From: Zhongshania sp.
GTDB lineage: Bacteria; Pseudomonadota; Gammaproteobacteria; Pseudomonadales; Spongiibacteraceae
Direction of reading: 5' to 3'
Assembly: GCA_018066965.1 (NCBI GenBank)
Contig: JAGPVP010000035.1
Location: 1 to 49,951, forward strand
DNA length: 49,951 nt
Shown: positions 1 through 49,951 of the stretch, piece after piece
How the letters are laid out: each line of letters opens with the position of its first letter
How positions within the stretch are numbered: the stretch's first letter is position 1
The notes under the pieces: model-generated
Databases searched by the model: none
Told to the model about the DNA's origin: nothing
Seen by the model: the letters and a program-made list of their open reading frames with translations, nothing else
Program-made: the position numbers and the translations under genes

Positions 1-66
1 GCCTATTTGAAATCTCAGGGGCTGTACGAATTGCGCGATGGTTGGATCAAGCTTCACCATTCTTAG
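1..66 (+). CDS. C-terminal end of a group II intron-encoded reverse transcriptase/maturase (partial)
   Basis: From base 1 an open frame reads to a TAG at 64-66 and gives 21 residues ending LYELRDGWIKLHHS. The 5' part lies outside the window. The call rests mainly on what follows: 5 bases after the stop there is a hairpin with domain V architecture, then a domain VI hairpin, which is the normal order at the 3' end of a bacterial group II intron. The short tail (a YLKSQGL-type helix, then a basic/aromatic end) is compatible with the C-terminus of such proteins but is too short to prove it alone. Function, by family: reverse transcription and maturation for intron mobility. Confidence 0.6.
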   Translation, partial: AYLKSQGLYELRDGWIKLHHS

Positions 67-139
67 TGAAACGCCCTGTGCGGATCCGCATGCAGGGTGT
101 TGTGGGGGCTGAGGGTTAGAGACCCTCGGCTACCCGATT
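1..139 (+). mobile_element. 3' end of a group II intron, probably class C (attC-targeting type)
   Basis: Bases 72-99 fold as domain V: a 7-bp lower stem (72-78 CGCCCTG with 93-99 CAGGGTG), a two-base bulge on the 3' side (91-92), a 4-bp upper stem (79-82 with 87-90) and a tetraloop. The 5' strand starts with the triad CGC, which is typical of class C introns; most other classes have AGC. Bases 104-135 fold as domain VI: 104-106 with 133-135, 108-115 with 123-130, and A132 unpaired as the branch-point candidate. The intron should end at about 138-139, seven or so bases after A132. It therefore abuts the stop codon of the minus-strand gene at 138-485, with the opposite orientation. That is the arrangement known for class C-attC introns in integron cassettes. 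Only the 3' end is in the window. Confidence 0.75.
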
Positions 140-485
140 AAGCATTAAACTCAATTACATGCCCTGTGGATAGTGATAGCTCAAATGCCTCAGGGTATGG
201 GCTAGCATCTTTCGTTAGGTCTACCTCAAAAATAGATCCGCAGTCGAAGACCAAACGGAAGAACGACTGCTCTAGGTATTCGGCTTTGGCGATCCTGGAG
301 CCAATCAAGCTCACAAGCTTATCTGCGTATTCCGGCTGCCTCTGTCTATACACCTTTCCATCCGATTCTACCGAAAACGGATTACAGATATTGATCTTGT
401 GGCCATCATGGAAAATGAGCTGGACGTAGTCATGAACGAACCAGACTTGCGAAAGCATCTCCCAATTTTTCAGTTCTTCAAACAT
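138..485 (-). CDS. Hypothetical 115-aa protein, probable integron cassette gene
   Basis: I do not recognise the family. The protein is acidic and cytoplasmic-looking, with no signal peptide or membrane segment. Alternating short hydrophobic stretches (VQLIFHDG, FRLVFDCGSIFEVDL) suggest a small beta-rich fold. The start ATG has only a weak ribosome-binding site, which is common in gene cassettes. Two things point to a cassette. The gene ends GCTTAA, so its stop codon lies in what would be the R'' core (RYYYAAC) of an attC site now split by the intron. About 35 bp upstream of the start is GTTAAGC (520-526 on the other strand), which fits the GTTRRRY core where cassettes join. No integrase gene is visible. 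Confidence 0.6.
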   Translation of the reverse strand: MFEELKNWEMLSQVWFVHDYVQLIFHDGHKINICNPFSVESDGKVYRQRQPEYADKLVSLIGSRIAKAEYLEQSFFRLVFDCGSIFEVDLTKDASPYPEAFELSLSTGHVIEFNA

Positions 486-519
486 AGCTGCTGATCTACT
501 TTTCTTGGGGAACTCGGCT

Positions 520-540
520 GCTTAACAGTTTTGTTATGAC
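520..540 (-). other. attC/attI-like recombination core
   Basis: Read on the minus strand, the site is GTCATAAC, a 6-base spacer, then GTTAAGC. The last element matches the integron core GTTRRRY, and the first resembles an L' box. It lies about 35 bp upstream of the cassette-like gene at 138-485, where the joining point of a cassette is expected. I could not find a convincing matching R''/L'' pair to the right (592-598 GTTGACT is a poor match). It may therefore be an attI site, a truncated attC or a chance match. Confidence 0.4.
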
Positions 541-817
541 GACTCTGGCCATATATCACTTTGGCCCCCTTATCACGGAACTGGCTTTTACGTTGACTAG
601 AAATTTATTGGGAATTCAATGATGTAGCGACATCGCCATTAGCGAGTGTCGGTCAAACGGAGACTACTTCCCTTTAATTCTGCCAAACATTCCTTTCCAT
701 TGATCATATCGCGTTTTGTATAAATTTCAATCGGTTAAGTGATTCACCATGGTGTTAATGGGAAGCACTCTCTTGTTCACTTGTTTCGACTACGCGAAAG
801 CTGTGACTGACCGCTAA

Positions 818-962
818 TGTGACATTCCGGCCACAATATGAGTGAATGTGTGGCCATTATATGGGTGAAACGCCGTCACGAATTGAAATGCAGGTCCACA
901 GAACAGCCACTTTTGGCCAACATATGGTTCAAACATCCGGCTTGGTAATGGGTGAATCAACA
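818..962. repeat. Cluster of degenerate ~19-bp repeats, possible IS21-type end remnant
   Basis: Four related units start at 829, 852, 915 and 939. The pattern is GGCCA, four or five bases, ATATGGGTGAA: for example GGCCACAATATGAGTGAA at 829 and GGCCATTATATGGGTGAA at 852. Spacing is 23, 63 and 24 bp. IS21-family elements carry several such repeats at each end and begin TG/end CA; here TGTGAC at 818 and CAACA at 958-962 are possible limits. There is no transposase reading frame and no clear target duplication. The remnant interpretation is inference. Confidence 0.35.
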
Positions 963-976
963 TTTAGACCACTGAC

Positions 977-1006
977 AAACCCCAGTATTTTTATTGGGTT
1001 TTTTTT
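977..1006 (+). terminator. Rho-independent terminator without an upstream gene
   Basis: AAACCC (977-982) pairs with GGGTTT (996-1001) and is followed by an uninterrupted T run to 1006. No gene ends upstream on the plus strand, so it may be left over from a lost gene or element. Confidence 0.55.
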
Positions 1007-1126
1007 ATGTCTAGATGTTGGAATTCACAACCGTAGTCACTGTTCTCCTGCTTTGGCTTTAGCCATATTTTACTATGACTTTTATGGCTTGATAACTTGC
1101 CACATCGTATTCATCTGAATGTGTCG

Positions 1127-1978
1127 CTATGCCAATTTACTCACCCACACCCCCACATCTAATGTCGATTCCGGCTCACCGATGAATGATCCTGCGATGG
1201 GTGGTACTGATTTAGACAGCCGCGCTACGGCGACCGGGATATGATCTGTGCCAGCCATTTCGCCGATGGTGGGGTCGAAGCCTTTCCAGCCTGCACCGGG
1301 TAAATAAACCTCTGCCCATGCGTGGGTTGCGCCAGCAGCATCTAGTCCCGGTGCGTGTAAATAGCCGGTAACGAAACGTGCGGCAAGCCCCATGCATTTT
1401 GCCGCGTCCATAAATAATTGGGCAAAGTCGCGGCAGGAGCCGGTATTGCACGCCAGTGTTTCTTTGGCGGTTTGTACGCCGGGCTCTTCCCTTAATTTGT
1501 AGGTGAAGCTTTTATAAATGTGGCTGGCGATGCGTTGCAGGGCGGTGTAGGTCTGAATTTTTTCGTCCGCTTGCCAGAGTTGCTGTGTCCATAGTTTGAT
1601 CTGTTGTTGGGTGTCTTGATCGGGCAATTGCATATGGGGGCTTAGCAATACTTGATCGTCTTGGGTGTAGTTAAACGGATAGTGAACGGCGTAATCGGCA
1701 ACCATAAAATTAAGCGGCGCTTCATTATATTGCTGAATGATGAGTTCGCTTTCAAATATCAGTTGCTGAGTGGCTTGCTCGAAGGTCGCGGTGGCAACGG
1801 AGTTCCCCTCGGCATCGCGGTGCCAGAGTAGGGTGGCATTGGGGGTGATGTTGAGTGAAAACGATTCGATGCGCAGCTCGTAATCTTCCCGCGGACGTAG
1901 GCGCAGGAAGTGCGGCCCAAGTGTCACCGTGGATGAAAAATTATAGTAGGTGCGGTGGAGAATTTTATAGCGCTGCAT
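1127..1978 (-). CDS. Transglutaminase-like family protein (first of two)
   Basis: 283 aa. The N-terminal half (about residues 1-110) fits the beta-rich bacterial transglutaminase-like N-terminal domain. The C-terminal half is a transglutaminase/papain-like core with the full triad: Cys182 in GSCRDFA, His219 in THAWAEVYLPG and Asp235 in GFDPT. There is no signal peptide, so it is probably cytoplasmic. These proteins are predicted to act as peptidases or amide-transfer enzymes; substrates are unknown. It lies 38 bp downstream of a second transglutaminase gene and is probably co-transcribed with it. The alpha-E and circularly permuted ATP-grasp genes that often accompany this family are absent here. 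Confidence 0.85.
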   Translation of the reverse strand: MQRYKILHRTYYNFSSTVTLGPHFLRLRPREDYELRIESFSLNITPNATLLWHRDAEGNSVATATFEQATQQLIFESELIIQQYNEAPLNFMVADYAVHYPFNYTQDDQVLLSPHMQLPDQDTQQQIKLWTQQLWQADEKIQTYTALQRIASHIYKSFTYKLREEPGVQTAKETLACNTGSCRDFAQLFMDAAKCMGLAARFVTGYLHAPGLDAAGATHAWAEVYLPGAGWKGFDPTIGEMAGTDHIPVAVARLSKSVPPIAGSFIGEPESTLDVGVWVSKLA

Positions 1979-2016
1979 AGTGTGTCCAGTATTGGATCGA
2001 ACCCAGAGTTTTTTGA

Positions 2017-2820
2017 TTAATTGACGACAGAGCTTTCGCTAATGCGCTCTACGCTAACCACTTGGCTGGACGGATATACCCCCGGGCCAAATTGATTGTA
2101 AACCGCAACGTCGGCGGCATCGCGACCATAACCAATAGCGACGTAACCGCCTTTTAAACTTGGCTGGGTTGCGTCAAAGGTGTACCAGCGATCGCCGACA
2201 TAGGCTTCAAACCACGCGTGTAAATCCATGGGTTGTAGACCGTATAAATAACCAACCACCATGCGCGCGGGAATGCTTAGGCTTCGGCACAGGGCGATGC
2301 CTAGGTGGGCCATGTCGCGGCACACCCCCCATTGTCTGGTGTTGATTTCAATGGCAGTTACTTGCACGTCGTTGGCGCCTGGGGTGTAGCTAATTGTATT
2401 GCGCAACCAGTTCTCAATGGCGGCCACTTGGTCATACCCCAAAAATTGGCCGTAGGTAATTTCTAAGGCCATTTGGCCAAAGCGATCAGATTCGCAGTAG
2501 CGGCTAGGTAGTAAATAATTGAGTACGGAGTCAGGTAGGTTCTGAATTTCTACAAATGGCGCACCGGGAGCTTGGTCTAAGAAGTCAGCGGTTTTAGCTT
2601 CTGCGCGGGTATGTATAGAGAAGTAACCGGGTTGGGCAACTAAGCGCTGACAAAGGTTGCCGTAGCCATCGGTAAATTCAAATGCAGGCACACTAGGGGC
2701 TAATTTGTACTGCTCGCTGGCAATCCATTGTTGGGCGCCGCTGCGGGGTCTAAGCATTAAGACAAAGGGGGTCGGCACTTCTATGTCGAAAGATAAGTCG
2801 CAACTCGTTTTTAACCACAT
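2017..2820 (-). CDS. Transglutaminase-like family protein (second of two)
   Basis: 267 aa. The core carries Cys167 in [10 protein letters not shown], His201 in [12 protein letters not shown] and Asp216 in YTFDATQ, the Cys-His-Asp triad of the transglutaminase-like fold. The N-terminal 130 residues are a divergent beta domain. It is the promoter-proximal gene of the pair and is a paralogue of its neighbour rather than a duplicate, since outside the motifs the two proteins differ clearly. No export signal. The physiological role is unknown; amide or peptide bond cleavage is inferred from the family. Confidence 0.85.
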
Positions 2821-3018
2821 GCGTCTACTCCTGTTGGATGTAACACGCGCTTGTTTAAGCGCGGTGATTGAAGCTTGGGGTATCGTGTTTAGTTTGATGG
2901 CTGGTCGAGATGTTCTGTGTTTAAAAGTGTGGCTCGCTACAGAGGTATACCATGATTACAGTGTTACTGTGACAATTGATACTACATTAGTCTTAATAAA
3001 ACGATGGCAAACCCACGC

Positions 3019-3717
3019 TTAAGACCAGAAGGGGGCGTTTAAGTTTATATCTATTTCGTCTTTGCTGGCGGGATGGATAAATTGCAATCGCGATGCGTGT
3101 AGCAGTAATCGTTCAGCGGCGGCCTTCGCGGCGGGGTGGGCGTAAAATTCGCAGCCCAATATGGGGTGGCCAATACTCGCGGTGTGTACCCTAAGCTGGT
3201 GGGAGCGGCCAGTGATGGGAATTAATAAGAGTTTACTGTGGCCATCTTCTGTCAGGCCGCAATTTTCAAAATGAGTTTGGGCGTGTTTGCCGTAGTCAAA
3301 ATTGAGTTCTTGGCGGGGGCGATTGGGCCAGTCGCAGGCAAGGGGCAGGTCGATAAAGCCTTCTCTGCTAGTGACGTTGCCGAACACCACGGCTTGGTAT
3401 TCTTTATAAATTTTGCGGTCTTGGAATAGCCGGCTTAGGGCGCGATGGCTATCAGCGTGACAGGCAATAATCATGAGGCCTGAGGTCGCCATGTCTAGAC
3501 GGTGAACAATAGTTGCGTTGGGATAGTCTTCGTTGATGCGACTAATCAAGCAATCTTTATTGTCGGGATGACGGCCGGGCACAGAGAGTAGGCCGGCAGG
3601 CTTGCTTACAATCAGCAAGTCGTCGTCGCGATGCAGATAGCGAATGGCTTCAGCGCAATAGGGCACAATAAAATCGGCGCCGGTGCTTTGCGGGTTTTCT
3701 GTTGAGCTGTCTGACAT
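3019..3717 (-). CDS. rluA: RluA-family pseudouridine synthase
   Basis: 232 aa, close to the length of E. coli RluA (219 aa), and it follows that protein through its conserved blocks: SKPAGLLSVPGR, HRLDMATSG (catalytic Asp75), DLPLACDWPNRP and ITGRSHQLRVH. The lack of an S4 domain and the compact size favour RluA, which modifies 23S rRNA U746 and tRNA U32, over RluC or RluD. It is a single gene; the stretch up to the next gene on the same strand (3773) is 55 bp, so joint transcription with the CULT gene is possible. Confidence 0.88.
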   Translation of the reverse strand: MSDSSTENPQSTGADFIVPYCAEAIRYLHRDDDLLIVSKPAGLLSVPGRHPDNKDCLISRINEDYPNATIVHRLDMATSGLMIIACHADSHRALSRLFQDRKIYKEYQAVVFGNVTSREGFIDLPLACDWPNRPRQELNFDYGKHAQTHFENCGLTEDGHSKLLLIPITGRSHQLRVHTASIGHPILGCEFYAHPAAKAAAERLLLHASRLQFIHPASKDEIDINLNAPFWS

Positions 3718-3772
3718 AAACGCGATTTGGCTGCGGCAATAGTGGGGCGCAAGTATACCGGATATTTGCGCC

Positions 3773-4150
3773 TTAATTTTTGCTGCGTAAAGAACTGGGT
3801 ATTAACGCAAAGAAGGAGTCGAGGCGGTCGTTTTCATAATACCAGCCGAGTTGTTCTGCGCAGTGTTCGCAGTGGGCATATTGCCAGCGATAGCCTTGAA
3901 ACCAGCAGTATTGCGCGGTGGCTCCACCATTGATGATGGTGCCGGGCGCTGAATGGAAACAGCATACATCGTAAATGATGCCATCGGGATTGACGAAGCG
4001 GTGGTGGTGTTGGTCGTTAATGCGGGTGCGGTAATTATTGGCGGTAATGGCCTGGCGGCAGTTGAGGCAAGAGATAAGTTCAGAGGGCTCGCTGTCTTCA
4101 AGCTGAAATAAAACGTCGTGTACCAACTGCTTAATGGGCAAATTACTCAT
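3773..4150 (-). CDS. CULT-domain protein (bacterial cereblon-like ligand-binding domain)
   Basis: 125 aa. This is a stand-alone CULT domain, the fold that binds thalidomide in human cereblon. Zinc ligands are Cys28/Cys31 (SCLNC) and Cys94/Cys97 (HCEHC). The aromatic cage is Trp83, Trp89 and Trp103. The Trp spacings (6 and 14) and the Trp89-to-Cys spacings (5 and 8) are the same as for W380/W386/W400 and C391/C394 in human cereblon as I recall it. The motif WFQGYRW...CEHC..QLGW is the family signature. Natural ligands in bacteria are not established; binding of cyclic imides or uracil-type compounds is known from related proteins. No signal peptide, so cytoplasmic. Confidence 0.88.
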   Translation of the reverse strand: MSNLPIKQLVHDVLFQLEDSEPSELISCLNCRQAITANNYRTRINDQHHHRFVNPDGIIYDVCCFHSAPGTIINGGATAQYCWFQGYRWQYAHCEHCAEQLGWYYENDRLDSFFALIPSSLRSKN

Positions 4151-4170
4151 AGGCTTCTCCGATTCTATTT

Positions 4171-4192
4171 GGCGCAGATAAGGGCGTGCGCC
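4171..4192. promoter_or_regulatory. Inverted repeat between divergent genes
   Basis: GGCGCA (4171-4176) and TGCGCC (4187-4192) flank 10 bp in the 97-bp gap between the CULT gene and the methyltransferase. It could be an operator or simply a hairpin in a leader; nothing else supports a role. Confidence 0.25.
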
Positions 4193-4247
4193 GAAAAATC
4201 CAGTAAAATGCTGAGCTTCTCGAGTTTAACATATAAGGGTTCCGGCT

Positions 4248-4940
4248 TTGCAGCAAGTGCTTTCATCCATTGAGAATGAACATTCCCTCGGTAGTTTATT
4301 ACAGGCGTTTTTGCCTTCAGCAAAGGTGGTAAGAACAAGCTTGCCCTTGGTGCCAGAAATGCAGTTATTTCTGTTGAGCGCCGATTTTCCTCAGCACGAT
4401 TTAAGCCCTGAGCAAACCCAGCGGATTATGAATTACCCCGCGTACTGGTGTTTTTGCTGGGCCAGTGGGCAGGTGATGGCGCGCCATATTTTTGATAATC
4501 CAGAGTTGGTTCGCGGTAAACGAGTCTTGGATTTTGGCTGCGGTTCTGGTGTCGCTGCAATTGCAGCTAAGCTGGCGGGCGCTGCCGAGGTGATCGCTTG
4601 TGATCTTGATGAAGACGCGATTAAAGCCAGTCGGGCGAACGCCCAGTTAAATGGTGTGGTGTTGGATTACAGCGGGGATTTTTTCGCCAGCGACGAGCAA
4701 TACGATGTGATTTTGGTGGCAGACGTTTTGTATGATCGCGCAAATTTGCCTTTGTTAAATGCGTTTTTACGCCGTGCGCCGGCGGTGTTGGTGGCAGATT
4801 CGCGGGTAAAAGATTTCCAGGTAGATGGATATCGGTGGCTGGCTTTTCAGCGCGCCACCACGGTGCCGGACTTGGCTGAGTCTGAGGAATTCTCCCGCGT
4901 TAATCTTTATCTTGGTGGGCGTGAGCCAGTTTATCGCTGA
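4248..4940 (+). CDS. Class I SAM-dependent methyltransferase, ETFB/protein-lysine methyltransferase-like
   Basis: 230 aa with a TTG start; AAGGG lies about 10 bases upstream, and a GTG three codons later is the alternative. Motif I is VLDFGCGSG (residues 93-101), the acidic loop is ACDLDEDA, and the motif after strand 4 is [10 protein letters not shown], as in the METTL20/ETFB-lysine methyltransferase and PrmA-like group. N-terminal residues 1-60 probably form the substrate-side extension. The substrate is likely a protein side chain but cannot be read from the sequence. Its last 41 bp overlap the convergent amidohydrolase gene. Confidence 0.75.
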
Positions 4941-5994
4941 TGGGTTTGGGCGGCAGCAACGCCAGGAAATTATCGCGGGCGACTTTACGTGCAGTCTCCT
5001 TGCTTAAGGCGTCTAAAAATGGCGCGTATTCATTTAAGGTTTCGGCCATTTTGTCATAACTGCCTAGGGCGTCTGAGCCGATCATAAACTGGTTTGGGTA
5101 TTGTTCTACTAGCGCGACCCAGCCCGCCACGGCTTTATGGTCTTTATTAAGTAAATAGGGTTCGAGCACCGTCCACGATAAATCGACATAGAGGTTTTTG
5201 TGGCTAGCCAAGAGTTTTTCGAGTTCTGTTAATAAGAAATCCAATTTGTCTTGATAGCGATGAAGCGTAGCGCTGGTGCCGGCGTGGGCCCAAATAAAAT
5301 TCACATCGGTGTGAGCGGCAAGGGCGTCTTTAATTTCGCTGATGTAAAGTGGATTGCGTTCGCGCTTTGAGGTGATATTGCTATGCAGCAATACCGGCAA
5401 ACCGAATTCTGCCGCCACCCGATAAACGCGGTACATGGCCTCGTTGTTGGCTCTTGGGGTGTCGTCTTGGGTGAGGGCGGTAAGATCGTCGTGACGTGTT
5501 AATACTTCGCCTATGCCCTGCCAAACATCGGGATAGGTTTCTAGCATTTGCCGCAAATGCTTGTCGGCATTTTTGTCGGTGGGATTAAAGCCGCATAAAA
5601 AGGGATGTAGCCGCGCTTGCTGGTCTTTGGGGAGTTTACGGTAGGCTTCGGCCACATAACTGTCGGTGGCGCTATACCAATACATACCGGCGTCGTCGCC
5701 TGCGTAGTAGCGTGGCCGCTTGGGTTCGCTCTCATGCCATTTTTTCATGAGCGGAATGCCGCTGATCATGGCGTGGTCAATATTGCCCTTGTCCATGGCG
5801 CGAATAAGTTCTGGCAACGGTTCGCCTTCTTGGAAAAAATCGACCACATGGACGTGGGCATCACTGTAATCGTAGTTATTCGCGCTTGGCTGTTGTGGCG
5901 ATTCTGCCATCGACCACGGTGTGTTTAATGTCAGTAAAAGACAGGTGATTAGGTTAAAGCGGGCGCTAAGACGGCCTTGTCGTAGTTGATCCAT
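4900..5994 (-). CDS. Exported amidohydrolase-2 family protein
   Basis: 364 aa with a hydrophobic N-terminus (about residues 12-30, ending SMA) that looks like a signal peptide. The mature part is a TIM-barrel amidohydrolase: metal ligands HVH (His47, His49), His204 in LLHSN, His237 in WAHAG and Asp308 in IGSDALG. The family hydrolyses or decarboxylates small ring compounds and lactones; a periplasmic location is unusual for catabolic members and suggests action on an imported or extracellular substrate. The C-terminus overlaps the end of the convergent methyltransferase gene. The precise reaction is unknown. Confidence 0.78.
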
Positions 5995-6071
5995 TGTATC
6001 CTCGGTAGCGGTATTGCCTGCTTTCTGACCGGCACTTGCCGCTGAGGTTCATTGCGAGTGTTGCCTGTGTG

Positions 6072-6974
6072 TTAGCCCGCTCGATGTAAAAGATCGTGAA
6101 AGGCCTTGGTTAGCGGATTGAGATGTTTGCCACGCGGGTGAACTGTGCACCAAGAACGCCGAATGGGAAAACCTTGAACGGGTAGCGAGATTAGGGTGCC
6201 TGCGGCGACCGCGTCACTAATCATCGCGGTAGGTAGTACCGCACAATTAATGCCGCTATTAAGCGCGTGTTGAATGGCGGTATTGCTACCCATTTGCCGA
6301 ATATGTTGAATGACGCAGCTCTGTTGCTGGCAAAAACGCTCGAAGATTTGGCGGGTGCCTGAGCCGGATTCTCGCAGCAAGATCGGATATTCCAATAATT
6401 CTATTAAGGTGATGTTGCTTTTTTGATTGAGTGGGTGGCTTGGGTTCGCGACGAGCGAGAGTTTATGTTCCGCAAAGGGGGTGTAGGTGAGTGCACGACC
6501 ATCCGGTACTTGGGTCATGATGGCGAGGTCGTCGAGATTATCCCTTAGCCTTTCCAGTAAGCGCTGATGATTGACGACGTGCAGCACCACTTCAACGTCG
6601 GGGTGCTGCTCGCAAAAAACGTTTATATACGGCGGTAGAAGGTGTTCGGCACTGGATTCAATCGCGATATTCAGACTGCCTTGAAGGCGGCCGTGTAAGT
6701 CGGTGAGTTCGATTTCTAGGTGAACTAGGCGCTGTTTTAACTCGCGGGCCGCCCGCAGCATCACATCGCCGGCGGCGGTAAGGAATAGCTGTTTGCCGAT
6801 GTAATCAAATAAGGCTTGGCCGACGACCTCTTCCAGGCTGCGTATTTGCGAGCTAACAGCGGGCTGGGTAAGTGACAGCTGTTCGGCTGCTTTTGAATAG
6901 CTGCGATGCAGGCATACCGCCAGAAATACGTCTATTTGACGCAGGGTGAGGCGGTTTAAATAGCTGACTTCCAT
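6072..6974 (-). CDS. LysR-type regulator, probable PycR-like regulator of pyruvate carboxylase
   Basis: 300 aa from the ATG at 6974, which has AAGG nine bases upstream; a TTG five codons further up is less likely. The N-terminal winged helix-turn-helix (about residues 5-62, with YSKAAEQLSLTQPAVSSQIRSLEE) is followed by the two-lobe effector domain. The gene is divergent from pycA-pycB. The same arrangement exists in Pseudomonas aeruginosa, where PycR lies next to the pyruvate carboxylase genes. I infer control of pycAB and of its own gene through the palindrome at 6999-7015. Confidence 0.85.
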   Translation of the reverse strand: MEVSYLNRLTLRQIDVFLAVCLHRSYSKAAEQLSLTQPAVSSQIRSLEEVVGQALFDYIGKQLFLTAAGDVMLRAARELKQRLVHLEIELTDLHGRLQGSLNIAIESSAEHLLPPYINVFCEQHPDVEVVLHVVNHQRLLERLRDNLDDLAIMTQVPDGRALTYTPFAEHKLSLVANPSHPLNQKSNITLIELLEYPILLRESGSGTRQIFERFCQQQSCVIQHIRQMGSNTAIQHALNSGINCAVLPTAMISDAVAAGTLISLPVQGFPIRRSWCTVHPRGKHLNPLTKAFHDLLHRAG

Positions 6975-6998
6975 GCGGGGCCTTGGCAAAATGTAATC

Positions 6999-7015
6999 AG
7001 GTATAAGTAATACCT
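6999..7015. promoter_or_regulatory. Candidate LysR-family operator upstream of pycA
   Basis: A perfect inverted repeat AGGTAT-AAGTA-ATACCT. It starts 25 bp upstream of the LysR gene's start codon and 126 bp upstream of pycA, where an autoregulatory site of a divergent LysR protein is expected. The strongly AT-rich stretch 7015-7056 to its right probably holds the pyc promoter. Confidence 0.5.
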
Positions 7016-7140
7016 TATTCTAACTAAAATAAATATTAATTTTTTATTGTTGGTGTTTTTCTGTACGGTTGCGAAGTAGCTGTTTACAGGCGCGATGGCC
7101 TGAGCGGAACTGGGCGAACTGCCCCTCATGGAGATTCACG

Positions 7141-8556
7141 ATGCTGAAGAAAATCCTGATCGCCAACCGCGGTGAAATTGCGGTGCGAATAGTGCGGGCC
7201 TGTGCCGAGATGGGCATACGGTCGGCGGCTGTTTACACCGAGCCAGACCGGTTTTCGTTGCACGTTAAGCGCGCAGATGAGGCCTATAACGTCGGTGCCG
7301 ATCCATTGGAGGGGTATTTAAACCCTCGCAAATTAGTGGCCTTGGCGGTAGAAACTGGGTGCGACGGTTTACATCCGGGCTACGGATTTTTGTCTGAGAA
7401 CGCGGAATTGGCGGAAATATGCGTTCAGCGTGGGATTACCTTCATTGGGCCCAGCGCAGAAGTTATTCGTCGCATGGGGGATAAAACCGAAGCCCGCCGT
7501 GCGATGACGGCTGCTGGCGTGCCAGTAACGCCTGGTACAGAAGACAATTTGAAGGGTATTGAAGACGCCGTTACCGTTGCCGAAGGCATTGGCTATCCAG
7601 TGATGCTAAAAGCAACCTCTGGTGGCGGCGGTCGTGGGATTCGGCGTTGCGATAGTGAAGCAGACCTGCGGCGTCAGTATGATCGCGTGGTATCCGAGGC
7701 GACCAAGGCCTTTGGTCGTGCCGAGGTTTTTCTTGAAAAATGCATAGTGAATCCACGCCACATAGAGGCGCAGATTCTGGCCGACAGCCACGGCAATGTG
7801 ATTCATTTATTCGAGCGCGATTGCTCAATCCAACGCCGTAACCAAAAGCTGATTGAGATCGCACCTTCGCCACAATTAACGCCGGAGCAGCGCGCTTATA
7901 TTGGTGAGATGTCGGTGCGCGCTGCCGAAGCCGTTGGCTATGAAAATGCCGGCACGGTGGAATTCTTGCTCGCCGACAATCAAATCTACTTCATGGAAAT
8001 GAACACGCGGGTCCAGGTCGAGCACACCATCACCGAGCAAATCACGGGGGTGGATATTGTGCGTGAGCAAATACGCATAGCCTCTGGCTTGCCACTGGGT
8101 TATCGCCAGCAGGATATTTCTTATCGCGGCTTTGCCATGCAGTTTCGGGTCAATGCGGAAGATCCTAAAAACGACTTTCTACCCAGCTTCGGCAAAATTA
8201 GCCGTTATTACGCACCGGGTGGTCCCGGCGTACGAGTCGATACAGCCATTTATACTGGCTACACCATTCCGCCGTATTTCGATTCTATGTGTCTCAAATT
8301 AATTGTTTGGGGTTTGACCTGGGAAGACGTGCTGGATCGTGGGGTGCGGGCGCTAAACGATATGCGCTTGCAGGGCGTGAAAACTACCGCGACCTATTAC
8401 CAACAAATTTTAAAACATCCCGACTTCCGTTCCGGTCATTTTGATACCAGCTTTGTAGAAAGCCACCCCGAATTGACCCAATACTCGGATAAAAGTCGCC
8501 CTGAAGATATCGCACTCGCGGTGGCTGCTGCCATTGCTGCCCACGCTGGTTTGTAA
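7141..8556 (+). CDS. pycA: Pyruvate carboxylase subunit A (biotin carboxylase)
   Basis: 471 aa from the ATG at 7141 (GGAG just upstream, and KKILIANRGEIAVRI begins there); a longer frame from 7069 adds 24 unlikely residues. Domains in order: biotin-carboxylase N-domain (1-110), ATP-grasp with the glycine loop KATSGGGGRGIRR and the EMNTRVQVEHT motif, and the C-terminal domain. ATP-dependent carboxylation of biotin on the partner subunit supplies CO2 for making oxaloacetate from pyruvate. It is separated by 14 bp from the transcarboxylase/biotin carrier gene. The AccC role in fatty acid synthesis is less likely because accB is absent and oadA-type DNA follows. Confidence 0.9.
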   Translation: MLKKILIANRGEIAVRIVRACAEMGIRSAAVYTEPDRFSLHVKRADEAYNVGADPLEGYLNPRKLVALAVETGCDGLHPGYGFLSENAELAEICVQRGITFIGPSAEVIRRMGDKTEARRAMTAAGVPVTPGTEDNLKGIEDAVTVAEGIGYPVMLKATSGGGGRGIRRCDSEADLRRQYDRVVSEATKAFGRAEVFLEKCIVNPRHIEAQILADSHGNVIHLFERDCSIQRRNQKLIEIAPSPQLTPEQRAYIGEMSVRAAEAVGYENAGTVEFLLADNQIYFMEMNTRVQVEHTITEQITGVDIVREQIRIASGLPLGYRQQDISYRGFAMQFRVNAEDPKNDFLPSFGKISRYYAPGGPGVRVDTAIYTGYTIPPYFDSMCLKLIVWGLTWEDVLDRGVRALNDMRLQGVKTTATYYQQILKHPDFRSGHFDTSFVESHPELTQYSDKSRPEDIALAVAAAIAAHAGL

Positions 8557-8570
8557 GAAAAAAGGATTAG

Positions 8571-10388
8571 ATGATGAACCAAGAAAAAGCTGTTCTGATT
8601 ACTGATGTCACCCTGCGTGATGGTCACCAATCGCTACTCGCAACACGTATGCGTACCGACGATATGCTGCCGGTTTGCGTCCAGCTCGATGCCATTGGAT
8701 TTTGGTCTTTAGAGGTTTGGGGTGGCGCGACCTTTGACGCTTGCGTGCGTTTTCTAAAAGAAGATCCCTGGGAGCGTTTGCGCAAATTGCGTGACGCGCT
8801 GCCAAACACCAAATTACAAATGTTGGTGCGAGGCCAAAACCTATTGGGTTACCGTCATTATGCCGACGATGTGGTTGAGGCGTTTATTCAAAAATCCGCC
8901 GATAACGGCATGGATATATTCCGTGTTTTCGACGCTATGAACGACGTGCGCAATTTACAAACCGCGATCGCTGCGGTAAAAAAATCTGGCAAGCATGCAC
9001 AGGGCACAATTTGTTATACCACCAGCCCAGTGCATACCACGGCCAAATTTGTAAAGCAGGCTAAGGACATGGTGGCGCTCGGGGTAGACTCCATTGCGAT
9101 AAAAGATATGGCCGGTCTGTTAACGCCAATGGCGACGTCTGAGCTGGTCAGTGCGCTAAAAGATACCGTCGATGTTCCGTTGGCTTTGCACTCCCATATG
9201 ACCTCGGGTCTTGCCGGCTTGTGTCAGTTAAAAGCCATAGAAGCAGGTATCGATATTATCGACACCGCCATGTCGGCCTTCGCCAACGGCACTAGTCACC
9301 CAGCCACCGAAACCATGGTTGCTGCACTTAAAGGCACGCCCAGAGATTCGGGTTTAGATTTGCCAGCCTTACAGGAAATTGCGGCTAAGCTCTGGGAAGT
9401 GCGTAAAAAATATCACCAATTTGAAAGTGAATTTACCCGCGAAGACGTGAGCGTACAGATTAACCAAGTGCCCGGCGGCATGATGTCTAATCTGGCTAAC
9501 CAGCTAAAAGAGCAGGGCGCGTTGAATCGCATTGGCGATGTATTTGCTGAAATTCCTGCGGTCCGCAAAGACCTGGGTTATCCGCCCTTGGTAACGCCAA
9601 CCTCACAAATCGTTGGCACCCAAGCGGTGATGAATATTCTAGCCGACAAACGCTATACCACCATTACCAACGAAGTGAAGCGTTATCTGCAAGGCCATTA
9701 TGGTGCGGCACCGGCTGAGGTAGACAAAGACCTACGGGCCCGCGCGATTGGTAGTGAGGACGTCATCGATGTGCGCCCTGCAGATTTACTGGCGCCAGAA
9801 TTGGCGAAGCTCCGCAAGGAAGTCGGCGAGCTGGCTAAATCAGAAGAAGACGTACTGACCTACGCCATGTTCCCAGATTTAGGTCGCGCATTTTTGACCG
9901 AGCGGGAAGCGGGCACTCTGGTTCCGGAAGTATTAGAGCCTATTGGCCAAGCGACTCGTCCTGTAAGCGAAGGTGGCGTACCAACTGAGTTTGTTATTGA
10001 TGTTCATGGTGAGAGTTATCAGGTTGCTATTACTGGCGTCGGCATTAAAGGGGCAGGTAAGCGTCACATATATATGACGCTGGATGGTATGCCCGAAGAA
10101 GTGGTGTTTGAAGCCCTGAATGAATACAAGGCTGAAGGCGCGAGTGGTCGCAAATCCGCCAGCAAACCAGGCCATGTCAGCACCAATATGCCGGGTAATA
10201 TTGTCGAAGTGTTGGTTGCTGTCGGTGACACAGTGACTGCGGGGCAGCCAGTATTAGTCACCGAAGCTATGAAAATGGAAGCCGAGGTGCAGGCGCCAAT
10301 CAGCGGTAAAATCGTCGAGATCTTTGTTAAGAAAGGTGACCGTGTGACTCCGGGTGAGGTGCTTGTAGAAATTGAGGCGGGTGTATAA
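8571..10388 (+). CDS. pycB: Pyruvate carboxylase subunit B (carboxyltransferase and biotin carrier)
   Basis: 605 aa. The HMGL-like carboxyltransferase domain begins with DVTLRDGHQSLLATR (about residues 12-26), with the metal-binding HSHMTSG and the catalytic-Lys region IKDMAG. It is followed by the conserved carboxylase domain and a C-terminal biotinyl domain with EAMKM, where Lys568 carries biotin. Transfers the carboxyl group from biotin to pyruvate, refilling oxaloacetate. Oxaloacetate decarboxylase alpha subunits are similar, but no beta or gamma subunit genes follow, while a biotin carboxylase precedes it. The start may be the first or second of two adjacent ATG codons; the second has better ribosome-site spacing. 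Confidence 0.9.
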   Translation: MMNQEKAVLITDVTLRDGHQSLLATRMRTDDMLPVCVQLDAIGFWSLEVWGGATFDACVRFLKEDPWERLRKLRDALPNTKLQMLVRGQNLLGYRHYADDVVEAFIQKSADNGMDIFRVFDAMNDVRNLQTAIAAVKKSGKHAQGTICYTTSPVHTTAKFVKQAKDMVALGVDSIAIKDMAGLLTPMATSELVSALKDTVDVPLALHSHMTSGLAGLCQLKAIEAGIDIIDTAMSAFANGTSHPATETMVAALKGTPRDSGLDLPALQEIAAKLWEVRKKYHQFESEFTREDVSVQINQVPGGMMSNLANQLKEQGALNRIGDVFAEIPAVRKDLGYPPLVTPTSQIVGTQAVMNILADKRYTTITNEVKRYLQGHYGAAPAEVDKDLRARAIGSEDVIDVRPADLLAPELAKLRKEVGELAKSEEDVLTYAMFPDLGRAFLTEREAGTLVPEVLEPIGQATRPVSEGGVPTEFVIDVHGESYQVAITGVGIKGAGKRHIYMTLDGMPEEVVFEALNEYKAEGASGRKSASKPGHVSTNMPGNIVEVLVAVGDTVTAGQPVLVTEAMKMEAEVQAPISGKIVEIFVKKGDRVTPGEVLVEIEAGV

Positions 10389-10417
10389 ACATTAGGTTTA
10401 TATTTTTGAAGAAAGGC

Positions 10418-10447
10418 TTGCGATTTTAACTGATAATCATTATCATT
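10418..10447 (+). promoter_or_regulatory. Promoter with perfect Fur box for the downstream small RNA
   Basis: The -35 TTGCGA (10418-10423), a 17-bp spacer and the -10 TATCAT (10441-10446) make a good sigma-70 promoter. The Fur box GATAATCATTATCATT occupies 10432-10447, overlapping the -10, so iron-loaded Fur would block transcription. Predicted start about 10453-10454. Confidence 0.75.
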
Positions 10448-10453
10448 TAAATC

Positions 10454-10550
10454 AAGTCAGAGCGGTGCTCAATGTGAGCCCCCATTTACACAGTGCCTCC
10501 CTGATTCTCTCCGATTTGCCCCGCATTCAGCAGTGAATGCGGGGTTTTTT
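10454..10550 (+). ncRNA. Candidate Fur-repressed small RNA (RyhB/PrrF-like)
   Basis: About 95 nt from the predicted start to the end of the terminator, the size of RyhB. Architecture: a 5' hairpin GCTCA-ATG-TGAGC (10467-10479), a pyrimidine-rich unpaired stretch (about 10480-10518) containing CCTCCC and TCTCTCC that could pair with ribosome-binding sites, and an 11-bp terminator hairpin with a U run. No ORF of useful size is present. By analogy with RyhB and PrrF it would be made under iron starvation and repress iron-using proteins. It could also be the tail of the pyc mRNA; the promoter argues for independent transcription. I see no primary-sequence match to RyhB that I would trust. Confidence 0.6.
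10519..10550 (+). terminator. Rho-independent terminator of the sRNA candidate and pycAB
   Basis: A perfect 11-bp stem, CCCCGCATTCA (10519-10529) with TGAATGCGGGG (10534-10544), tetraloop GCAG, then six T. It is the only terminator after pycB and is therefore probably shared. Confidence 0.92.
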
Positions 10551-10574
10551 ATGCCTAGATAGATGTGTGGCCGA

Positions 10575-10853
10575 TTAGTTGCGGTAAATAGTTTGAATTA
10601 GGTGGTAACCAAACTGAGTTTTAACGGGGCCGTGAACGTCTAAAACAGATTCCTTAAACACCACATCATCAAAGGGTTTCACCATTTGACCGGGACGAAA
10701 CTCGCCGAGATCGCCACCTTTTTTGCCTGATGGGCAGTCAGAGAATTTCTTAGCTAAATCACCGAAATCAGCGCCTTTGGCAATTTGGTTTTTTAAGTCT
10801 TGGGCTTGTTCTTGAGTTTTTACCAGAATGTGGCGTGCACTAGCGACGGTCAT
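10575..10853 (-). CDS. ppiC: Parvulin-type peptidyl-prolyl cis-trans isomerase, PpiC-like
   Basis: 92 aa, the size of cytoplasmic single-domain E. coli PpiC (93 aa). It has the parvulin pattern ARHILVKT at the start, [15 protein letters not shown] in the middle and [13 protein letters not shown] at the end, including the conserved active-site His and Cys positions. No signal peptide. It accelerates proline isomerisation during protein folding. A monocistronic gene, convergent with the terminator of the pyc/sRNA unit. Confidence 0.9.
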
Positions 10854-11458
10854 GTTGGAGTCCTTGTTAGATGGTTTTGGCGATTATAGCAGGCTGGAGT
10901 GAGGCTGTGTTTGTGATGTAGTGTGTAGTAATAAGCTAGTAGGCATAACTAGGTTTAGTATTGGGTATGTTCAGCGTGGTGTGAATCATTGGGAGTATAT
11001 TGTCGGTCTTCGCTTGGGCTTTTCAGATCTGTAAATGTAAGAAGAAGTGCGCTGGGTAAATAGCGGTGCCGTGTAGTATCTTCACATGTATCGTCGTGAT
11101 CCTGAGTTTGGTCGCGCGGGCTTGTACATGCAGTTCGTCATTTACCGCTCCCACTGTTCAATCGGACAAGTTACATGATTTGCGCTGCGCTGACGCGAAT
11201 TTTCCTTGTCACAGAACAATGCTCGGGATCTTAAAAAATATTTCGCTTAACAATAAATATTTTTGTGGGTTTTAATTTTAAAAGCTGGCGCTATTTGGTC
11301 AGTAGCGTTACCCTTGGTAACAAGTTTCCGCTTCAAATTCGTGACACCCCGCAGAGCCCCAAAGCCGTTGTTTGTTTCGCATGGCTTCCTCATTCTGCTG
11401 TCTGCCAGAGTCTAATTGCGTTCTCAAATCTTTTACAGAAAATAGAGAAAAGTAGTTT
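10854..11458. other. 605-bp intergenic stretch without a clear gene
   Basis: Short frames exist on both strands but none has a ribosome-binding site, a recognisable motif or consistent codon use. An AT-rich inverted repeat (about 11234-11266, AAATATTT with AAATATTT) lies upstream of the RDD gene and may be part of its promoter region. The right half (11270-11450) could be a long leader for the RDD gene; nothing more can be said. Confidence 0.5.
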
Positions 11459-11926
11459 ATGAACACTCCCAAATACGCTGGCTTTTGGATACGTGTTGGC
11501 GCTTCCGTCATCGATTCAATCTTAATTATGCTGCTCGTCGGCCCGCTACTAACGGCAATTTATGGTCGCGGATATTGGCTGGGGGAGCAGGGCATGGGTA
11601 CAGGTCTAGATGTAGCCCTAAACTATCTTCTTCCGGCGGTGGTGATTTTAGTTTTCTGGGCATATAAGTCTGCAACCCCGGGAAAAATGATGACGCATTT
11701 ACAAATCATTGATGCACGAACCGGTGCCAAGCCAACAAGCACTCAATTTATGTTGCGCTACATTGGTTATTACGTGGCCATGATTCCCCTATTTCTCGGT
11801 ATTATCTGGGTCGCGATAGACCCCAAAAAGCAGGGCTGGCACGACAAAATGGCAGGAACAGTCGTGGTGATAAAAACTGCTGCAGATGAACGCCAGGACG
11901 GTGACGAGTCAAATGTTTTAAATTAA
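11459..11926 (+). CDS. RDD family membrane protein
   Basis: 155 aa. Opens with the family's typical AGFWIRVGASVIDSILI (Arg and Asp of the RDD motif). Three hydrophobic helices are visible: about residues 15-36, 48-70 and 100-122. The second conserved block ATPGKMMTHLQIID follows helix 2. RDD proteins are inner-membrane proteins of mostly unknown function; some act in ion homeostasis or transport. Nineteen bp separate it from the NDH-2 gene, so the two are probably one operon. Confidence 0.85.
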   Translation: MNTPKYAGFWIRVGASVIDSILIMLLVGPLLTAIYGRGYWLGEQGMGTGLDVALNYLLPAVVILVFWAYKSATPGKMMTHLQIIDARTGAKPTSTQFMLRYIGYYVAMIPLFLGIIWVAIDPKKQGWHDKMAGTVVVIKTAADERQDGDESNVLN

Positions 11927-11945
11927 TGATGTTAGTGAGGTGTGT

Positions 11946-13220
11946 ATGAATATTGTAGTTGTTGGCGGTGGTGCAGGAGGACTACCACTGGTTACAAAAT
12001 TAGGAAAGAGTTTGGGCAAACGCGGCAAAGCCAATATCACCCTAGTTGACGCCAGCGCCAGCCATATTTGGAAACCCCGCTTCCATGAAGTCGCCACCGG
12101 CGCGATAGATTCAGACCTCGACGCAGTAGATTATCGCGCCCACGCCCACCAAAATTATTACAGCTTTTCTAAAGGTCGTATGAGTGGCTTAGATCGAGAC
12201 AAAAAAGAAATTATTCTCGAGCCGGCGACTGGCTCCACCGGAAAAGAAATTCTTCCCGAGCGGCGTATTCCCTACGACTATCTTGTGGTCACTGTTGGCA
12301 GTCTTGGTAATGACTTTAATACCGCCGGTGTTCGCGACAATTGCTTATTTTTAGATACCAGGGAGCAGGCCGATCGTTTTCACGAACGCTTTTTAAATCA
12401 CTGTCTCAGCGCAGATTTTTATCGTGACACGGTTTCGGTTGCCATTGTGGGCGGCGGCGCAACCGGCGTAGAGTTGGCGGCAGAAATTCATCATGCGATA
12501 GCCCTTTTAAAACTTTACGGACACAAAGAGCTTGATCGCAGCCGCTTACAGGTACATATCATCGAGGCGGGGCCGCGCTTATTGCCGGCATTGAGTGAGA
12601 AAATTGCCAGTGCGGCGCAAGCTGAGTTAGAGAATATGGGCGTGAAAGTCCATACCGGCACCATGGTGAAACAAGCCGATGAACAGGGCTTTATTACTGG
12701 CGACGGTGAGCGAATCGACGCAGCCTTATTAGTATGGGCTGCGGGCATAAAAGCGCCGGACGTGATTGGCGAGTGGGGGCTAGAAGTTAATCGTATTAAC
12801 CAATTGGTGGTTGATCCCAATTTGCAAACCGCTGACACCGCCATATTTGCTATAGGCGATTGCTGCGCCTGCGAGCTTACTGAGGGCAAAAACGTACCTC
12901 CCCGTGCGCAGTCTGCTCAGCAAATGGCCAACCATACAGCGGCAAATTTACAGCGCATAGTGAAAGGGCAGCCGTTAAAACCTTTTAAATATCGTGATCA
13001 CGGCTCGCTAGTGTCGCTGTCTGAGTACTCAGCCTTGGGTAGTTTAATGGGCAGCGTTCGCGGCGGTAGCTTCTTTATCGAAGGCTGGATGGCACGGATG
13101 ATGTACGTCAGCCTATACCGCCTACATCAAGCGGCGATCTATGGCTGGTTGCGTACATTAATGCTGCTAATGGCAGGGCGCTTTAATCGTTTGCTGCGGC
13201 CTAGATTGAAGTTGCACTAG
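11946..13220 (+). CDS. NAD(P)/FAD-dependent oxidoreductase, type II NADH dehydrogenase-like
   Basis: 424 aa from the ATG at 11946, which GTGAGG precedes; a GTG two codons upstream is possible. Two Rossmann motifs are present: VVVGGGAGGLPLV at the N-terminus for FAD and VAIVGGGATGVELAAEI near residue 165 for NADH. AIFAIGDC is the third FAD-binding block, and the C-terminal amphipathic stretch (RMMYVSLYRLHQAAIYGWLRT region) fits the membrane anchor of NDH-2. Non-proton-pumping oxidation of NADH with quinone reduction is the expected role. Sulfide:quinone reductase is a less likely alternative, because its catalytic cysteines are not evident. Followed by a strong terminator. Confidence 0.85.
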   Translation: MNIVVVGGGAGGLPLVTKLGKSLGKRGKANITLVDASASHIWKPRFHEVATGAIDSDLDAVDYRAHAHQNYYSFSKGRMSGLDRDKKEIILEPATGSTGKEILPERRIPYDYLVVTVGSLGNDFNTAGVRDNCLFLDTREQADRFHERFLNHCLSADFYRDTVSVAIVGGGATGVELAAEIHHAIALLKLYGHKELDRSRLQVHIIEAGPRLLPALSEKIASAAQAELENMGVKVHTGTMVKQADEQGFITGDGERIDAALLVWAAGIKAPDVIGEWGLEVNRINQLVVDPNLQTADTAIFAIGDCCACELTEGKNVPPRAQSAQQMANHTAANLQRIVKGQPLKPFKYRDHGSLVSLSEYSALGSLMGSVRGGSFFIEGWMARMMYVSLYRLHQAAIYGWLRTLMLLMAGRFNRLLRPRLKLH

Positions 13221-13231
13221 AGTGTGGCGTG

Positions 13232-13274
13232 GCCTCAATCGTTTGGGTGTTTTACGATTGGGGCTGTTTCTTTG
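13232..13274 (+). terminator. Terminator of the RDD-NDH-2 operon
   Basis: An 11-bp stem with one G-U pair, GCCTCAATCGT (13232-13242) with ACGATTGGGGC (13254-13264), followed by a T-rich tract. Confidence 0.8.
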
Positions 13275-13480
13275 AAGAGCTAAAGTACTGTTTCTAATGT
13301 AGTAGTAAAGAGTATAGATAAGGATTTTGTTGTCTATGTTCAGTTTGCGTCATGTCATAAGGTTATTACCCAATTCTTCAAAAGTTTCGCAAATCAGGCC
13401 CTATTTATAGTAGCCATACACATTTTCGCTTAAAGTTACCCGAGGATTTGGATTTCTTAAATACTGCTATGGAGTGTGGT

Positions 13481-14215
13481 ATGAATTTTAGAGGAAGAAC
13501 TAATCGCCTGCTCAACTCGCCTGAGACTCGTTCGGGGCGTGTATTTGCACTTACTATTCAGTCCCTCATTTTGTTGTCTTTAGTGACATTTTCGATAGGG
13601 ACTTTACCTGATCTATCTGTAACAGAAACTAAAACTCTGAGGTGGATAGAAATAATAACGGTCTTGATTTTTACTGCTGAATATATTTTAAGAATAGCCG
13701 TTTCAGATAAACCGCTAAAATTTGTATTTAGCTTTTACGGAATCATTGATCTTGCCGCTATCCTTCCATTTTATATTGCTTCTGGTTTCGATCTGAGGGT
13801 GGTGCGATCGTTCCGGCTACTTCGACTAATCCGTATTCTTAAGCTTGTAAAATACAACAAAGCTATAAAGCGATTTCATAAAGCACTAGTCATCGCCAAA
13901 GAAGAACTAATTTTGTTTGGCTTTGTTTCAACGATATTGTTGTATTTATCGGCAGTTGGGATTTATTATTTTGAGAATAAGGCGCAACCAGAAATATTTA
14001 AGTCCGTTTTTCATAGCTTATGGTGGGCAGTTACTACGTTAACGACTGTTGGTTATGGTGATATGTATCCAGTTACATCTGGGGGAAAGTTTTTTACTTT
14101 CTTCGTGCTGATGATAGGCTTGGGGATTATCGCGATACCAACTGGGCTAGTTGCTTCGGCATTGTCTGAGGCGCGTAATGGAAATGAGCTAGATGAGCTG
14201 GAAGCAGATTATTAA
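13481..14215 (+). CDS. Voltage-gated-type potassium channel (six-helix)
   Basis: 244 aa from the ATG at 13481, with GGAG six bases upstream; an upstream start at 13448 has no such site. Six hydrophobic helices plus a pore loop. S4 has a basic residue at every third position from Arg106 to Lys121 (RVVRSFRLLRLIRILK), a textbook voltage sensor, and the selectivity filter is TTVGYGD (188-194). It resembles bacterial ion transporters of the Kv/KvAP type. It is short after S6, with no RCK domain. Single gene, AT-richer than its neighbours. Confidence 0.9.
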   Translation: MNFRGRTNRLLNSPETRSGRVFALTIQSLILLSLVTFSIGTLPDLSVTETKTLRWIEIITVLIFTAEYILRIAVSDKPLKFVFSFYGIIDLAAILPFYIASGFDLRVVRSFRLLRLIRILKLVKYNKAIKRFHKALVIAKEELILFGFVSTILLYLSAVGIYYFENKAQPEIFKSVFHSLWWAVTTLTTVGYGDMYPVTSGGKFFTFFVLMIGLGIIAIPTGLVASALSEARNGNELDELEADY

Positions 14216-14272
14216 GTGCTCTTGATGTAACCTTCCTATCGTCTAATTCACCTAAAGCGTTTAGGAGCGTCA

Positions 14273-16408
14273 ATGCCGTCGCAGCAAGCCGAACTTGAGT
14301 TCATCGATATTGATCTCTGTGTAGAGAAAATCATTAGCCGACTAGGGAAGGACTTACGTGTTGCCATGCCTTTGGGCTTGGGTAAACCGGTGGAATTAAT
14401 CGATGCCTTGTATCGTCGAGCTTGCGATGACCCCAGCCTGTCCTTAACCATTCTCACCGCACTCAGTTTGGAGCGTCCACGTGAGAGCGATGCTATTCGT
14501 GGTCGCTTGCTTAATCCGGTGTTTGATCGACTCTACGCTAATTACAGTGAACCCCTGTATCTGCAAGATGAACGCAAAGGCCAAATGCCCGCCAATATTC
14601 GGCTTTGCGAATTTTATTTTAAGGCCGGTAGTCGCTTGGGCCACGATGCCGCGCAGCAACATTATATAAGTTCAAATTACACTCATGCGGCGAGGGATGT
14701 TGTCGCCAGAGGCTGCAATGTTGTTATTCAATTGCTTGCGCGGGAGGGCAATGCTCTTAGTATGAGCTGTAACCCCGATACCTCAGCTGAGGTGGCCGCG
14801 CGTTTGAGGGAATCTCAGCGCGATTATGTGGCGGTTGGTGTGGTGCATTCAGATTTGCCATTTATGTATGGTGATGCCGAAGTCGATGCGACCCAGTTCG
14901 ATTTTTTAGCGACAACCGATAGTGAACAACATGCGTTGTTTCAAGTGCCACGACTGCCGCCGATTCCGGATACCGATTACGCGATTGGCTTACGCGCCAG
15001 CGCTTTAATTGCCGATGGCGGGACCTTACAGCTAGGTATTGGCGCGATGGGCGATGCGATTGTGCAGTCGGTGTTGTTGCGTCACAAAGAAAACGTCGAC
15101 TACCGTGAATTGCTAGAGAAGTTTGGTGTTGATCAAAATAATGCGAATTTGGTCGACGCAATAGGCGGGCGCGATACTTTCAAACAAGGCTTGTACGGCG
15201 CCACCGAGATGTTTGTAGAAGGATTCCTGCACCTGTTTGAGGCTGGTGTAATGCGCCGCCCTGTTTACGATTTTTGGGCCTTGCAGCAACTGATTAATCT
15301 TGGCAAGTGCGATCCTTTGGCATTGCGGCCTGAATGTTTGCCCGCCTTGGCAGAGTTAGGCGTGCGAGAGTTGCGTGGTAAAGATTTTGATGTGCTGCAA
15401 TATCACGGATTTTTCAATGGCGATTGCCGTTATAGCGAAGGGCAGTTGTTCTCCGTTGGCGGTGAAAGTTGCCCTGCCAATATTGCGAATCCAGTGAGTC
15501 AGCAGTTTATGGCCACGCATTGTTTGGGTTCGCAATTACGTAATGGCGCAGTAATGCACGGTGGTTTCTTTTTGGGTAGTGAGGCGTTTTATAGCGCGCT
15601 GCGCGATATGCCCAAAGAAGAGCGTCGTAAGCTGGCGATGTGCGGCGTCGAAAAAATAAATCAATTAGATCAAAACCCGCGTCTGTATAAGGCGCAGCGC
15701 CAAGCTGCACGGTTTATTAATACCGGCTTAAACGTGAGTCTGAACGGCGCGGTCGCATCAGATACCTTGGAAAACGGCCAAGTTTTGTCCGGTGTGGGAG
15801 GGCAGTACAATTTTGTCGCTATGGCGCATCAACTTGACGGTGGTCGCTCGGTGTTAATGATTCGCGCCAGTCGTATTCAAGGCGGCAAAGCGGTGTCTAA
15901 TATTGTTAGCCATTATGGTGCCTGCACGATCCCTCGTCATTTACGCGATATTGTTGTTACCGAGTATGGCATTGCGGATTTGAGATCTAAAACAGATGAA
16001 GAAGTGTGCAGCGCCTTGATTAATATTGCGGATTCACGTTTTCAAGCTGGGTTAGTTGCGGGGGCTAAGGCGGCAGGCAAGTTGCCTAACAGTTATCTTG
16101 TGCCGCCAGAGTTTAGAAATAACTTTCCTCATGTGATCAGTGCCAACGTTGCATGGGCTCGCACAAAGGGTATGATGCCGGCATATCCTTTTGGCTGTGA
16201 CTTTAGTGAAGAGGAATTAGCGGCGGCCTCGACCTTAACATCGTTGGCGGGTTTGTCGCTTGGCGGAAAATTAAGGGCCTTTATCAATGGCGGTCATGTT
16301 TCTGATCAGTCAAACCAGATACTGGCGACACTGGGTTTTAATGCCCCGTTGAGTGCGAAAGAAAAGTTATTAAAACGCCTGATACAGGGTGTAAATCATA
16401 AGAATTAA
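14273..16408 (+). CDS. Acetyl-CoA hydrolase/transferase family protein (long form)
   Basis: 711 aa, about 200 longer than classical acetyl-CoA hydrolases and CoA transferases. The N-terminal part carries VAMPLGLGKPVELIDALYRRA; the acetyl-CoA hydrolase C-terminal domain covers roughly residues 330-690 with GGQYNFVAMAHQLDGGRSVLM and VTEYGIADLRSKTDEE. The glutamate that forms the CoA thioester should be in this second half (probably VTEYG). Role: hydrolysis or CoA exchange of short acyl-CoAs, substrate unknown. No operon partner; the neighbours suggest general acyl-CoA metabolism. The long form is found in several gammaproteobacteria. Confidence 0.8.
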   Translation: MPSQQAELEFIDIDLCVEKIISRLGKDLRVAMPLGLGKPVELIDALYRRACDDPSLSLTILTALSLERPRESDAIRGRLLNPVFDRLYANYSEPLYLQDERKGQMPANIRLCEFYFKAGSRLGHDAAQQHYISSNYTHAARDVVARGCNVVIQLLAREGNALSMSCNPDTSAEVAARLRESQRDYVAVGVVHSDLPFMYGDAEVDATQFDFLATTDSEQHALFQVPRLPPIPDTDYAIGLRASALIADGGTLQLGIGAMGDAIVQSVLLRHKENVDYRELLEKFGVDQNNANLVDAIGGRDTFKQGLYGATEMFVEGFLHLFEAGVMRRPVYDFWALQQLINLGKCDPLALRPECLPALAELGVRELRGKDFDVLQYHGFFNGDCRYSEGQLFSVGGESCPANIANPVSQQFMATHCLGSQLRNGAVMHGGFFLGSEAFYSALRDMPKEERRKLAMCGVEKINQLDQNPRLYKAQRQAARFINTGLNVSLNGAVASDTLENGQVLSGVGGQYNFVAMAHQLDGGRSVLMIRASRIQGGKAVSNIVSHYGACTIPRHLRDIVVTEYGIADLRSKTDEEVCSALINIADSRFQAGLVAGAKAAGKLPNSYLVPPEFRNNFPHVISANVAWARTKGMMPAYPFGCDFSEEELAAASTLTSLAGLSLGGKLRAFINGGHVSDQSNQILATLGFNAPLSAKEKLLKRLIQGVNHKN

Positions 16409-16690
16409 GGGTGTTTGGCATCTAACGTTTATAATTAAGTGCGATGGGTGTCACAAAACGAAAGCTTAGTTCGGCCTGCCAATATGCTTTAAATGTTTGG
16501 TAACCCTATGTTTTTGTTATAAATAAAAATTATTCCTACCACGGCTAGGGAAATATACGGACTGCCATTTGTGCCGAATATTAACTATTGTACATGTCAG
16601 GATCAGTGTTATTACCGCTTAGGGGTTATCTGTAAAAGGTAATTTGAGCATAAGTTAGGTAATGACAAAGTTAAGCGAAGCAGGTGTATT
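16409..16690. other. 282-bp AT-rich intergenic stretch
   Basis: No gene seen. The AT-rich part around 16510-16545 probably provides the promoter for the small secreted protein; I see no operator-like palindrome. Confidence 0.45.
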
Positions 16691-17047
16691 GTGAATAATA
16701 AAATAGCAAGCTGTGTTTTGTGCTCTATATTAAGTGCGTCGGCGATGTCGGTATTTGCCGAGCCAGAAAGTTGCTTAGATTGGGATGTACAAACGTTTCC
16801 CGCAAATTCAGAGCAGTCAAGTTGCTCATATTTTAATCACGATAAAGTGTCTACCCGCTTCACTGTTCACAATGTCTGCGATACCAAAGTGAGTGGCGTA
16901 TTTACTTACTACAAAGAAGATATCAACAATAAATCGGTAATGAGTGTGCAGTCTTTTGCAGTCAGCCCAGGGGCGGTTCAAGAGATTGCGAATCCTTGTG
17001 GCATGCAGAACAACGTTGGCTATCAGGTATCACAAGTTACCTTTTAG
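16691..17047 (+). CDS. Small secreted hypothetical protein with four cysteines
   Basis: 118 aa with a GTG start. A clear signal peptide (residues 1-23, ending SVFA) leaves a mature protein of about 95 residues. It carries four cysteines (EPESC, QSSC, HNVC, NPCG), enough for two disulfides. The rest is polar and beta-strand-like (TRFTVHNVC, GVFTYYKED). I do not recognise the family. It stands alone between the CoA hydrolase and a bidirectional terminator, and the 282 bp upstream are AT-rich, so it probably has its own promoter. Confidence 0.65.
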   Translation: MNNKIASCVLCSILSASAMSVFAEPESCLDWDVQTFPANSEQSSCSYFNHDKVSTRFTVHNVCDTKVSGVFTYYKEDINNKSVMSVQSFAVSPGAVQEIANPCGMQNNVGYQVSQVTF

Positions 17048-17084
17048 GAAAAAACCACGTCACTGCGGGTGATTTAGTCACCAT

Positions 17085-17115
17085 AAAAAAGCCCCGGCAT
17101 TGTTGTCGGGGCTTT
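17085..17115. terminator. Bidirectional terminator between convergent genes
   Basis: AAAGCCCCG (17088-17096) pairs with CGGGGCTTT (17107-17115). The A run at 17085-17090 gives a strong U tail on the minus strand for the acyl-CoA dehydrogenase gene; the plus-strand tail is weaker. Confidence 0.85.
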
Positions 17116-17151
17116 CTCGTTTAAGGTGCTTTAGTCTGATTGGTCAGTGAA

Positions 17152-18954
17152 TTAGCGTGTACTAAAGCGTTCCAGTGGCATTCCCATCACACTATCGGTA
17201 CTGCTATTCATACAGGCAGCGTGACCTTTTGCGCGTGGTAATAGACGCGAGAAGTAGAACTCAGCAGTTTCAAGTTTCGCTTCATAAAATGCTTTATCGT
17301 CAGTCCCTTCAGCCAATTTTGTTGCCGCCACTTCTGCCATCATTGCCCAGTAATAGGCCATAGACAGGTAGCCGCTATACATCAAGAAGTCGTAGGACGC
17401 AGCACCAACGGCGTCGCGGTTTCTTGAGGCGCGGGCAACCATTTTCACGGTGTGCCAGTTCCAAGAGAGCGTGTAGCCGATCAATTTAGCTGAATAACAG
17501 CGACGCTTGCCGCTGATTAAATTCTTGAAGCCGAATTTGTATAATTTTTTGCAGAAGCCGCCGTAGAGCTTGAATCCATCAAGTACCACTTTGCGGCCGA
17601 TAAGATCCATGGCCTGAATGCCGGTGGTGCCTTCGTACATGGTGGCGATTCGAGCATCACGGTAAATCTGCTCCATGCCGTGTTCTTTAATAAAGCCGTG
17701 ACCACCAAATACCTGCATGGCGTTACTGGCAGACTCAAGGCCGGTTTCCGTTAAGAAGGCTTTTAATATTGGCGTTAAAAAACCTAACTCGTTTTCTGCG
17801 GCGTCGCGATCTTCTTGCGATTCCGCTTGCACCATGCGGTCAGAATACTTGGCTGCGTCATAAATCATTGCGCGGCCTCCTTCTGCAAAGGCTTTGGCGG
17901 TAAGCAGCATACGGCGAACATCGGGGTGATGAATAATCGCATCGCCCGCTTTATCTGGGTTTTTAACGCCAGATAAAGAACGCATTGAGTAGCGATCTAA
18001 AGCATAAGGCAGGGCATTTTGGTAAGCCAATTCAGATGCGGCCAAGCCTTGAATGGCAGTACCAATACGGGCGGTGTTCATGAAGGTGAACATGGCGTTT
18101 AGGCCTTCGTTCTCTTGGCCGAGCATAAAGCCGCGTGCAGAGTCGAAGTTAATAACGCAGGTCGCGTTGCCGTGAATACCCATTTTATGTTCGATACTGC
18201 CGCACTTCACGCCGTTGCGATCGGTGATGGTGCCGTCTTCGCTGGTGTTGAATTTAGGCACAATGAAAAGTGAAATCCCTTTAGTGCCTTCTGGTGCACC
18301 AGGGGTACGGGCGAGCACAATATGGATAATGTTTTCGGCGAAGTCGTGCTCACCTGCAGAGATAAAAATTTTGCTGCCGGTAATATTGTAACTACCGTCC
18401 GCTTGTGGCTCAGCCTTGCTGCGCATTTGACCAAGATCAGATCCGCAATGGGCTTCAGTCAAACACATAGTGCCTGTCCACGTGCCTTCGCATAGTTTGG
18501 TCAAATACAGCTGCTTTTGCTCTTCGGTGCCGTGCACGTAAAGCGTATTCATGGCGCCTAGGCTTAGACCAGGATACATGCCCCAAGACCAGTTAGCGGT
18601 GCCGACTAATTCTGATTTAATCAGACCCATAGACATTGGCAGACCTTGGCCGCCGTATTCTACGGGGTGTGACAGGCCTTGCCAGCCGCCTTCTACCCAT
18701 AATTTATAGGCTTCTTTAAAGCCTTCTGGGGTGGTGACTTCGCCGTCGTTCCATTGGCAACCTTGCTCGTCACCTACCTGATTAAGTGGCGATAGCACTT
18801 CTTCTGCAAATTTTGCCGCCTCGATGGTGATGGCCTCTACCATATCTGGCGTTGCTTCAGCGCCAGCGGGGATGGTCTGGTAGTGAGCGTTGAAGTCCAG
18901 TAATTCGTTAATAACGAAATTGATGTCGCGTACCGGAGCTTTGTATATTGTCAT
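17152..18954 (-). CDS. Acyl-CoA dehydrogenase, FadE-like long form (~600 aa)
   Basis: 600 aa from the ATG at 18954, with AGAGG upstream; a longer frame to 19005 has no such site. TIYKAPVRDINFVINELLDF is the typical opening of the ~600-aa gammaproteobacterial acyl-CoA dehydrogenases. The FAD/substrate motif MCLTEAHCGSDLG (about residue 158) and GGHGFIKEHGMEQIYRDARI (about 420) are in place, followed by an extra C-terminal domain. It catalyses the first step of beta-oxidation of fatty acyl-CoAs. Divergent from the hydrolase at 19197; chain-length preference cannot be read. Confidence 0.9.
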   Translation of the reverse strand: MTIYKAPVRDINFVINELLDFNAHYQTIPAGAEATPDMVEAITIEAAKFAEEVLSPLNQVGDEQGCQWNDGEVTTPEGFKEAYKLWVEGGWQGLSHPVEYGGQGLPMSMGLIKSELVGTANWSWGMYPGLSLGAMNTLYVHGTEEQKQLYLTKLCEGTWTGTMCLTEAHCGSDLGQMRSKAEPQADGSYNITGSKIFISAGEHDFAENIIHIVLARTPGAPEGTKGISLFIVPKFNTSEDGTITDRNGVKCGSIEHKMGIHGNATCVINFDSARGFMLGQENEGLNAMFTFMNTARIGTAIQGLAASELAYQNALPYALDRYSMRSLSGVKNPDKAGDAIIHHPDVRRMLLTAKAFAEGGRAMIYDAAKYSDRMVQAESQEDRDAAENELGFLTPILKAFLTETGLESASNAMQVFGGHGFIKEHGMEQIYRDARIATMYEGTTGIQAMDLIGRKVVLDGFKLYGGFCKKLYKFGFKNLISGKRRCYSAKLIGYTLSWNWHTVKMVARASRNRDAVGAASYDFLMYSGYLSMAYYWAMMAEVAATKLAEGTDDKAFYEAKLETAEFYFSRLLPRAKGHAACMNSSTDSVMGMPLERFSTR

Positions 18955-19196
18955 AAGTGCCTCTTCTGTTCCCGTTGATGGGGGATCAATAACGAGTTGG
19001 AGCATAACGGATGCGGCTTATTGGGAAATTGGCCGTGTTGTGCCGGAGAGATGACGCTTCGGTCAATGCCTTTATACGCAACAATATAGCTTAGTTACTT
19101 GTCCGACAGTGTAGGCATGATTAATTCTTGTCGCAAAGGCTTGAGGCGCTTGGTTTGTAGCGCGATACTGAAGTGATTCCGCAAGGAGGGCAATAA

Positions 19197-20324
19197 ATGC
19201 AAGTTGAATACTCGGTGTGTTTTGAAAGACACCCTTTACCGGCGGGGGGGTATTTAGCCCAGCTTACGCTTAATGCACCCAGTCGCTTGAATGCGCTGAC
19301 GCCAGAAATGGTGACCTTGTTACACAAGCTATTGCTAGAAATTCGCGATGACTCTGAGGCCGTGGCGGTATTTTTAGACGGCGCAGGCAAACGCGCGTTT
19401 TGTGCGGGCGCGGATACCTTGCGAATTCGTGAATCTGCTCTCGCCAATCCTGGTGGCGTGGCGATTGAGGCCGATGCTTTTTTTGCCTACGAATACGCTG
19501 CTGCGCATTTAATACACCGATTTCCCAAACCCGTGATTTGCTGGGGCGGCGGTATTGTGATGGGGGCAGGTCTTGGCTTAATGGTTGGCGGTAGTCATCG
19601 AATAGTCACCAATAGCAGTACGCTGGCGATGCCTGAAATCAGTATCGGGTTATTCCCCAATGTTGGTGCCAGTTGGTTTTTAGGGCAAATGCCCGGCCGA
19701 ACGGGTTTGTTCACAGCCTTAACCAGCGCGTATTTGTCGCCGGCTGATGCCTTATACGCGGGCTTGGCAGATTATTGCCTGCGCGACAAAAGCAAAGAGG
19801 AGGTCCTACGCAAGATTATTAATATCGATTGGTGCGATGACCCAGAGTGGAATGCCGAACATTTAACCGAATGTCTCACCGATATTGAAGTAGAGCAGGG
19901 CGTGACGCTGCAACAGACTTCATTAAAAGATCACCGAGCTTGGATAGACGACGTTTGCGCACTGCCAACGCCAACTGCGGTAGAGGCGGCAATCTGTGGC
20001 TATAAGGGGCATTGCGAGTGGTTGCAGTTGGCGGCGCAGGGCTTGACGCGAGGGGCATCGAGTACGGCAAAATTAATCTTTCGGCAGCTGGATACAGGGC
20101 GCGGTTTGAGCTTGGCCGATGTATTCAAAATGGAATTGGTGCTGTCGTCTAACCGGGTACGCGATCCTGAATTTGCCGAGGGCGTGCGTGCGCGCCTAAT
20201 TGATCGCGACCGAGATCCGCACTGGTGTTATAAAAATATTGGGCAGGTGCCAGACTCGGAAATCGACGCCTTGTTTACATCTCCTTGGCAGACAAATCCG
20301 CTGGATGAGTTACTTGTCTTGTAG
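19197..20324 (+). CDS. 3-hydroxyisobutyryl-CoA hydrolase / enoyl-CoA hydratase family protein
   Basis: 375 aa, within the normal range for 3-hydroxyisobutyryl-CoA hydrolases and much longer than simple enoyl-CoA hydratases (~260). Crotonase motifs: AFCAGAD (oxyanion hole), then GGGIVMGAGLGLMVGG and AMPEISIGLFPNVGASWFLG, the signature of the hydrolase group. The C-terminal extension is typical too. Role: thioester cleavage in valine degradation. No other valine-pathway genes are adjacent. Clear ribosome-binding site GGAGG in front of ATG 19197. Confidence 0.82.
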   Translation: MQVEYSVCFERHPLPAGGYLAQLTLNAPSRLNALTPEMVTLLHKLLLEIRDDSEAVAVFLDGAGKRAFCAGADTLRIRESALANPGGVAIEADAFFAYEYAAAHLIHRFPKPVICWGGGIVMGAGLGLMVGGSHRIVTNSSTLAMPEISIGLFPNVGASWFLGQMPGRTGLFTALTSAYLSPADALYAGLADYCLRDKSKEEVLRKIINIDWCDDPEWNAEHLTECLTDIEVEQGVTLQQTSLKDHRAWIDDVCALPTPTAVEAAICGYKGHCEWLQLAAQGLTRGASSTAKLIFRQLDTGRGLSLADVFKMELVLSSNRVRDPEFAEGVRARLIDRDRDPHWCYKNIGQVPDSEIDALFTSPWQTNPLDELLVL

Positions 20325-20347
20325 GGTTTTCCCGGCGAGGCTTATGT

Positions 20348-20944
20348 TTATTTCAGCAACTGTAATTGCCGTTGATGTATTCGACTAAGTGATAAGAGCG
20401 CGAGTATCGCGCCAACCATTGCCATGGCCATATCAGACTGGGTGTCCCAGACATAACCTTGGGTGCCCAAAAACGCCTCAGCAGATTCGCCGCTTAATTC
20501 CGCCACCCACCATTCTATCAATTCATAGAGCGCGCTAATTCCAAGGCAAATCAATACGATTATCACTGCCCGCCAGCGCGGCTTTTGAATCACCTGATGC
20601 CTAATAAGCAGTTCCTGTGCGGCAATTGCCGGTATAAACCCTTGAGCTAAGTGACCCAGCTTGTCGTAGTGATTTCGGTGCCAATTAAATAATTCTGCAA
20701 GGGTGTCGAAGGCGGGTACCTCTGCATAGGTGTAATGGCCGCCGATCATGAGAATAATGCTATGTATTAAAATGAGAATATAAAGCAGGGGTGTTAATGG
20801 GAAGCGGGCGTGGGTAGCGGCTAAAATGACGAGTACGATAATTGCGGGAATGACTTCTAAAAACCATGTAAAGCTATCTTTGGGATGAATGCCAGACCAC
20901 AGTAGTACGGCAAAAAATAAACTCAGCCAAAGTGCTTTTTTCAT
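20348..20944 (-). CDS. DUF2238 / YjdF family inner-membrane protein
   Basis: 198 aa from the ATG at 20944 (AGG upstream). About five to six hydrophobic helices. Family blocks are present: GGHYTYAEVP, NHYDKLGHLAQGFIPAI, ALYELIEWW and AFLGTQGYVWDTQSDM, with His, Asp and Glu residues at conserved places that suggest metal or head-group chemistry. Function unknown. It starts 13 bp after the stop of the small lipoprotein gene, so the two form an operon. Confidence 0.85.
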   Translation of the reverse strand: MKKALWLSLFFAVLLWSGIHPKDSFTWFLEVIPAIIVLVILAATHARFPLTPLLYILILIHSIILMIGGHYTYAEVPAFDTLAELFNWHRNHYDKLGHLAQGFIPAIAAQELLIRHQVIQKPRWRAVIIVLICLGISALYELIEWWVAELSGESAEAFLGTQGYVWDTQSDMAMAMVGAILALLSLSRIHQRQLQLLK

Positions 20945-20957
20945 AATTAGGCTTACC

Positions 20958-21170
20958 TTAGATTCCTTGGTCACGCATTTTTTGTTCGCGTAACTCTACA
21001 TCATGTTGAAGCGTTTCTTCCATGTGTTTTGCGTTGTCGAGGGCGTGTTGCTGGCTGGCAGAAATAACGGTTTTTGGTTCGCTAGGCGTTGAGTCGCTTT
21101 GTTTACTGCAGGCGCAAAGCGTTAGGCTCAAGGCGATGAGTAATATTGAGAAAGCTGAAGCTGTCGTCAT
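20958..21170 (-). CDS. Small putative lipoprotein (70 aa)
   Basis: 70 aa from the ATG at 21170, with GGAG seven bases upstream. The hydrophobic leader ends LTLCAC, an acceptable lipobox with the last Cys as the lipid-attached residue. The mature part is about 50 residues, rich in charged amino acids and helix-forming (SASQQHALDNAKHMEETLQHDVELREQ), likely a coiled coil or amphipathic helix. I do not recognise the family. Upstream gene of the DUF2238 operon. Confidence 0.65.
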   Translation of the reverse strand: MTTASAFSILLIALSLTLCACSKQSDSTPSEPKTVISASQQHALDNAKHMEETLQHDVELREQKMRDQGI

Positions 21171-21236
21171 GTTGTTCTCCGCACTGCCATGTTGGCCCAT
21201 GCTGTTATGGTAGGCCTAGCGCAGCAATGCGAAGGT

Positions 21237-21866
21237 TTACAGCAGATCGTCTAAGAATACATCAAGCTTGGGATGCTCATGTTGTACCTGACTGACGCCC
21301 CTAGCAAGAATTTTATCGGCGCGAACCGGGCCGATGTCCTCGCATAGTAATACATAATATTGGTTAAGTAGCTTTTGCAGTAATGCCGGCGGGGCATTGC
21401 CGAGCTCTAGTGCTTGCCGGTTTCCCAGCCAGCGTTGTAATGCTTCTAACGTAGTTAGTGGTAACTGCCGCTGACGCAGTGCGGCAAATAGGTCGATGCG
21501 TAATTTATGCTGCAAATCATCGTCGAGCTGGGCCATCATCGCTAGCATTAATTCAGCGAAAGCTTGGCTGGCCGAGATTGGATTAACAACAATGTTCTCT
21601 GCATTACTACCGCGTGGGTCGGCTAATAAGGTAGTGCTGTCTTGGCCCATAACCTTAATTAAATTTCGTAACATGGATGAGCGCTTTTCTTTTAGCTCCG
21701 GCGTTTGGCAAATATCTGCCACAAAGCGCTGCAGGGCCAAACTTGGCTGCTCGATATAGCGGTTCTCCCAATGGGTCACCGCTTTTAATACTGCGGCCTC
21801 ATCCATAAACCCTTGCAAACCAGTGTAGATGGCGCGCCGCCGGTCGCTGACGCTGCGCTTATTCAT
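21237..21866 (-). CDS. Unknown 209-aa protein translationally coupled to AmtB
   Basis: I do not recognise the family. It is soluble, mostly alpha-helical, with a basic N-terminus (NKRSVSDRRRAIY) and an acidic C-terminus (LDVFLDDLL). Leu-rich stretches at 95-150 look like helix pairs. The start ATG overlaps the amtB stop by four bases (ATGA), so the two are made together from the NtrC/sigma-54 controlled mRNA. The usual AmtB partner is GlnK (112 aa, T-loop Tyr51); this protein has no PII signature. I infer a role in ammonium transport or its signalling, from context only. Confidence 0.7.
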   Translation of the reverse strand: MNKRSVSDRRRAIYTGLQGFMDEAAVLKAVTHWENRYIEQPSLALQRFVADICQTPELKEKRSSMLRNLIKVMGQDSTTLLADPRGSNAENIVVNPISASQAFAELMLAMMAQLDDDLQHKLRIDLFAALRQRQLPLTTLEALQRWLGNRQALELGNAPPALLQKLLNQYYVLLCEDIGPVRADKILARGVSQVQHEHPKLDVFLDDLL

Positions 21867-23176
21867 AGCTTAAGATCCATATTACTAGCGCGGTCTGCGG
21901 TGTAGGCAATGTTGCCACTATTGAATTCCGGGTAGCCAATTTCAGCGTGTTCGCTAAGATCGAGTCCACGCTGTTCGTGCTGCGCCGGTGCGCGTAAGCC
22001 CATTAAAATATCGATGATAAAGTACATAATCAGTGCGCAGCAGAAGGTCCAAATAAAGCAGGCCGCGATACCGATTAGCTGCACGGTAATTAGTTTGCCG
22101 TCAAACATATTACCGGTGAAGAACATTCCCGCTGCTAGCGTTCCCCATGCGCCGGCAAAGCCATGTACTGACACCGCACCAACCACGTCATCAAGATGCA
22201 TTCGTAACATCATTTGGCTACCCAGCATGCAAATAACACCGCCTATTGCGCCAGTTAATATCGCGTAGGCAGGTAACATCGTGGCGCAACCGGCGGTAAT
22301 AGCGACCAAACCGGCAATGCTGCCGTTAACCGTATCGGTCAATAAAATAGGTTTGCGGGTGGCGACCGCTAATAACATGCTGGCGCAGGCGCCAGCCGCG
22401 GCGGCTAATTGGGTATTTAAATTGATAAGACCGATATCTACCGATGCGCTTAACGTAGAGCCACCGTTAAAACCAAACCAGCCAAACCATAGAATAAATC
22501 CACCGAGAGCAACGAGGGTTAAATTGTGGCCGCGCAATTCGCGAGGCTTGCCGCTTTTATCAAAACGCCCGAGTCGTGGGCCAAGAATAATAACCCCTGC
22601 CAGCGCGCACCATGCGCCTACCGAATGCACGACGGTCGAGCCGGCAAAGTCGATAAAGCCCATTTTTGCCAACCAACCATCGGCATTCCATACCCAGCTA
22701 CCAAAGATAGGGTAGATAATCGCAGTAATGATAACGGCGCCAACAAGATAGGCGTCGAATCGGGTGCGTTCAGCCATTGCGCCACTGGCAATGGTGACGG
22801 CGGTGGCGGCGAACATGGTTTGGAATAATAAGGTGCCGTAAGTTGTTGGGTCGCTGTCGTTAATTAAAAATAAGTCAGTGCCCATAAAGCCGCTGGGGTT
22901 GTTGCCAAACATAAGGCCATAGCCCAGCGCCCAAAATATCAGTGTGCCAATACACACATCCATATAGTTTTTCATTACTACGTTTAGCGAATTTTTACTC
23001 CGTGACATGCCTGATTCTAATAGGGCGAAGCCTGCCTGCATTAGAAACACCAGGGCGCTGGCGGTCACTAGCCACACCATATTGGTCGCGTCTGTTAAAT
23101 CCGTAACATCGTCAGCAAAGATCAGTGAAGAGAAGAGTAGTGTTGAGAGCGTTAGGGTAATGCGCGCTTTTTTCAT
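21863..23176 (-). CDS. amtB: AmtB-type ammonium transporter
   Basis: 437 aa. A signal peptide-like first segment (1-21, ending IFA) is followed by 11 membrane helices, the AmtB topology. The twin histidines of the conduction path are His184 (VVHSVGAW) and His338 (SVHGFAGAWG). The Phe gate is FQTMF (Phe118, Phe122), and GAMAERTRF and GFNGGST are conserved family blocks. The C-terminal tail (about 405-437) is polar and may regulate the channel. NtrC/sigma-54 control is predicted from the upstream DNA. No glnK is next to it; the downstream gene is unknown. Confidence 0.93.
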   Translation of the reverse strand: MKKARITLTLSTLLFSSLIFADDVTDLTDATNMVWLVTASALVFLMQAGFALLESGMSRSKNSLNVVMKNYMDVCIGTLIFWALGYGLMFGNNPSGFMGTDLFLINDSDPTTYGTLLFQTMFAATAVTIASGAMAERTRFDAYLVGAVIITAIIYPIFGSWVWNADGWLAKMGFIDFAGSTVVHSVGAWCALAGVIILGPRLGRFDKSGKPRELRGHNLTLVALGGFILWFGWFGFNGGSTLSASVDIGLINLNTQLAAAAGACASMLLAVATRKPILLTDTVNGSIAGLVAITAGCATMLPAYAILTGAIGGVICMLGSQMMLRMHLDDVVGAVSVHGFAGAWGTLAAGMFFTGNMFDGKLITVQLIGIAACFIWTFCCALIMYFIIDILMGLRAPAQHEQRGLDLSEHAEIGYPEFNSGNIAYTADRASNMDLKL

Positions 23177-23235
23177 TAGAGCCCTTCGTCATGTTGTGGC
23201 TGCGCACTGAATCGGCGCGCCTCTGAAGGCTTATG

Positions 23236-23251
23236 TGCAACTGCTGTGCCA
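23236..23251 (-). promoter_or_regulatory. Sigma-54 (RpoN) promoter of amtB
   Basis: The minus strand reads TGGCACAGCAGTTGCA, i.e. TGGCAC-N5-TTGCA, a perfect match to the -24/-12 consensus. The predicted start is near 23224, about 48 bp upstream of the amtB ATG. Confidence 0.88.
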
Positions 23252-23331
23252 AATATTGAGTTAAAGACGATGGGGGAGCCTGATAATCAAGCTCGATTTT
23301 AGGGGGCTTGCGGCGTACTTTATAAAAATAG

Positions 23332-23376
23332 GCACTTTTTTGGTTCGTGACTAAAAATGGCGTCCTCTTGTGGTGC
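23332..23376 (-). promoter_or_regulatory. Two NtrC-type enhancer sites upstream of amtB
   Basis: GCACTTTTTTGGTTC (23332-23346) and GTCCTCTTGTGGTGC (23362-23376) match GCACY-N4-TGGTGC with one and two mismatches outside the variable positions. They are 30 bp apart (three helical turns), centred about -115 and -145 from the sigma-54 start, much like the enhancer pair of E. coli glnA. Confidence 0.6.
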
Positions 23377-23458
23377 GTAGTTTTTGCAAAGTTTGGGGTC
23401 GGTATAGATAGTTAAAAGGTATCGATATGGAATAAACAATTAATTATACTAATTTATT

Positions 23459-23474
23459 GATAATCATTATCATT
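23459..23474. promoter_or_regulatory. Perfect Fur box upstream of the DUF2061 gene
   Basis: GATAATCATTATCATT, identical to the box at 10432-10447. It lies 72 bp upstream of the DUF2061 start and just downstream of TATACT (about 23446-23451), a possible -10. Iron-dependent repression is inferred. Confidence 0.7.
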
Positions 23475-23546
23475 TGCTTCGTGGTCTAGCGACGTTCTTA
23501 TCGTTAAGTCCAAATCATTTACCTAACAATGACCGAAGAGGCCATT

Positions 23547-23765
23547 ATGAAAAAGACTATCAGTTTCGCCATGATGCATTTCTGCGTGGCTTTTTCCGTA
23601 GCTTACATACTGACTGGTAGCGCGGTTGTTGGTGGCATGTTGGCCCTGATCGAACCTGCGGTGAACACAGTGGTGTTTTACTTCCACGAGAAAGCATGGA
23701 CACGCTTTGACAACGCGCCGCGTGCATTGCGGAACGATGCCGCAATGGCGGTGGTGAGGATTTAA
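23547..23765 (+). CDS. DUF2061 small membrane protein
   Basis: 72 aa from the ATG at 23547 (GAGG 8 bases upstream; an ATG at 23529 in the same frame has no site). MKKTISFAMMHF, AYILTGSAVVGG and ALIEPAVNTVVFYFHEKAW are the DUF2061 blocks. Two membrane helices (about 5-24 and 29-48). Function unknown. The perfect Fur box upstream suggests it is made under iron limitation. Single gene, followed by a hairpin repeat. Confidence 0.82.
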   Translation: MKKTISFAMMHFCVAFSVAYILTGSAVVGGMLALIEPAVNTVVFYFHEKAWTRFDNAPRALRNDAAMAVVRI

Positions 23766-23890
23766 GGTGTTGGGTAATGGGTCGTGTCTATTGATTCCCT
23801 TTTGAATATCATTGCTCTCACGAGTCAAAAGGGGTGACTGTCGGGAGGCGGAAATGACGATTGGCTCCGGATAAATTAATGCATAAGTCT

Positions 23891-23920
23891 GTCATACCCG
23901 ACCCCGATCGGGTATCCAGA
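23891..23920. repeat. Palindromic intergenic repeat (ATACCCGA/TCGGGTAT)
   Basis: ATACCCGA (23894-23901), a 6-base loop, TCGGGTAT (23908-23915), flanked by GTC and CCAGA. It resembles the widespread proteobacterial repeat of the form GTCATNCCCG...CGGGNATCCAG. It lies between convergent genes and may act as a weak terminator for both. Confidence 0.6.
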
Positions 23921-23946
23921 TCAGCGAGTACTTTTGGTTGAGTGCT

Positions 23947-24336
23947 TTACTCAGGTTTATGTTGGGTAGCTTCACCAGGGGTGATAAACAACACTTTTGC
24001 GGATGTACTGGTTCGAGCGGTATGCCATGTATTTTTGGGGATCACAATGTAGTCGCCAGCGTCACTTAAGTGCTGGCTTTGTTCACCCGCTGCAGTGTCC
24101 AGCACCAGTGTGATTTCACCTTCGATCAGCATGACCATTTCGTCACCCTTGGGGTGAATCTCCCAGCTCGTCCAGTCACTCTCAAAGGTATACATGGCTA
24201 CTAGGCTGTGTTGCTTAAATTGATTAAAGCGCGAATCTAAATCTTGATATAGCGACGGACTTACCGCGACAGGTGTTGCCGTTTGATCTGGGCAGAGCAC
24301 TAAAAACTCATTAGTTATTTGGTGTTTTTTCGTCAT
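23947..24336 (-). CDS. Cupin-domain protein
   Basis: 129 aa, a single conserved beta-barrel. Motif 1 is weakly conserved (IHPKGDEMVMLIEGEITLVLD, G-x5-H replaced in part) and motif 2 is AGDYIVIPKNTWHTA, with the metal-ligand His in the usual place. Function cannot be named; small stand-alone cupins range from isomerases to ligand sensors. It follows the 59-aa membrane protein gene by 29 bp, likely the same transcript. Confidence 0.8.
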   Translation of the reverse strand: MTKKHQITNEFLVLCPDQTATPVAVSPSLYQDLDSRFNQFKQHSLVAMYTFESDWTSWEIHPKGDEMVMLIEGEITLVLDTAAGEQSQHLSDAGDYIVIPKNTWHTARTSTSAKVLFITPGEATQHKPE

Positions 24337-24365
24337 GCTCGGCCTCGCTTCTGAGGAAGTGAAAT

Positions 24366-24545
24366 TTACGACATAAAGGATTTAAACAGCGCCAGAATCA
24401 ACGATAAGCCGACCAGCGGTAAAATCCAACGCCTAATTTTAGACTGTTGTTCTGGTGAGGGCCGCGGACCGAATTTTTCTATGAGTGGTACTAACACAAT
24501 CAGTGCAATAAACAGGAAGGCCAGTATTGTTAGTAGATTTCCCAT
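24366..24545 (-). CDS. 59-aa two-helix membrane protein
   Basis: A short gene starting ATG GGA AAT at 24545, with GGAG 8 bases upstream, and ending TAA at 24366. Two hydrophobic helices (about residues 3-22 and 40-54) are joined by a polar loop EKFGPRPSPEQQSKIRR, so both ends face the same side of the membrane. I do not recognise the family. Its good ribosome site and the 29-bp gap to the cupin gene support it as real. Confidence 0.65.
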   Translation of the reverse strand: MGNLLTILAFLFIALIVLVPLIEKFGPRPSPEQQSKIRRWILPLVGLSLILALFKSFMS

Positions 24546-24776
24546 GGGGCAGTGCTCCGTAGATAAAGTTTGAACCGCTGAGGTCTTAGCTGATGTGTGC
24601 TGAGAGAACTGGGGCTGATGAGCATCAGCTCCATACTAACAATTAACAGTGAGGATTGCTGTGTACTGAAATCTGCAGCGCGGTGACCGCATAGCCTCGC
24701 TGCAGTTTACCCGCACAGTTGCCTGCTTAGATCGAAAATCGTTGCAAGCATGTGTGCGGGTGGCCAATAAATAGAT
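24546..24776. other. Structured region downstream of the Mrp-like operon
   Basis: Three hairpins can be drawn. 24710-24717 CCCGCACA pairs with 24753-24760 TGTGCGGG, with nested TGCTT/AAGCA and GAT/ATC inside. 24673-24680 CTGCAGCG pairs with 24698-24705 CGCTGCAG. 24614-24619 GCTGAT pairs with 24624-24629 ATCAGC. On the operon's strand none is followed by a U run, so a classical terminator is not obvious. Confidence 0.45.
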
Positions 24777-26471
24777 TTAAAAAAATCGGAAAATTAACAA
24801 AACGGCAAGTAAGCTTACCACCAAAGCTACCATACTGCTGATTGAGATGGCGCGGGAGAAAATTCCGTCGCCGCTATGAAGAGTGGCCAAGCGCTGCTCA
24901 AATGTATGGCCCATGACGGCGATGCGACGGCGTAGGGCTTCATCTGTCTGGCGCACAATGGAGCCACAAGCTTTAATGAGGCGAGGAAGCGGACGCCGAT
25001 ACAACCAATCGACGTCTAGGTTGGTTGAGGGTAGTTCCGGTGGGTACAGGCCTTTCAGATTTAGCCAAACAAATGCCAATGCCGAGAAAAACAGCAACTG
25101 TGTTTGGGTGAGAATATGGCTCACATCATAGGCGCTGTAGTCGGTCGCAAAGGGCAGGTGTTGATAGAGTAGTTCTGGGAATATGCCAATCGTCAGGCAT
25201 AGGGCGGCTGCTATAGACATTGCCAGTAGCATATTCCAAGGCGCCTCTTTACAGCGTATACCCGAGTCGTGTGCAAAAAAGGCGAAGTAGGGAATTTTAA
25301 TACCAGCGTGATGGAAAACCCCAGCCGAGGCGAACAGTAATAGCAGCCACACCACATCAAAATTGTCTTTGAGTGCTGCTGACATGATCATCGATTTACT
25401 TACAAAACCGCTGAACAGCGGGAAGGCTGATATAGACGCCGCGCCGATGATACAGAGCACTGCAGTCTTGGGCATTGATTTATAAAGCCCGCCGAGTTCC
25501 GAGCCGTTGATACGACCGGTGCGGTATAACACAGCCCCCATCGACATAAACAATAAGCCTTTAAAAATAACGTCATTGAAGGCGTGCGCGACGGCACCAT
25601 TGATACCTAGTTCGGTGCCGATACCAATGCCCACCATCATAAATCCGATCTGGTTGATTAAACTGTAGGCAAGAACTCGGCGTAGGTCATTTTCAATGAC
25701 GGCAAAGAAAATGGGGAAGCAGGCCATCGTAGCGCCGATATAAACCAGCATTTCGGTACCCGGGAAGCCTCTGGCCATGGCGTATACCGCCACTTTTGTG
25801 GTGAAGGCGCTGAGGAATACGGTGCCCGTCGGTGTCGCTTCGGGATAGGCGTCTGTCAGCCAGTTGTGGAAAAATGGAAATGCGCACTTGATGCCAAATG
25901 CGATAAAAATAAACCAACTGGCGACGGAGTCTAGGCCGATTTCGGTAAACATCAGGCTGGACTGATGTTGGTAATATAAAATGACGCCCACTAACAGCAG
26001 CATTCCCGAGATGACCTGAGTCATCAAGTAGCGCATCCCTGCGTGGTAGGCCATGTCAGTGCGCCGCGCCCAAATTAAAAAGACCGACGTCACCGCCAGC
26101 ATTTCCCAAAAAACAAACAAGGTTAGTAAATCACCGGCAAAGACAGCACCCAAGGCACTGCCTGCATAAAACATGGCTGCAACTTGCTGCATTTTATCTT
26201 TGACGTGTAGGAAATAAATTACGCTGATGAGCGCGGCAATATGAAACAAATAGCCGAACAACAGGCTTAGCCTATCAATGTGAATGGGCTTAAGATCCAT
26301 GCCCATTAACTGGGTTTCGACGCCGTAGAACGCCGGTAGCTGCCAGAGGTTTAGTGCACTCAATACAATGATCACAATCATTGCAGGCCCGCGCCAAGTC
26401 GCGCCACCAAGCAGGGCGATTACGGCTCCTAGATAAAAGAGCAAGAAGGGCGGCAGTTCAATCCCCACCAT
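24777..26471 (-). CDS. Mrp-like antiporter subunit D (third NuoL/M/N-type subunit)
   Basis: 564 aa from the second of two close ATGs (26471), which has the better spacing to GGAG; 26477 is possible. About 14 membrane helices. Key residues of the family: Glu in the VFWEMLAVTS block (about 124), Lys in AFTTKVAVYAMARGF (about 230), and the HAFNDVIFKGLLFMSMGAVLYRTG helix. These are the proton-path Glu/Lys/His residues of NuoM- and MrpD-like proteins. The C-terminal 110 residues are a mixed cytoplasmic/helical extension. Last gene of the operon. Works with the other subunits in Na+ or K+/H+ exchange. Confidence 0.85.
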   Translation of the reverse strand: MVGIELPPFLLFYLGAVIALLGGATWRGPAMIVIIVLSALNLWQLPAFYGVETQLMGMDLKPIHIDRLSLLFGYLFHIAALISVIYFLHVKDKMQQVAAMFYAGSALGAVFAGDLLTLFVFWEMLAVTSVFLIWARRTDMAYHAGMRYLMTQVISGMLLLVGVILYYQHQSSLMFTEIGLDSVASWFIFIAFGIKCAFPFFHNWLTDAYPEATPTGTVFLSAFTTKVAVYAMARGFPGTEMLVYIGATMACFPIFFAVIENDLRRVLAYSLINQIGFMMVGIGIGTELGINGAVAHAFNDVIFKGLLFMSMGAVLYRTGRINGSELGGLYKSMPKTAVLCIIGAASISAFPLFSGFVSKSMIMSAALKDNFDVVWLLLLFASAGVFHHAGIKIPYFAFFAHDSGIRCKEAPWNMLLAMSIAAALCLTIGIFPELLYQHLPFATDYSAYDVSHILTQTQLLFFSALAFVWLNLKGLYPPELPSTNLDVDWLYRRPLPRLIKACGSIVRQTDEALRRRIAVMGHTFEQRLATLHSGDGIFSRAISISSMVALVVSLLAVLLIFRFF

Positions 26472-26742
26472 TGGCATTCTCCGTCTTGGTTTCGCGAGCT
26501 TGCTGATAGTAGTCTTCTTCGCGCATTAAGCCTTTGCGCATCCACTTAGCAACCAGTACTAATACAACACAGCCGATAAAGCCGTAGAGCGGATAAAAGC
26601 CATACAGGCCCTCTAGCGGGTGTTCTGTGTGCCGATGAATGACAAAATCCAGGCCAAATAACAGGCCACACATCGCGTACAAGCTGTAGAGAATACCGCG
26701 CAAGGTTTCGGGGCGATCAAAAAAATCTTGAGACTTGCTCAT
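26458..26742 (-). CDS. Unknown 94-aa membrane subunit inside the Mrp-like operon
   Basis: 94 aa with two hydrophobic helices: about 14-33 (GILYSLYAMCGLLFGLDFVI) and 46-66 (LYGFYPLYGFIGCVVLVLVA). The loop between them is HRHTEHPLEGLYG and the tail is basic then acidic (RKGLMREEDYYQQARETKTEN). It overlaps the gene before it by four bases (ATGA) and the gene after it by 14, so it is tightly coupled. None of the standard Mrp subunits A to G matches. I infer a small structural subunit of the complex. Confidence 0.75.
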   Translation of the reverse strand: MSKSQDFFDRPETLRGILYSLYAMCGLLFGLDFVIHRHTEHPLEGLYGFYPLYGFIGCVVLVLVAKWMRKGLMREEDYYQQARETKTENANGGD

Positions 26743-28214
26743 GGCCTTCCCTCGCTAAAAATCTGTGATACCAGCTCAAATAGCGGGTTTGGAAAGAAAA
26801 ATAGCAATACGCATGCGCTAGCAGTGGAGCATATCGCAAGGAGTGCCGCGGGTGGCGCCTCGTGAATGGTAACGAGCCCCGCGACTGCCTGTTTACTCGG
26901 AAAGAAGGCGCGCAGTGGGATCGGTAGTAAGTAGGCGATATTTAGCAGCGAGCTGAGTATTAGTACTGCCATTAAAATCAGGTGGTCCGTCTCTAAAGTG
27001 GCGGTTAGTAGCCACCACTTGCTCCACGTTCCCGCGGTGGGCGGTAGCCCGATAATACTTAGTGAGGCGATAAAAAATGCCGCCATGGTGATTGGCATGA
27101 TTCGCCCCAGACCGGCCATCGAACTAATCTCACTCTTGTGGCTAGCCACGAGTATCGCGCCAGCGCAGAAGAATAGGGTGATCTTGCCTAGCGCATGGGT
27201 CGCGATATGCATTGCGCTGCCCATTACACCGCTTTCAACGGCGAGTAAGGTTCCCAAGGTGATATAGCCGAGTTGGCTAATGGTGGAGTAGGCGAGGCGG
27301 GCTTTGAGATTGTCTTGGCGCAGCGCTATTAGCGAAGCCAGCACGACACCGGCACCAGCTAGGTAGAGAAGATAGTCGCTTACCGGTATTTGTTGCAGCG
27401 TATCTAGGCCAAAGATGAAGACCAGAATTTTGATCAGGCTGAATACGCCAGCCTTGACCACCGCAACGGCGTGGAGAAGGGCGCTAACCGGGGTAGGAGC
27501 CACCATTGCCGCCGGAAGCCAGCGGTGAAAAGGCATGACCGCTGCCTTGGCGACACCAAAAACAAATAGGACTAGCAATAGTGACAGCAACGCGATTGGA
27601 GTTTGCTCGGGGAAAATGCCGCCTTGTTGAAAGTCTAGCGTGCCTGCCACCAGCCACGTGATGATAATAGCAGGGAGAAAAAAGGCGATAGACGTGCCCA
27701 TTAATATTCCCAGATAAACTCTGCCGCCCTTTTTGGCTTTTTCGGTACCCGCGTGAGTGACGAGAGGATAGGTACACAGTGAAAGTACTTCGTAAAAAAT
27801 GAACAAGGTGAATAGGTTTTCTGCGTAGGCAATGGCCATTACCGCTGCGATGGCAGTAGCAAAACACGCGTAGAAACGTGTTTGGTAGTCTTCGTTGTGG
27901 CCGCGCATATAACCAATCGCGTACAAGGTAGTTACTGGCCACAGCAGACTGGCAACTAGCCCAAACAGGAGTCCTAGGGCATCGACTCTGAAGCTTAAAT
28001 TTAGACCGGGCAGTATTTCTAGCCACTGGCGTGAGAGCGCTTCACCGTGATTAAAACTGGAGTACAGCTTCAGATTAATCACTAAAAGGGTCACGCCGGC
28101 GATAAGGGATATGGCTTCGCGCAGATTTGGTTTTTTGCTGAACGCCAGTATGCCTATCACCGCAATAATGGGCGTGAGAATGGCGACGTCAATTAGCACA
28201 GTTGTTGTATCCAT
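26739..28214 (-). CDS. Mrp-like antiporter subunit, NuoL/MrpA-type core (second of three)
   Basis: 491 aa, about 14 helices. The block APTPVSALLHAVAVVKAGVFSLIKI is characteristic of the NuoL/MrpA side of the family; it includes the His and Lys of the proton path. ENLFTLFIFYEVLSLCTYPLVTH has the first conserved Glu. It lacks the long MrpA C-terminal domains (these reside in the 328-aa gene at 30036-31022). The start overlaps the previous stop by one base (TAATG). Confidence 0.85.
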   Translation of the reverse strand: MDTTTVLIDVAILTPIIAVIGILAFSKKPNLREAISLIAGVTLLVINLKLYSSFNHGEALSRQWLEILPGLNLSFRVDALGLLFGLVASLLWPVTTLYAIGYMRGHNEDYQTRFYACFATAIAAVMAIAYAENLFTLFIFYEVLSLCTYPLVTHAGTEKAKKGGRVYLGILMGTSIAFFLPAIIITWLVAGTLDFQQGGIFPEQTPIALLSLLLVLFVFGVAKAAVMPFHRWLPAAMVAPTPVSALLHAVAVVKAGVFSLIKILVFIFGLDTLQQIPVSDYLLYLAGAGVVLASLIALRQDNLKARLAYSTISQLGYITLGTLLAVESGVMGSAMHIATHALGKITLFFCAGAILVASHKSEISSMAGLGRIMPITMAAFFIASLSIIGLPPTAGTWSKWWLLTATLETDHLILMAVLILSSLLNIAYLLPIPLRAFFPSKQAVAGLVTIHEAPPAALLAICSTASACVLLFFFPNPLFELVSQIFSEGRP

Positions 28215-29689
28215 TATGGACGCCCCTCTACCAATGCTGCGGCTGCTTCATAGCTGATCGATATCGGTAAACGGGTGTCGATACCAAAATAGACATTGCC
28301 TAGAATAAGCAGCCAGAGCGCAATAAGCATAGTGAGTGGGGCTTCTTTTACTGGAGAGTTATCTGCTGCTGATTTGAAGTAGAGTGCTTCTACTACTCGC
28401 CATATATAGATAATGGCTAGCAGTGAACCCAATAGAATTAAAAACACTAATGGCCAGCGGCCCGCCAGCGCGGCAGCAGATACCAAATACCATTTGCTGA
28501 TAAAGCCAGCGGTAAGTGGAACACCAATTAAGCTGAGGCCGCCGGCAACAAAGCCAAAGCTGGTCCAGGGCATTTTTCTCCCCAGTCCCTGCATCGAGGT
28601 AAGGGTTGTGGCGCCGATGCGAACCGCAATCCCAGCCAAGGCCATAAACAATGTGGCTTTCATCAATGCGTGGTTGAAAACATGAATCAAGGTGGCCTGT
28701 AGCCCCAGCACGCCGCCGATACCCAAGCCGATAACCATATAGCCAATCTGCGCGATACTGGAATAGGCGATGGCGCGTTTTATTTCTTCTTGATAAATCG
28801 CCACAATCGACGCGCTGAATACTGCGAGAACGCCTAAGGCAACAAAGATATCCGCCAGTGGTATAACGAGCTGGCTAAACTCGCTTGGGAAAATGGTGTA
28901 GGTAAAACGGATTAATAGATAAAGGGCTACCTTGGTGGCGCTGGCGGCCAGGAAGGTTGTCACAATCGATGGTGCTTGGCTGTAAGCGTTCGGCAACCAC
29001 AGATGCAGTGGAAATAGTGCGAGTTTTAAACTGATGCCAACAAGAATAAACGCATAGGCGGCAAATACCGTAGAAGACTCGCCAGCTGGTGGCAGGCGTT
29101 GCGCGAGATCCTGCATATTGAGGGTGCCGGTCATGATATACATGAGGCCAATGCCGATGAGGATAAACGTCGCCCCAGTCGTGCCCATAATTAGGTAGCG
29201 AAATGCAGCCCATAAACTTTTTCTATTGGGGCCTAAGGAAATAAGTGTGTAGGTCGACAGCGATGAAATTTCCAAAAAAACAAAGACGTTAAACGCATCT
29301 CCTGTTGCTAAAATTCCCAGCAAACCGGCGAGACAGAGTAGCCACGCCACATAAAATAAGCCCTGCTTATCTAAAGAAATCTCAGTGCTAATACTGCTCT
29401 GCGCCGCTAGTAGAGAAACCGTACTACTGGCAGAAACAATGACGAGCAACCACGCATTGAGCAGATCAATTCTGTACTCAATTCCCCAAGGCGCTTGCCA
29501 GCCACCTAAGGCATAGCTAATTACGCCATGATTGTAGACCGTAGTTAGCAGTATGGCGGCGATGCAAAAACTGAGGGCGCTGACTAGCAGGGCGAATAGC
29601 CATGCGAGTTTGCCTCGACCTAAAATAAGGCAGGCGGGTGCCCCTAGCAGTGGCAGAATGACTTGCAGAATAGGTAAATGGCTTAACAC
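28214..29689 (-). CDS. mrpD: Mrp-like antiporter subunit D (first of three)
   Basis: 491 aa, the length of typical MrpD. Fourteen helices. Glu in NVFVFLEISSLSTYTLIS, Lys in TTFLAASATKVALYLLIRF, and HVFNHALMKATLFMALAGI are the family's proton-path blocks. It follows MrpC with a 7-bp overlap, the canonical mrpC-mrpD order. I am confident of subfamily MrpD here; the other two homologues in the operon are more diverged. Confidence 0.88.
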   Translation of the reverse strand: MLSHLPILQVILPLLGAPACLILGRGKLAWLFALLVSALSFCIAAILLTTVYNHGVISYALGGWQAPWGIEYRIDLLNAWLLVIVSASSTVSLLAAQSSISTEISLDKQGLFYVAWLLCLAGLLGILATGDAFNVFVFLEISSLSTYTLISLGPNRKSLWAAFRYLIMGTTGATFILIGIGLMYIMTGTLNMQDLAQRLPPAGESSTVFAAYAFILVGISLKLALFPLHLWLPNAYSQAPSIVTTFLAASATKVALYLLIRFTYTIFPSEFSQLVIPLADIFVALGVLAVFSASIVAIYQEEIKRAIAYSSIAQIGYMVIGLGIGGVLGLQATLIHVFNHALMKATLFMALAGIAVRIGATTLTSMQGLGRKMPWTSFGFVAGGLSLIGVPLTAGFISKWYLVSAAALAGRWPLVFLILLGSLLAIIYIWRVVEALYFKSAADNSPVKEAPLTMLIALWLLILGNVYFGIDTRLPISISYEAAAALVEGRP

Positions 29690-30039
29690 GTATGGTCTCG
29701 CTGCTGAATTTCGGACTCTTCAATTGTGCCGTAGGCTTTTTTGATTCTTATTACCAATGCAAGTCCTAATGCCGTGGTAGCGATGCCGACAACGATTGCG
29801 GTGAGAATCAGTACATGGGGTAGGGGGTTAGAATAGATCGTGATCCCGTCTTGTAGAATCGGGGCGCTACCGCCAGTAACTTTTCCAGAACTGATATAAA
29901 GTATAAAAACCGAGGTCTGAAAAATATTTAGTCCCACCAGCTTTTTCACCAGATTGCCCTGTGCAATCACGATGAAAAAGCCGATCATCATCAGCGCGAC
30001 AACAATCCAATAGTTGTAATGGCTAAGTAGCAGCGTCAT
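29683..30039 (-). CDS. mrpC: Mrp antiporter subunit C (NuoK-like)
   Basis: 118 aa with three helices. VKKLVGLNIFQTSVFILYIS and PLPHVLILTAIVVGIATTALGLALVIRI are the typical MrpC/NuoK blocks. Essential small subunit of the antiporter membrane arm. It starts with a four-base overlap on the previous stop. Confidence 0.9.
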   Translation of the reverse strand: MTLLLSHYNYWIVVALMMIGFFIVIAQGNLVKKLVGLNIFQTSVFILYISSGKVTGGSAPILQDGITIYSNPLPHVLILTAIVVGIATTALGLALVIRIKKAYGTIEESEIQQRDHTC

Positions 30040-31022
30040 TCGTCAGTCTCCGCTGAGTTGTTCACCTGACTAGCGAAGCAGTAGAAGATCATTACCATGA
30101 CGGCTGCAACAGTGATTCCCACACCAAGCTCAATAATAATAATGCCGATGTGTTGGCCGGTAACTGGATTTTCTGCCAATACTGAATAGTCAAGGAAATC
30201 GCCGCCGTTAAGCATTGATACCAGACCTACTGACCCGTAAAGCAATACACCGAAGGCGGCGAGGATTCTGAGTAAGGCTGAGCTCACTACTTGTTGCGCG
30301 AGATCGACGCCGAAAAACATGGTGTACAAAATAATTGCTGCAGCAAAAATCACCCCTGCTTGAAAACCGCCACCGGGCCCGTATTCCCCGTGAAACTGCA
30401 CATAAAGTGCAAATAAGAGAATGGGAGGGATTAAAATTTTACTGACGATGCGAAGAATTTTGTGCTTGTGCGCGCCGCTGATCACGGGCGTTTGACTGCC
30501 GCTAGGTTTTAGCATGAGCAATGTTAAAACACCGATACCGGCGGTGAAAACGACCGCCACTTCGCCGAAGGTATCGAAGCCACGGTAACTGGCTAGTACC
30601 GAGGTCACAATATTTGGAATGCCGATCTCGTCAGCGGATTGCCCTATATAGCGCGGGCTCACATGGGTGTTGGCAGGCGCATTGGCAGAGCCAAATTCGG
30701 GCATGCTGAGTGTGCCGATCACTAACAGCGCACCGGTAATTGTCACCAATATTAAAGCGGGAATATTTCGGCTGGGACTGTGCTTTTCCCTGCGTCCCAC
30801 CAGTGCCACCGTTAGTAGCATCAGCAGGGGAGAAATTCCCGACCCCACGGCGGCTTCGGTAAACGCGACGTCTACCGCGTCCATCAGTACAAAAAAACTC
30901 GCTGACAAGAATCCATAAATTCCACTGAGCATGATCACGGCAAGTAGGTCGCGGCTTAATACGATTCCCAATGCGGTGGCTAGCAGCAGGCTTAGCAGGC
31001 TGATATTGATAAAGAATTCTAT
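30036..31022 (-). CDS. mrpB: Mrp antiporter subunit: DUF4040/MrpA C-terminal part fused to MrpB
   Basis: About 328 aa if translation starts at the ATA at 31022. Residues 1-80 match the DUF4040 segment (RDLLAVIMLSGIYGFLSASFFVLMDAVDVAFTEAAVG), which in other Mrp systems belongs to MrpA's C-terminus. The second half is MrpB (ILIPPILLFALYVQFHGEYGPGGGFQAG). No ATG, GTG or TTG lies between the upstream in-frame TGA and residue 18. The first TTG (30971) would remove the hydrophobic start and lacks a ribosome site. GGGGAGG ends 8 bases before the ATA, hence the proposed start. Confidence 0.8.
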   Translation of the reverse strand: MEFFINISLLSLLLATALGIVLSRDLLAVIMLSGIYGFLSASFFVLMDAVDVAFTEAAVGSGISPLLMLLTVALVGRREKHSPSRNIPALILVTITGALLVIGTLSMPEFGSANAPANTHVSPRYIGQSADEIGIPNIVTSVLASYRGFDTFGEVAVVFTAGIGVLTLLMLKPSGSQTPVISGAHKHKILRIVSKILIPPILLFALYVQFHGEYGPGGGFQAGVIFAAAIILYTMFFGVDLAQQVVSSALLRILAAFGVLLYGSVGLVSMLNGGDFLDYSVLAENPVTGQHIGIIIIELGVGITVAAVMVMIFYCFASQVNNSAETDE

Positions 31023-31061
31023 GGCGATATCCTCCCCGCTGTATACTCATAGCGGTCACGT

Positions 31062-31382
31062 TTAGGCGTCATGGGATTCCTCCCTGAGCGTCTCGTGTTG
31101 TTGATGGCGCCAAACGGCTTTTGCCAAAGCGTGGCTTGCCGTGGGACTGGTGAACAATATAAACAGTAAAATCATGATCAGTTTGAGAAGAACCAAACTC
31201 CATCCGGCCAGTAACATTAGTCCAGAAAGAAGTAGGGTCGTCGCGAGGGTTTCAGTCACTCCCGCAGCATGCATACGGCTGTAGATATCTGGAAATCGCA
31301 AGACCCCGAGTGTGCCGGTGAAAATCAAGCCGCTGCCGGTCAGCAACAGAATGCCGCTAAGAATTTCCAGCAAATTACTCAT
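31062..31382 (-). CDS. mrpG: Mrp antiporter subunit G
   Basis: 106 aa from the ATG at 31382 (AAGG upstream), overlapping the mrpF end by 8 bp; a longer frame to 31421 lies inside mrpF and is unlikely. Three helices. GVLRFPDIYSRMHAAGVTET and LFTSPTASHALAKA are the MrpG signatures. Confidence 0.9.
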   Translation of the reverse strand: MSNLLEILSGILLLTGSGLIFTGTLGVLRFPDIYSRMHAAGVTETLATTLLLSGLMLLAGWSLVLLKLIMILLFILFTSPTASHALAKAVWRHQQHETLREESHDA

Positions 31383-31656
31383 GAGTAGAGCTACCTTTCT
31401 CTGCTTTTTGGGTGTGCTCAAAGTATCTTAGAAGTGCGATCACGCTGATGAAATTCATTAGGGCATAGATCAGCGCAATATCTAAAAACTCAGGTCTGCC
31501 GAATAAAAAACCGAGGACAGCAATAAGCAAAACAGTTTTGGTTCCAAATAAGTTAGCGGCTAGTACTCGGTCGAATATCGTAGGGCCTGCAAAGCCTCTG
31601 ACCATTGCCATGGCCATAACAACTAATAGGGTAAAGGTAGTGACAGCGAGCATCAT
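31375..31656 (-). CDS. mrpF: Mrp antiporter subunit F
   Basis: 93 aa with three helices. FAGPTIFDRVLAANLFGTKTVLLI and FLDIALIYALMNFISVIALLRY are the MrpF motifs. TAATG overlap with mrpE. Confidence 0.9.
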   Translation of the reverse strand: MMLAVTTFTLLVVMAMAMVRGFAGPTIFDRVLAANLFGTKTVLLIAVLGFLFGRPEFLDIALIYALMNFISVIALLRYFEHTQKAEKGSSTHE

Positions 31657-32123
31657 TATTCCAGTTTATTCACTCGACGGCTCATTGCACCTGCGTCGAG
31701 ATCGTCGAGATTGGATTGGGTGAGGCCATGTACGAGCACCTCGTTGTCTGAAAGCTCTACCGCAATAGTTCCAGGGGTGAGGTTGATTGAGTTGGCGTAG
31801 ATAACCCGACCGATGTCGGTTTTCTGACTCACCGGAAAACGCCGCATTCCAGGGCTAATTGTGCTGTTGCCAGACCAAATACGTTTGACCACGTCTATGT
31901 TGCTAATAATGATTTGTGCCGTTAGCCAAGCGTAGTATCGAGGAAGGTGGCGGGTTAAGTGGATGGGCTGGGATTCGTGATCTACGACGTCCATTCTGTG
32001 ACTGATCCATACAACTAGTACAACCGACGCAGCGCCAAAGCCTAGCAATAGGCCAGAATAGTGCCCCGAGTTGGCTAGCCAAATAATGGCTAAAAGGGCA
32101 GAAATACTAAAAGTGTGCTTCAT
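31656..32123 (-). CDS. mrpE: Mrp antiporter subunit E
   Basis: 155 aa. Two N-terminal helices, then a cytoplasmic domain with INLTPGTIAVELSDNEVLVHGL, the MrpE signature. First gene of the operon E-F-G-(A'/B)-C-D-D-x-D. The promoter must lie in the 74 bp before it or further upstream of the Rap1a-like gene, as the two could be co-transcribed. Confidence 0.9.
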   Translation of the reverse strand: MKHTFSISALLAIIWLANSGHYSGLLLGFGAASVVLVVWISHRMDVVDHESQPIHLTRHLPRYYAWLTAQIIISNIDVVKRIWSGNSTISPGMRRFPVSQKTDIGRVIYANSINLTPGTIAVELSDNEVLVHGLTQSNLDDLDAGAMSRRVNKLE

Positions 32124-32197
32124 AATTGTCTCAGCTAGGTTTGCTGTTGTTAGTTATGAGTACATTTTGAGGTCGCCTACACAGTTGTGGCTTGTCA

Positions 32198-32629
32198 TCA
32201 GCACGGGTAGTGAGCTTTTAAAACCTGCTTCATCAGAGAGCTTGCTAATTGATCTTTCTTAGTAACGTTGACACTGGCAATCTGACCAGCAAGTTGTTTA
32301 ATGCTGACATCTTTGGGTAGGCAGTAACGTGCACTTTTTAACGAGTCGATTTCAATGCTGCCACCAGGGGCTCGGGTTCTAATGGCGCGCTGCGTGAAAT
32401 CAGATTGCTCGTCATTAGCTACTACTATTTGGCTACTGCCTGACACAAAACCCTGCAGATAGGCACTGCAAAGTGCGCCATTTTTATTGCCAATTTCTGC
32501 AATATATTCGACACAACTATTTTGCAATTCATTCGTGTTTAGGGTCTCCACAGCAGTAGCTGTGGCGCTGCTCAAAAAGCCGCAACAGGCTGCCAGAATT
32601 AGCTTGAAGTGCTGTTTATATACAAGCAT
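32198..32629 (-). CDS. Exported Rap1a/Tai-like immunity-domain protein
   Basis: 143 aa with a signal peptide (1-26, ending TATA). The mature part fits the Rap1a immunity domain: CVEYIAEIG, GALCSAYLQGFVSG, ARYCLPKDVSIKQLAGQI and a C-terminal AHYPC, with the paired cysteines that form the family's disulfides. In type VI secretion these periplasmic proteins neutralise peptidoglycan amidase effectors; here no effector or secretion genes are nearby. It is the gene just upstream of the Mrp-like operon on the same strand. A housekeeping use of the fold is possible. Confidence 0.72.
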   Translation of the reverse strand: MLVYKQHFKLILAACCGFLSSATATAVETLNTNELQNSCVEYIAEIGNKNGALCSAYLQGFVSGSSQIVVANDEQSDFTQRAIRTRAPGGSIEIDSLKSARYCLPKDVSIKQLAGQIASVNVTKKDQLASSLMKQVLKAHYPC

Positions 32630-32979
32630 TTATTCTCTCCACGTATCTTTTTTATTGCATTTACTTTCGCACCTAAAGTGTGAAAAGTGTTGTCATAAAT
32701 GTAATAAAGTGTGTCAAGGGTGGGTTTGCGCATAATGATTGTGGGTGAATTCTTGTCAAACTATCGCAAAGTTCATGAGAGTGTGAGACCAATTAATATT
32801 ATGAATTTATGGGATGTGAAACTTCTGCTGTTCTGAGCTACTTGCGCTGTTATAGTTTGATGGCGCTAGTTATTGGAATACGGCGGAGTTGCCAAAATCG
32901 AGATGCGTGAGGCCGCTCATAAGTGGTTTTAAAGAGCGTTCATTGACGTCAAATACTATAAAAATTGGTGGTAAACATA
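32630..32979. other. 350-bp region between the Rap1a-like gene and the response regulator gene
   Basis: Divergent promoters are expected. A short palindrome TTGACGTCAA sits at 32943-32952 just before the response regulator gene, and a cluster of GTGT/AAGTGT words at 32675-32715. No gene seen. The two-component system may bind here, but no direct-repeat pair stands out enough to call. Confidence 0.45.
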
Positions 32980-33699
32980 ATGGTAATAGACGCAAGGCTA
33001 TGTATTCTTGTTGTCGACGATAACGAAGATATATTGCAGTTGGTGTCTGAACTGCTGACGGCAGAGGGCTATCAGAGTTTGTCCGCCGCAAACGGCGAAG
33101 AGATGTACGCGGCACTCACTCAGCAACGGCCAGATTTAATTTTGTTAGATGTGATGCTACCCGGACGCGACGGCTTTGAATTATGTCGCCAACTTCGAGC
33201 TGATCCCGAAAGCCCGCCGGTTATTATGCTTAGTGCTAAAGATCAAGAAATAGACCGAGTGGTGGGGCTAGAGTTAGGTGCGGATGATTACATCGTTAAG
33301 CCATTTGGGCGGCGGGAGCTGATTGCTCGCATAAAAGCTGTATTACGCCGTAGCGGGAATGCTGCGGGGAGGCGAACGCAAGGGGTTTACTGTTTTGACG
33401 GGTGGCGATTCAAACCTGCCAGAATGGAGCTTCTCGACAGTAATTCTACTGTTATTCCTCTGTCCACTAGCGAGTCTGATTTACTGTTGGTTTTTGTACA
33501 AAACCCTCAAATTCCGCTGTCGAGAGATCGTCTGCTGGCAATGACGAAGGGCCGCAATAGCGCTGCGTTTGACCGCAGTATCGATTCTCATATTAGTCGT
33601 TTGCGGCGCAAACTAGGGGACAGTGCCAAGGCCCCTGAAATCATTAAGACTGCATGGGGTGCCGGTTACCAGTTTACATGTGCCGTCGATCTGATATGA
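32980..33699 (+). CDS. OmpR-family response regulator
   Basis: 239 aa from the ATG at 32980. Receiver domain: acidic pocket Asp13/Asp14, phosphorylation site Asp57 (LLDVMLPG), Ser85, Lys107 (VKPFG). The OmpR-type winged-helix DNA-binding domain occupies about residues 135-235 (LSTSESDLLLVFVQNPQIPLSRDRLL, SRLRRKLGD). Its end overlaps the kinase gene by four bases. Phosphorylation-dependent transcription control; target unknown. Confidence 0.9.
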   Translation: MVIDARLCILVVDDNEDILQLVSELLTAEGYQSLSAANGEEMYAALTQQRPDLILLDVMLPGRDGFELCRQLRADPESPPVIMLSAKDQEIDRVVGLELGADDYIVKPFGRRELIARIKAVLRRSGNAAGRRTQGVYCFDGWRFKPARMELLDSNSTVIPLSTSESDLLLVFVQNPQIPLSRDRLLAMTKGRNSAAFDRSIDSHISRLRRKLGDSAKAPEIIKTAWGAGYQFTCAVDLI

Positions 33700-35051
33700 A
33701 ACGAATACTGCCAGATACCCTGAAGGCAAGAACCATACTGTTGCTCACCTTAGTTTTTATTGTCTCTCACACCTTGAGCTTGATGATTTACAAGGCTAAC
33801 CGTGACCAGAGCGTTCTTCTTATTGAGGCTTCTGATTTGGCGGAACGAATCATTGGTATTGTCGATTTGGCTTATAAGTTTCCCGCCGACCAGCGCGAGA
33901 AAATTTTGAGCGCGGCTCAAACACAGTTCTTAACTAGCTATCCTGATTTGGTGTCTTTGGATGTGGTCGCGTGCCAGCAAAGCGATGATTTGGGAGAGAT
34001 ATCGCAGCGTATTCTTGATGTTTTCCAGCAGCGTCCGGCTTACCAAATCGATGTTTGCGTTCGCCGTTTTGGCGGTTTCCAACGACTACTTGGCCAGCGG
34101 TCAGCGAAGACTGTAGATATGTTGGTCAATATTCATTTTCCTGATGATGAAACCGCCTCTTTCCATGCTGAGCTTCCTGAGGCTAGCTCTTTGTTTTATG
34201 AGGCCGCCACACTTTATCTATTGGCAGTGATCACTATGGCTTTGCTGATTGCTTGGTATCTCATTACTAAACTGATCTCACCCATTGATAAATTAGCAAA
34301 AGCTGCGGAACAAATTGGGGTTAATCTCGACGTTAAAGCCCTTGATGAAATAGGGCCGAAGGAGGCCCGTGTCGCTGCCCGTGCATTTAATGAAATGCAG
34401 GCTCGATTACAGCGCTTATTGCATGGTCAAACGGAAATGTTTGCAGCGATTTCCCATGATTTAAAATCCGCTGTAACTCGCCTGCAGCTGCGCTGTGACC
34501 TCTTAAACGACCAAAAAGAGCGAGAAGGCTTGCAGCGAGTTGTGCAAGACATGCGGGTTATGATCGCATCCATTATTGATTTTGTTCGCGGTGATGCCGC
34601 AGAGGAGCCGCTGCGACGGATCAGCGTTGGCGATCTGTTAGAGAGCTTATGTGAAGATTTGATCGAAGAGTCGGTTCCTATTGAATACCAAGTTGATCAA
34701 ACCGCGTATGTGCAGTGCCGCCCAGCGCAATTGCGGCGAGCCATACAAAATTTGATTGATAATGCTTGCAAGCACGCTGAAGGTGCATTTGTTCATTTGC
34801 AGGTAGAGGAGTCAGGGGTATTAATTAATGTGGATGATAATGGGCCCGGTATCCCAGATGGTCAGTTAGAGGCGGTTATTCGGCCATTCGTGACGGTTGA
34901 TCAGTCACGTAGCCATTCAGGAGGTGGGATGGGGCTTGGATTAGCAATCACGCAAAAAATCATTCTCAGTCATGGCGGTACACTTACCTTGAGTAATATA
35001 CCTAATGGAGGTCTACGCGCGCAGCTGTGGTGCCCCTTTGGGTCTTTTTAA
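33696..35051 (+). CDS. Sensor histidine kinase
   Basis: 451 aa from the ATG at 33696 (ATGA overlap). Helix at about 12-32, a periplasmic sensor segment of about 135 residues, a second helix at about 170-192, then HAMP. The H box is AISHDLKSAVTRL (His254). The N box (LIDNACKHAE) and the G boxes (VDDNGPGIPDG, GGGMGLGLAIT) are present. An EnvZ-like membrane sensor paired with the upstream regulator. The periplasmic segment has cysteines at about 93 and 121 that could form a disulfide. Confidence 0.9.
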   Translation: MKRILPDTLKARTILLLTLVFIVSHTLSLMIYKANRDQSVLLIEASDLAERIIGIVDLAYKFPADQREKILSAAQTQFLTSYPDLVSLDVVACQQSDDLGEISQRILDVFQQRPAYQIDVCVRRFGGFQRLLGQRSAKTVDMLVNIHFPDDETASFHAELPEASSLFYEAATLYLLAVITMALLIAWYLITKLISPIDKLAKAAEQIGVNLDVKALDEIGPKEARVAARAFNEMQARLQRLLHGQTEMFAAISHDLKSAVTRLQLRCDLLNDQKEREGLQRVVQDMRVMIASIIDFVRGDAAEEPLRRISVGDLLESLCEDLIEESVPIEYQVDQTAYVQCRPAQLRRAIQNLIDNACKHAEGAFVHLQVEESGVLINVDDNGPGIPDGQLEAVIRPFVTVDQSRSHSGGGMGLGLAITQKIILSHGGTLTLSNIPNGGLRAQLWCPFGSF

Positions 35052-35156
35052 AAAGCCACTTCAATGAAATTCAGTTTTTCAGGTCTTTGTTTGAATATTT
35101 GCCATGCTTTGTTTATAGAATTTAGTTGTTGGTTTACGTGCGGACATTTTTAAGAG

Positions 35157-35184
35157 CTTGGGGCTGATAGTTGTCAGCCCCAAG
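35157..35184. terminator. Strong hairpin between convergent genes
   Basis: CTTGGGGCTGA (35157-35167) pairs with TCAGCCCCAAG (35174-35184), 11 bp with a 6-base loop. There is no good U run on either strand, but its place between convergent genes suggests a transcription end. Confidence 0.65.
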
Positions 35185-35199
35185 TTGAATAATTGGCGG

Positions 35200-36387
35200 C
35201 TATTTTTTCAGAATTACCGAGGAACCGTGACCAAACAGGCCTTGGTTGGCGGTAATGCCTACCTTTGCATTCGCTATTTGGCGCTCACCCGCTTGGCCGC
35301 GCAACTGCCACGTTAACTCGCAGACCTGCGCTATAGCTTGTGCCGGCACGGCTTCGCCAAAACAAGCTAGGCCACCGGAGGTGTTCACCGGCAGGCGGCC
35401 GCCAAGTTTGGTGGCGCCTTCACGAACCATTTGAGCTGCTTCGCCGCGTGGGCACAGCATGAGGTCTTCATACCAATCTAGCTCCAGTGCCGATGACAGG
35501 TCGTAAACCTCGGCGAGACTAACGTCCTCTGGTCCAATACCGGCTTGTTCATAGGCTTTTTTCGGTAGTGCTGCGCGAAAGCTGTGGGCCTCAACGCCCG
35601 CTGCGGCGGCAGAGTCGGTGGCGATGTCTGGCATTTCAACTACGGCGCTGGCGAAGGTAGGGGTGACAGTAGAAACCGCCGCGACCTTCACCGCATTGGC
35701 TTTACCGATACGCTTTGCGTATTCCATGCTAGACACAATCATTGCCGCGCCACCGTCGGAGGTTGCGCAAATTTGTAATAGGCGCAGCGGGTCGGCGACC
35801 ATGGCAGAGTTTAAAATTTCTTCCATGGTGAATTTCTTTTTATAGCGGGCATTGGGATTGGTAAACCCGTTTTCGCTATTTTTAATTTTTACTAAACCAA
35901 AATCTTCTTCGGTGTCGCCATATAAATCCATACGACGGCGGGCATATAACGCGAAGTAGGTGGGATTGGTAATGCCAAGGTAGAAGCGCAGCCAATCTGG
36001 ATCTTCTGGGCGGAAGCCCTTGGCGGGAGCTAAAAATCCCTTGGGCGTCGTGTCGGCACCAACAACCAAAGCCACTTCACATTCACCGGCTAAAATCTTT
36101 GCTCGTGCTGCCGCTAGCGCTTGTGACCCTGAGGCGCAGGCGGCGTAAGAGGTGTTCACTTGCGCGCCTTGCCAGCCCAAGGCTTGAGCGATGGTGGCGC
36201 CCGCCACGTAACCGGGGTAGCCGCAGCGCATGGTAGCCGCGCCAGAGACAAATTGTACGTCTTGCCATGGAATACCCGCGTCTTTGAGTGCTTCACGTGC
36301 CGCGTAAACGCCGTACTCGCTAAAATTGCGGCCCCATTTTCCCCAGGGATGCATGCCGACGCCCAATACTGCAATATCCTGACTCAT
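35200..36387 (-). CDS. Thiolase-like lipid-transfer protein (Ltp family)
   Basis: 395 aa from the ATG at 36387, overlapping the DUF35 gene's stop by four bases. Thiolase fold with the nucleophile Cys in YAACASGSQAL (about residue 89) and the C-terminal block GLFGHGSSVIL. The usual catalytic His motif GHPxGATG is replaced by CFGEAVPAQA, so a normal Claisen thiolase reaction is unlikely. Ltp-DUF35 pairs catalyse retro-aldol cleavage of branched beta-hydroxyacyl-CoAs in steroid side-chain degradation; a similar job is inferred here. Its partner is encoded just upstream. Confidence 0.8.
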   Translation of the reverse strand: MSQDIAVLGVGMHPWGKWGRNFSEYGVYAAREALKDAGIPWQDVQFVSGAATMRCGYPGYVAGATIAQALGWQGAQVNTSYAACASGSQALAAARAKILAGECEVALVVGADTTPKGFLAPAKGFRPEDPDWLRFYLGITNPTYFALYARRRMDLYGDTEEDFGLVKIKNSENGFTNPNARYKKKFTMEEILNSAMVADPLRLLQICATSDGGAAMIVSSMEYAKRIGKANAVKVAAVSTVTPTFASAVVEMPDIATDSAAAAGVEAHSFRAALPKKAYEQAGIGPEDVSLAEVYDLSSALELDWYEDLMLCPRGEAAQMVREGATKLGGRLPVNTSGGLACFGEAVPAQAIAQVCELTWQLRGQAGERQIANAKVGITANQGLFGHGSSVILKK

Positions 36388-36833
36388 GCTGATTCTCCCT
36401 GAGCAATGGGTTGCCATTTCCACGTGACTTTTATGGCATCGTCGTCTTCGTGCAGGGTTTCTAGCACGAGCGTGGCGGTTTGCCCCACTTTCATCTGATC
36501 AACATCCACGCCTTTTACAACTTGTCCGAGAATGATCATCTGCTCCTTTTCTAATTCCACTGCCGCAATGGCATAAGGTACAAAGGGTTCGTCGGCCATA
36601 AAGGGCTCTGGTGGTTTATAGCAGGCATTGGTGTAAGACCAGATTTTTCCTTGGCGGCTAAGTTCTACTTCATTAAACGTGGTGCTGTCACACGCGGGGT
36701 TTTTGCAGAAGCTAAGCGTTTTAGGAAAGTAGTAAGTCCCGCATTTCTCGCAGCAGGCACCGATGAGATGCGGGGTATCCGTGTCGAGTGTGAACCAGCC
36801 TTCTATGGCGGCTTGCACGGGCTTGTTGCTCAT
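36384..36833 (-). CDS. DUF35 / OB-fold zinc-ribbon partner protein
   Basis: 149 aa. Zinc ribbon Cys28-x2-Cys31 and Cys43-x4-Cys48 (CCEKCG, FCKNPAC), followed by an OB-fold with the conserved AIAAVELEKEQMIILGQVV. Proteins of this type bind and activate Ltp-like thiolases and MaoC-like hydratases. Translationally coupled (ATGA) to the Ltp gene, so the two probably form a complex. Confidence 0.85.
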   Translation of the reverse strand: MSNKPVQAAIEGWFTLDTDTPHLIGACCEKCGTYYFPKTLSFCKNPACDSTTFNEVELSRQGKIWSYTNACYKPPEPFMADEPFVPYAIAAVELEKEQMIILGQVVKGVDVDQMKVGQTATLVLETLHEDDDAIKVTWKWQPIAQGESA

Positions 36834-37111
36834 TTGTGAATCTCCACCGAATGGACGGGCGACGCCGAAATTAGCTAAGTCTTATGGGGCGAATCGCTCT
36901 TATATAAGGGCTAAATCATCGCAAGATCAGCTACTTACTACTATCGTCTGAATGGCTGATAAGTGCTGGTGACAGCACCTAGCGAGTGACGTGAAACCCT
37001 GACTGCAATTGTCACTGGGGTGAGTGAATTTGCAATTGTTGTCACAGGGTCAAAGCCTATGATTAGCATTAGCAAAACCCATTATTTAGACCACGACCTT
37101 AGGGGATGGCA
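36834..37111. promoter_or_regulatory. Divergent regulatory region with a palindrome
   Basis: GTGCTG-GTGA-CAGCAC (36963-36978) is a 6-4-6 inverted repeat in the 278-bp gap between the Ltp/DUF35 pair and the acyl-CoA dehydrogenase pair. The words GCAATTGTCAC and GCAATTGTTGTCAC follow on the right. A shared operator is possible; no regulator gene is next to it. Confidence 0.4.
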
Positions 37112-38299
37112 ATGAAAGTTGAGTTTACCGCGGCGCAAGATGCCCTGCGCAAAGAACTGCGGACCTATTTTGAAAATCTGATGACCCCAGATTTGAAAGC
37201 CGAGTGCGACGAAGCGATGGGCGAGGGTGGTGGTCCACTCTGGCGAGAAGCCCTAAAAAAGATGGGTAAAGACGGCTGGATAGGTGTGGGCTGGCCAAAA
37301 GAATTGGGTGGGCGTGGTATGAGTCCCATCGAACAATTCATTTTTGTTGAAGAGGTGATGCGAGCCGGTTACCCATTTCCTTTTCTTACCACGGAATCTG
37401 TCGGCCCGCAGTTGGCTGAACACGGCAATGAGCGCCAGAAGCGGGAGATCGTCCCCAAGATACTTGCCGGCGAATGTTTAATTGCTATCGGTTATTCGGA
37501 GCCGGGTGCAGGTACCGATCTTGCCAGCTTAAAAACCACGGCAGTGAAGGATGGCGACGGATGGGTGATTAACGGTCAGAAAATGTGGACCAGTCTCGCG
37601 CATTTTTGCGACTACGTGTGGCTGGCCTGTCGCACAGATCCAGATGCGGCAAAACCCCATAAAGGCATTTCTATGTTTATGGTGCCGACTAGCGATCCGG
37701 GTTGGAGCTGTAGTCCCGTACATACCTTGGGTGAAGTGCGAACCAATGCGACGTTTTACGACAATATTCGCGTCGCCGACGACGCTATGGTCGGCGAATT
37801 ACACGGCGGTTGGAAGCTCATTACCAGCCAGTTAAACCGCGAACGTTTGAGCTTGGTCAACTTCGGCCCTACCGCGGAGATGTTCAACAATGTGGTGCGC
37901 TGGGCGCAGAAACTAGACTTGCCCGACGGCGGGAAATTAATCGACGAAGCGTGGGTGCAAATCAATCTTGCCAAGGTGCGCGCCGGTGTCGAGGCCCTAA
38001 AGCTGGTTTGTTACAAGCAAGCGTGGGCAATGACCGAGGGCAATCTTGAAATGGCCGACGCCTCTGCAGCAAAAGTTTACGGATCAGAGTTTTTTATTGA
38101 AGTGTATCGCCTCTTGGGTGAGGTGATTGGCGAGGCATCTTTAATTAGTCGGAGAACCGAGGGCGCGAACCCCATTGCGTCGCGTATCGAGCGCTTATAT
38201 CGCACCGCATCTATTATTACCTTTGGCGGCGGCACCAATGAAATACAGCGCGATATTATTTCTGCTGCAGGCCTGTGGATGCCCCGTGCATCACGTTAA
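37112..38299 (+). CDS. Acyl-CoA dehydrogenase (first of a pair)
   Basis: 395 aa from the ATG at 37112 (AGGGG six bases upstream; 37106 is too close). FAD/substrate block IGYSEPGAGTDLASLKT, WTSLAHFCDYVWLACRT, and the C-terminal FGGGTNEIQRDIIS. The 30-bp gap to the second dehydrogenase gene suggests a heteromeric enzyme, as in the ChsE1-ChsE2 and other alpha2beta2 steroid-type dehydrogenases. The catalytic base Glu is probably the one in GTNEIQ or the helix before it; this subunit has the fuller motif set. Confidence 0.85.
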   Translation: MKVEFTAAQDALRKELRTYFENLMTPDLKAECDEAMGEGGGPLWREALKKMGKDGWIGVGWPKELGGRGMSPIEQFIFVEEVMRAGYPFPFLTTESVGPQLAEHGNERQKREIVPKILAGECLIAIGYSEPGAGTDLASLKTTAVKDGDGWVINGQKMWTSLAHFCDYVWLACRTDPDAAKPHKGISMFMVPTSDPGWSCSPVHTLGEVRTNATFYDNIRVADDAMVGELHGGWKLITSQLNRERLSLVNFGPTAEMFNNVVRWAQKLDLPDGGKLIDEAWVQINLAKVRAGVEALKLVCYKQAWAMTEGNLEMADASAAKVYGSEFFIEVYRLLGEVIGEASLISRRTEGANPIASRIERLYRTASIITFGGGTNEIQRDIISAAGLWMPRASR

Positions 38300-38329
38300 A
38301 TCTGCCATTACGAATTAGAGGATTAGATC

Positions 38330-39466
38330 ATGGATTTTGGATTTTCTGAGCAGCAGCGCGATGTGCAGAATTTAGCGCGGCAGATTTTGAGCGACAATGT
38401 TACTGCAGAGAAACTTAGCCAGTATGACGATTACAAAGCCGAGCGCTTTGATCGGGAGCTGTGGCAAAAACTTGCTGATGCAGGCTTGATGGGTGTGGCC
38501 ATAGACGAAGAATTTGGCGGTATGGGGTTTGGTTTTTTTGAGCTCGGGCTGTTGGTAGAGGAAGCGGGGCGTACCATCGCGCCGCTGCCTTTGATATCTC
38601 ATCTTATTTCTGCGGCGTTGCCTATTCAGCAATTTGCTAGTCAGACGCAAAAGCAGGTGTGGCTGCCGAAAGTCGCCGGCGGTGAGATTTTGCTGACAGC
38701 GGCATTAAGTGAAGCCTATAACGATGACCCCGCGCAGCCATATCTGACATTGGCAAAGGCGGATGGCAGCGATCTACTGCTTAGCGGCGAGAAAACCAAT
38801 GTGCCCTTTGCGCACATTGCCGATCGAATATTACTGGCGGCAAAAACCAGCGATGGTGTTGCTGTGGTATTGCTAGACCCTAAAGCAGACGGCGTTAGTC
38901 TTAGCACTCAGCAGGTCACAACCTATGAGCCACAGTATGTGGTGAGCTTAAACAATGTGCGCATTGGTGCGGGTGATATTTTGGCAAGCGGCACTGAGGG
39001 GCAGGCGCTTATGCAATGGATTGCCGAGCGCACTACCGTCGCATTGTGCGCGCATCAGTTGGGCGCCAGTGATAAGGCCATGCGGATGTCGGCGTCTTAC
39101 ACCGCGGAGCGTAAACAATTTGGGGTGTTAATATCGACTTTTCAGGCCGTCGGGCATCGCGCCGCCAATTGTTTTATCGATGTTGAATGCCTGCGTTTAA
39201 ACACCTATCAGGCGATTAGCCGTTTGGACGGCGGCTTAGACGCTACAAACGAAGTGCAGATCGCCAAGATTTGGGCGGGTGATGTGGGACACCGTGTGAG
39301 TTACGCGGCCCAGCATTTACACGGCGGCACCGGCATCGATCGCGATTACCCGCTGTGGCGCTACTGCACCTGGCTGCGTTACAACGAAATGGCCTTGGGT
39401 AGCTCTGCAAAGACCTTGGCCAAGCTGGGTAAACGCATTGCAGCCGGCGAGGCGTTTTGTAGTTAG
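38330..39466 (+). CDS. Acyl-CoA dehydrogenase (second of a pair)
   Basis: 378 aa. Standard N-terminal domain (DFGFSEQQRDVQNLARQIL), beta domain (LTAALSEAYNDDPAQP, degenerate compared with the usual TEP-GSD motif) and C-terminal helical domain (QHLHGGTGIDRDYPLWRY). The degenerate middle motif fits a partner subunit with a reduced FAD site. GAGG precedes the start. Followed by a strong terminator, so the pair is one operon. Confidence 0.83.
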   Translation: MDFGFSEQQRDVQNLARQILSDNVTAEKLSQYDDYKAERFDRELWQKLADAGLMGVAIDEEFGGMGFGFFELGLLVEEAGRTIAPLPLISHLISAALPIQQFASQTQKQVWLPKVAGGEILLTAALSEAYNDDPAQPYLTLAKADGSDLLLSGEKTNVPFAHIADRILLAAKTSDGVAVVLLDPKADGVSLSTQQVTTYEPQYVVSLNNVRIGAGDILASGTEGQALMQWIAERTTVALCAHQLGASDKAMRMSASYTAERKQFGVLISTFQAVGHRAANCFIDVECLRLNTYQAISRLDGGLDATNEVQIAKIWAGDVGHRVSYAAQHLHGGTGIDRDYPLWRYCTWLRYNEMALGSSAKTLAKLGKRIAAGEAFCS

Positions 39467-39488
39467 CGAAGAAAAATACCTAGATACG

Positions 39489-39512
39489 AAGCCGCCTCCG
39501 GGCGGCTTTTTT
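39489..39512 (+). terminator. Terminator of the acyl-CoA dehydrogenase pair
   Basis: AAGCCGCC (39489-39496), loop TCCG, GGCGGCTT (39501-39508), then T to 39512. Confidence 0.92.
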
Positions 39513-39672
39513 GTTGTGGCTATTTGAGTGACAGAACACTAAAGCTATCTATACTAAATATCATGAAGTCGGATCTACTTAACAAGCATAGATAATGGGT
39601 GTTAGCATCGCGCTTATAAAGCGTGGGCAGCACTAGCTTAGCTCGGACTAAAATAAAAATAGGATAAGAACA

Positions 39673-40074
39673 ATGACTTCAATACGAACTATTGCCGCAT
39701 GTCTGTTTGCCGGCGGTTTTATCAGTATGGCGGCTGCCACTGAGACGGGCAATATTCGCGGTGAAGTTGGCTTTGTGGACGAAGAAACTGGTGTCACGGT
39801 TGAGTCTGTAGAGCGTGGCGAAAAATCGGGTGAATATCGCGTATTAATCTCGGTGCCACGCAAAGGGGATTCACCCGCGATGGAGATTGAGGAAGTTCTG
39901 GTTACCGCGCCGGAATTAAAACCGGATGATGAAGCTGTTCCCTCACGCTACGAATTTGTAAAAGACTATAGCAAAGATCGCTACGGTTTTTATGTCTACA
40001 TTGGTAAAAGCCGTGATTGGCCTTTCCGCATTTATTTTAAAGATCATGACAGCGATGTACTTCATAACCGCTAG
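39673..40074 (+). CDS. Exported hypothetical protein with a TonB-box-like motif
   Basis: 133 aa with a signal peptide (1-22, ending MAAA). The mature part is acidic. Residues 72-80 read IEEVLVTAP, very like the TonB box of TonB-dependent receptors (the receptor at 45050 has LEEVVVSAQ). The C-terminal half (YEFVKDYSKDRYGFYVYIGKSRDWPFRIYF) is aromatic and beta-like. I do not recognise the family. It stands alone after a terminator. Confidence 0.6.
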   Translation: MTSIRTIAACLFAGGFISMAAATETGNIRGEVGFVDEETGVTVESVERGEKSGEYRVLISVPRKGDSPAMEIEEVLVTAPELKPDDEAVPSRYEFVKDYSKDRYGFYVYIGKSRDWPFRIYFKDHDSDVLHNR

Positions 40075-40156
40075 TTCAACCGTATCGAATTTCGCCGGCT
40101 ACGTTCTCAATAATTTAAACTTTCAATAGTGGTCGATCCAACACCATTTTCTGTTA

Positions 40157-40185
40157 TAACACGTTAAACCACGTTTAAGGTGTTA
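40157..40185. promoter_or_regulatory. Near-perfect 29-bp palindrome in front of the alpha/beta hydrolase gene
   Basis: Arms TAACACGTTAAAC (40157-40169) and GTTTAAGGTGTTA (40173-40185) match at 12 of 13 positions around a 3-bp centre. The right arm contains the ribosome-binding site AAGG and ends 5 bp before the start codon. It may be a repressor site or an mRNA hairpin that hides the ribosome site. Confidence 0.6.
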
Positions 40186-40190
40186 ATTGC

Positions 40191-41084
40191 ATGGAATGGA
40201 CACGCGACCGAATTGCGGTAAATGAGGGTGTAGAACTCGCCTATGAAGAAATCGGTGCGCCAGATGCGCCGGTCATTCTCCTCATCATGGGCTATGCCAG
40301 TCAGTTAATTGTATGGCCGGAATCATTTTGCCATCGTCTAGCCGACGCCGGCTATCGCGTTATTCGTTTTGATAATCGCGATGTGGGTTTGTCGAGCCAA
40401 ATTGATGCTGGTGTGCCAAATATAATTGGTTTGAGTCTGCGTCAAAAACTTAAATTACCGCTAAACGTGGCTTATACCTTAGACGATATGACGGCCGACA
40501 CAGTGGCATTACTAGACGCACTCAGTGTCGCTAGCGCCCATATTGTTGGTGCGTCTATGGGAGGTATGATCGCGCAGCTAATGGCGGCAAATTATCCGGA
40601 ACGGGTGCGTTCCTTAGTGTCGCTGATGTCTAGCTCTAGCTACGGAGGAATGAAGCCTAAGATCCTCTGGCATATTTTGAATAAAGCGCCACCACAGCGC
40701 GATGCGCAAATAGCCCATTCCTTAAAAACCTGGCAGTTAATATCTAGCCCTGAATTGGGTGATCCAGATCAACAGTTGCGTGCACGCATTGAAGCCGCGT
40801 ATGACCGTGGCAATTATCCAGCGGGTAAAGCACGGCAAATGGCGGCGATAATGGCCAGTGGCAGTCGTCAAAAAATACTGCCTAAAATTAAGGCGCCAAC
40901 CTTAGTCATACACGGTGATCAAGACCCGATGTTGCCGTTAAAAGGCGCTAAAGACACGGCTCGCCGTATCCCGAATGCACGCTTGGAAGTGGTGGCCGGT
41001 ATGGGGCACGACATTCCGGAGGCGTTGCTAGATGAATTAGTGGGGCTGATTTTGGGGCACGTCGGCGGGAAAACCAATAAATAG
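40191..41084 (+). CDS. Alpha/beta hydrolase
   Basis: 297 aa. Nucleophile elbow GASMGG (Ser about 123), acid Asp in GDQDPMLP (about 245) and His in GMGHDIP (about 273): a full triad. Oxyanion block LIMGYASQ near residue 32. No signal peptide. Resembles the esterase/enol-lactonase group (3-oxoadipate enol-lactonase-like). Its own promoter is likely. Substrate unknown; the surrounding CoA enzymes suggest ester or lactone hydrolysis in the same catabolism. Confidence 0.82.
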   Translation: MEWTRDRIAVNEGVELAYEEIGAPDAPVILLIMGYASQLIVWPESFCHRLADAGYRVIRFDNRDVGLSSQIDAGVPNIIGLSLRQKLKLPLNVAYTLDDMTADTVALLDALSVASAHIVGASMGGMIAQLMAANYPERVRSLVSLMSSSSYGGMKPKILWHILNKAPPQRDAQIAHSLKTWQLISSPELGDPDQQLRARIEAAYDRGNYPAGKARQMAAIMASGSRQKILPKIKAPTLVIHGDQDPMLPLKGAKDTARRIPNARLEVVAGMGHDIPEALLDELVGLILGHVGGKTNK

Positions 41085-41110
41085 CGTAAGCACAATTAAT
41101 TCTCGCGCTT

Positions 41111-42019
41111 TTATAGCAGGCCTTTTTCTACTTGCCGCTTAATCCACCTTGCCGAATTCGCCGTCGCGTTTGCGCCGGTTTGCTCGCCTACTAAATCTGC
41201 AGCGAGTACGAGCTTGGCTAAGTCGATACCGGTTTCAAAGCCCATTTGATTGAGCATTAGCACCACGTCTTCGGTGGCAACATTACCAGAGGCGCCCGGC
41301 GCGAAGGGGCAGCCACCAAGGCCGCCGATGGAGGAGTCGAATTTACGTATTCCGCATTCGACTGCGGCGAATACATTGGCGATACCCATGGCGCGGGTGT
41401 CGTGAAAATGGCATGACAAACGATGCGCGCCGAATTCTGCAACAAGCTTGCTCATTAATGATTTCACTTGTGCTGGCGATGCCGCGCCAATAGTGTCGGC
41501 CAGTACCACTTCTGGCGCACCGGCGGCGAGTAGTTCACCGCATAAGTCGATGACGGTTTTTTCTGGGACTAGGCCTTCAAAAGGACATTCCCACGCGGTG
41601 GCGATACAGGCGAGGGTGGTGAAGTTGTCTACTTGGCCGCGGCCCAATACGTCTTTTGCAAAGCTGAGAACTTGGGCATTGGTCATGCGAATATTTTGTT
41701 CGTTCATGCTGTTGCTGGCGGCGATGACGATACTCACCGTGTCGATGCCAGACTCTTTTGCTAGCTCATAACCCTTGAGGTTGGGGATGAGAGCCGAGAA
41801 GTGATAATCGCCCTTGGGTAGCGCCGCGACGACAAGATCGGTGCCGCGCATTGCCGGCACGGCGACGGGCGACACAAACGAACCCACTTCAATATGCTTC
41901 ACACCCGCATCTATTAAGGCATTAATCAGGGCAAGACGTTGCTGTGGCTCTAAAATGACCGCTTGATTTTGTAGGCCATCGCGCGGGCCAACGTCGTTGA
42001 TAATGATTTTCTCAGCCAT
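41111..42019 (-). CDS. mvaB: Hydroxymethylglutaryl-CoA lyase
   Basis: 302 aa. NDVGPRDGLQNQ at the N-terminus, CHFHDTRAMGIAN with the metal His pair and GGLGGCPFAPGASGNVATED with the catalytic Cys: the HMG-CoA lyase signature set. Cleaves HMG-CoA to acetoacetate and acetyl-CoA (leucine and terpenoid catabolism), or a related 3-hydroxy-3-methylacyl-CoA. Last gene of the operon GST-SDR-CaiB-lyase with gaps of 24 to 35 bp. Confidence 0.9.
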   Translation of the reverse strand: MAEKIIINDVGPRDGLQNQAVILEPQQRLALINALIDAGVKHIEVGSFVSPVAVPAMRGTDLVVAALPKGDYHFSALIPNLKGYELAKESGIDTVSIVIAASNSMNEQNIRMTNAQVLSFAKDVLGRGQVDNFTTLACIATAWECPFEGLVPEKTVIDLCGELLAAGAPEVVLADTIGAASPAQVKSLMSKLVAEFGAHRLSCHFHDTRAMGIANVFAAVECGIRKFDSSIGGLGGCPFAPGASGNVATEDVVLMLNQMGFETGIDLAKLVLAADLVGEQTGANATANSARWIKRQVEKGLL

Positions 42020-42054
42020 AGCTTTTCCGTCGTTTAATCATTTTTTAAGGCATT

Positions 42055-43254
42055 TCAGGCAATGATACCAGCGGCTCTCAGTCTAGTGGTATCTGCGGTG
42101 GAATAGTTACTTAATTCCGCCATAAGTTCGTCGGTGTTTTGACCGAGTAGCGGCGCAGGGGAGAAGGATTCTTCATTGCTACGCGATAGCTTGATGGGGT
42201 TTCCCGGCCCCTTAGTGTTTTTACCTGAGGGGTGTTTAAGCTCAACTACCATATTGCGGTGTTGTACTTGTGGGTCGTTTAAGGCTTGTTCAAAGTTATT
42301 GACGGGCGCTACGGGAATTCTTGCCGCGTTTAATTTAGCCAGCCAGTTTTTAGTAGAGTCTAGGCGGAAAATATCTGCCAAGGTTTGGTCAATAAACGCC
42401 TTGTCAGCTAGGCGGCCAGGTTGGGTGTCGTATACAGATTTATCTAAGGCGGGGCAGTTCACCAAGCCTTTTAAATTGTGCCAAAAGTTATCGGTGAGAA
42501 CGCAAATAACAATATGGCCGTCGGCAGTGGGATAGCTATTGTAGGGTACATGCACAAAATGGCTATTGCCGATGGGGTGGGGATTCTGCCCCGACAAAAA
42601 GTGCATTGTCGCCATATAGTTTAAAAGCGATATTTGTACGTCGAGCATCGATATATCGACGTGCTGACCAACCCCTGAGGTGGCCCGCTCAATGATGGCG
42701 CTTAGCACACCCATAATGCCAAACATACCGCCGCCGAGATCGCCGATAGGAATACCTGCACGCATCGGTTGGCTGGCGTCGGTGCCGGTGATCGACATGC
42801 CGCCGCCGTAGGCTTGAGCTACTTGGTCAAAGGCAGGGCGGTTTGCGCCGGGGCCGTCTTCGCCAAATCCGGTGATTGAACACGTAATGATGCGTGGGTT
42901 TATCTTGGCTAAATGCGCGTAATCGATTTTTAGCTTGGCGGGAACACCAGCAGCAAAGTTATTAATAACCACGTCTGCGGTTTTAACTAAGTCATAGAAA
43001 ACAGCCAGTCCTTCGGCGTTTTTTAAATCGATAGCAATGCTGCGTTTATTGCGGTTTAAGGTAATGAAATACGCGCCCATGCCATCTAAAGAATTACTGG
43101 GATCATTGGCTAGTAATTTACGGGTGCCTTCACCACGTAGCGGTTCAACTTTAACTAAGTCTGCGCCTAAGTCCGCCAGCGTCATGGTGCAAAAGGGGCC
43201 AGACAGCATATGAGTTAAATCTAGTATGCGAATGCCCTTAAGAGGTTTGTTCAT
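42055..43254 (-). CDS. CaiB/BaiF family III CoA-transferase
   Basis: 399 aa. Typical start GIRILDLTHMLSGPFCTMTLADLGADLVKVEP, NRNKRSIAIDLKN, and PAFDQVAQAYGGGMSITG, which should hold or lie near the catalytic Asp of family III. It moves CoA between carboxylic acids. Its place before an HMG-CoA lyase suggests activation of a branched dicarboxylic or 3-hydroxy-3-methyl acid, an inference from context. Confidence 0.88.
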   Translation of the reverse strand: MNKPLKGIRILDLTHMLSGPFCTMTLADLGADLVKVEPLRGEGTRKLLANDPSNSLDGMGAYFITLNRNKRSIAIDLKNAEGLAVFYDLVKTADVVINNFAAGVPAKLKIDYAHLAKINPRIITCSITGFGEDGPGANRPAFDQVAQAYGGGMSITGTDASQPMRAGIPIGDLGGGMFGIMGVLSAIIERATSGVGQHVDISMLDVQISLLNYMATMHFLSGQNPHPIGNSHFVHVPYNSYPTADGHIVICVLTDNFWHNLKGLVNCPALDKSVYDTQPGRLADKAFIDQTLADIFRLDSTKNWLAKLNAARIPVAPVNNFEQALNDPQVQHRNMVVELKHPSGKNTKGPGNPIKLSRSNEESFSPAPLLGQNTDELMAELSNYSTADTTRLRAAGIIA

Positions 43255-43287
43255 AGCTGGCTCTTATTATTTTGGGGATGGGCAGAT

Positions 43288-44058
43288 TTATCCGGCGCTG
43301 ATGACCGATCCGCCATCGATAACTAATAGTCCGCCCGTCATATACGATGAGGCGCGTGAGCATAAATAAATAACTGTGCCGGCGGCGTCTTCCAATGAGC
43401 CGACGCGGCCCATGGGAATGCTGTTGTTTAGGGCTTCTTCGTCTTCCATTAAGAAAGCGGTCATGCTGCTGGGAAACATGCCGGGTGCAATGGCGTTTAC
43501 ATTAATATGATCTTTAATCAAGCTGGCGGCTAATTGTTGAGTAAGCTGTATGACGGCGGCTTTGCTGGCGGAGTAGGAAAAAGTGGGTTGCTGTGAATAG
43601 CGCAGCGCATAAACCGAGGATAGATTAACGATGCGCGCGGGATCGTTTTTTGTACCAGATTGCCGCAACAGTGGTAGTAGCTTCTGGCTTAGGAAAAAGA
43701 CGGACTTAACGTTCAGGTCCATCACTTTATCCCAGCCACTTTCTGGGAATTCGTCGATGGGTGCACCCCATGTTGCGCCCGCATTATTGATGAGAATATC
43801 GAGTTTGCTTTCTCTGTTTGCCAATTCCGCTGCGAGCTGATTAATGCCTTCCAATTGTGATAGGTCAGAGGGTATAGCAATACATTCCCCCAGCTCAGAT
43901 AGCCGTTGCTGTGTCTCTTCAAGCTCTTTAACTTTGCGTGAAGTGATATAAACCTTGGCGCCTGATCGTAGCAAACCCTCGGCAATCATAGCGCCAATAC
44001 CACGAGAGCCGCCGGTGACTAGGGCTACCTTGCCGGCAACGGAAAATAAGTTCTGCAT
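43288..44058 (-). CDS. Short-chain dehydrogenase/reductase
   Basis: 256 aa. Cofactor loop VTGGSRGIGAM, NNAG, catalytic Ser in NLSSVYA and YSASKAA (Tyr-x3-Lys), C-terminal GGLLVIDGG. Classical SDR. A very strong ribosome site AGGAGG precedes the ATG. Arg and Ser after the glycine loop hint at NADP use. Substrate unknown, probably a hydroxy- or oxo-acyl intermediate of this operon's pathway. Confidence 0.88.
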   Translation of the reverse strand: MQNLFSVAGKVALVTGGSRGIGAMIAEGLLRSGAKVYITSRKVKELEETQQRLSELGECIAIPSDLSQLEGINQLAAELANRESKLDILINNAGATWGAPIDEFPESGWDKVMDLNVKSVFFLSQKLLPLLRQSGTKNDPARIVNLSSVYALRYSQQPTFSYSASKAAVIQLTQQLAASLIKDHINVNAIAPGMFPSSMTAFLMEDEEALNNSIPMGRVGSLEDAAGTVIYLCSRASSYMTGGLLVIDGGSVISAG

Positions 44059-44082
44059 AAAACCTCCTATTCGCGATCTGGA

Positions 44083-44799
44083 TTAGCGTTTGCGATATTG
44101 CTCTTCGCCAAACGAATAAGACCATGTTTTTTCGTCTAACTCCATTTTGAAGTTAGGCGGCAATTGGTAAACCCAGCCATGAATTAAATCTTTACCGCGC
44201 TGCACAGCTGGCCGCTGTTCTATGCGTTGAAACCACGCATAAAGATTGGGAAAGTCTTTATCTAAATGAATGTCGATTAAGGGCAGGGCGCGCAGCCAAG
44301 GCCAGCAGGCGATGTCGGCAATTGAATAGTCGCCAGCGAGGTAGTCCTTTCCTTGCAATTGGCCTTCTAATACGCGGCATTGGCGCAGGCTTTCATTTAC
44401 ATATCGTTCGCGTGCGTAATTCTGTTCAACTCGCGCATAGCGAATAAAGTGATGTGCTTGGCCTTGTAAGGGGCCAACACTGGCGACCTGAAACATTAAC
44501 CACTGAATTTGTTGAAAGCGAATACTGATGTCATTCGATATTAGTTTGCCAGTTTTCTCGGCCAGATAGAGCAGTATGGCGCCGGTTTCAAAAATCACCA
44601 TGGGCTCGCCGCCTGAAATGGGGTCGTGGTCGACAATTACTGGCAATTTATTGTTTGGGTTTAGCGCAAGTAATTCCGGTTTAAATTGATCGCCGACGCT
44701 GATGTCGTAAGGAATGACATTGTATTCAAGCCCCAGCTCTTCTAAGGCTATCGATATTTTATGGCCATTCGGGGTGGGTACCGTATGCAGGTCGATCAT
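44083..44799 (-). CDS. Glutathione S-transferase, YfcG-like
   Basis: 238 aa. The thioredoxin-like N-domain (DLHTVPTPNGHKISIALEELGLEY) and the GSH-binding GGEPMVIFETGAILLYLAEKTG match E. coli YfcG closely, as does SIADIACWPWLRALP in the helical domain. YfcG is a disulfide-bond reductase using two GSH. First gene of the four-gene operon; AAGGAG ribosome site and an operator over its promoter. A GST in a catabolic operon may detoxify or isomerise an intermediate. Confidence 0.85.
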   Translation of the reverse strand: MIDLHTVPTPNGHKISIALEELGLEYNVIPYDISVGDQFKPELLALNPNNKLPVIVDHDPISGGEPMVIFETGAILLYLAEKTGKLISNDISIRFQQIQWLMFQVASVGPLQGQAHHFIRYARVEQNYARERYVNESLRQCRVLEGQLQGKDYLAGDYSIADIACWPWLRALPLIDIHLDKDFPNLYAWFQRIEQRPAVQRGKDLIHGWVYQLPPNFKMELDEKTWSYSFGEEQYRKR

Positions 44800-44821
44800 G
44801 GCGCAACGCTCCTTATGTTAT

Positions 44822-44838
44822 TGTCAATTATATTGACA
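44822..44838. promoter_or_regulatory. Perfect palindromic operator, GST-operon side
   Basis: TGTCAATTATATTGACA, a 7-3-7 inverted repeat, 22 bp upstream of the GST start codon. It contains TATAAT on the minus strand (44827-44832), so a bound repressor would cover the -10. A second copy lies at 44936-44952. Confidence 0.7.
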
Positions 44839-44935
44839 TTTAAAGGCGAGGCTTGTCCAGCGTAATTTCTCAGCTTTACCGTGTGATTACAGCGTTCAGA
44901 CAGCACTTGACGGGGGCTGGGTGACGCGCTAATAA

Positions 44936-44952
44936 TGTAAATATAATTGACA
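44936..44952. promoter_or_regulatory. Second copy of the operator, receptor side
   Basis: TGTAAATATAATTGACA, the inverse of the first copy with one changed base. A TTGACG at 44907-44912 with TAATAA (44930-44935) at 17 bp could be the receptor promoter; TATAAT inside the operator is another possible -10. The centres of the two operators are 114 bp apart. Confidence 0.65.
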
Positions 44953-45049
44953 ATATGGCGGCGTGTGACATTTGGAGTTTAGCGCAGGCCTACAGCCGGT
45001 GGCATATTTTGTGTCGGCTATAAATAATAATAAATATAAGGTGATAGAA

Positions 45050-47452
45050 ATGCTGTTCGCTCAAAAGAGAACTTTACTGGCTACTGCGCTATTGGCTTGC
45101 ACGGCGCAAATAGCCTATGCAGAAGTTACTGAAAGCGCGGTGAATAACGAATCGACATCGCGCCGGATACTAGAGGAGGTGGTGGTCAGCGCGCAGAAAG
45201 TAGAGCAGTCCTCACAAGATGTTCCTATCTCTTTAACCGCAGTAAGCGGTGATTTTATGCGCGAGGTCGGCGCGACAGGTTTACAAGATATTGCGCCGTA
45301 TATTCCAAATGTGCGCTTCTCTTCAGATACAGATCCGGCATTGGCGCAAATTAACATCCGTGGTTTTGGCTCTAACCCGCTTAATTCAGCCTTCGATAGT
45401 TCCGTTGGCTTTGTTCAAGATGAAATATTCTTCAATCGCCCCTCTTACTACAACGAGGCGATGTTCGATATTGCTAGGGTTGAAGTACTGCGCGGCCCGC
45501 AGGGTACCTTGTTTGGAAAAAACACCATTGCAGGGGTGTTTAATGTGACGACCAAGGGACCAACAGAGGAGATGGCGGCGGATTTTCGTATCAATAAAAC
45601 TGACCCCGATGAAGTGAGTTATGAGGGTGGCATTGGTGGCATGGTCACGGACTGGTTTGGCGTGCGTATTGCTGCCCAGGATATTAGCCGCGACGGCCAG
45701 CTGCATAATCAGTTTTTGAGTCGTCAAGATGACGAGCATGAGCAAAATGCGCAACGTATTAAATTATTGTTTCTACCGACAGAGAACCTGTCAGTAGAAT
45801 TGATGGGCGTAAACTCAGAAACCTCAGCTAATTACTGGGGTCTCCAGCTAATGAATTTAGACGAAGGCTCTAGCGCATTTTTGAGGAATTACGACGCTAA
45901 TATCGAAGACGATCCCTATAATTTTACCAGCTCCTATGATCAGGATGGATTTTTAGATAAAACCTCTGACACCCTTGGTCTTAAGACAGATTGGGATATC
46001 GGCCCGGTTGGCGCTTTGAATAATCTGAATATGGTTTTGGTCTTGGCTGACACCTCATTAACCATCGATAGCTTGGTTGATTTAGATACCTCACCAGCCG
46101 ATCTCGCGGCGCTAGAAGTCGTATCGGACTATGAACAACAATCTGCAGAGCTACGTTTTACAGGAACGGCAGATAGCTTGTTTGGGATTGGCACGGGTGT
46201 TGAATTTGTGGTCGGCGCATATGTGTTTGACTCACGTTTTAGCCAGCGTACACAAATTACAGCGGGCAGTGACTTTGGCGCTTACTTAACGACCGACGAC
46301 GCCTTGCAATTGGTCTCAGGGCAAACCAGTGTATCGAGCGGTGGTTTACTCGGTGGTTTGAATTTAGCTGGTATTGGATTAATCAGCGATATCACTGGCG
46401 CGGCAATTGGCGACGATTATTTGCAACTTGATTATCTTTTAAATGTAGACGCGCAGGCTATTTTTGCGCAAATGAGCTGGGCGCTAACAGATCAGTTTAT
46501 TGTTACTCCGGGTATTCGTTTTAGCAGAGAACATAAAGTGGCCGACGCCAGCGGAAAAGGGGTTTGCCAGACTGCCGCATTAGGTACACCTTGTTTAATG
46601 GAGTTGGCGCTTAGCGCCGAAGATTATGACGAGCGCGGGCTTAGTCGCAAAGAGACTGATGTCTCGCCAAAGCTGTCATTTCAGTATTATCTGAATAGCG
46701 ATAGTAATATCTTTTTGACTTATTCGCGGGGCTATAAAAGCGGTGGTTTCAACGCCTCGTCTTTTGGTGGTGAAGACTTGGGTTTTGAACCGGAAGAAGC
46801 GGCGACGATTGAAGCGGGTTTTAAAGGTGAGTTCTTTGATAACACCCTGCGCTTGAATGCCGCGGTGTATCAAACCCAGTTTGATAATTTACAGGTGCTC
46901 GCGTTTAACGGCGCCTTCTTTGATGTAACAAACGCCGCGTCGGCGATATCTCGCGGTTTGGAAATGGATTTTATGTGGTTAACGCCGTTTGAACCGCTAA
47001 GTGTTGCGGGTTCTTTGGGCTTACTTGATGCCAGGTACGATAGCTACCCAAATGCGCCGGCGCCGGTCACCAGTGGTTTAAATTCTAATCAGGACTTGAG
47101 CGGTAAGCGCATTGCCTTTGCGCCGGAACAAAGCGCAAGCCTTACGCCGACCTTAACGCTGCCCGTATTCGGCTTGGCCATGCGTGCCAGTGTAGATTTT
47201 CTGTATCAGGGTAATCAGTATACCGACGGTGATTTAGATCCTAATAGCTACTTGAAGGGCTTCTCGCAAGTGTCTGCACGAATCAGCGTGGGGGCGTGGG
47301 ATCAGCGTTGGGCGCTAACATTGGGCGGTAGTAATTTGACCGATGAGAAAGTCTTGAATCAGGTCTTAGATACCGTGTTTTTCCCTGGCTCATATAACGC
47401 GCGGCAAAAGTCTGGCCGTAAAGTCTTCGCGTCTTTGTCGTTCGCTTGGTAA
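45050..47452 (+). CDS. TonB-dependent outer-membrane receptor
   Basis: 800 aa from the ATG at 45050 (AAGGTG upstream; a longer frame from 44972 runs over the promoter region). Signal peptide 1-24 (ending IAYA), TonB box LEEVVVSAQ, plug domain with DIARVEVLRGPQGTLFGKNTIAGVFNVTTK, then the beta-barrel ending in the aromatic ...VFASLSFAW. Energy-coupled uptake of a substrate too large for porins. The type is frequent in sphingomonads and marine gammaproteobacteria for steroids, polyphenols and similar compounds. Divergent from the GST operon and probably co-regulated with it. Confidence 0.9.
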   Translation: MLFAQKRTLLATALLACTAQIAYAEVTESAVNNESTSRRILEEVVVSAQKVEQSSQDVPISLTAVSGDFMREVGATGLQDIAPYIPNVRFSSDTDPALAQINIRGFGSNPLNSAFDSSVGFVQDEIFFNRPSYYNEAMFDIARVEVLRGPQGTLFGKNTIAGVFNVTTKGPTEEMAADFRINKTDPDEVSYEGGIGGMVTDWFGVRIAAQDISRDGQLHNQFLSRQDDEHEQNAQRIKLLFLPTENLSVELMGVNSETSANYWGLQLMNLDEGSSAFLRNYDANIEDDPYNFTSSYDQDGFLDKTSDTLGLKTDWDIGPVGALNNLNMVLVLADTSLTIDSLVDLDTSPADLAALEVVSDYEQQSAELRFTGTADSLFGIGTGVEFVVGAYVFDSRFSQRTQITAGSDFGAYLTTDDALQLVSGQTSVSSGGLLGGLNLAGIGLISDITGAAIGDDYLQLDYLLNVDAQAIFAQMSWALTDQFIVTPGIRFSREHKVADASGKGVCQTAALGTPCLMELALSAEDYDERGLSRKETDVSPKLSFQYYLNSDSNIFLTYSRGYKSGGFNASSFGGEDLGFEPEEAATIEAGFKGEFFDNTLRLNAAVYQTQFDNLQVLAFNGAFFDVTNAASAISRGLEMDFMWLTPFEPLSVAGSLGLLDARYDSYPNAPAPVTSGLNSNQDLSGKRIAFAPEQSASLTPTLTLPVFGLAMRASVDFLYQGNQYTDGDLDPNSYLKGFSQVSARISVGAWDQRWALTLGGSNLTDEKVLNQVLDTVFFPGSYNARQKSGRKVFASLSFAW

Positions 47453-47641
47453 ATCTTTAGGTAGGCTGTTGATTTTGTTTGGATTTATGATTTCTTGCTA
47501 AGGGCTTTTCTGTTGAAGAAGTAAAATAGAATGCAATTGCTCGGGAGGCTGTAATAACATGCACTGCTAGGAGAGCGGGAAGTGTAACGGAGTACGTATT
47601 ATTTTACTTTTAGTCAAATTTATTAATCATTTCACGGCTGA

Positions 47642-47673
47642 CCCCCACTCTTGCTACAAACAGTGTCTGGGGG
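47642..47673 (+). promoter_or_regulatory. Hairpin covering the ribosome-binding site of the lipoprotein gene
   Basis: CCCCCA (47642-47646 and A47647) pairs with TGGGGG (47668-47673), which is the only ribosome-binding site, 5 bp before the ATG at 47679. The mRNA hairpin could limit or control translation. Confidence 0.45.
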
Positions 47674-47678
47674 CAAAA

Positions 47679-49625
47679 ATGAAAAAGATCATCACGCTAA
47701 GTCTATGTTTACTATTTCCTTTCTTGTCCAACTGCGGTGGTGGAGGCGGTGGCGGTGTTGCAGGGCCATCGCCTATCGAGTCCGGCGAGGTGCCGCGTAT
47801 GGCGATAGTTTTTGCGGACCGTGTACCACAGTGGGCGTTTTTAGCAGCATCAGCATCGCAGAATATCCCGAGTCTTAATGCCTACCCTAGAACGAGTGCA
47901 TGTCGTGGAAGTATTGGTTCTGTAAGCTATCAGCATATAGATAATAATGAAGACGATGTTCTAAACGATGGTGATGCGTATAGAATTGTTTTCGATAATT
48001 GCGGTGTCGCGATGATGGCCAATGTCGTCGACGGTACTATTTTGGTTGAAGTAGCGCAGCTGGTCGTGGATGGTGATACCCGCACACTAAAGCTCATCGC
48101 AGACTATACGGCGATGAAAAGCTTTAGTTTTAATCCGGTTGATATACCGGATAAATTGCGTATTGAGTACAAAGTGAGTGAGTACGTCGATAGCATGACG
48201 ATTACACCGTTTTCGCGGCGATTCCGCCTCCCTGAAGATCAAGATCAGTTTACTTTTTCTGATTTTATCGTTTCGAAAACCTTAGATAGAACTACTGCTT
48301 CTTGGCGTATCGATGTGCAAGGCTCTGTAGAGAGTACACGCACTAAGTATCCAATAAGCTTTGAGTCTGGGTCTTTTCTATCGGGCAGGTTCGCTGAGTA
48401 CCCTGTAGAAGGCGCGTTCAATATGGCAGGGCGAGGTGCTTCGTACATTTTGCGTCCTAAATTCCCTCTAACGGCAAGTGAGTTTGAGTTCGTCATTAAC
48501 GATGAAATTCAATTTGGCAGTCGTGCCTGGACTTCTTTCCCAGGTTTTTTTGCTTGGAACCCTTATTATATTGAAGAGCTTAAACTTCGAAATATATCTG
48601 ACACTTTTGAATTAATGTATACCATGCCATTTGCTTCCGACGATCGACTAAATACCCGCTTGCCGGTGAATCACACAGCGTATTTTCAATTTAATCGTCA
48701 AGTTGCAGACATTGTGTATGGGGATGTTTTTTACACTGTTGTACCTGGGCCGGGAGCTCCTATCGCAGCGGATATTAACTTCAATGGCGCTGTTGTGACG
48801 ATTCAGCCAGCTCAACAGTTGGCCCACGGTGTTACATACTCGGTTAATGGTGGTGCTGAGGTCATCGACGAAAGTGGAAATTCTGCGTCACTTGGTGGAT
48901 ACCAAGTGGAGACATTTGACACCGTCGATGCCGTAGTTTCCCCTAAAGTTACATATGGTATTGCTGGTCAATTACTAGTTTTAGATGGTTCGGGATCTAG
49001 TGCGGAGCTGGGTATCGATCAGTATGCTTGGTCGCACTCCGCAGGAAGTATTGTGGAAATTTCCGAGCCTTTTTCGCCGGTTACTCACGTCACACTTCCC
49101 TCATCTTTAGATCCTGAACAGCTTAGTGTTGTTTTTACAGTAACCGATAGTATCGGTGAGTTTGATTCTGCTACGGTGCCTATAACGGTTTTTCCTTCGG
49201 TGGAGTCAGTTCGGTTATTGTATGTTGATAGTCCTCCTAGCGGGAATGGAGTAGGGCAACGACAATTTATAGTTTCTTCTGTTGGGCACGACGTTAGTGT
49301 GTCTGTGAATTCATTAGAAAGGGTAACAGTTGCTTTTAATGAGTTTGGAGATGGGTGGAGAGTTCGGATCGGTGCGCCACAAAATCAACGGCTTGAGGTT
49401 GGTAAATATTTTAATGCGGATTCATTAAGCTCTGAAGATCAAGAACGGCCGATATTCTACTTGGACGGGGCGGCTTTTACGTGTGGTCCTACAGACTTTG
49501 AGGTGCTGTCGGTTGAGTATAGAGAAGATGGTCAGATTGATAGCTTGGCACTTGATTTTATACAAACTTGTGGTGGTAGTTCGTCTCAGACTGGCTTTAT
49601 AAGGATCGGTATAGCGTCAGAGTGA
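47679..49625 (+). CDS. Large Ig-like lipoprotein of unknown function
   Basis: 648 aa. The leader ends LSNC, a lipobox with Cys19 as the attached residue, followed by a Gly7 linker. Mid region is beta-rich without known motifs. About residues 300-405 resemble a bacterial Ig-like domain (TMPFASDDRLNTRLPVNHTAYF, VTYSVNGGAEVIDESGN). About 410-505 resemble a PKD/cadherin-type repeat (VTYGIAGQLLVLDGSGSSAE, VFTVTDSIGEFDSATVPITV). The C-terminus is unknown. Probably on the cell surface or periplasmic face of the outer membrane. Confidence 0.7.
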   Translation: MKKIITLSLCLLFPFLSNCGGGGGGGVAGPSPIESGEVPRMAIVFADRVPQWAFLAASASQNIPSLNAYPRTSACRGSIGSVSYQHIDNNEDDVLNDGDAYRIVFDNCGVAMMANVVDGTILVEVAQLVVDGDTRTLKLIADYTAMKSFSFNPVDIPDKLRIEYKVSEYVDSMTITPFSRRFRLPEDQDQFTFSDFIVSKTLDRTTASWRIDVQGSVESTRTKYPISFESGSFLSGRFAEYPVEGAFNMAGRGASYILRPKFPLTASEFEFVINDEIQFGSRAWTSFPGFFAWNPYYIEELKLRNISDTFELMYTMPFASDDRLNTRLPVNHTAYFQFNRQVADIVYGDVFYTVVPGPGAPIAADINFNGAVVTIQPAQQLAHGVTYSVNGGAEVIDESGNSASLGGYQVETFDTVDAVVSPKVTYGIAGQLLVLDGSGSSAELGIDQYAWSHSAGSIVEISEPFSPVTHVTLPSSLDPEQLSVVFTVTDSIGEFDSATVPITVFPSVESVRLLYVDSPPSGNGVGQRQFIVSSVGHDVSVSVNSLERVTVAFNEFGDGWRVRIGAPQNQRLEVGKYFNADSLSSEDQERPIFYLDGAAFTCGPTDFEVLSVEYREDGQIDSLALDFIQTCGGSSSQTGFIRIGIASE

Positions 49626-49692
49626 ATTGCAGCTGTGACAATCGGCAAGTTTTTATAGAGCCTTGATGGGGAAAGAATTTTTGGATAAAAGT

Positions 49693-49740
49693 ACGAGCAT
49701 GTGCATGTATGAGATGTCTACATGCTCGTCAATATTTTTA
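49693..49740 (+). terminator. Terminator after the lipoprotein gene
   Basis: ACGAGCATGT (49693-49702) pairs with ACATGCTCGT (49720-49729), 10 bp, followed by an AT-rich tail with five T. It also serves, with a weaker tail, the convergent gene at 49738. Confidence 0.75.
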
Positions 49741-49951
49741 AGCTCTTTTAATAAGGCGGATAATATAAATTAAAATAACGGCACCGGCGGTCGAGGTGAT
49801 AATAGAGCCGATTAAACCGCCAGCTGCAATCCCTAAAAAGCTAAATACATAACCGCCGACAACGGCGCCGACGACACCGACAATAATATTACCGACTAAG
49901 CCGAAGCCGCCGCCTTTCATGATCTTGCCTGCTAGCCAACCCGCTAACGCA
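49738..49951 (-). CDS. GlsB/YeaQ/YmgE family small membrane protein (5' end outside window)
   Basis: The C-terminal 70 residues are visible; the frame continues to the window edge as ALAGWLAGKIMKGGGFGLVGN. The block GWLAGKIMKG-GGFGLVGNIIVGVVGAVVGGYVF and the glycine-rich second helix are the transglycosylase-associated/GlsB signature. Full members are ~82-85 aa, so about 12-15 residues are missing. Membrane protein linked to general stress in several bacteria; biochemical function unknown. Confidence 0.85.
   Translation of the reverse strand, partial: ALAGWLAGKIMKGGGFGLVGNIIVGVVGAVVGGYVFSFLGIAAGGLIGSIITSTAGAVILIYIIRLIKRA

Follow-up and report, generated by a model that had tools for sequence, protein, structure and literature searches.

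A candidate Fur-repressed iron-sparing small RNA downstream of pycB in Zhongshania and related genera

The window analysed here is a stretch of 49,951 nucleotides from a Zhongshania sp. contig. Behind its pycB gene lies a candidate small RNA gene which is likely to encode a lineage-specific, Fur-repressed, trans-acting iron-sparing RNA acting on sdhC and probably on sodB. The original prediction had proposed the iron-sparing RNA of this lineage at this place, and that proposal is supported by the conservation of the whole unit, by the lack of a PrrF match at the cut-off and by complementarity to sdhC and sodB. In the best reading, the RNA would be analogous to PrrF and RyhB and not demonstrably homologous to them, with a small chance of remote descent. 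The genomic evidence suggests that it lowers succinate dehydrogenase, and perhaps superoxide dismutase, under iron scarcity.

The locus and the predicted RNA

The small RNA gene (10453-10550, plus strand, about 98 nt, with the start placed from the -10 hexamer) follows pycB (8571-10388, plus strand; pyruvate carboxylase subunit B or oxaloacetate decarboxylase alpha type) and faces a convergent PpiC-type peptidylprolyl isomerase gene (10575-10853, minus strand). Among named proteins, this PycB is closest to the ones from Zhongshania sp. BJYM1 and Z. aquimaris (96%). The element is single-copy in its own assembly, which is 84% complete. As predicted for a stretch of about 95 nt, the RNA region has no conserved reading frame; a 23-aa GTG frame on the plus strand is broken because of one-base gaps in G008, G007, and G005.

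A sigma70-type promoter (10418-10446, plus strand) was found with the predicted 17-nt spacer between a -35 hexamer TTGCGA (10418-10423) and a -10 hexamer TATCAT (10441-10446). Overlapping the -10 hexamer is a putative Fur box, identified by motif score as a perfect 15-nt palindrome, TGATAATcATTATCA (10431-10445, unstranded). The palindrome, TGATAATCATTATCA, agrees with the Fur consensus at 14 of 14 positions; the original prediction had a perfect 16-bp Fur box here. The predicted perfect terminator was recovered by a terminator scan at 10518-10550 (plus strand), with a 12-bp stem at 10518-10545 and a T run to 10550. Taken alone, the promoter and terminator matches are at chance level: in 601 bases scanned there are 2 promoter-like sites versus 0.8 +/- 1.0 in shuffles, and 1 terminator-like site versus 0.7 +/- 0.9. 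The case rests on the fold, the palindrome, and conservation.

The RNA at 10453-10551 has a predicted folding energy of -39.1 kcal/mol (z -5.5), which none of 200 shuffles equals. The predicted 5′ hairpin occupies 10455-10506 (plus strand), where the original prediction had a hairpin too, and shows compensatory changes among the members. Its apical loop is C-rich (CCCCCA, 10479-10484, plus strand). Between the hairpin and the terminator lies an 11-nt linker, CUCUCCGAUUU, which is unpaired in the predicted fold; unpaired sequence is conserved in the C-rich loop and in CTCTCCGATTT (10507-10517). An invariant CTCTCC at 10507-10512 (plus strand), unpaired in the predicted fold and complementary to the sdhC leader and to the sodB Shine-Dalgarno sequence, was recognised as invariant prior to any target search; CCCCC is present 5′ of it in all 14 members. 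A nearby CCTCCC, formerly put forward as the single-stranded pairing region, belongs to the 5′ hairpin (3′ arm), where four of its six bases are paired, and occurs in only 4 of the 14 members. The likely seed would be CTCTCC rather than CCTCCC.

The arms of the 5′ hairpin were also exchanged between species, using 11 of the 14 sequences (the near-duplicates G017 and G013 and the decayed G005 were excluded). Own arms pair with a mean of -24.8 kcal/mol versus -15.7 kcal/mol for exchanged arms, and 0 of 20,000 permutations were as good. For six S-type sequences alone, the values are -30.7 and -20.2 kcal/mol. Only 5 of 11 rows and 7 of 11 columns had the own partner as the top one, largely owing to the similarity among the Zhongshania members. 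The covariation score of the 14-sequence R2 alignment, which was fitted to the structure, is 0.599; shuffles give 0.203, and slid alignments no more than 0.123.

Distribution and losses in relatives

How widely is this element distributed? I searched the genus g1 as delimited by the tool, which spans Zhongshania, Spongiibacter, and Neomelitea (18 genomes). The element was found in 14 of the 18 genomes, and the region between the Fur box and the terminator, on the conservation of which the proposal depended, is conserved in the relatives. BLAST recovered a complete or nearly complete element in 7 of the 18, the own genome included. The covariance model R1 gave weak matches directly behind pycB in G001, G006, and G011, and a pattern derived from the R1 finds, CTCTCCGTATTNGCCCC, occurs in 6 of 140 genomes, every one of them in g1. 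R1 missed four S-type members (G003, G012, G013, and G014), which were caught by the pattern or, as with G014, by reading the sequence behind pycB.

By motif, an own promoter with a conserved Fur box, as expected of this functional class, is present in 13 of the 14 members. These 13, the own genome included, score 11-14 of 14 positions, and the remaining one, G005, scores at most 9. In a simple consensus scan, TTG....17 nt....TAT..T is the top pair in 9 of the 14 members, while other hexamers were chosen in 5. In 2.08 Mb of g1 sequence, which contains the RNA loci by design, 11 sites score at least 13 of 14, and 10 of them are this promoter across genomes; the eleventh lies at 23458 of the window. 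One mononucleotide shuffle of the same 2.08 Mb has 0 such sites.

In locus L035 of G004, another gene follows pycB, and the element with its Fur promoter comes after that gene. The flank in G007 has the same look, with an extra gene between pycB and the element. Thus, the element is a unit of its own. Judged by eye, the interposed gene of G004 (L035 6012-7709) is von Willebrand A-like, and similar gene ends are seen in G007 and G010.

Might the locus simply hold the pycB terminator and a chance Fur-like box, with no separate RNA? No other terminator-like site was found by the scan between the pycB stop codon and 10518, the promoter and terminator do not exceed chance by themselves, and at the corresponding place G015, whose genome lacks the RNA, bears a plain terminator-like hairpin. 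However, 13 genomes retain the Fur box, hairpin, seed, and terminator as one set, also where another gene intervenes after pycB, and the compensatory changes and the empty shuffle do not fit a chance box. A terminator alone is therefore a very improbable explanation, and a separate RNA gene is preferred.

The genomes without the element are G002, G009, G010, and G015. In G010, R1 scores 36.9 bits where the element would be expected (L292 8015-8105); this match was called a remnant since its best Fur score is 8 of 14 and CTCTCC is missing. In this remnant, TCTCA is complementary to the sdhC loop TGAGA of the same genome over five bases, perhaps by chance. The pycB stretch of G015 holds only the plain hairpin mentioned above, and those of G002 and G009 have no R1 match. 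G005 was treated as decayed, based on a best Fur score of 9 of 14, the lack of a TTG at the -35 place, and a different predicted 5′ hairpin. In a tree of AcnB and PycB, G002, G010, and G015 form one clade, while G009, whose position inside its own clade is weakly supported, and G005 are placed elsewhere. This indicates three separate losses or decays of the RNA. Since the genomes are related, the genome counts are not independent, and three losses is the fair count.

Outside g1, the model R2 was run against 293 genomes of the order and gave matches in 87 at E <=0.05, the best of them outside g1 having an E value of 7e-7. Beyond the five strongest, 25 R2 loci were inspected, and a Fur box above 10 of 14 was present only in G017, an already-known member. 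No members outside g1 were found in these 293 genomes with the 25 weaker loci inspected, though diverged ones may escape such a search.

Relation to known iron-sparing RNAs

In the window, the small RNA has no Rfam match at the cut-off, and RyhB (RF00057) has none at the cut-off anywhere in the window. Weak matches to anti-hemB, the beta-proteobacterial toxic RNA, NmsRb, NsiR1, and PrrF in the window and 13 member loci were set aside, as all are below the cut-off; in the alignments available, most of the match comes from the terminator and adjacent C/U-rich bases. At the left edge of the window (69-138) lies its sole Rfam match at the cut-off, a group II intron (RF00029, 48.6 bits).

Is the RNA a strongly diverged PrrF, that is, the same gene by descent with its core lost? 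In the own genome, the PrrF model (RF00444) fits best at this RNA, at 16.1 bits with a cut-off of 90. The best score among g1 also falls at this locus (G011, 35.4 bits, E 3.7e-4), and the G011 loop reads CCCCCCTCATCAC, with a partial likeness to the PrrF core. However, the alignment attributes the G011 score mainly to the Fur box and terminator, and the core CTCCTCATCA is present in 12 of 12 PrrF-like loci of the order among the matches listed but in 0 of the 14 members. No g1 genome has PrrF at the cut-off, while in 140 genomes of the order the cut-off is passed in 4, with matches in 25 at E <=0.01. Since the score is far below 90 bits and the core is absent, membership in PrrF fails, and descent from PrrF is doubtful. 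The window search and the PrrF scores also agree with the statement in the original prediction that no match to RyhB or PrrF could be trusted.

The preferred reading is thus one of analogy, and an analogy of function with known Fur-repressed iron-sparing RNAs is well supported. The targets of PrrF1 and PrrF2 in Pseudomonas include sdhC and sodB, as do those of RyhB in enterobacteria, according to PMC7377471. The RNA described here resembles PrrF1 and PrrF2 in the Fur box over the promoter, the intrinsic terminator (a Fur-controlled promoter plus terminator being present at the motif level), the taxonomic order of the host, and the iron-protein targets, here predicted. It differs from them in the absent core, the 16-35 bits against a cut-off of 90, the single copy in the own assembly, and another seed. 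Its likeness to RyhB would lie in Fur repression, here by motif, and in sdhC and sodB as targets. In the same paper, BrrF of Burkholderia is an iron-sparing RNA without similarity to known RNAs that acts on sdhC and sodB, and it is described there as having no Fur box directly upstream, unlike the present RNA. PMC5586341 describes NrrF of Neisseria as an iron-sparing RNA acting on sdhC. The sequences of BrrF and NrrF were compared with this RNA through Rfam only.

PMC9410917 describes C-rich single-stranded parts of IsrR (Staphylococcus) and FsrA (Bacillus) which meet the Shine-Dalgarno sequences of iron-protein mRNAs, some of those of IsrR sitting in hairpin loops. Such C-rich parts recall the present RNA, while the hosts are Gram-positive and IsrR has another structure and promoter. 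BrrF, NrrF, and IsrR indicate that other RNAs fill the iron-sparing role in other lineages. I found no small RNA work on Zhongshania in the literature, and the titles of the matches listed include no RNA study of the g1 genera.

Predicted targets and mode of action

GGAGAG, the complement of CTCTCC, sits within an sdhC leader hairpin in each of the 13 genomes whose RNA is intact, and in 0 of 5 genomes in which the RNA is lost or decayed. This co-loss supports sdh, one of the targets first proposed. A conserved TATAATG box precedes the hairpin, and the start codon follows it. Its stem varies in both arms among species (CCGGA/UUCGG, CUGAG/CUCAG, and CCGGG/CCCGG), while the loop motif is constant. 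In G005, the hairpin is retained with UUAGAGAA, and G002 and G010 have AUGAGA-type loops. In whole-leader folds, 4 of the 6 GGAGAG bases are unpaired in the Zhongshania types, 5-6 in the others, and 0 of 6 in G003, where the motif is in a loop in the local fold only.

The start regions (-150 to +30) were compared where at least 9 of the 13 RNA-bearing genomes and 4 of the 5 others were represented. In the resulting 50 orthologous regions, 139 gene/hexamer pairs are shared by every available RNA-bearing genome, and only one of the 139, GGAGAG of sdhC, is missing from all genomes without the RNA. The sodB region had fallen out of the non-overlapping ORF set, probably due to an alternative start, and was re-added for the count of 50. 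A third region sharing the sdhC pattern in an overlapping-ORF count was dropped; by its coordinates, it appears to belong to an ORF opposite pycB, whose upstream sequence is the complement of the RNA itself.

By predicted energy, sdhC ranks first or second in 6 of 6 Zhongshania types. The seven S-type genomes have ranks of 1, 3, 5, 6, 16, 23, and 25, the last three being those of G001, G006, and G003 versus 29, 63, and 66 background regions. In S-type (Spongiibacter) genomes, the predicted pairing energies often do not stand out. The pairing between the RNA and sdhC is only about 6-10 bp long.

I lean towards the view that an unrelated RNA has replaced PrrF here and that the docking hairpin loop of sdhC is kept only while the RNA exists, with three independent co-losses. 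If true, iron sparing by RNA would have one more solution, seemingly an independent one, in marine bacteria that lack PrrF as judged by the model. It would also be a natural experiment in which the RNA and its target site vanish together on three branches, so that the target can be read from genomes alone.

A GGA in a hairpin loop is also a feature of CsrA-type binding sites. It was therefore considered whether the RNA is real while GGAGAG of sdhC serves a CsrA/RsmA-type factor, or whether the leader of sdhC soaks up the RNA as a sponge. ANGGA is present in 3 of the 13 sdhC loops (G006, G012, and G013). In contrast, 10 of the 13 loops lack it, and GGAGAG disappears along with the RNA on all three branches, which speaks against a CsrA-type site. 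Taken together, these two readings are quite unlikely, though the leader may act as a sponge. There is a small chance that the RNA is Fur-controlled with its main targets elsewhere, for example via the C-rich loop, sdhC and sodB being minor ones. The survey spanned only 50 start regions, and CCCCC is kept in all 14 members while none of the loop-complementary hexamers tried is conserved in those regions. On the other side, the sdhC pattern is unique among the regions examined, and sdhC remains the favoured target.

The evidence for sodB, also among the proposed targets, is divided. Its Shine-Dalgarno sequence is GGAGAGA in 12 of 12 RNA-bearing genomes; a 10-bp pairing of GGAGAGAATC with GATTCTCTCC is predicted in the Zhongshania types, where sodB takes the first rank versus 62-73 background regions in 5 of 5. 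The ranks in seven S-type genomes are 2, 2, 5, 5, 5, 26, and 27, of which 26 and 27 are those of G013 and G012 versus 65 and 61 background regions. The complementarity thus stands, while a co-loss does not: GGAGAGA is kept in 4 of the 5 genomes without an intact RNA (G002, G010, G015, and G005), with GGAGGAT in its place in G009, and when paired with the RNA of a relative, the sodB site also ranks first in 3 of the 4 genomes of this kind that were tested. Since GGAGAGA is kept where the RNA is lost or decayed, sodB does not discriminate and GGAGAGA may be a plain Shine-Dalgarno sequence. In the own incomplete assembly, sodB was not found. Aconitase, another target first proposed, was rejected for the CTCTCC seed, as acnB has no GGAGAG. 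A conserved unpaired seed thus matches leaders of iron-protein genes, with co-loss for sdhC, without it for sodB, and with no match for acnB. Complementarity is thus seen for two of the four targets first proposed.

How might the RNA act? Iron-loaded Fur would block the promoter, and iron shortage would let the RNA of about 98 nt be transcribed. The stable 5′ hairpin would expose its C-rich loop, while the seed would be CTCTCC, unpaired and 5′ of the terminator. Its partner in sdhC would be GGAGAG in the hairpin loop, some 65-80 nt upstream of the start codon; in sodB it would probably be GGAGAGA, so that the Shine-Dalgarno sequence would be covered. The sdhC motif is 77-82 nt before a conserved downstream GTG, which would put it about 65-70 nt before a likely upstream GTG. 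This distance makes direct ribosome blocking unlikely.

Sites far upstream of a start codon are used by Spot 42 and GlnZ as well, neither of which is known to be iron-controlled. In PMC9731577, Spot 42 binds far upstream of sdhC, recruits Hfq to the start region and represses, and GlnZ on sucA is a precedent for repression from such a site. For sdhC, a Spot 42-like recruitment of Hfq to the start region would be possible, or cleavage by RNase E. Hfq may assist the pairing; an Hfq gene was found in 17 of the 18 g1 genomes but not in the own incomplete assembly. The direction, repression and not activation, is assumed by reference to how Fur-repressed RNAs are known to work. The most likely outcome would be less succinate dehydrogenase and less superoxide dismutase (Fe/Mn family), with iron being spared.

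Other Fur-like boxes were noted in these sequences. A second perfect palindrome, TGATAATCATTATCA, is present in the window at 23458-23472, upstream of a gene for a small DUF2061 membrane protein (23529-23765, plus strand), of which it may possibly be an iron-regulated promoter. A Fur-like box also adjoins a conserved protein of 158-164 aa in L002 (1501-1530), L012, and L013 (both 1501-1525); the L012 copy of this protein has no Pfam match. By eye, the neighbourhood of the box includes a short-chain dehydrogenase in two loci (L002 and L013) and an MscS-like protein in each of the three. Elsewhere in the window (26739-29689, minus strand), two adjacent Proton_antipo_M proteins of 491 aa each are encoded, which are of the Mrp antiporter or NADH dehydrogenase type.
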